From positions 1 through 24,589 of IMG/VR virus record IMGVR_UViG_3300046467_001486: a stretch of 24,589 bases of DNA; one strand, 5' to 3'. The position numbers were made by a program, and so were the translations under genes. Source of the DNA: a virus. The notes under the pieces are model-generated. The model worked only from the letters and a program-made list of their open reading frames with translations. It ran no database searches and was not told where the DNA came from. Below are positions 1 to 24,589 of this stretch, one piece after another (the first letter of the stretch is position 1; each line of letters begins with the position of its first letter).

Positions 1-156
1 CACCTGATGGTCCGATATTGGCAATAAGTTTTTAACGTCTTCGCTGGGATCGTCCAGTGGGACCACCATGTCTTGGTGGCTGCCAAACAAGCTTTTAGTA
101 GTAATTGTGTCCCCGGTTTCGTGTGTGGGATATTTGTTTCTTCTTTGTTTAGCCAT
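1..156 (-). CDS. Partial hypothetical protein (N-terminal 52 residues)
   Basis: An open frame begins with ATG at 156 and runs off the left edge with no stop. The AGAGGGA upstream of the ATG is a good ribosome binding site. The visible residues begin MAKQRRNKYPTHETGD and are basic first, then acidic and hydrophilic. No domain is recognised. It lies just downstream of the terminator that follows the SSB gene, so it either depends on readthrough or belongs to another unit. Function unknown; the frame itself is well supported by start, RBS and lack of stops. Confidence 0.6.
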   Translation of the reverse strand, partial: MAKQRRNKYPTHETGDTITTKSLFGSHQDMVVPLDDPSEDVKNLLPISDHQV

Positions 157-168
157 TTGATTCCCTCT

Positions 169-226
169 AAAAAAAAATAAGCCCCTTTTATTAGCTGTGC
201 TAACTAGGTGGGGCTAGGCCTTTTTT
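169..226 (-). terminator. Rho-independent terminator after the SSB gene
   Basis: On the minus strand an AGCCCC / GGGGCT stem (210-215 and 180-185) encloses a second small hairpin TTAGC-ACA-GCTAA (191-203) and is followed by a run of T residues (about 169-178). A T-run at 221-226 on the other side means it could also stop plus-strand transcripts. It ends the coiled-coil / basic protein / SSB operon. Confidence 0.8.
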
Positions 227-247
227 AACAGTAATGAATCTTATTGA

Positions 248-631
248 TTAAAACGGAACCTCTTCCTTTTCGGCCTCCACAGAGCTAGGTTCTGCCTCTG
301 GCGTGGCCGCTCCTCCACCATTGCTGCCCTTTGGGCCTAGGGAAATTTCATCAGCCATAACGCAAATGGAATTCCTCATGACGCCGTTTTTATCTTCATA
401 GTCGTCAATCTTAAGTTTTCCTTGTACGCCCACAAGGAGTCCCTTAGTTAGGTGCGGACTGAGGGCGTCTGCCATCTTTCCGAAGCATAACACGTTGAGA
501 AACAGCGTGTCGTCACTTCTCCTATCGTTGACCGCAATGCGAAACTTTGCCATAGAAGTTCCTTTTTGAGTCACGCTAGCTTCCGCGTCTCTGGTTAAAC
601 GGCCACATCCGGTCCAAGAATTAATATTCAT
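248..631 (-). CDS. ssb: Single-stranded DNA-binding protein (SSB)
   Basis: This is an OB-fold single-stranded DNA-binding protein of 127 residues, expected to coat ssDNA during phage replication and recombination. The N-terminus MNINSWTGCGRLTRDAE is typical of bacterial/phage SSBs, followed by the conserved MAKFRIAVNDR and FLNVLCFGK strands. The protein ends in a Gly/Ala/Pro-rich linker and the acidic tip EAEKEEVPF, the family's protein-recruiting C-terminal peptide. I chose ATG 631 over an in-frame start at 667: 631 gives the standard SSB N-terminus, has GGAG about 10 bases upstream, and avoids overlap with the preceding gene. It is the last gene of a three-gene operon driven by the promoter at 1178-1206 and is followed by a terminator. 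Confidence 0.93.
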   Translation of the reverse strand: MNINSWTGCGRLTRDAEASVTQKGTSMAKFRIAVNDRRSDDTLFLNVLCFGKMADALSPHLTKGLLVGVQGKLKIDDYEDKNGVMRNSICVMADEISLGPKGSNGGGAATPEAEPSSVEAEKEEVPF

Positions 632-635
632 GCTT

Positions 636-956
636 TTAGATCTCCAATGCTGAACGAATCTTTCCACGTACTACTTGACTATTACCGCGATTTGAGCAAG
701 CTCTGGTGGCTTGGTACAAGTTTTCAGTGAAGGTCTTGGTAAGACCAAGAGCCTTGCCTGCCTGTTGAGTGCCACGCTTGTTGGAAGCATAAACACCCTT
801 ACCTTGCCTGTAAGCAACCGCCGTGACCGGATTGAGGGAGACCCCCTTGACCCTGCCACGCTTTCCTGTCGCTGTCACAGTCTGGGAAGGGCTAACCTCC
901 CAATTGTATGTGGACGACGTTTGCGAAAGCTTACTGTAAAATTCCACATTCCTCAT
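636..956 (-). CDS. Hypothetical basic protein (106 aa)
   Basis: I do not recognise this protein. It is rich in Lys, Arg, Ser, Thr and Gln, with few acidic residues, which would suit nucleic-acid binding, but that is inference. The start ATG at 956 has a very strong RBS (AAGGAGG, spacer 6) and overlaps the upstream stop by four bases (ATGA), so translation is probably coupled. It sits directly before ssb in the same operon, so a role near DNA replication or repair is plausible but unproven. Confidence 0.8.
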   Translation of the reverse strand: MRNVEFYSKLSQTSSTYNWEVSPSQTVTATGKRGRVKGVSLNPVTAVAYRQGKGVYASNKRGTQQAGKALGLTKTFTENLYQATRACSNRGNSQVVRGKIRSALEI

Positions 957-1135
957 TTACTTCCTCCTTCTAAAATCCTTGGCTGCGTTTCAACATTAAG
1001 TTCTTCAACACCATGCTGAAGGTATTCACTCAAAGTTTGGATATCAGCCTCAATCTTCGTCTTCTGCGCCTGAAGCTCCCCTAGCTGCTGCTGTACGTTT
1101 TGTAGGTGGGCTTCTGCCATCTCTCTTATCGCCAT
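953..1135 (-). CDS. Small coiled-coil protein (60 aa)
   Basis: The protein is almost entirely a predicted heptad-like helix (QNVQQQLGELQAQKTKIEAD) ending in a short acidic tail. No family is recognised. I start it at ATG 1135 because GAGAGGGA lies 7 bases upstream. A longer frame back to 1192 would place its first codons inside the promoter -10 box (1178-1183), so it could not be made from that transcript. It is the first gene of the operon with the basic protein and ssb. Confidence 0.75.
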   Translation of the reverse strand: MAIREMAEAHLQNVQQQLGELQAQKTKIEADIQTLSEYLQHGVEELNVETQPRILEGGSK

Positions 1136-1177
1136 TTTGTGGTCCCTCTCTCCAGAATAAATCGGTTGTGTCATCTT

Positions 1178-1206
1178 ATTATAGCATCCCAACGGTCAAA
1201 ACGCAA
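1178..1206 (-). promoter_or_regulatory. Sigma70-like promoter for the ssb operon, with overlapping inverted repeat
   Basis: A perfect extended -10 (TGCTATAAT, hexamer 1178-1183) is preceded by a 17-base spacer and a weak -35 TTGCGT (1201-1206). An inverted repeat AACGGT-N9-ACCGTT (1191-1211) covers the -35 and part of the spacer; it could be an operator or a hairpin ending the upstream GAPDH transcript. The downstream gene has a clear RBS. Confidence 0.75.
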
Positions 1207-1225
1207 CCGTTTTTGTGGTTTTTAA

Positions 1226-2227
1226 TCAATTTATCCCCATGCTTTCGTTGGTTTTTTTTATGCTGTCCTCTTGCCCACAGTGACGCATGGATGATCTTAT
1301 AGCGTCGATAGTTTCTGGGACAACATCGCTTTCCTGATGAACAGCTTGAAGATAAAATAGCTTGTTTCCCCAAACCCCAACCCCCTCATCCCACACACAC
1401 ACTTCTGGCATGTCTCCTCTAGACCTGCCTATATCCTTGGCGTACTCTATAATTTCTGCTGTAGACCTGATCCCGTCTGAATTTTTTACGACGCGAACTC
1501 TCGTGGTGTTTTCTAGCAGGTCTAAGACATCTTCTGCTGTTGCAGGGTTTCTAAGATCGACGGTCAGGCTGTGCATGTGCATGATGGTTGTGGGAACATG
1601 TACCGATGTGGTAAAAACTGTAAAATCAGGAAGAACTGTGCGGACATCTGGGCCATGATGGGATGGTAGCTCTAACGCGGGAACGATTGCGTTTATTGGG
1701 CCGTGATAAATATCCCAAGGGTCTGCTGCCCGTCTAATCATAGTTGCATGAACGTTGTCTATCCCGTACTCCTCGTGTACGGCGTGTAGGGTTCGGCAAA
1801 GACCCGTGGTGTTGCAGCTTACCACTCTTATGTAATCTTCACCAAATACCTCGCCATAGTTGCACTGAGCCACAAAGCTGGCCCCTATTTCTGGTTTTTC
1901 TCCCCCTTGAAAGACGGCCTTAACTTTATGCTCAGTGTATTTGCGTTTGTTCTTTTTGCCGACGCCCTTGGGGGTGCAATCACATACTATATCGCATTCC
2001 TCCAGAAGGTCTGTTATTTTCCCAGACAGGCAGACCCCATTCCTTTTTAGATCCGTTCCAAGGTGGTCAGCCGAGAAAATGTTTATCCCTTTATTTATGG
2101 CAGACTTTATCCGGTAATTAAACGTGTTCCCGGCTATGCCAACCAACTCCATATCGTCTTGCAAAAGAGTGGTGTCGGCAACCCTCTTGCCTATCGTCCC
2201 GTACCCTACAACGCCGACCTTAATCAC
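1226..2227 (-). CDS. Type II (archaeal-type) glyceraldehyde-3-phosphate dehydrogenase
   Basis: The 333-residue protein matches the archaeal-type GAPDH family, which oxidises glyceraldehyde 3-phosphate to 1,3-bisphosphoglycerate with NAD(P). Visible features are the N-terminal Rossmann motif GYGTIGKRVA (residues 8-17), the CTPKGVG nucleotide-site segment (about 84-90), the catalytic Cys138 in SCNTTGLCR, and the later VPTTIMHMHSL segment typical of archaeal enzymes. Length is normal for the family. The start is GTG at 2227, sharing GTGA with the upstream stop and preceded by AAGGG. It is the last gene of the long metabolic run. Bacterial type I GAPDH has a different active-site sequence (SCTTNC-like), so this is not a copy of the usual bacterial gap gene. 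Family call is secure; cofactor preference and role during infection are unknown. Confidence 0.93.
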   Translation of the reverse strand: MIKVGVVGYGTIGKRVADTTLLQDDMELVGIAGNTFNYRIKSAINKGINIFSADHLGTDLKRNGVCLSGKITDLLEECDIVCDCTPKGVGKKNKRKYTEHKVKAVFQGGEKPEIGASFVAQCNYGEVFGEDYIRVVSCNTTGLCRTLHAVHEEYGIDNVHATMIRRAADPWDIYHGPINAIVPALELPSHHGPDVRTVLPDFTVFTTSVHVPTTIMHMHSLTVDLRNPATAEDVLDLLENTTRVRVVKNSDGIRSTAEIIEYAKDIGRSRGDMPEVCVWDEGVGVWGNKLFYLQAVHQESDVVPETIDAIRSSMRHCGQEDSIKKTNESMGIN

Positions 2228-2454
2228 AGTTCGCCCTTGGTAAGAAAGTTCATAATGTTTGTATGCGTCCAGCCTTCCTTGTACTCTCCGTCAGTTGCCA
2301 AGTAAGCAAGCTCAAGGTATTCGGTCTTCATGACAATTAGTATCTTTGCAATAAGCTCTACGTTTTCTTTTTTGATACATTCTTGTATCAGGTGGGCTAC
2401 TTGGTTGAGTTCTTTCTGATTATCTTCCGGTTCTTCTTGTTGGTGCATTGACAT
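2224..2454 (-). CDS. Hypothetical acidic protein (76 aa)
   Basis: I do not recognise this protein. It has an acidic, Gln-rich N-terminus and a helical middle with ATDGEYKEGWTHTNIM near the C-terminus. The start is uncertain: ATG 2454 or the ATG two codons downstream, neither with a strong RBS. Its stop overlaps the GTG start of the GAPDH gene by four bases, so the two are probably translationally coupled. Confidence 0.65.
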   Translation of the reverse strand: MSMHQQEEPEDNQKELNQVAHLIQECIKKENVELIAKILIVMKTEYLELAYLATDGEYKEGWTHTNIMNFLTKGEL

Positions 2455-2459
2455 CTCGA

Positions 2460-2981
2460 TTAAAGCCTTTCCATGGAAGATAATGGAACTATGTAATTCA
2501 AAGGCTTATTCCTACCGTATTGCTTTTTCTTTTTCTTTTCATCAAAATTAGAACGGGTAATTTGCCCGAGCACGTCTACCTCGTTTCTGTTAAGATCAAA
2601 CCTTACCAGAACATATGAGTTTGGAGGAATTCTTCTCTCGTATTCCCCTACCGGGATTTTAAGTTCCGGCTCTCCTGCTCCCATATAGGTAATAGTTTTA
2701 ACCTCAACACCATCAAAGTCCTGACCGCCGTCTCTCACGGCATAGATTTCTTCGTCTACGTCTTCGCCAGTAACTAACGAGTAGCCTAGCTCTCCTATCA
2801 CTCCCAAAAAATGAGCCATGTATTGAAAGTCTACCTTGAACTTATCAGACATTTTGCTCTTGTTTTCGTTACGAAACTTTTCCGTGGTATTGTTTCTAAA
2901 CGAGCTATGCTTTGCGTCGTGACGACGCATAGCTAGATCTAAAGCGTACTCTAATTGTTCTTTATTGAGTTTGAATTTCAT
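2460..2981 (-). CDS. PD-(D/E)XK nuclease-like protein
   Basis: The 173-residue protein carries the arrangement of a PD-(D/E)XK nuclease core: an upstream Glu64 in GVIGELGYS, Asp88 (or Asp90) in DGGQDFDG, and the E-x-K pair Glu93/Lys95 in VEVKT. The family cuts DNA with metal ions; members include restriction, Holliday-junction and phage recombination nucleases. The N-terminal 50 residues are basic and helical, and a lysine run near residues 148-152 may bind DNA. The gene overlaps the dCMP deaminase gene by 20 bases, so it is co-translated with nucleotide-pool enzymes. The motif reading is mine; the substrate cannot be inferred. Confidence 0.7.
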   Translation of the reverse strand: MKFKLNKEQLEYALDLAMRRHDAKHSSFRNNTTEKFRNENKSKMSDKFKVDFQYMAHFLGVIGELGYSLVTGEDVDEEIYAVRDGGQDFDGVEVKTITYMGAGEPELKIPVGEYERRIPPNSYVLVRFDLNRNEVDVLGQITRSNFDEKKKKKQYGRNKPLNYIVPLSSMERL

Positions 2982-3408
2982 ACAGCATCACGTTAGCCTC
3001 TTTAAACATTTCTCTGGATAATTTGAAATCGTCGCTCCATCTCTCGTTGGTTGTGACATACGATACCACTCTACCAAGGCCAGATTGTATAATCATGCTG
3101 GCGCATTGTGGGCATGGCATGAATGGGTATGTGTAAATTGTGCAGTCTACAATCTCCCCCGACGCGAACAGTATGGCGTTGCACTCAGCGTGTACTACCA
3201 TTTTATATTTAGATTCCCGATTGTCAAGCCTTTTATCGTCAGAAATCCCTACTGGAAAACCATTATATCCAACAGAAACTACTCTCCTGCCACTGTTTAC
3301 TATAACCGCCCCAACTTGGGTGGAGGGGTCTTTGGACCAGCTTGCTACTAATTCTGCCATATCTAAGAATCTTTTGTCCCACCGCGTTCCGCACAGATTA
3401 GCTTTCAT
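2962..3408 (-). CDS. dCMP deaminase
   Basis: This 148-residue zinc enzyme should convert dCMP to dUMP, feeding thymidylate synthesis for phage DNA. It has the family zinc/catalytic signatures HAECNAI (His73, Glu75) and PCPQCA (Cys99, Cys102), preceded by DPSTQVGAVIV and GYNGFPVG, which are typical of phage and ComEB-type dCMP deaminases. Length is normal. It overlaps the nuclease-like gene downstream and lies 2 bases after the cupin stop. A second, more divergent deaminase sits at 10591-11016. Confidence 0.93.
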   Translation of the reverse strand: MKANLCGTRWDKRFLDMAELVASWSKDPSTQVGAVIVNSGRRVVSVGYNGFPVGISDDKRLDNRESKYKMVVHAECNAILFASGEIVDCTIYTYPFMPCPQCASMIIQSGLGRVVSYVTTNERWSDDFKLSREMFKEANVMLYEIQTQ

Positions 3409-3410
3409 GC

Positions 3411-3776
3411 TCAGTCCCTGTCATACTTGTCTGTTAATCTAACAATGTCATCCTCAGAGCAAATCCCGCACTGAGTCTCAAATATAGTGAGCGGAAAATT
3501 TCCTGTGTTCTTAATTTTGTGCTTCTCCCCCCTCGCTATGAGCAGGACATCTCCCGGCAAGGCTCCGCGTTCTTCATCTTCAATTGTAAAAACCCCCTGA
3601 CCAGATGAGATATACCAAAACTCGTCCCTGCCGTGATGGTATTGATAAGATATTTCCTCTCCGGGGTTAATGTCAATTTTTTTAAACGTAACGGATGGAG
3701 ACCTGTAGATATCTGTATAACTACCCCAAGGCTTTTTCACTAAAGTGTTGCCATTGAATAGCTGCATCCTTTCCAT
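3411..3776 (-). CDS. Cupin, mannose-6-phosphate isomerase type II (ManC C-terminal) family
   Basis: The 121-residue single-domain cupin resembles the isomerase domain of bifunctional ManC/AlgA proteins: VKKPWGSYTDI at the start, the metal-site stretch YQYHHGRDEFWYISSG (Gln45, His47, Glu52), GEKHKIKN (His86), and the conserved ending EDDIVRLTDKYDR. The family interconverts mannose-6-P and fructose-6-P or acts on related sugars. I start at ATG 3776, which shares a base with the upstream stop (TAATG) and has GGAGG 6 bases upstream, rather than a longer frame from 3869. Pairing with the nucleotidyltransferase suggests a sugar-nucleotide or surface-glycan step, which is inference. Confidence 0.85.
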   Translation of the reverse strand: MERMQLFNGNTLVKKPWGSYTDIYRSPSVTFKKIDINPGEEISYQYHHGRDEFWYISSGQGVFTIEDEERGALPGDVLLIARGEKHKIKNTGNFPLTIFETQCGICSEDDIVRLTDKYDRD

Positions 3777-4201
3777 TACTTGCCTCCAATATCCTCTACG
3801 AGTTTGCCACTGCTTTGTATCTTGCCGCCACCCACATTGTATATCATCTCGATATGAAGGATGCTGCATACTCCATCTTCTGGAACATTTCCTTCTTTTC
3901 TATCCCCCCCATTTGCAAACACGTCAGGATGTATTCTTCTTAATGCTTCACATGCCGTGCCGTCACTATCGTCAACTAATGATACCGCATCCACGTAACG
4001 AAAACCCAACAAAATTTCTTTTCTTTCCTTAAGAGGCATGAATACATACCCCTTTTTTCGCGTTAACCACTCATCGCTGTTAAGAATAACAACCAGTTTA
4101 CCACCCGCTCCAGCAATACTTTTTGCAGCCCTGATCATTCTCAGGTGGCCGACATGCAATGGATCAAACCCCCCGCTTATACATACAGTTCTCTTCTTCA
4201 T
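3776..4201 (-). CDS. Nucleotidyltransferase of the RfaE-C / TagD cytidylyltransferase-like family
   Basis: A 141-residue protein with the HxGH signature (GGFDPLHVGHLRM, His16 and His19), the NSDEWLTRKKG segment, and the family end GGGKIQSSGKLV, close to RfaE C-terminal / heptose-1-phosphate adenylyltransferases. Such enzymes join a nucleotide to a phosphorylated sugar or polyol. The stop overlaps the cupin start by one base. Together they could make or divert a nucleotide-activated sugar. Whether it uses ATP or CTP, and its substrate, cannot be told from sequence alone. Confidence 0.85.
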   Translation of the reverse strand: MKKRTVCISGGFDPLHVGHLRMIRAAKSIAGAGGKLVVILNSDEWLTRKKGYVFMPLKERKEILLGFRYVDAVSLVDDSDGTACEALRRIHPDVFANGGDRKEGNVPEDGVCSILHIEMIYNVGGGKIQSSGKLVEDIGGK

Positions 4202-4205
4202 CTCT

Positions 4206-5279
4206 CTATCTCCTTAGTACAAAAGTCGCGCACTTGGGAAGGTCTTTCAATGTTGGTGCTCCCACATATGCACAGGCACTCCTAATGCCACCCGCTACCT
4301 CCTGTAGCACGTTTTCAACTGGCCCCTTATACGGGACGCTTTTAATTATACCTTCTGAGGCTCTATAAGACCCCACGCCGCCGTTATGCTTGTCCATGGC
4401 AGCCTCGCTAGACATGCCATAGAACTTCAAGGATTTCTTCTTGTTCGGCGTCGAAGAAACCCCCCTCTCAATTCTCATGCCACACGGAGCATGTGTCCAG
4501 CCCTCATATTCCCACTCACCTTCACATTCTTCGGTTCCAGCCAGCATTCCACCCAGCATAACGAAATCTGCTCCAGCCGCAAATGCTTTGACGACATCTC
4601 CCGGTTCCTTACAGCCACCATCGGCACAGATAAGACCGCCTATTCCATGGGCGGCGTCAGCACATTCAATAATAGCCGACAACTGTGGGTATCCACATCC
4701 GGTTATTCTTCTGGTGGAACACACGCTTCCCGGCCCAATTCCTATCTTAATTATATCTGCTCCACCACTGATAAGCAATTCACTTACCATCTCTGGTGTA
4801 CAGACATTACCTGCCATGATAACGGCGTCGGGGAAAAACTCCCTGCATCGTTTAACGTGGTCAACAAATACTTTCTGGTATCCATTAGCTACATCAATAC
4901 ATATCTTGTGTATTGGGTTTTCAGGAAGCATATCGTCAACAGTTAGTAATTTATCGACATCCTCTTGTTTGATACCAATAGTAAAGAAAGTGTCCAGTCT
5001 AGGTGCTTCGGTAAAGAAGTCTACTAACTCGGCTACATTATAGTACTTATGTAGACAGGTTTGCATGCCTTTTGGGCCAAGCTTTTCAGCCATAGCCATA
5101 GTTCCCACTGTGTCCATATTAGCGGCTACAATAGGAACAACAGCCTCTTTGACTGGAGCGTGAAGATAGCTATAGCTCTTTTCAATGCTCACTCCAGATC
5201 TACTAGTAAGAGTAGACCGCTTGGGCTTGATAAGAACATCGTCGAAGTCTAATTTAATTCCATCCGCTATAATAGCCAT
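4206..5279 (-). CDS. guaC: GMP reductase
   Basis: This 357-residue TIM-barrel enzyme should convert GMP to IMP and ammonia using NADPH. It matches GuaC rather than IMP dehydrogenase: no CBS domains, length near the 346 or so usual for GuaC, the catalytic loop GPGSVCSTRRITGCGYPQL with Cys187, the phosphate-site ADGGCKEPGDV and FVMLGGMLAGTEE, and the FYGMSSEAAMDKHNGGVGSYRASEG region. In infection it would return host GMP to the IMP pool, and so towards adenine nucleotides. It follows the acyl-CoA dehydrogenase by 9 bases and precedes the nucleotidyltransferase by 4. I am sure of the family. Confidence 0.92.
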   Translation of the reverse strand: MAIIADGIKLDFDDVLIKPKRSTLTSRSGVSIEKSYSYLHAPVKEAVVPIVAANMDTVGTMAMAEKLGPKGMQTCLHKYYNVAELVDFFTEAPRLDTFFTIGIKQEDVDKLLTVDDMLPENPIHKICIDVANGYQKVFVDHVKRCREFFPDAVIMAGNVCTPEMVSELLISGGADIIKIGIGPGSVCSTRRITGCGYPQLSAIIECADAAHGIGGLICADGGCKEPGDVVKAFAAGADFVMLGGMLAGTEECEGEWEYEGWTHAPCGMRIERGVSSTPNKKKSLKFYGMSSEAAMDKHNGGVGSYRASEGIIKSVPYKGPVENVLQEVAGGIRSACAYVGAPTLKDLPKCATFVLRR

Positions 5280-5288
5280 CCTAAATCC

Positions 5289-7139
5289 TTAATCGTCATA
5301 TCTCATAAGTATAGAATCATACACGCTTCCATCTTGGGGGTTTGCTAGAGTTTTACCAAGAGATACACTCTTTCTAATTTGTAAATCTGTCGGGTGACTG
5401 CCTGTTATTTTATTTTTTAGGTTCTCACAAGATACATCTGCTATCGTAGCCATCAATGGATCTGCTTTAGCAAATACATAGCAAACTGTAGCCATCATGG
5501 TTAGAAGATGTTGTATTCTTCGAGAAAGAATAGACATCCTACATTGCTTATCCGCTAACCCTAGTTGGTATTTACGCATAAGACCACTAATTTCCAAAGC
5601 GGATCGTTGAAGACCTTGAATGGCGTAGTTCGCGTGATCTACTATATTACTATTGAATCCTATTGGGCGAATCCCCTTCTTGGGAAGCATAGCTTCTTTG
5701 ATTAGCCATTCGGCATAAGGCGTGAATGTTTTATAGTTCTTTATTATGTCTACAGGACTTAAGCTCTTCTTGCCTAGACCGGACATTAACTTCCCAACAG
5801 GTTCAAAAAAGGTGGAGCCATGATCTTTGACCAGACTTTTAAAGAAAGCCATGTTGAGCATATCTCCCTCCCCCTCATAAATCAAAGGGGCTAGGATATC
5901 GTAGATGTTGTCTCCGATAATATGACCGCCAAGAAAAGACCTTCCACCGTGGGTTTTCATGCACAGGTCGATGGCTGCTTCTTTCTGGCATTCTGATCCG
6001 AATGTTTTTGCTATGATGCATTCCAACTCTCCACGATAACCTTTATCTATAAGTCCAGAACACCAAGCAACAAGAGCGTCTGAAGAAAGTATATATCCCG
6101 CAAGCCTAGCAATCCGCTCCTGTACTAGCTCTCTATTCTTAATCGGCTGGCCGTATGTTGATCTATAGCTAGCCCAAGGGATCATAGAATGTAACATCGT
6201 CTTCATGCAACCCGATGCGTTAGCGCACAGAGAAATCCTGCCCAAGTTCAACCCATGATACGCTACAGTTAGGCCATCACCCCTGTCCAACTGTATTAGG
6301 TTTTCTTTGGGAACTCTGTGGTTCGTGAATATCAGTGAATTGTTATTCAGTCTTGCGAGTGCATGAATTTTATAGTGCCCAATGCTAAATGTGTCAGTAT
6401 CACCGTCAGGAATCTCCACTAACAACACTTGAGGCTTATTATCTATCTGGCATACAACAGAAACAAGCCCCCCATAGTAAACATTTGTAATGAACAACTT
6501 AGTGCCATTCAAAACATAGTCGTCTCCGTCTATTTTAGCACACGTCTTCAACGCTGTCAAGTCCGATCCCGCGCAAGGTTCGGTCAAAGCAAAAGCAGAC
6601 AGAAAGGTTCCATCAGATAAACCCGGCAAATACTTTTCCTTTTGAAGCTCATTTCCAAATGCTCTAACGGGGTCTACTGATCCTATGCAGCCATGGATCG
6701 AACACATACCAGCTACGCTAGGTTCAATCCTAGCCATCTCTGTAAGAAAGGAGGAGAACTCTGAAAAAGATAACGCTGGTTTATTTGGTAGAGGAACTAG
6801 TAGGCCAAAATACCCACCGTCTGCTAACGCAGTAATTAATTCGCCACTTAACTTACCGTTATCGTACAGCCTGCCTTCACTCTTAAACTGCTTTACAATA
6901 TTAAGACAGTTGCTTAGCATAGCAGAGTTGGGTCTGTGAAAATCAAACTCAAAGAAATCCCTAGTAGGAAACTCTCGGTTCCATACAGCTTTAAATGATG
7001 GGCTATTCTTAGTTTGATGCTTATCATCAAACAGTTCCTCCACCTGATCGTCTGCTACATCTACCTTTCCTATACTGGTAGACTCTGCTGCGGTCTTACC
7101 GCTTAACTCCATCGCTGTCTCGGCAAAAGACTTTGCCAT
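5289..7139 (-). CDS. Acyl-CoA dehydrogenase, long VLCAD/ACAD9-like form
   Basis: The 616-residue flavoprotein should introduce the trans-2 double bond into an acyl-CoA, passing electrons to ETF. Visible parts are an N-terminal helical domain (about 70-180), the beta-domain signature FALTEPCAGSDL (183-194) with GTKLFITN (212-219), and the C-terminal helical domain with THGGRSFLGG (396-405) and YEGEGDML. Glu422 there matches the catalytic Glu that is usually in an E-G-T/S-N/E context. A further 170 or so residues resemble the C-terminal extension of VLCAD/ACAD9-type enzymes. RBS is AGAGGGGA before ATG 7139, and the hydratase stop lies 2 bases upstream, so the two are coupled. No ETF genes are visible. 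Chain-length preference is unknown. Confidence 0.92.
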   Translation of the reverse strand: MAKSFAETAMELSGKTAAESTSIGKVDVADDQVEELFDDKHQTKNSPSFKAVWNREFPTRDFFEFDFHRPNSAMLSNCLNIVKQFKSEGRLYDNGKLSGELITALADGGYFGLLVPLPNKPALSFSEFSSFLTEMARIEPSVAGMCSIHGCIGSVDPVRAFGNELQKEKYLPGLSDGTFLSAFALTEPCAGSDLTALKTCAKIDGDDYVLNGTKLFITNVYYGGLVSVVCQIDNKPQVLLVEIPDGDTDTFSIGHYKIHALARLNNNSLIFTNHRVPKENLIQLDRGDGLTVAYHGLNLGRISLCANASGCMKTMLHSMIPWASYRSTYGQPIKNRELVQERIARLAGYILSSDALVAWCSGLIDKGYRGELECIIAKTFGSECQKEAAIDLCMKTHGGRSFLGGHIIGDNIYDILAPLIYEGEGDMLNMAFFKSLVKDHGSTFFEPVGKLMSGLGKKSLSPVDIIKNYKTFTPYAEWLIKEAMLPKKGIRPIGFNSNIVDHANYAIQGLQRSALEISGLMRKYQLGLADKQCRMSILSRRIQHLLTMMATVCYVFAKADPLMATIADVSCENLKNKITGSHPTDLQIRKSVSLGKTLANPQDGSVYDSILMRYDD

Positions 7140-7141
7140 TT

Positions 7142-8110
7142 TTATCCCCTCTCACCGTTTAAAAATTTATTAACTAGCTCCCTGCATTTTTCACTTTTGA
7201 CCAACCTCACAAAAGTCTCCCGCTCTAGTTTCAGCGACTCGTCCCTGTATAAAGTTCTGCCTTTTCTCAGAACTTCTAACGCCTCATAAGGGGAAGGGTA
7301 TGCGTGAGGATCGCCAAACATTTTCTTTTGCTTTCTACCAATTGTACGCCTGACAATCGGATAGGTTATGTTGGCTCTCAGCTTGCCTAGCTTGGTGGGT
7401 CCAATCTTGCTGTTTCTTATATTGGACCACTCCAGCATCTCATCATTATTAAAGCTATAGATGAGATTATACGCCGAGTCTAATATTTTGTGTCTCTCTA
7501 CTACGTCGTCTACTAGGCCGACTCGTAGAGCTTCTTGCTGTTTAATATTTCTACCAGTGCAAATAAGCTCGATAGCCTTGGTTGGGTAAATTATCCTCGG
7601 TAGTCTTGTTGTTCCGCCCCAAGCGGGGAGTATGCCCAGTTTTACTTCGGGGAGGGATAATTTGTTAAGTTGAAAGACATTATACTTTGGGTTTTCTGGA
7701 ATAGGGTCTTTAACGAGAAGTCTGGATGTACAAGCCAAGGCTAACTCAAGACCTCCTCCCATGGCAATGCCATTTATGATAGCCACACTGGGAATGGGCA
7801 AGTCTTCAAGCCTGTTAAACAAGCTCTGCCCCCTCTCAACAAACCCGTCTATGACCGAGCTTGGAGAATCGTGAGCCTTGGCTATATCTTTTATATTAGC
7901 ACCTACTATAAAAACGGGTTTGCCGCTTTTAATAACCAGACCTCGATACCCTCCCGCCTCAACTAAGGAGAGTAGAACCTCAAATTCGTCAAGAGTTTGG
8001 GTGTCAAAGAAGTTGTATGGTCTTTTTTGGTGATTAAAGACGATGTGATAGATACCCTTATGGGTATACCCCTCAAAATTACCCAATACTACTCCATTAA
8101 GCAGCATCAT
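7142..8110 (-). CDS. Enoyl-CoA hydratase homologous to the N-terminal half of FadJ/FadB
   Basis: A 322-residue crotonase-fold protein that should hydrate trans-2-enoyl-CoA, the step after the neighbouring acyl-CoA dehydrogenase. It follows the multifunctional FadJ/FadB/HADHA alpha subunit: IKSGKPVFIVGANI, PIPSVAIINGIAMGGGLELALAC with Glu122, LPEVKLGILPAWGGTTRLPR with Glu155 (the two catalytic glutamates), and TGRNIKQQEALRVGLVDDVV. The last 100 or so residues match the linker that in FadJ leads into the 3-hydroxyacyl-CoA dehydrogenase domain, but the protein stops there, with no second Rossmann domain. Start at ATG 8110 (AGGA, spacer 7) is preferred to TTG 8125. Confidence 0.88.
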   Translation of the reverse strand: MMLLNGVVLGNFEGYTHKGIYHIVFNHQKRPYNFFDTQTLDEFEVLLSLVEAGGYRGLVIKSGKPVFIVGANIKDIAKAHDSPSSVIDGFVERGQSLFNRLEDLPIPSVAIINGIAMGGGLELALACTSRLLVKDPIPENPKYNVFQLNKLSLPEVKLGILPAWGGTTRLPRIIYPTKAIELICTGRNIKQQEALRVGLVDDVVERHKILDSAYNLIYSFNNDEMLEWSNIRNSKIGPTKLGKLRANITYPIVRRTIGRKQKKMFGDPHAYPSPYEALEVLRKGRTLYRDESLKLERETFVRLVKSEKCRELVNKFLNGERG

Positions 8111-8131
8111 GCTCAATCCTCGCAAGTAGTC

Positions 8132-8299
8132 CTATCCCGTTGGGTACATGCCCCAAATAAGATAACCCAGTCCTAAACCTAACGCAAACGTGAAGAAATT
8201 ATAAAAGCTGACTATAAATAAGTCCAATATGTCGTACCGTCTAAATGCCCCCTTTGGCTTAGCCGATACCTTCGGTAGCCCCTCTTTAAAATCCGTCAT
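8132..8299 (-). CDS. Small membrane protein (55 aa)
   Basis: The protein has a polar N-terminus (MTDFKEGLPKVSAKPKGAF) and one hydrophobic span of about 25 residues near the C-terminus (LFIVSFYNFFTFALGLGLGY), so it is probably a single-pass inner-membrane protein. Start ATG 8299 has GGAGG at a 7-base spacer; an upstream in-frame start lacks support. Function unknown. It is the last of five small genes between the oxygenase and beta-oxidation genes. Confidence 0.75.
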   Translation of the reverse strand: MTDFKEGLPKVSAKPKGAFRRYDILDLFIVSFYNFFTFALGLGLGYLIWGMYPTG

Positions 8300-8358
8300 A
8301 GGTCGTCCTCCAAATAAACCAAGTAGTACGCCGACCAACCGGCAGGGGTTGGGGGAGA

Positions 8359-8496
8359 CTAACCGCAATCTGAACGTGGGGTTAGATTTGGGCTAGTCCC
8401 TTCTGTCATCCATCTAATTAATTCTTCGCTTACTATCCTTTGTTCCTGTTTTTCCTTCCTCGCGTCCTCGTCTTGTGGGTCTTCGTTATTTTTCAT
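8359..8496 (-). CDS. Hypothetical small charged protein (45 aa)
   Basis: A short frame, ATG 8496 to TAG 8359, with GGAG 7 bases upstream. The start overlaps the previous stop by one base (TAATG). It is very acidic and helical at first (NNEDPQDEDARKEKQEQR) and contains SEELIRWMTEGTSPN, then ends at a Cys-Gly. The tight junctions and good RBS support it as a real gene. No family recognised. Confidence 0.65.
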   Translation of the reverse strand: MKNNEDPQDEDARKEKQEQRIVSEELIRWMTEGTSPNLTPRSDCG

Positions 8497-8633
8497 TATA
8501 TCACTCCGAACACCTTGAGGAAAACACAGATGCCTGTCAGGGCAGCTATAAGACCAAAAACAGTTCTCATTAATTCCATTGTGTGATTGTGGTTATCGAG
8601 CCATTTTTCAAAGTCACTTTTATTACCGGACAT
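8496..8633 (-). CDS. Hypothetical small membrane protein (45 aa)
   Basis: ATG 8633 to TAA 8496, with GGAG 7 bases upstream. A polar start (MSGNKSDFEKWLDNHNHTMELM) leads into one hydrophobic span (VFGLIAALTGICVFLKVFGV). Start overlaps the upstream gene by about 11 bases and its stop overlaps the next start. The shape (small amphipathic head, one C-terminal membrane span) recalls phage inner-membrane modulators, but no function can be given. Confidence 0.65.
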   Translation of the reverse strand: MSGNKSDFEKWLDNHNHTMELMRTVFGLIAALTGICVFLKVFGVI

Positions 8634-8772
8634 AGAAAAACTCCAAAAAGAATGCCCATAGAAACATCAGTACACCAATTATCACATTAAGGGCATGCCC
8701 GGTTATGGCAAAAAGAATTAAATTGGTAACACCAAAAAACACACATAGATTTTTACTTAGGTTGAGTTCCAT
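8623..8772 (-). CDS. Hypothetical small membrane protein (49 aa)
   Basis: Two hydrophobic stretches (CVFFGVTNLILFAITG and VIIGVLMFLWAFFLEFFYV) suggest a hairpin across the inner membrane. The most likely start is ATG 8772 (MELNLSKNL), inside the end of the preceding DUF2784-like gene; the RBS is weak, as expected for a coupled start. Function unknown. Confidence 0.6.
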   Translation of the reverse strand: MELNLSKNLCVFFGVTNLILFAITGHALNVIIGVLMFLWAFFLEFFYVR

Positions 8773-9229
8773 TTCTCGGGAACATCCTTCTTTTAATAGG
8801 CTTGATGAGGTAATGCCCAATGAAACCCCCTATCCTTGGCATCCCTAAAGAGGTACGCAAGTAGTTTTCAAGGCGTGTCAGGGGGCAAATCTCCCTAGTG
8901 AATATGACGGTTAAAATAAAGCTATTTATTGGCATCCACACCCACAAAGGGTATATAAAAGGAAGGACAAAAAACGCCAGAATATTAATGCTTATAACGG
9001 CGGTATGAAAAGCAATAAGGGCTAGGAGGCAGGTCTTTTTAAAGTAGTCTCTTGGAGGGGTTTTTGAATACAAAGCCTTTAGCATTTCTAGGCTGACTCT
9101 TATAGAGTCGTCGTCAGTTTTCTGACCAATCTCTTGTTCCAGCCGAGCCGTTAATTCTCGGGCCTGTTCCTCATCTAAAAATTCATCCAGTATCTCTGAT
9201 ATATTCAGTGCTTGTTGCTGAGTATCCAT
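8753..9229 (-). CDS. Membrane protein: N-terminal helical domain plus DUF2784-like C-terminal part
   Basis: The first 50 or so residues are a soluble helical segment with DDDSIRVSLEMLKALY, which is paralogous to the protein at 20395-20586. Two hydrophobic spans follow (about 67-87 and 92-112), then CPLTRLENYLR...GGFIGHYLIKPI, a pattern I associate with DUF2784 membrane proteins. The end is basic. The RBS GGAGATAATTAGGG precedes ATG 9229, and the promoter at 9271-9298 lies directly upstream. It heads the small-membrane-protein cluster. The DUF2784 link is from memory of the motif and is moderately sure; function is unknown. Confidence 0.75.
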   Translation of the reverse strand: MDTQQQALNISEILDEFLDEEQARELTARLEQEIGQKTDDDSIRVSLEMLKALYSKTPPRDYFKKTCLLALIAFHTAVISINILAFFVLPFIYPLWVWMPINSFILTVIFTREICPLTRLENYLRTSLGMPRIGGFIGHYLIKPIKRRMFPRNGTQPK

Positions 9230-9270
9230 CCCTAATTATCTCCTAACTAATAGTGCTTATTCTCCTTGAG

Positions 9271-9298
9271 ATTATACACTATCCCTTCTTCCTGTTAG
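9271..9298 (-). promoter_or_regulatory. Sigma70-like promoter for the small membrane protein cluster
   Basis: Perfect -10 TATAAT (9271-9276) overlapping the stop of the oxygenase gene, a 16-base spacer, and a -35 CTAACA (9293-9298) matching four of six consensus positions. The downstream gene starts about 42 bases later. It may also drive the metabolic genes beyond, since I see no terminator in between. Confidence 0.55.
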
Positions 9299-9889
9299 TA
9301 TAAAAGCGTCCATATGGGCGGGTTCTTCCTTATTTACTGGAACAATTGCTTTTGCGCTGTGCCATAATTCTCTGTCATCAATAATGACAAAGACTCCCGG
9401 TTCTAGACTCTGGCTAAAAAATGGGTATCCTACCTTGTCTGAAAACAACAGGGCTTCCCCACCTAAGACATTAACCCTGTTGATACTAAATATCCCCACA
9501 GCGTCAAATCCATCCTGATGGACTCCTTCCGGTGATACCGGCACAGCTTTTTCATGAGTGGAGATTCTCATTTGATGAGCCTCAACCTCTTCGTGGTGTA
9601 AGTCGGCAATATTCCTGAATAGGTTGACTGCGTGTGTGAAGCCCTCACTAAAAAAAACATGGTCCTCTATTGGGTCAAACTTGCGAGTGGCGTCTCCCTG
9701 ATATTTATTAAAATCTGACGACTGTGTAAATTCTGTGTTTTCTAGTTTGTCTCCATAGGCCCCAGCTACTGAATAGCGTCTGAGCCTAAAAGCGCCGTCC
9801 TTGTGGGCTGTGTGGGGCAGGTCTTCAAAGCTGGGTTGTAAATGCCTTACAAATTCCTCCGGTAGCTCGTCTAAGATTAGTTTATGCAC
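9272..9889 (-). CDS. 2-oxoglutarate-Fe(II) dioxygenase family protein (PF10014-like)
   Basis: The 205-residue protein matches the 2OG-Fe oxygenase group that includes free amino acid hydroxylases such as isoleucine dioxygenase. Key parts are VSPEGVHQDGFDAVGIFSINR with the His124-x-Asp126 iron ligands, NVLGGEALLF, PGVFVIIDDRELWHSAKAI with the distal His177, and a late Arg (GRR, about 200-201) that would bind 2-oxoglutarate. GTG 9889 is the start, with AAGGAGG 7 bases upstream, 2 bases after the VOC gene's stop. Family assignment is good; the substrate (free amino acid, nucleotide or protein) is not known. Confidence 0.85.
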   Translation of the reverse strand: MHKLILDELPEEFVRHLQPSFEDLPHTAHKDGAFRLRRYSVAGAYGDKLENTEFTQSSDFNKYQGDATRKFDPIEDHVFFSEGFTHAVNLFRNIADLHHEEVEAHQMRISTHEKAVPVSPEGVHQDGFDAVGIFSINRVNVLGGEALLFSDKVGYPFFSQSLEPGVFVIIDDRELWHSAKAIVPVNKEEPAHMDAFILTGRRDSV

Positions 9890-9891
9890 TT

Positions 9892-10386
9892 CTAATCCTC
9901 CTTAGTGGATTCCATTAGTTTTTTCACAGAGTTCTGACAGAACCCTTTGTCTCCACGCTCTATAAGTTCGATAATAACTCCCCCCGTTTCCTCTAGGGGC
10001 TTAGTAAAAATTTGCCTCAGTTTATCGTCTGGGCAATCAATAACACCATCTGATAGAAATTCTACCCCAGCTTCTCTCCACTCGTCAACAACTTCTTCTA
10101 TATTTTTTACCCTGTAGGCTATATGATGTATCCCGCCGTTCCCACGCTCATTAACCCAATCGTCTACAATAGAGCCGGGGCTACCCTCGGAGATAAAAAT
10201 CTCTGGGCCATCATGCACAAGGGTGACAGGGACAAGGGGCGAGACTAGGGCATAACATTCAGCAACCGAGCCGTCGTCAAACTCTACGTCAAACTCAGCC
10301 CCAACAGTGTACCCAAACATCCTCTGGAAAAATGAAGCAGATTTGTGTCTATCTTTTACTCTGTAGGCTATGTGATCTAAGTTCAT
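9892..10386 (-). CDS. VOC-family dioxygenase/isomerase-like protein, close to HPPD C-terminal module
   Basis: The 164-residue protein has two betaalphabetabetabeta modules (MNLDHIAYRV and GGIHHIAYRV) giving candidate metal ligands His5, His87/88 and Glu140 (VIIELIER). The ending QIFTKPLEETGGVIIELIERGDKGF resembles the iron-site end of 4-hydroxyphenylpyruvate dioxygenase, while the overall size is like methylmalonyl-CoA epimerase or glyoxalase. It may be a compact VOC dioxygenase; epimerase activity is the main alternative and would fit the acyl-CoA genes. Start ATG 10386 has AGGAGGG at spacer 5; a longer frame to 10500 would run into the upstream gene. Confidence 0.8.
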   Translation of the reverse strand: MNLDHIAYRVKDRHKSASFFQRMFGYTVGAEFDVEFDDGSVAECYALVSPLVPVTLVHDGPEIFISEGSPGSIVDDWVNERGNGGIHHIAYRVKNIEEVVDEWREAGVEFLSDGVIDCPDDKLRQIFTKPLEETGGVIIELIERGDKGFCQNSVKKLMESTKED

Positions 10387-10396
10387 ATCTACCCTC

Positions 10397-10591
10397 CTAG
10401 TCGTCGTGATGTGATCCGTCGCGGTCTTCCCCGAAGCACACCTCTTCCCAATTCTGCTTCTCCATCGCCTTGCCTTTCTTGTTAGTCCAGCAAAACGCAT
10501 TCCTCAACTGAGCCTCTGTGAGATCAAAAGACATGCCATCTGTCAGCGTGACAGTTATAGTATTGCCATCTGATACAACATGGTCTATCAT
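10397..10591 (-). CDS. Hypothetical protein (64 aa)
   Basis: Start ATG 10591 with GGAGG 7 bases upstream, overlapping the upstream stop by one base (TAATG). The sequence MIDHVVSDGNTITVTLTDGMSFDLTEAQLRNAFCW suggests a small beta-rich domain of the kind with a DUF2442-like look, followed by an acidic, His/Asp-rich tail. No confident family. Co-translated between the deaminase and the VOC protein. Confidence 0.65.
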   Translation of the reverse strand: MIDHVVSDGNTITVTLTDGMSFDLTEAQLRNAFCWTNKKGKAMEKQNWEEVCFGEDRDGSHHDD

Positions 10592-11016
10592 TATAATTCC
10601 TCCTTAACTATTCTACCACGAGCATCGCTATAATATACACAATCTATATTGAGTGCTTTCATAACAGAATTACAAGCCTTGCAGGGGTTGGCATTTTTTA
10701 GAATAAATCCCTGAGAAACCCTAAGAGAAACAATGCTGAAGCTATTGTCAACATATGTTTTACCAAAAGCCTTCGATACGGCGTCTATCTCCGCATGAAT
10801 GAAAGGGTATTTTTTTTGCTGTTCAAGATTATATCTCTGAGCAAAATACAGGGCCTTGGCAGATTCTTTAGTTGTATTATTCTGCCCTATAGACACTAAG
10901 CGGTTCTTTTTAAACAGGAACGCAAAGTGGAACGGCTGGTATTTTTTCCGTTTTGAATACGCATCTGGGAATAAATCAAATGCCAGCTTTACACTTTTAT
11001 CTACTATCTTTGTCAT
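10591..11016 (-). CDS. Cytidine-deaminase-fold protein (second deaminase)
   Basis: This 141-residue protein has the zinc-deaminase signatures PFIHAEIDAVSKAF (His74, Glu76) and PCKACNSVMKAL (Cys112, Cys115), followed by CVYYSDARGR. It differs from the dCMP deaminase at 2962-3408 in sequence and spacing and lacks the DPSTQVGA segment, so the substrate is not clear: a free nucleoside/nucleotide or a nucleic-acid base are both possible. It overlaps the preceding gene by 20 bases. Fold call is secure, substrate unknown. Confidence 0.8.
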   Translation of the reverse strand: MTKIVDKSVKLAFDLFPDAYSKRKKYQPFHFAFLFKKNRLVSIGQNNTTKESAKALYFAQRYNLEQQKKYPFIHAEIDAVSKAFGKTYVDNSFSIVSLRVSQGFILKNANPCKACNSVMKALNIDCVYYSDARGRIVKEEL

Positions 11017-11677
11017 TGTTCTTATGCTTTTTTTCTAACTCAAGCAGCCTGTCGTGTTCCGCTCTGGGTACAAACTTGTATACGGTTGTCTGCTTTTTTC
11101 TCAAAGATAGACACTCTGGGCATTTACCATGCTCCCCCGATGACTCATGCCTGTGCTTTTTGAGGTAGTGGTAGGTTAACTCCTCTGTGTACATAGAGGT
11201 GTATAGATGAGCCTTGTGAGACTTTAGTAAAACCAAAACGGCGTTCATTTCCTCGTTTACAGTAAGCGTTTCATCTGGCTGTGTGGCTGGAGCTTGATCT
11301 TGGGGGATGGGGCGAGACGAGGGACGCTTCTCGAAAGACCTAAGTTCTTCAAGCCTGCCTACAGGAACTGATACCAAGCTGCCGGTATTTTTATTTTCTG
11401 CGAGGTCTGAACACTCTGGACACAGGCTGGAGGAAGTCGTGTGAGGCTTAGCGTAATGAAAATTTCTCATCTGGGTATCACTAAGGCAATAATGGTAGTC
11501 CTCAATTTGTCGGATGGTATCATATATACTGTTTAGTTTATCATCAATTTTTGCCCTGTTCTCGGACTTTTTCTTTTCACGCCTCACTCGCGCCTGTCCC
11601 GCAGTGTATCCTAGAACTAGAAACAATCCAGTTACACACAGCACCACAGATAAGTTAAAGGTTCGGCTTGAAAGCAT
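10997..11677 (-). CDS. Membrane-anchored protein with two HX4H-CX2C zinc-site repeats
   Basis: A single hydrophobic N-terminal helix (about 7-28) is followed by a basic, helical segment and two copies of a module: HYAKPH...CPECSDLAE and HYLKKH...CPECLSLRKK, each ending in a VP..R...L...E stretch. The His and Cys pairs look like zinc-binding half-sites in a treble-clef or zinc-ribbon-like unit. A Pro-rich linker (residues about 115-135) joins them. The N-terminus is anchored and the rest is probably cytoplasmic, given the reduced Cys pairs and the charge. RBS AGGAGG is at spacer 7. No family is recognised; an internal duplication is visible directly. Confidence 0.78.
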   Translation of the reverse strand: MLSSRTFNLSVVLCVTGLFLVLGYTAGQARVRREKKKSENRAKIDDKLNSIYDTIRQIEDYHYCLSDTQMRNFHYAKPHTTSSSLCPECSDLAENKNTGSLVSVPVGRLEELRSFEKRPSSRPIPQDQAPATQPDETLTVNEEMNAVLVLLKSHKAHLYTSMYTEELTYHYLKKHRHESSGEHGKCPECLSLRKKQTTVYKFVPRAEHDRLLELEKKHKNNDKDSR

Positions 11678-11703
11678 ATTCTATCCTCCTAATGGTGAGC
11701 GAA

Positions 11704-11735
11704 TAAAAAGCACCGGCGGGTTGCCCCGCCGATGC
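11704..11735 (-). terminator. Strong Rho-independent terminator after the rIIB/secreted protein unit
   Basis: On the minus strand an 11-base stem GCATCGGCGGG / CCCGCCGGTGC (one G-U) with a GCAA loop is followed by TTTTTAT. It separates the rII unit from the next gene, which starts only 27 bases downstream. No promoter is evident between the two, so partial readthrough is likely. Confidence 0.88.
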
Positions 11736-11760
11736 CGTCCCCCTTTAACTTATATCCACA

Positions 11761-12198
11761 TTAAGCGAAACTGGCATGTTTGCTAGGGTCATGTGGTATA
11801 TGCTTCAGGGGTACAAGGTGGTCAAAGTGTAGTCTCTCCGTTGGTGCTGCTGGGGGATAGAGCCTTGCAGGAGGCTCATCGCTGGCCGGAGGAACCAGTC
11901 TGTAGAATCTTCCCGGCTTATAACGAAGCGTGGGAAATTCAAAGTAAAAGAGTCGGGGTTGGGGAATACAAATCCTTGCCCTTAAAGGGGCGGTGATTAC
12001 TTCTCCCAGCCCTCTAACCGTAGTGCTAACTCCCCCAATCACATTCTCACCTGTGTCATGGAGAAACACTCCGGCTCCCAATAGCACATCACCGGGTGTG
12101 ACACACCTAAACTTCACCCCCTTGCCGCGATCACCTGCGGAGCAGTCGTTAGAAAATCCGCAGAGGGTGAGAGCGATAATACACATCAACATACGCAT
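11761..12198 (-). CDS. Secreted hypothetical protein (145 aa)
   Basis: The N-terminus MRMLMCIIALTLCGFSNDCSAGD looks like a Sec signal peptide with cleavage near CSA/GD. The mature part has a Gly/Val-rich segment (GDVLLGAGVFLHDTGENVIGGVSTTVRGLGEVITAPL) that may be an amphipathic or membrane-active stretch, then aromatic and Pro-rich sequence ending at HASFA. RBS AAGGA lies upstream. It follows rIIB by 18 bases and ends at a strong terminator. Function unknown; export to the periplasm or envelope is inferred. Confidence 0.7.
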   Translation of the reverse strand: MRMLMCIIALTLCGFSNDCSAGDRGKGVKFRCVTPGDVLLGAGVFLHDTGENVIGGVSTTVRGLGEVITAPLRARICIPQPRLFYFEFPTLRYKPGRFYRLVPPASDEPPARLYPPAAPTERLHFDHLVPLKHIPHDPSKHASFA

Positions 12199-12216
12199 AG
12201 TATAGTTCCTTTCCTA

Positions 12217-13107
12217 TTAAGCTGTAGCGTACTTATTAACCTTGTCAAGTACTTCCTTGACTCTACCAAGTTTAACAGCAACTTCTCGTCGCCATTCATC
12301 CGATCTAGCTTCCTGCTTGACATATTCGACTTCGTTCTTGGTCATGTGGACCGATGTTTCAAACTTGTCTTGGAACAGGGAGACAACCTCATACTTGCAG
12401 CAGCGAAGCTTCTGAAAGCGTGAGCAAGTAGGAACGCTGACAACGTCCTGTGGATTCACCTTGCAGATAACGATCTGGTTTCCACCGCCACCGCCACCAC
12501 CGTCACCGTCAGGATCGCTTGCGCTGATGTCAACGCCTCCGTAACTGGCAGCGTAATCAATTGCTCCTACATGCAACCCGTTAGAGCATCCCATGTCACG
12601 GTTACTATCGACGTTGCCACGAGGAACCTCGACGGTTGATCCCACAGAGTTGTCAAAGCTGTGTGACCACAAATCCTTGAAGTTACTATCAACAGCCTTG
12701 TATGCCAAGAAGCACCCATCGGCGGTGATTGGCATGTGCTTGTTGTCCATGAAATCGAACAACTCCACAATTGACTGGTCAGAAGGATTATGGCTCAGGT
12801 TATCCAAGAAGTTGAGCATAGGTTCAAACGGAAAGCCCTCTTGAATCATATCAAGAATACGATCAGTGAACATTTCCGGCATGGGAATTCCATCCCAAGT
12901 GAGCTTGCTGTTATTACAGCTAACGTAGCCCTCACAGAAGTTCTGGATGCGTGAGATAACGTCGTAGGACGCTTCAAAATATTCAACATTTCCGTTCTTC
13001 AAATAAGCCACCAGCTTATCGTAGCTTGGGTGGTTCTTGCCGAAGACATACGAGTTCTCGGCAACAGACGCGCTTACGGTTCCATCATTTGCAATTACAT
13101 ACTTCAT
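12217..13107 (-). CDS. rIIB: rIIB-like protein
   Basis: The 296-residue protein matches the rIIB family found beside rIIA in T4-like and many other large phages. Recognisable segments are the small N-terminal strand domain (MKYVIANDGTVSASV), FLDNLSHNPSDQSIVELFDFM, the conserved MPITADGCFLAYKAV, DNSVGSTVEVPRGNVD, GLHVGAIDYAASY, and VICKVNPQDVVSVP...CKYEVV. In T4, rIIA and rIIB act at the host membrane and block Rex exclusion and affect lysis; here the same role is inferred. A glycine run (GDGGGGGGG, about residues 200-210) is inserted before the VICKVNP strand. ATG 13107 has AGGAG upstream, and a strong private promoter lies at 13145-13173. Confidence 0.88.
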   Translation of the reverse strand: MKYVIANDGTVSASVAENSYVFGKNHPSYDKLVAYLKNGNVEYFEASYDVISRIQNFCEGYVSCNNSKLTWDGIPMPEMFTDRILDMIQEGFPFEPMLNFLDNLSHNPSDQSIVELFDFMDNKHMPITADGCFLAYKAVDSNFKDLWSHSFDNSVGSTVEVPRGNVDSNRDMGCSNGLHVGAIDYAASYGGVDISASDPDGDGGGGGGGNQIVICKVNPQDVVSVPTCSRFQKLRCCKYEVVSLFQDKFETSVHMTKNEVEYVKQEARSDEWRREVAVKLGRVKEVLDKVNKYATA

Positions 13108-13144
13108 CTCAAGTTCTCCTGTCCTAGTTTTTTTGTCACACACT

Positions 13145-13173
13145 ATTGTAGTGTATGAACACCTATTTGTCAA
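13145..13173 (-). promoter_or_regulatory. Strong promoter for rIIB with palindromic operator over the -10
   Basis: Consensus -35 TTGACA (13168-13173), 17-base spacer and -10 TACAAT (13145-13150). The -35 lies inside the last codons of rIIA. A perfect inverted repeat ACACTA-TTG-TAGTGT (13142-13156) spans the -10, a good place for a repressor. Confidence 0.85.
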
Positions 13174-15295
13174 CACAATTTTCTACCAAGTCGATATATT
13201 TTGCACAATCTTCCTTCTTGTCACCATCCATCCAGTAGCCTCCGCTGGCATGCTCAAGCATCGGGTATTTCTCAAACTCCTTGTCGAATGGGATAGCGAA
13301 CTTCTCGTCCTCATCCTCGACTGTCTCCCATTCACACTTCTCGACTGAGGGGCAGCGATCAATGAGCCTTTGTAGGGTACGCATTTCCGATTCAATGACC
13401 TTAATTTCTTCCACATACTCGTCGTACTCAGCCATGATGCTCTTGGCTTTGTTGTCAGTCTTGGTCATCCCCAAAACGTCCCTAAACTTACCGTTATTCT
13501 CATTAGTAAGGTCGTACTGAGTATACACCCTGATAATATTGTCAAGATGATCTTCTCTAGCCTTACTAACTGCGTCTTGAATAACCTTGTGTCCCAGTGT
13601 CCAGTTCTCTCGGCTTCCGAGATTCCTATTAGTGGCAACTGATGGCTTGATCAGGTAGAAGGCATGCTCTGACAGGTCATACCCCATGCTGTCAAGAATC
13701 TTGATGGCATCTGCCAATGCGGTGATTCCCCAGTAGGTTCCACCAAAGTGAACATCCCCCCTAGACTCCTCAAAGTAGTGAGCATTTTCGTACTTGACGC
13801 TCATGTTGCACACTACAAAGCTACCAAGCTCATGATCGTAAACCTGAGCATGCACAGCCGGGCCACCACCACCAGACGAGGATCGGTCATAGACCATCTT
13901 GGGGAGGTCTGCGGTGAAGATAACGTCTTCCTCCGTTGCTCCACCAAGAAATTCGTAGAATTCTGCTGGCGAGCCATTTTCCCCGACACGATGGCAATAG
14001 ATGGTAGCACCATTGTTTCCCTCGTTCTCCTTGATATACCTTCTAATTCGGCTAATCCCGCCTTTTTTCAGGTTGTCCACAACCAGCTTGATATCACTGG
14101 CGAAGTAAACATTTTCAAGCCCATGATCAATATCCACCTTCTTGTGCCAACCATTAGTGGAGTAACGAGTAATGCTAATAAGTCTATTACCATCTTTGGT
14201 TGGAACGGTAACCTTGTTTCCGATCATGGTATCAAAGAGGTCTTCTCCATTCCAAACAGGAGACTGGTCAAGAGCTTTCATCGCAGAGGCAATCGCAGAA
14301 CACTGACTCTGAATGCTCACATACTGCTGACGAGCAGCGAATAGGGTTGGTTGATCAGCAATCTGCTGCTCGATGGTATCATTGACCTCAAGGAGAACGT
14401 CTTTAACAGCCTGCTTGATAGCTTCCTTGGTAGCACTGTTGTATGACAGAGATTCTCGGCTAGGCGTAATGTCTACGTCTCCGATGTTGAGATACAGATT
14501 AAGACCCTGAGCATGCCACAGAAAATTGTGGGCTTGCTGGTCTTCGTCAGGCAGGTTGTTCGTAAACACTTGGGAGTTATCAATGGGATAAGGAATCTGT
14601 CCCATAATGATATAATTATCATACTGACCAGTTTCAAACTCCCAGTTCTTTCCAGACAGAGCGATCTCACCATCGTCAAAATTAATTTCCCCCCCAACAA
14701 AGTTGGGTCGAACAGTGAAGAACTTGTAAACTTCTTGAGCTTCCTCCTTGAAGTTCCATACGTCGTCTGAGTCCACCGCTAGAGAAACCTTAATCCCATT
14801 AGGTTCGTCAGTCTCTACCTCGTCCAGAAGGGAGAAGACGGGATTAGAGTTCTCGTCTCTGTATGCGGTGTACAGGCGGCGAGTGCCGTCCAGATACGCT
14901 TCCACGGTAAAGCTATCAGCGTAGGCGAAGGGAGCCTTGCTGCCCAAACCAAGACAACCGACAGCTTCGTTGCTGTCGTTGCGAGTGCTGCGGAAGTACG
15001 TTGTGTACAACTGCATGCAGTCTTCATGCGACATGCTCGTGCCGTAGTCACGAACATGGAACACAGGCTCAAGGCGAGTAGGCATATGTACGTCGAAAGG
15101 CTTGTCAGCGACTCCTGCCTCTATATGGGAGTCGTAGGCATTCGTAGAGAGTTCACGAATAACTGCCTTGACCTTGTTTGAATAAAGTCCATCAGACAGA
15201 ATGAAAAATGCCTTAGCAGAGGCCTCAATACTGAAGCCAGACTGCTCAACGATTCCAGATTTCTCAACGACGTTTGTTCCAGTGTGAAGTTTCAT
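13163..15295 (-). CDS. rIIA: rIIA-like GHKL-ATPase protein
   Basis: The 710-residue protein belongs to the phage rIIA family with an N-terminal GHKL ATPase fold. The N-box is IRELSTNAYDSHIEAG (about 46-61), followed by VRDYGTSMS (the DxGxG-like site, about 81-89) and GCLGLGSKAPFAYADSFTV (the second glycine loop, about 113-131). The long C-terminal part is family-specific. In T4, rIIA is membrane-associated and acts with rIIB in lysis control and resistance to superinfection exclusion; the same is inferred here. Start ATG 15295 has GGAG and AGGA upstream and follows the promoter at 15338-15365 by a short leader. Confidence 0.92.
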   Translation of the reverse strand: MKLHTGTNVVEKSGIVEQSGFSIEASAKAFFILSDGLYSNKVKAVIRELSTNAYDSHIEAGVADKPFDVHMPTRLEPVFHVRDYGTSMSHEDCMQLYTTYFRSTRNDSNEAVGCLGLGSKAPFAYADSFTVEAYLDGTRRLYTAYRDENSNPVFSLLDEVETDEPNGIKVSLAVDSDDVWNFKEEAQEVYKFFTVRPNFVGGEINFDDGEIALSGKNWEFETGQYDNYIIMGQIPYPIDNSQVFTNNLPDEDQQAHNFLWHAQGLNLYLNIGDVDITPSRESLSYNSATKEAIKQAVKDVLLEVNDTIEQQIADQPTLFAARQQYVSIQSQCSAIASAMKALDQSPVWNGEDLFDTMIGNKVTVPTKDGNRLISITRYSTNGWHKKVDIDHGLENVYFASDIKLVVDNLKKGGISRIRRYIKENEGNNGATIYCHRVGENGSPAEFYEFLGGATEEDVIFTADLPKMVYDRSSSGGGGPAVHAQVYDHELGSFVVCNMSVKYENAHYFEESRGDVHFGGTYWGITALADAIKILDSMGYDLSEHAFYLIKPSVATNRNLGSRENWTLGHKVIQDAVSKAREDHLDNIIRVYTQYDLTNENNGKFRDVLGMTKTDNKAKSIMAEYDEYVEEIKVIESEMRTLQRLIDRCPSVEKCEWETVEDEDEKFAIPFDKEFEKYPMLEHASGGYWMDGDKKEDCAKYIDLVENCVDK

Positions 15296-15337
15296 TTCCT
15301 AGTCTCCAAAAAATGCCAGTTTCTTTTTACGCCTTTT

Positions 15338-15365
15338 ATTGTACATTATGTATCGGCGTTGTCAA
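15338..15365 (-). promoter_or_regulatory. Promoter for rIIA (CCGAT-spacer type)
   Basis: -35 TTGACA (15360-15365), 16-base spacer containing GCCGATA (15351-15357), and -10 TACAAT (15338-15343). A short palindrome TACAT-T-ATGTA lies just upstream of and touching the -10. It drives rIIA. Confidence 0.85.
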
Positions 15366-15375
15366 GTGTCTACCT

Positions 15376-15519
15376 TCAACTTTTTTTCTTTTTTTTCAAT
15401 TCAGCTAGACGTTCCTTCTTTTCCTCTACCCTTGCCTCAAGCTGTTCGTTGTCGGAAAGTATCTTGAGTACTTCAACCTGTAGCTTCTCAAGGAGGGCTA
15501 GTTGTTCGTCTATTGTCAT
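15376..15519 (-). CDS. Small coiled-coil protein (47 aa)
   Basis: ATG 15519 to TGA 15376, preceded by AAGG. The sequence is one amphipathic helix (LALLEKLQVEVLKILSDNEQ, then a Glu/Lys/Arg-rich segment) ending in KKKKKS. It starts 2 bases after the stop of the thermonuclease-like gene. Low-complexity charged tail; function unknown. Confidence 0.65.
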   Translation of the reverse strand: MTIDEQLALLEKLQVEVLKILSDNEQLEARVEEKKERLAELKKKKKS

Positions 15520-15521
15520 GT

Positions 15522-15830
15522 TTAACCTTTCTCGTAGGGCCATCTCTCTGCGAGAATATCATTAACCCCCTCTATGTCAACCAGCCACCTGCCATACATT
15601 CCGGTTTTGCTGGTCATTATAGTTACATAACCTTTGTCATTCTTGACTAACTCTAAAAGATTTTCCAGAGCAGCGGTAGCCACTTCGTAATCTGGCTTGC
15701 CACGATTCGGCGTGTCCACTTTTAATAGTCTTCCCCTAATTCTTATAGAAACCTTGAACCCTAAGTCAACATCAAAGATCGCGGTGTCGCCATCTATACA
15801 CCTCACAAGTTCAGCCCTGTATGTATACAT
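15522..15830 (-). CDS. Thermonuclease (SNase)-like protein with altered active site
   Basis: The 102-residue protein has the staphylococcal nuclease fold motifs: YRAELVRCIDGDTAIFDVD (Asp13, Asp15), GRLLKVDTPN (Arg34, Asp39, Thr40) and GMYGRWLVDI (Arg81). These match Asp21-, Arg35-, Asp40-, Thr41- and Arg87-type residues of SNase. The general-base Glu43 position, normally DTPE, is Asn42 here. The family degrades DNA and RNA with calcium. Because of that change, catalysis may be reduced or use a nearby acid (DYE, about 47-49). Start at ATG 15830 has GGGAG upstream; a longer frame to 15884 is less likely. Confidence 0.8.
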   Translation of the reverse strand: MYTYRAELVRCIDGDTAIFDVDLGFKVSIRIRGRLLKVDTPNRGKPDYEVATAALENLLELVKNDKGYVTIMTSKTGMYGRWLVDIEGVNDILAERWPYEKG

Positions 15831-15831
15831 T

Positions 15832-15921
15832 TTAGTCTCCCATGAACCAGTCTTGCCAATCGGCAATAAATGAAAATAAACCAACCGCTGCTATTATTGT
15901 TATTAGCCAGCTAGGTAACAT
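15832..15921 (-). CDS. Tiny membrane protein (29 aa)
   Basis: ATG 15921 to TAA 15832 with GGAG upstream at a normal distance. The sequence MLPSWLITIIAAVGLFSFIA is a single hydrophobic span, ending in a Trp/Asp-rich tail (DWQDWFMGD). It fits tightly between neighbours (TAA then one base to the next ATG), which supports it as a real gene. Function unknown. Confidence 0.6.
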   Translation of the reverse strand: MLPSWLITIIAAVGLFSFIADWQDWFMGD

Positions 15922-15933
15922 TCGTTCTCTCCT

Positions 15934-16110
15934 CTATGGCAGATTGTCGTCATGGCCCCGCATTTCGTTATAGTATTCTTCTTCATTTATGGCGCAGTCG
16001 TAACATTTATATACTACCGTGTTGTCTGTTTTGTAAGTTTTATACACTACATCGCAACTGTATCCACAGTCTTCACATGCAAATAAGCCATAAATAGGTT
16101 CATTGCTCAT
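15934..16110 (-). CDS. Small zinc-ribbon protein (58 aa)
   Basis: Two CxxC pairs, CEDC near residue 12 and CYDC near residue 36, with YGLFACEDCGYSCDVVYKTY between, form a likely zinc ribbon. The tail is acidic. ATG 16110 has GGGGGA upstream and overlaps the end of the preceding MazG-like gene. No specific family; nucleic-acid or protein binding is possible. Confidence 0.72.
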   Translation of the reverse strand: MSNEPIYGLFACEDCGYSCDVVYKTYKTDNTVVYKCYDCAINEEEYYNEMRGHDDNLP

Positions 16111-16333
16111 CTTTATCCCCCCACTTATCAACCATTCGTTGCGCTATAGCTTTTGTGTCATACCACTCTATCATATTATTGAGCCTGTACGACACATCAG
16201 CAATCTCGTCTTGAATTTTAGAGTGATAGTCTTTATGTGGCTTATTATATTGCTTAACTAGCTCAGAGGCAAGCTCAAGCATCTCCTCGGTTAGTTTATT
16301 AGCGTCATGCTTCCAATCTTCATTATTGTGCAT
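16100..16333 (-). CDS. MazG-like nucleotide pyrophosphohydrolase
   Basis: The 77-residue all-helical protein has the MazG metal-binding pattern ExxE-N22-ExxD: Glu17/Glu20 in EEMLE and Glu43/Asp46 in DEIADVSYRL. The family hydrolyses nucleoside triphosphates or ppGpp-like nucleotides to monophosphates, and phage MazG proteins are thought to affect host nucleotide or alarmone levels. Length is short but typical of single-domain phage forms. Start ATG 16333 follows GGAGATTGAAG; its start overlaps the upstream gene by 11 bases. Confidence 0.75.
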   Translation of the reverse strand: MHNNEDWKHDANKLTEEMLELASELVKQYNKPHKDYHSKIQDEIADVSYRLNNMIEWYDTKAIAQRMVDKWGDKDEQ

Positions 16334-16637
16334 CTTCAATCTCCTTCTCCACCTTCACACAATAATTATGAACTCGATACTCACCAAGGAATTCTTCTCC
16401 CGGCTCAGTAAATCCATGTTCACGGCCTTGTTCGTTAAATAGAATACCCTGAGTCCAGCATGGTTCCTCATCTGGTTCTTCACTGGTAATTACTTGCACT
16501 ACCATAAAATACTTATCAAGAAAGTGAACTTCCTCATCGAAGATAACTTCACCCCTGCCGCAACCTGTAGGTGGCTCCTCACACCATCTTCCTAATTGAT
16601 CGGCCAATGGTGGGTCAACTGTCATTACTTCATACAT
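16323..16637 (-). CDS. Hypothetical acidic protein (104 aa)
   Basis: I do not recognise this protein. It is strongly acidic with three scattered Cys residues (RWCEEPPTGCGRG, EPCW, NYC) and several Trp/Phe. Beta strands seem likely (HFLDKYFMVVQVITS, EYRVHNYCVKVEKE). Start ATG 16637 has AAGGAGAGAGAAG upstream and overlaps the upstream AbrB-like gene by 8 bases. Confidence 0.7.
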   Translation of the reverse strand: MYEVMTVDPPLADQLGRWCEEPPTGCGRGEVIFDEEVHFLDKYFMVVQVITSEEPDEEPCWTQGILFNEQGREHGFTEPGEEFLGEYRVHNYCVKVEKEIEDAQ

Positions 16638-16860
16638 CTTCTCTCTCCTTGGTCAAGTTGCGAATAACACATCCTTGGGTTTCCCCCCAAGTTTCGCATA
16701 GCTCTGTAAATTCGAGGTCTAAATCGTCATCAACATTCCAACCTAAACCATCAGTAATTTCAGTAGGAAGGGGAAGAAAGTATTGACTATCAAGTTTAAC
16801 TAACTTAACTACTACTCCTGCCGACTCACCCTTTTTTGGGCCTCTTGATTCATCACTCAT
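16630..16860 (-). CDS. SpoVT/AbrB-like small DNA-binding protein (76 aa)
   Basis: The middle VVVKLVKLDSQYFLPLPTEITDGLGWNVDDDLDLEF resembles a SpoVT-AbrB swapped-hairpin domain (a strand, LP.P.EI...LGW, then D.L). This fold is used in transition-state regulators and antitoxins. The C-terminus carries a CVIRNL strand. Start ATG 16860 (MSDESRG) with AGGGG upstream. The resemblance is partial, so a regulatory role is only likely. No toxin partner is recognised next to it. Confidence 0.55.
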   Translation of the reverse strand: MSDESRGPKKGESAGVVVKLVKLDSQYFLPLPTEITDGLGWNVDDDLDLEFTELCETWGETQGCVIRNLTKEREDV

Positions 16861-17071
16861 CTTCAACCCCTACAAGTAAAAAGGGAAACGCTTTCTCTAG
16901 ATCTTCTAGCGTTTGGTCGGTAGCATTTGCCAATTCTTCACACTGTAAGTGGCACGAAGGTTCAACCAAATAGATGTTGCTGGCGATGTTTGTCAGCAGC
17001 TTATTGGTCGCCTTAGTATCCATGTGGGCGTAAGTAATAGCATCAACCTGTTCGCTTGTCAAGTTACTCAT
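16853..17071 (-). CDS. Hypothetical helical protein (72 aa)
   Basis: Start ATG 17071 (MSNLTSEQVDAITYAH) with AGGA upstream. The protein is mainly helical with a Cys/His pair (CHLQCEELANATDQTLEDLE) that is too short for a zinc site on its own. It overlaps both neighbours by 8 bases. Function unknown. Confidence 0.68.
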   Translation of the reverse strand: MSNLTSEQVDAITYAHMDTKATNKLLTNIASNIYLVEPSCHLQCEELANATDQTLEDLEKAFPFLLVGVEDE

Positions 17072-17189
17072 CTTCAATATCCTCTCTGCAAAGTTCACAA
17101 ACAACTACTTCAGTCCCATTGGTATCATACATCCTATAAAACAGGAGGTCTCTTGTATAGTCTTCTTCACATATCTGACAGAATATCAT
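17064..17189 (-). CDS. Small CxxC zinc-ribbon protein (41 aa)
   Basis: ATG 17189 to TAA 17064, with AAGGGG upstream. CQIC at residues 4-7 and CELC at 31-34, separated by DYTRDLLFYRMYDTNGTEVV, form a minimal zinc ribbon. The protein ends REDIEDE. Start and stop overlap or abut neighbours as in the rest of the operon, which supports it. Function unknown. Confidence 0.7.
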   Translation of the reverse strand: MIFCQICEEDYTRDLLFYRMYDTNGTEVVVCELCREDIEDE

Positions 17190-17205
17190 CTTCAATCCCC
17201 TTAAG

Positions 17206-17445
17206 TTAAGCAAAGATACCATTGGGTGAACCGGACCCCGCCACAGTCAGATCTGTTAGGTCTCCATCTTCGTACTTAATATAGTAGCTACCAATTATTG
17301 AATAGCTGGGGACGCAAGACTCTTTAGCAATTGCTTGGTCCCACACATTAACCCTGTAATGATTTCCCCCTACGTCGTTTATGTCAATTTTGTGAAGGTT
17401 TTTAACGTCTCCAACGAGCAACTTTACGTCTTGTTCAATTCCCAT
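17206..17445 (-). CDS. Hypothetical protein (79 aa)
   Basis: Start ATG 17445 (MGIEQDVKLLVGDVKNL) with AGGAG upstream. Middle strands HYRVNVWDQ and SYYIKYEDGDLTDLTV suggest a small beta-sheet protein. First gene after the tmRNA, driven by the promoter at 17499-17526. No family recognised. Confidence 0.72.
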   Translation of the reverse strand: MGIEQDVKLLVGDVKNLHKIDINDVGGNHYRVNVWDQAIAKESCVPSYSIIGSYYIKYEDGDLTDLTVAGSGSPNGIFA

Positions 17446-17498
17446 GCCAGTCTCCTTTTTTTGTTCTTTCAAAAGCATCCCGATCAATTTTCAACTAC

Positions 17499-17526
17499 AT
17501 TGTATCACTTATTTTTTGTTTGTCAA
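17499..17526 (-). promoter_or_regulatory. Promoter immediately downstream of the tmRNA
   Basis: -35 TTGACA (17521-17526), 16-base A-rich spacer, -10 TACAAT (17499-17504). The -35 begins only about 10 bases after the tmRNA 3' end. It drives the gene at 17206-17445 and the small-gene run beyond. Confidence 0.85.
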
Positions 17527-17536
17527 GAGAAAAAAG

Positions 17537-17875
17537 TGGAGGCGGCGGGAATCGAACCCGCGTCCTGAGTAGTTTCCACAATAGCATCTACATTGGTAGT
17601 TCATTGTTATCGCACAACAAACAAAGCTAACCTGATTAGTTTAGCTGGAACGATCAGATGGCCCGTATCCAGCCTAAGCATATTTTTTAAGGAAACAGGC
17701 AAAACCTTGTTTGGCTTGATTGGTTAATAAGGCTCAAGCCAGCCCCAAGCTACACTAGGCAGCTAACGCGAATTGCTTTTCGGCAATTAAGTTTTAATCG
17801 GCTTTTATACTGGCCCACCGATCAACCAGTCAATGCAACTATTATTTTCACTAACAGTCGAAACCATGCGCCCCC
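17537..17875 (-). ncRNA. ssrA: Phage-encoded tmRNA, tag ending AEKQFALAA
   Basis: The tRNA-like ends pair: 5' GGGGGCG (17875-17869) with 3' CGCCTCC (17544-17538) plus discriminator A at 17537. The third pair is G-U, the alanine identity element. The T-arm GCGGGTTCGATTCCCGC and the 5' GGTTTCGAC are typical of tmRNA. A reading frame ends GCC GAA AAG CAA TTC GCG TTA GCT GCC TAG, i.e. AEKQFALAA; GCC is the likely resume codon because TAATT before it resembles the E. coli TAGTC. CCA is not encoded. It rescues stalled ribosomes by trans-translation, with SmpB from the host (none is visible here). The 5' end is 3 bases after the HAD-protein stop, so it is probably processed from a longer transcript. 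Confidence 0.93.
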
Positions 17876-17878
17876 TTA

Positions 17879-18322
17879 TTAAATGAAACTGTCCCAGTAA
17901 TTTAGTTGTCCTTCGCTGATGAGTCTTTCTTTCTTGTTTCCATACTGGTCTCTCCCCTCCAGATCCTTAACCTCCCTCCAGACATCATCCCATCCGTCTT
18001 TATCATCCCCTGTGACCCTAGCGGCTTTGTCGTCTATGTAAAGCTCTCCGGCTATCTTACCCATGTAGGCGTGGTGGTATTTAACACCGTTTTCATCTAG
18101 CCATTGTAGCCATTCTGTATACCCACGCTCATACTGCCTATGGATATTTCCATGTTCACGATCTCCATACCTAGCAGTATGGAGAACAACGGTATATTTC
18201 CCGCTATCATACAACTTGTTTACTTGGTCTATCCCGTGTTTCAGTGGCCCAGCGTCGGCGTAAATTCCCCCATGTTTCTTATCGGCTATTACTCCGTCGC
18301 AGTCCACGATTATTGTTTGCAT
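17879..18322 (-). CDS. HAD-superfamily phosphatase-like protein
   Basis: The 147-residue protein starts with the HAD motif I TIIVDCDGVIADK (both Asp present), has VVLHTARYGDREHG as motif II, and GELYIDDKAARV carrying the acidic motif IV. This is a minimal-cap HAD phosphatase, similar to small phage/capsule-type phosphatases or 5'-nucleotidase-like proteins. Start ATG 18322 (MQTIIVD) has GGAGGGG upstream. Substrate unknown; a nucleotide or sugar phosphate is likely. It directly precedes the tmRNA. Confidence 0.83.
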   Translation of the reverse strand: MQTIIVDCDGVIADKKHGGIYADAGPLKHGIDQVNKLYDSGKYTVVLHTARYGDREHGNIHRQYERGYTEWLQWLDENGVKYHHAYMGKIAGELYIDDKAARVTGDDKDGWDDVWREVKDLEGRDQYGNKKERLISEGQLNYWDSFI

Positions 18323-18339
18323 TTGCCCCTCCGTTGATT

Positions 18340-18606
18340 TTATACCGGCCATTTCGGGATGCTGGGTTGCCTCCGTCCTTTAGTTAAAATCTTCCAGCTA
18401 CCTGACGAAAAGTACTTCTTTTCTGTTATTTTTTCAAGCCTGTCTCTAAGTTCTTTGATGTCCTTGACATATGTTTTAATCATCGACTCGTAATCTACAC
18501 TGGTTCCTTGTATTTCTAGTCTGCTTCTATGAGCAATTTTTATACCACGTTCAAATTTTCTTATTTTATATTCTACAGTCTCAATCTCTCGCTGTCTTTC
18601 TTCCAT
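18340..18606 (-). CDS. Hypothetical helical protein (88 aa)
   Basis: A basic, coiled-coil-like protein (EERQREIETVEYKIRKFERG, DIKELRDRLEKITEK) with a Ser/Lys/Pro-rich C-terminus. ATG 18606 lies only 6 bases after the tRNA-Arg discriminator base at 18613, with no room for a Shine-Dalgarno, so the mRNA made by tRNA processing would be nearly leaderless; a later start is possible. Function unknown. Confidence 0.62.
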   Translation of the reverse strand: MEERQREIETVEYKIRKFERGIKIAHRSRLEIQGTSVDYESMIKTYVKDIKELRDRLEKITEKKYFSSGSWKILTKGRRQPSIPKWPV

Positions 18607-18612
18607 TTAAAG

Positions 18613-18686
18613 TAGCCCTGACAGGACTCGAACCTGTAGCCTTCGGTTTAGAAGACCGATGCTCTATCCAGTTGAGCTACAGGGCC
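18613..18686 (-). tRNA. tRNA-Arg (anticodon UCU)
   Basis: A cloverleaf can be read: acceptor GGCCCTG / CAGGGCT (G-U first pair), D-arm GCTC...GAGC, anticodon stem TCGGT / ACCGA with loop CTTCTAA (anticodon TCT), and T-arm ACAGG-TTCGAGT-CCTGT. Discriminator is A and CCA is not encoded. It reads AGA/AGG codons, which occur in the phage genes. It is on the same strand as all genes here and is probably processed from the surrounding transcript. Confidence 0.95.
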
Positions 18687-18695
18687 ATGACGATT

Positions 18696-18947
18696 TTAAA
18701 AAGGGGGTAGTCCCTGTTCTTCTTCGTTGAGAAGCCCCTGCCCAAGACTTTCAAGAGCATCTAGTCTATCTTCTGCATCAACTAGAATATCAAGAGCCTC
18801 GTCCAAGTTTTTGTACAAATCTCCGGTAGAATGATCACCAATGCCAACGGCGTCATGCAGTAGAAGGTTTAAGGATGCCAGAGCTTTGCTCTTGTCAGTC
18901 AAGGCTTTATTCTTCATATAATCAAGTGCGTGACTCTCGTAGCTCAT
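18696..18947 (-). CDS. Hypothetical helical protein with SSB-like C-terminal tip (83 aa)
   Basis: Start ATG 18947 (MSYESHALDYMKN) with AAAGGA upstream. The protein is helical (KSKALASLNLLLHDAVG, LDEALDILVDAEDRLDALES) and ends in the acidic tail LNEEEQGLPPF, reminiscent of the acidic ...PF tip that SSB uses to bind partners. Such a mimic would be notable, but short acidic tails are common. Driven by the promoter at 18979-19006. Confidence 0.68.
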   Translation of the reverse strand: MSYESHALDYMKNKALTDKSKALASLNLLLHDAVGIGDHSTGDLYKNLDEALDILVDAEDRLDALESLGQGLLNEEEQGLPPF

Positions 18948-18978
18948 ATTTTTTTCCTTTGCCAAGTGATTTCAATAT

Positions 18979-19006
18979 ATTGTACCAAATTAATCGGAGA
19001 TGTCAA
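18979..19006 (-). promoter_or_regulatory. Promoter (CCGAT-spacer type)
   Basis: -35 TTGACA (19001-19006), 16-base spacer with TCCGATT, -10 TACAAT (18979-18984). It overlaps the last codons of the gene at 19003-19215 and drives the small gene at 18696-18947 and the tRNA. Confidence 0.85.
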
Positions 19007-19215
19007 TTATTTTTCTGTTTCCTACCTTTTAAAGTATTGGATATTCCATGTATCTCTTTAGATAGCATTACGATACTCTGCTGAGATTGAATATCTACTC
19101 CATCAAACCAAGTCTGAGTAAGAGAGATCTCTGTCCCACATTCTGAGGTGTAAACTGTTGTTTCCCAGTGATGAGTGCCCATGGACTCATCGCACTTGTA
19201 TATTAATTTACCCAT
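19003..19215 (-). CDS. Hypothetical protein (70 aa)
   Basis: Starts MGKLIYKCDESMGTHHWETT and ends in a basic, Asn-rich tail (LKGRKQKNN). A beta-rich start and a helical end seem likely. RBS is weak (AAGAAGAAAAA) and the start overlaps the protease gene stop by 8 bases, so it is probably coupled. Function unknown. Confidence 0.62.
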   Translation of the reverse strand: MGKLIYKCDESMGTHHWETTVYTSECGTEISLTQTWFDGVDIQSQQSIVMLSKEIHGISNTLKGRKQKNN

Positions 19216-20143
19216 TTTTTCTTCTTAAGGGGAATGTAGGAAACTGAAGACTGTCCTTTGTAATACTTTTAGTGCCTGTCTTTTTAGTGGTTCCGCCATT
19301 ACCCTCAACTGGGAGTTCTAGTATCTCAGACAAAGTAGGCAGTTTGTGACTCTTATCAATAGCCCATGAAATATTATTTTTCGCTGCGTACTTCTTCATC
19401 CGTCTTACAGGAACTATAAAGTTGAATGTCTCTCCAGCCCCTCTAACAAGCATTCCAACGTATTGTCCAGCCTTGTCTCCTGATCTCTCGCTCAAGAAGA
19501 CTCCTCCACCGCTTGAGCCGGGGAATGCGGGAACTGTAGTCTGATCGAATACAACTCCTTCTCCCGAGCCAAGGTCTAAAACTCTACCAACGCTTGACAT
19601 TATTCCTCGCGTCATAGAATTACTTCCTACTTGGCCTAGTAGGGAGCCGACATGGTATAATTCTGTACCTATCGGCACTGGCTCTCCACTGCCGTTATAG
19701 AAATCAGTGTTGTCGGTTATAAAACTTCTCTTTCTTATCATTAATAGTGCCAAGTCTTCGCCGTTTTCGGAATCGCTATACTTAATAACCTTAGCGTACA
19801 TCACTGACTCCCCTACCTTGCGGCCAGCTTCTATATGTTCTTGTACAATCTGAGCATCCTTAAATTCTACAACAGGAACCGTTTTCCCGTTCTGTACTAC
19901 TAGTCTCACGTTACGAAGGTTGTCTATAACGTGTGCCGCCGTCCAGACAAAGTTTAATTTCTCTGTCTTGTTAGGGCCTGTTTTAACTTCCCTCGTAATA
20001 ATAACTCCAGACCCCTCACTAAATCCAGACTTAACTGTTACCGATACAGTTTGCAGTTTTTCCGAGAGGGTTGGTTCAGCAGCATTCACCTGAATTACTG
20101 AAACTAGTAAAAGAATTAGTGATAGCGAAAGTCTCTCAAGCAT
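19208..20143 (-). CDS. Secreted trypsin-like (S1/HtrA-type) serine protease
   Basis: The 311-residue protein has a Sec signal peptide (residues 1-21/22, cleavage near VNA/AEP) and a chymotrypsin-fold protease domain. The catalytic triad is visible: His71 in WTAAHVID, Asp130 in GEDLALLMI, and Ser211 in FPGSSGGGVF. No PDZ domain follows; the C-terminal 60 or so residues are Thr/Lys/Gly-rich. Start ATG 20143 has GGGAG upstream. Expected to act in the periplasm or outside the cell. Targets unknown; envelope-protein processing or host defence at the surface are possibilities. Confidence 0.88.
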   Translation of the reverse strand: MLERLSLSLILLLVSVIQVNAAEPTLSEKLQTVSVTVKSGFSEGSGVIITREVKTGPNKTEKLNFVWTAAHVIDNLRNVRLVVQNGKTVPVVEFKDAQIVQEHIEAGRKVGESVMYAKVIKYSDSENGEDLALLMIRKRSFITDNTDFYNGSGEPVPIGTELYHVGSLLGQVGSNSMTRGIMSSVGRVLDLGSGEGVVFDQTTVPAFPGSSGGGVFLSERSGDKAGQYVGMLVRGAGETFNFIVPVRRMKKYAAKNNISWAIDKSHKLPTLSEILELPVEGNGGTTKKTGTKSITKDSLQFPTFPLRRKNG

Positions 20144-20174
20144 GGCGGTCTCCCTTGCGTTGTTTATAGTATTG

Positions 20175-20402
20175 TTAGTCCTTATCCTTATCCATCATTC
20201 TCCGCAGATACTCCCTTGTTATGTCGTCGTCAGGTACGATTACGTCGTCCTCGTGCTGCTTAAATCCTTTCTCAGATACTATCCAATTAATACCAGCGGT
20301 TGCCATCATCATTTTATTAGAGGCATTAACGCAAGCATCTAGTGGGTTGTGCGCACTAACGATAGTATTCCTGTCTAAGCAGGTAACATAATATTTAGGC
20401 AT
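20175..20402 (-). CDS. Hypothetical protein (75 aa)
   Basis: Start ATG 20402 (MPKYYVTCLDRNTIVSAHNP) with GAAGG upstream. A likely alpha/beta fold: a strand, a helix with CVNASNKMMMATAG, then a strand and acidic VIVPDDDITREYLRRMMDKD. It overlaps the preceding gene by 8 bases. Probably a small phage protein of unknown family. Confidence 0.7.
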   Translation of the reverse strand: MPKYYVTCLDRNTIVSAHNPLDACVNASNKMMMATAGINWIVSEKGFKQHEDDVIVPDDDITREYLRRMMDKDKD

Positions 20403-20586
20403 GTCCCGTACCTTCTTCTTGAAATAAATCTCTGAGCATAGCAAGGCTTACCTTTAAAGAGTCATTATCACTATCTCTCCCCACTTCCATGTAGAGCCTT
20501 TCAGTAACTTCTTGAGCGTCGGATAAACTGAGATAATCTGTCATAATGTCACATATTTTAGTAGCTTCCTGTCTACTGGTTGGCAT
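20395..20586 (-). CDS. Hypothetical helical protein paralogous to the N-domain of 8753-9229
   Basis: Start ATG 20586 with GGGAGG upstream. Over about 50 residues it aligns with the start of the membrane protein at 8753-9229: DIMTDYLSLSDAQEVTERLY against EILDEFLDEEQARELTARLE, and DNDSLKVSLAMLRDLF against DDDSIRVSLEMLKALY. This shared helical domain is fused to membrane spans in one copy and free in the other. Function unknown. Confidence 0.72.
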   Translation of the reverse strand: MPTSRQEATKICDIMTDYLSLSDAQEVTERLYMEVGRDSDNDSLKVSLAMLRDLFQEEGTGHA

Positions 20587-20597
20587 ACAGCCTCCCT

Positions 20598-20771
20598 TCA
20601 CGTTAAAGTGTTCTTCTGTTCTTCAGCTTTCTTTTCGCTGTCGTAAGGGCCGAATAACTGACCATGATGAAAGTAATACCACCCCTTACCGTCATACCCA
20701 ATAGTTCCAGTCTCTGGGTATGAGTCGCATTCAAACCTAGGGTCCATTGAATAGTATTTTACCTCTCCCAC
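20598..20771 (-). CDS. Hypothetical protein (57 aa)
   Basis: A frame with GTG 20771, overlapping the upstream stop by one base (TAGTG), or with ATG 20747, ending TGA at 20598. The sequence has TGTIGYDGKGWYYFHHGQLFGPYDSEKKAEEQK, a compact aromatic beta motif with a helix, like small phage proteins of the xxGPYxSxxxAE type. The start is uncertain; the frame and end are well supported. Confidence 0.65.
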   Translation of the reverse strand: MGEVKYYSMDPRFECDSYPETGTIGYDGKGWYYFHHGQLFGPYDSEKKAEEQKNTLT

Positions 20772-20965
20772 TATTCGATCTCGCCCTTGTCACAGTTGAT
20801 TCTTATTTTGTCTTTTATATCATATACTATAGTAGGTCTTCCTCTACCTCCATCTTTCAGGTTGTCAGCTTTACACGCAACCCTAGCATTGACAAGAGCA
20901 TTTATAATATTGCTAGCCTGTAGGTAGCTCATGTCAAATTTTTTTGCGAACTCTTTACATGTCAT
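20771..20965 (-). CDS. Small winged-helix DNA-binding protein (65-64 aa)
   Basis: Helix-turn-helix segment MTCKEFAKKFDMSYLQASNI, then a second helix and a wing-like hairpin GGRGRPTIVYDI. It is likely a small winged-helix transcription factor. The first ATG supported by the promoter is 20965, only 4 bases after the -10 box (20970-20975), so the message may be leaderless; a frame back to 20986 would overlap the promoter. No family name is given. Confidence 0.7.
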   Translation of the reverse strand: MTCKEFAKKFDMSYLQASNIINALVNARVACKADNLKDGGRGRPTIVYDIKDKIRINCDKGEIE

Positions 20966-20969
20966 CAAC

Positions 20970-20997
20970 ATTATACATTGTCTCATCGGTTTGTCAA
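20970..20997 (-). promoter_or_regulatory. Promoter (CCGAT-spacer type) abutting its start codon
   Basis: -35 TTGACA (20992-20997), 16-base spacer with ACCGATG, -10 TATAAT (20970-20975). The ATG of the winged-helix gene is 4 bases downstream of the -10, shorter than a normal discriminator, so transcripts may be leaderless. Confidence 0.85.
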
Positions 20998-21050
20998 TGT
21001 GAATTCTTTAGAATAAATCATCCTAACAGGTTATACACCAATTTTTATTA

Positions 21051-21239
21051 TTAATCTGATCCACGCTTTCGCCTGTTTCTTTTTCCCCAAGACCAGAGTT
21101 TATTTAGCCAGTCTTTCCTGTAGGAACATTCACAGTCCTTTAACCGAAACCATCTTTTAAAGCGATCCTCTGTAATACCCAGCTTGGTTAATACGACTTC
21201 TACTAGATCACCAAGACCATATATACCCTTGTCGTCCAT
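21051..21239 (-). CDS. Small hypothetical protein with a C-x-C/RK...LN motif (62 aa)
   Basis: GIYGLGDLVEVVLTKLGITEDRFKRWF then KDCECSYRKDWLNKLW resembles the C-G-C-N-ERK-x-x-LN pattern of small proteins common in many large phages, here with CEC and SYRK. Tail is very basic. No strong RBS precedes ATG 21239, so the start is less certain. Function unknown. Confidence 0.65.
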   Translation of the reverse strand: MDDKGIYGLGDLVEVVLTKLGITEDRFKRWFRLKDCECSYRKDWLNKLWSWGKRNRRKRGSD

Positions 21240-21501
21240 TTTTCACGTTATCTTTATTAAATGTGGGATTTTCTCCCATTTACTCTCTTTTCTACCTTGA
21301 CATCGTGGGGACGTTGCCCAATTAAACAGTAAGTATATGCCTTTCTAGGGGATGTTATATATACTCTTATATACAGTATATACCATATTAAAAACACCCC
21401 TATACCTATACAGATATAAGGGTGCGGGGGATGAGGAGTTTTGGGGATTTAAGGTCGTGTAGCCACGACAAGTAATATAAATGAATCCTCCACCAATCCC
21501 T
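21240..21501 (-). other. Intergenic, AT-rich, with a terminator; no gene seen
   Basis: 262 bases without a supported frame. It holds repeated TATATAC tracts (21348-21384), a terminator (21390-21424), and a perfect 6-bp hairpin GTCGTG-TAGC-CACGAC (21454-21469) without a T-run. An imperfect hairpin (AAATGGGA...TCCCACATTT) lies near 21254-21276, just before the gene at 21051-21239. No clear consensus promoter for that gene was found. Confidence 0.6.
21390..21424 (-). terminator. Rho-independent terminator after the gene at 21502-21774
   Basis: Minus-strand stem CACCCTTATA / TATAGGGGTG (one T-G), a 10-base loop, and then TTTTTAAT. It ends the short unit upstream. Confidence 0.78.
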
Positions 21502-21774
21502 TTATGCTTCTAGTGCTAATTCAACAATCATTAAGTAATCATCTACTTGTGAAGGGGTTAATTCAACACCTTCTTCTGATAGACAAGTACGCCAGTATAA
21601 CCGTTCCTTAGTATTCATTTCAGTCAACTGAGCCATTTGATCACCTGCTATACCTTCAGGTTCAGACAACTGTTCTATAAGGTCTTGATATGTATCCCAA
21701 GCATCCTCTACATCAGTCTTTGTAAGAGAATCAGTCATTGCAGACAATGCTTTAGTGAACTGTATTTTGTTCAT
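21502..21774 (-). CDS. Hypothetical acidic helical protein (90 aa)
   Basis: All-helical by appearance (TKALSAMTDSLTKTDVEDAW, PSQVDDYLMIVELALEA), acidic, with one Trp and Cys pair region WRTCLSEEGVELTP. RBS is poor. It has its own promoter and a terminator, so it is a one-gene unit. Function unknown. Confidence 0.68.
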   Translation of the reverse strand: MNKIQFTKALSAMTDSLTKTDVEDAWDTYQDLIEQLSEPEGIAGDQMAQLTEMNTKERLYWRTCLSEEGVELTPSQVDDYLMIVELALEA

Positions 21775-21815
21775 TATTCTTTCTGTTCTTTTTAAAGGCA
21801 GAGGATTTTTATCTT

Positions 21816-21844
21816 ATTATAGGTTTATCGCACACGAAAAACAA
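21816..21844 (-). promoter_or_regulatory. Promoter for the gene at 21502-21774
   Basis: -10 TATAAT (21816-21821), 17-base spacer and a weaker -35 TTGTTT (21839-21844, three of six matches). It lies in a 138-base gap. Confidence 0.6.
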
Positions 21845-21912
21845 CCGAAATGTCCGAAATTTTACGAAAAGCTCCCAAACGGCGCTGATAATTATACCAG
21901 ATCGCTTGGAAA

Positions 21913-22308
21913 TCAACCTACCCTTTTCTTCCTTCTATGTCTAGGTTTAGCGAGTCTTACTTTGTGAGGGCGCCTGATTATCATATCAACAATCGGGCTG
22001 GGGTACTCGTCCCCGGTAATCCTAACAGTAGACGTTGATCCAAACAGTCCTCCCGGCCAACAATGGACCACAGACATCTCTATTCCATCCTTACCCTCGA
22101 AGATACCATAAACTTTCCATTCGCCCTTCATACTATCCATGCTCACCTTTACACCATCCTTGTTGATCCAATATGGACCCTTGCTGATTTTAATAATATC
22201 TCCTATTACTATTTTTATCCGGGGGCTGAGTTGGTAGTGTTCCAAGACGGTTCGCTTCTCTATATATCCCCATCCATGTGGGTTGTCTTTAGTCGGCGGT
22301 ACAGGCAT
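21913..22308 (-). CDS. Hypothetical protein with basic C-terminal tail (131 aa)
   Basis: Start ATG 22308 with GGAGG and spacer 5. The protein begins MPVPPTKDNPHGWGYIEKRT, has a beta-rich middle (RIKIVIGDIIKISKGPYWIN, GEWKVYGIFEGKDGIEMSV) that reads like a small SH3/Tudor-like barrel, and ends in RRPHKVRLAKPRHRRKKRVG, a strongly basic tail fit for nucleic-acid binding. Its 5' leader contains one of the three intergenic repeats. Confidence 0.72.
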   Translation of the reverse strand: MPVPPTKDNPHGWGYIEKRTVLEHYQLSPRIKIVIGDIIKISKGPYWINKDGVKVSMDSMKGEWKVYGIFEGKDGIEMSVVHCWPGGLFGSTSTVRITGDEYPSPIVDMIIRRPHKVRLAKPRHRRKKRVG

Positions 22309-22330
22309 AGGCTCCTCCTACACATACCAG

Positions 22331-22361
22331 TTTTCACTGGCTATGGTTATATGGGTTGATC
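22331..22361. repeat. Intergenic repeat copy R1
   Basis: 31 bases identical to R2 (22456-22486), built on CACTGGCTATGGTTATATGG. It lies in the leader of the gene at 21913-22308. Confidence 0.9.
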
Positions 22362-22404
22362 AGGGTAATTTAGGCGAGACAAGAGTATCTCACGATCCAT
22401 TATG

Positions 22405-22433
22405 ATTATAGCATATTGGTAGACTCGTGTCAA
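22405..22433 (-). promoter_or_regulatory. Promoter for the gene at 21913-22308
   Basis: -35 TTGACA (22428-22433), 17-base spacer, extended -10 TGCTATAAT (hexamer 22405-22410). It gives a leader of about 90 bases that includes repeat R1. Confidence 0.88.
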
Positions 22434-22455
22434 GCACAAAATCGAAAAAATGTGT

Positions 22456-22486
22456 TTTTCACTGGCTATGGTTATATGGGTTGATC
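22456..22486. repeat. Intergenic repeat copy R2
   Basis: 31 bases identical to R1, 125 bases away. It lies upstream of the promoter at 22405-22433, on the transcript expected from the orphan promoter. Confidence 0.9.
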
Positions 22487-22638
22487 TTGGTAGATGGGCT
22501 GAGACGGACTGGTAGCACGACTCGCTGGCGGGCTGACATATATATCAAACCGCTGGCGGGGGCAGGGTGGATGACCGGGCATGTTCAGGCGATACACTCC
22601 CTCCAAATAAGACGCGATGCGGATTCAAAAAGTTCCCG

Positions 22639-22666
22639 TTTTCGCTGGCTGTGGTCATATAGGTTG
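22639..22666. repeat. Intergenic repeat copy R3 (diverged)
   Basis: 28 bases matching R1/R2 with four differences, all transitions. Its core is CGCTGGCTGTGG, related to the CGCTGGCGGG copies at 22523 and 22551. Confidence 0.8.
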
Positions 22667-22755
22667 TAACGGGCAGGATGGGGTAGGACGCTCCCACCCC
22701 ACCGTCAGGATGCTGACAATGGTATCAGGTTGATGACATAGACCTGCCTACCCCC

Positions 22756-22783
22756 ATTATACCATGTATCGGCAGAATGTCAA
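22756..22783 (-). promoter_or_regulatory. Strong orphan promoter (CCGAT-spacer type)
   Basis: -35 TTGACA (22778-22783), 16-base spacer with GCCGATA, -10 TATAAT (22756-22761). Both hexamers are consensus, but no gene is recognised in the following 310 or so bases, only repeats R3 and R2. It may make a non-coding RNA or a very long leader. Confidence 0.85.
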
Positions 22784-22954
22784 TAAGTCTTTAGCCTGAA
22801 AGGACTTACGTCGACTCCATATATATTTAGTTGAATGGCACGATAATTGCTCGCGGAAAATGACGTAAGCCGTTACGAGGCAAGGGGTTAGGTCGAGGTC
22901 GCCGGGGCGGCGCCGCCCTAAGTTACTATACCAGAACGAGTTACGTCGATATAT

Positions 22955-22993
22955 AAAAAAACCGGCGACAAGGGGAAACCCCCTGCCACCGGC
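22955..22993 (-). terminator. Strong Rho-independent terminator after the DUF932 gene
   Basis: Minus-strand GC-rich stem CCGGTGGCAGGGG / CCCCTTGTCGCCGG with one bulge and a GTTT loop, then TTTTTTT. Confidence 0.88.
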
Positions 22994-23015
22994 CCAACGA
23001 AAGGGAATCGTTTAG

Positions 23016-24218
23016 CTAGACAGCCGCCGCAAAGATTTTCTCAAAATCCTTGTCTTGCAGCGAGTCAGCCCGTGCCAGAATCGCAGCCCATCGGCTTGCG
23101 TTAGTCTCCATCAGGTTGCCGCCAAGTTCATCGAACTTGACCCAAGTGGTGTTGTCGAACTTCTGCCCTGCTCGCGTGATCGCGTTGACCACTCCAAACA
23201 GGTTACGCTCTTGGGTTTCAAACTGAGCGTACTGGTCGAGAACTACAACCGCTTCCTTCTTGCCCAATCGCTCATCCTTGCAGATCGCTGCGATGATGTT
23301 CTTCATCGAAACGTCACCGTTTTCCAGTTCCCGCATGGCGAGAAACTGCGTGATGCCGTTGGGCAGCAAAGGCAATTGGTATTCGATGTTCTGACCGATT
23401 TCCACCTTCAGAGCATCAAGATCAATCGTGCCGATATGACGACGGTTGATCTGCTTGCCTTTGACCTGCCCCCAAATGCAACCATTGAGGCAGATGGAGC
23501 GGAAAAGGCTAGGAGCCTGTGAGACACGACGCTTGCCGATTTCGCAGTTACCAATTGAGATCATCCCGCCGTAGTCGGAATCATCATCAGTGCCATAGTC
23601 CAGAATGGTATCAGGCAGCAGGATGTTGCCAAAGATAGTATCCTCGTCACCCTTCCAGTGCGACAAGCGACCTTCTGGCAGGAATTCCTGCAACGTCTCA
23701 AGATACCAACGGTTGTCAATCGGGGCATACTTGTCGGTGACGAAAGCTCGACAAGTGCCATCGGTGTAGGTCCGCAGTCGGTACTCTTTGTTCTGATCCA
23801 ATCGACGCAGAGCATTATTAGCAAGGCGGGTCATGCAATCGCCGTCCTGATCGTCATAGTCGTCGGCATTGCGGAGTTCTCGCATCACGCTGGACGACGG
23901 AACCTTTGCACGGATAGCGAATTGCTCAATCGCGTGATCCGTAGGTGCGAACTGTCGCCCTTCGACCTCAAAGACAAAATTGCCGTCACCGTCCAAAATT
24001 GCTTCGATGTCTTTGACTGGAGCCAGAATATCCTCTCGCTCATCAACGGCCATCTGTGCCTGATCGAGTGCCGTATCATAGTCGATAGTCGAGGCATACC
24101 AGTCTTTGTGAACGTGGGTATTCTTCTCGAACCCCGTGCCCGTCTGCCCTTGCAGGTTGCGGACAAAGCTGCCCTCATTCTTGTCGGCGGTCATTTGCAG
24201 TTTTTCGTAGTCGCTCAT
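23016..24218 (-). CDS. DUF932 phage/plasmid-like protein
   Basis: The 400-residue protein fits the DUF932 family, common in phages and plasmids but of unknown function. Matching features are the central YRLRTYTDGTCRAFVTDKYAPID segment, the later GNCEIGKRRVSQAPSLFRSICLNGCIWG stretch, and an all-helical C-terminal half. Members are thought to act near DNA, but this is not shown. Its codons look richer in G/C than the small genes nearby, similar to rIIA/rIIB. RBS GGAAGG precedes ATG 24218, its own promoter is 24261-24288, and a strong terminator follows, so it is a one-gene unit and may be highly expressed. Confidence 0.85.
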   Translation of the reverse strand: MSDYEKLQMTADKNEGSFVRNLQGQTGTGFEKNTHVHKDWYASTIDYDTALDQAQMAVDEREDILAPVKDIEAILDGDGNFVFEVEGRQFAPTDHAIEQFAIRAKVPSSSVMRELRNADDYDDQDGDCMTRLANNALRRLDQNKEYRLRTYTDGTCRAFVTDKYAPIDNRWYLETLQEFLPEGRLSHWKGDEDTIFGNILLPDTILDYGTDDDSDYGGMISIGNCEIGKRRVSQAPSLFRSICLNGCIWGQVKGKQINRRHIGTIDLDALKVEIGQNIEYQLPLLPNGITQFLAMRELENGDVSMKNIIAAICKDERLGKKEAVVVLDQYAQFETQERNLFGVVNAITRAGQKFDNTTWVKFDELGGNLMETNASRWAAILARADSLQDKDFEKIFAAAV

Positions 24219-24260
24219 AGTAAAGCCTTCCGTTGTAAAGAGTTTGCGTGTGTGCTATTC

Positions 24261-24288
24261 ATTATAGCAGAGAGAACCCAAAAGTCAA
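24261..24288 (-). promoter_or_regulatory. Promoter for the DUF932 gene
   Basis: -35 TTGACT (24283-24288), 16-base spacer, extended -10 TGCTATAAT (hexamer 24261-24266). The -35 overlaps the stop of the small upstream gene. No CCGAT in the spacer. Confidence 0.85.
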
Positions 24289-24443
24289 GCGTCTTTGTTT
24301 TCCTGTTCAAGCTTTTCGTACTTCTCCAGAATTTCACGCAGCATGTCGTGAGCCTCGTACTCATGGTTGCTGCCGGTGATATCAAAAACAACGTCAATGT
24401 CGTTCCAGAGTTCTTCAAACGCTTTCTTGTAGTTCATGCTCAT
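24285..24443 (-). CDS. Hypothetical acidic helical protein (52 or 50 aa)
   Basis: ATG 24443 or the in-frame ATG 24437, ending TGA at 24285. Helical sequence NYKKAFEELWNDIDVVFDI and AHDMLREILEKYEKLEQENK. ATG 24443 is only 7 bases after the -10 box, so if used the message is leaderless; ATG 24437 would have GGGAG upstream but that sequence may not be transcribed. Function unknown. Confidence 0.65.
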   Translation of the reverse strand: MSMNYKKAFEELWNDIDVVFDITGSNHEYEAHDMLREILEKYEKLEQENKDA

Positions 24444-24450
24444 GTCTCCC

Positions 24451-24478
24451 ATTATATCATATATATCGGCATTGTCAA
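24451..24478 (-). promoter_or_regulatory. Promoter (CCGAT-spacer type)
   Basis: -35 TTGACA (24473-24478), 16-base spacer with GCCGATA, -10 TATAAT (24451-24456). The first ATG of the next gene lies 7 bases downstream of the -10. Confidence 0.87.
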
Positions 24479-24589
24479 GGGGGTGGCTTGAGATGTTTTC
24501 TAGTTTTGTGGGAATAGTTGTAAGTCGTTGGTATCAAAGGGGTTACGGCTACGCCGGGGGGCCGTTTTGTGATATTATTTATCGTCCTC

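Follow-up and report, generated by a model that had tools for sequence, protein, structure and literature searches.

A hydratase gene and an acyl-CoA dehydrogenase gene lie next to each other in a phage-like fragment

The window, i.e., the whole stretch of DNA analyzed here, is a 24,589-base single contig from an IMG/VR virus record and represents a genome fragment. It carries genes for RIIA and RIIB, a dCMP deaminase and an endonuclease together with a tRNA-Arg, which makes for phage-like surroundings. On its minus strand a gene for an enoyl-CoA hydratase (ECH) is followed by one for an acyl-CoA dehydrogenase (ACAD), then, after a gap of 9 nt, by a GMP reductase gene and by a cytidylyltransferase-like gene (Table 1). 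The ECH stop codon, TAA (7144-7142), is separated from the ACAD start codon by 2 nt. Ahead of either gene there is a putative ribosome-binding site that is rich in purines. The GMP reductase scored over the cut-off of PRK05096, and relatives of it were found in all close sister phages.

Table 1. Position of the beta-oxidation genes, their putative ribosome-binding sites and other genes in the window
Feature	Position	Strand	Remarks
Enoyl-CoA hydratase, FadB alpha-subunit type (ECH domain and linker helices, without HAD)	7142..8110	-	322 aa, ATG at 8110
Putative ribosome-binding site GAGGA	8117..8121	-	6 nt before ECH ATG 8110; read from sequence
Acyl-CoA dehydrogenase, two-part architecture like VLCAD/ACAD9/FadE	5289..7139	-	616 aa, ATG at 7139
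Putative ribosome-binding site GAGAGGGG	7146..7153	-	within the 3' end of ECH, 6 nt before ACAD ATG; read from sequence
GMP reductase	4206-5279	-	directly 3' of ACAD
Type II (archaeal-type) phosphorylating GAPDH	1226-2227	-	
2OG-Fe dioxygenase (PF10014)	9272-9889	-	adjoins the VOC protein gene
Glyoxalase/VOC protein	9892-10500	-	
HtrA/trypsin-like serine protease	19208-20143	-	secreted-looking

The ECH product matched Pfam ECH_1 (6e-29); an alternative start codon, TTG at 8125, lies upstream and would give a protein of 327 aa. The AlphaFold model of ECH had a pLDDT of 91.9, and helices 243-321, which correspond to the linker, were predicted with high confidence. The protein aligned to residues 15-298 of Pseudomonas fragi FadB (1wdk) and 27-311 of Escherichia coli FadB (6tnm), i.e., the ECH domain and the linker, at about 31 to 34% identity. 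It ends at the point where the 3-hydroxyacyl-CoA dehydrogenase (HAD) half of FadB begins. The two crotonase glutamates, E122 and E155 (numbered from ATG 8110), are shared with both FadB proteins and were invariant in 21 sequences. The product is thus predicted to have a crotonase fold with both of its catalytic glutamates, followed by a linker of the FadB type. The preliminary description had taken the protein for a FadJ-like hydratase with a linker and proposed to model it against FadJ. The ECH domain and the linker were borne out, and the helices of the latter superposed on FadB. The assignment to FadJ has to be changed, since FadB was closer both in NCBIfam scores (219 versus 153 bits) and in Foldseek comparisons of the model (TM 0.88-0.89 for FadB versus 0.77-0.80 for FadJ).

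No HAD was found in the 322-aa product or elsewhere in the 24.6-kb window, which therefore lacks the fused ECH-HAD arrangement of FadB and FadJ. As the window is a fragment, this does not show that the phage is devoid of HAD.

For ACAD, the N-terminal, middle and C-terminal domains (PF02771, PF02770 and PF00441) all scored over the cut-off, with E values from 1.9e-9 to 1.2e-17. The motifs TEPCAGSD and YEGEGD are present, and in alignments with solved ACADs the YEG glutamate falls on the position of the catalytic base. This residue, Glu422, was invariant in 26 of 26 aligned phage and bacterial sequences, and TEPxAGSD and THGGR were conserved. By its sequence, the protein thus belongs to the ACAD family, with three domains, the predicted catalytic glutamate and the FAD-contact motifs. 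Its AlphaFold model (pLDDT 83.6) found human VLCAD as the best PDB match by Foldseek (E 2.5e-19, TM 0.69), and the fit to human and mouse VLCAD was moderate (TMq 0.67-0.70). A VLCAD-like helical C-terminal domain of about 180 aa is predicted. The fold, including this alpha-helical part, is common to VLCAD, ACAD9 and bacterial ACADs of about 600 aa (7s7g, 8phe, 3owa), with about 21 to 22% identity in the structural alignments. At the sequence level, solved structures matched for the most part in the ACAD core, from about residue 90 to 450. Two coupled adjacent genes for an ACAD and a hydratase without HAD, with TEPCAGSD, the YEGEGD glutamate and both hydratase glutamates kept, had already been recognized in the preliminary description, and the gap length, Pfam domains and alignments agree with that reading.

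Relatives of ACAD are present on other viral contigs

Relatives of ACAD with 60 to 90% identity were detected on nine other viral contigs, some of them beside terminase and capsid genes. On one (L005) the large terminase gene (TerL, phrog_2) is located immediately downstream of ACAD, and two others (L006 and L009) have the same ORF layout. A 161-kb contig (L002) codes for TerL (phrog_2), RIIA/RIIB, a ribonucleotide reductase and a protein of 2,908 aa that is tape-measure-like by its size. On L003, a hydratase of the window's kind is encoded away from ACAD. ACAD was found with no detected ECH, HAD or thiolase on L005-L007, L009 and L010, all of them fragments. The contigs are all uncultured and incomplete, and pattern-based scans undercount distant relatives; such absences are provisional, since a complete genome is not known for any member of the group. 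A single-sequence scan of viral contigs with short patterns missed diverged ECH copies, which were found beside or near ACAD and recovered by an alignment scan.

We considered whether the 161-kb contig might be a complete circular genome and rejected this, as its ends share only a dispersed repeat of 155 bp with 92% identity. The repeat copies, at 1-154 and 160436-160588, lie in stretches with few convincing genes. The same contig also has consecutive genes for an aldehyde dehydrogenase, a class III aminotransferase and a DDAH-like protein (L028:15852-19340), which probably serve amino-acid or polyamine catabolism.

Several candidate homologues were discarded. An ACAD with 47% identity (L132) was not counted as a phage gene: it is of planctomycete type and is located at one edge of an IMG/VR contig that also has capsid-like genes, which looks like a prophage adjoining a host ACAD on a planctomycete-type chromosome. 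Most of the INPHARED matches to both proteins carry the label Acinetobacter phage MD-2021a or Salmonella, but the records resemble bacterial chromosome. In those of Acinetobacter phage MD-2021a (CAKLQH02*/CAKLQF02*) the fad and paa genes are ordinary ones, and a search for beta-oxidation genes of phages would be misled by them. The acdA product of Microcystis phage MaAM05 is just 31% identical. A fold search of BFVD yielded ClpP/S49-type folds and a single crotonase from a giant virus, but nothing FadB-like from a phage.

The remaining pathway genes are separate or fused in related phages

Two sister phages, L002 and L004, have hydratases with 63 to 69% identity to that of the window and a separate HAD gene (340-345 aa) about 4.3 to 4.4 kb beyond ACAD. 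In alignments, the standalone HAD matches the part of FadB between about residues 315 and 681, indicating that FadB was divided at the border between linker and HAD. Standalone HAD genes were also found on two further viral contigs (L136 and L137). A HAD gene encoded close by, which the preliminary description had named as contrary to its reading, is present in the two sister phages and absent from the window.

A 60.8-kb contig (L008) harbors consecutive genes for ACAD, a fused ECH-HAD protein (652 aa) and a thiolase (392 aa). The thiolase has kept the Cys and GHP motifs expected of this enzyme. This phage looks different, with a T4-type baseplate wedge protein, and has almost nothing else in common with L002 at the protein level. 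A complete beta-oxidation operon, with ACAD, ECH, HAD and thiolase together, is thus found in L008, and the window holds the ACAD and ECH genes only. L008 was the only one of the records searched, the window included, with a thiolase (PF00108); neither acyl-CoA ligase (PF00501) nor ETF (PF01012) was detected in the records searched.

The genes are under purifying selection where synonymous divergence was measurable, with dN/dS values of 0.04-0.08 for ACAD, 0.11 for ECH and 0.16 for HAD. The split enzymes of the window's phage group differ from planctomycetal FadB by a loop insertion in ECH and a deletion in HAD. All four split ECHs have about 11 additional residues between the catalytic glutamates, which are absent from L008 and from bacteria, and a stretch of about 23 residues that would follow the second Rossmann strand is missing from all four standalone HADs. 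These changes may adapt the pieces to a separate existence, or they may shift activity or carrier preference.

The module has a single phage clade and probably a planctomycetal donor

In a tree of ACAD built from ten phage and 42 bacterial sequences, the phage proteins formed one clade (support 100) on a long stem, near Planctomycetota. The split genes and the fused L008 protein likewise grouped in one phage clade in the ECH tree (98/99) and in the HAD tree (100/100). The bacterial sequences in these two trees are only the FadBs found near the ACADs in question, so the trees test the unity of the phage proteins better than the identity of the donor. One phage clade in each of three separate trees indicates that one module entered phages and was split later. 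These clades and the nine other contigs uphold the claim of the preliminary description that the pair is phage-borne, and they exclude the two outcomes that it had named as contrary to it, a host-derived contig join and trees with both genes among host genes and no phage homologues.

The bacterial relatives of ACAD (45 to 52% identity over the full length) belong almost all to Planctomycetota or Obscuribacterales. Singulisphaera acidiphila (L051) has a cluster of the orthologous full-length ACAD, a FadB-type alpha subunit and a thiolase in the same order as L008. This order was also found in a second Singulisphaera locus (L070) and in L073 and L076, and in other Pirellulales the three genes are clustered in a different order. 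The closest FadB among 246 Planctomycetota genomes was 41% identical. The donor of the phage module was probably planctomycetal. The cellular FadB of Planctomycetota is a single fused chain of about 700-750 aa, whereas the window's phage group has ECH and HAD as separate genes. As FadB is fused in bacteria and in L008, we infer that the split went from fused to separate. The simplest history is that an ACAD-FadB-thiolase operon entered once and was transferred between phage lineages, after which FadB was split and the thiolase lost or displaced.

With a single clade, phage neighbors and purifying selection, the genes qualify as auxiliary metabolic genes (AMGs) insofar as these are host-derived metabolic genes maintained in phages. 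Genes for DUF1501 proteins (PF07394), which are abundant in Planctomycetota, are present on several of the phage contigs, such as the 161-kb one (L028:8504-9742) and L003 (15653-16900). A host in the Planctomycetota is suggested by these genes and by the ancestry of ACAD.

Comparison with known viral genes

Known phage AMGs serve mostly photosynthesis, nucleotide metabolism, the pentose-phosphate pathway and nutrient uptake. The pair is not standard in phages, as the preliminary description had supposed. Hurwitz et al. (2013) reported families of fadB and fadL genes from viromes of the Pacific Ocean (PMC4053976), so that genes for fatty-acid oxidation were already known from the viral fraction; the parts of that article considered here present them as gene families and describe neither an ACAD or thiolase nor an operon or a split FadB. 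Giant viruses encode acyl-CoA dehydrogenases, and according to a review the hydratase and thiolase steps were undetected in any of them (PMC9270025); unlike the phage module, those genes belong to viruses of eukaryotes. In phage-infected Pseudoalteromonas under low phosphate, fatty-acid degradation proteins increase and lipids decrease through host genes (PMC11170926). Viral genes for fatty-acid oxidation are not wholly new; in open-access articles we came across no previous account of an ACAD-FadB-thiolase operon in a phage or of a split phage FadB.

Proposed role of the module

Our preferred reading, which we consider probable, is that the genes form a phage-borne beta-oxidation module, taken once from a fad operon of the Planctomycetota type and diversified since, that would speed host beta-oxidation during infection. 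ACAD would convert acyl-CoA, probably long-chain, to trans-2-enoyl-CoA and pass the electrons to host ETF, and the hydratase would then form 3-hydroxyacyl-CoA. A separate phage HAD, as in the sister phages, would yield 3-ketoacyl-CoA; for the window, this enzyme may be encoded outside the fragment or supplied by the host. A thiolase from the host, or from the phage in L008, would release acetyl-CoA. The module would rely on host acyl-CoA ligase and ETF and, in its split form, on host thiolase as well. During infection, stores of host lipid or fatty acids would then likely be turned into acetyl-CoA, FADH2 and NADH more rapidly. The genes, their phage surroundings, the kept catalytic residues, the split and the common phage clade are observed in the sequences; that the enzymes are active, which chain length they take, which host they serve and which way the flux runs is deduced. 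A more specific version, which we hold tentatively, is that Planctomycetota phages carry this module of single origin either as an intact operon or split, that the lipids of infected cells are burnt to fuel phage production, and that ECH and HAD, reshaped by the 11-residue insertion and the 23-residue deletion, make up a working two-piece alpha subunit.

The enzymes might instead act on other acyl-CoAs, such as short- or branched-chain, dicarboxylic or cell-envelope acyl species, or in the biosynthetic direction. The sequence does not reveal the substrate, and the insert in all split ECHs and the segment lost from the standalone HADs would fit a changed activity. We regard this as unlikely, because the ACAD model is nearest to very-long-chain ACADs and the cellular relatives lie in ACAD-FadB-thiolase fad clusters. 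Less plausible still is a reading that takes up a possibility named in the preliminary description, namely that the pathway deliberately stops at 3-hydroxyacyl-CoA, for another product or a changed lipid composition. It would account for a hydratase that terminates exactly ahead of HAD and for a window devoid of HAD and thiolase. The window is a fragment, however, and sister phages with the same hydratase retain HAD under purifying selection; together with the standalone HADs on two more contigs and the fused ECH-HAD and thiolase of L008, they speak against it. A structural or regulatory role, e.g., metabolite sensing or moonlighting of the ACAD9 kind, in which catalysis would be secondary or lost, appears slightly more improbable again: ACAD is better conserved than the rest of the module and stands without detected partners on five contigs, but these are fragments, and the catalytic glutamate and FAD motifs are invariant in all phage copies that cover them. 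Finally, an assembly join between host and phage DNA, or a random capture from the host, can be dismissed almost entirely, since, even though the assemblies are single contigs and ACAD is clearly bacterial in origin, ten contigs share a well-supported clade of their own that includes no bacterial sequence, on a long stem, with genes under purifying selection and embedded among phage genes.

If the proposed beta-oxidation module operates in this way, prokaryotic viruses would be able to mobilize host lipid as a fuel by means of genes of their own, and this would tie in with the increased fatty-acid degradation and the loss of lipid seen in infected marine bacteria (PMC11170926). The module also points to phages of Planctomycetota, a poorly known group. 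The occurrence of fused and split FadB in related modules makes the need for the linker and for covalent fusion in the alpha subunit directly testable.

Other metabolic genes in the window and on related contigs

The GAPDH of the window scored 453 bits against an NCBIfam cut-off of 185 and is odd cargo for a phage. Both L002 (14769-15743) and L004 (14982-15956) have a gene for a class I fructose-bisphosphate aldolase and also GlmS-like genes, and a GlpX-type fructose-1,6-bisphosphatase is encoded on the L008 contig (48222-49142). The aldolase and GlpX genes hint at a gluconeogenic gene set and, together with the GAPDH and GlmS-like genes, would fit a general role in carbon rerouting.

Relatives of the 2OG-Fe dioxygenase and of the VOC protein are encoded in L004 as well as in the 161-kb contig. 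The VOC protein was tried as a methylmalonyl-CoA epimerase and rejected (50 bits versus a cut-off of 115). The serine protease shows 57 to 70% identity across four related phage contigs.
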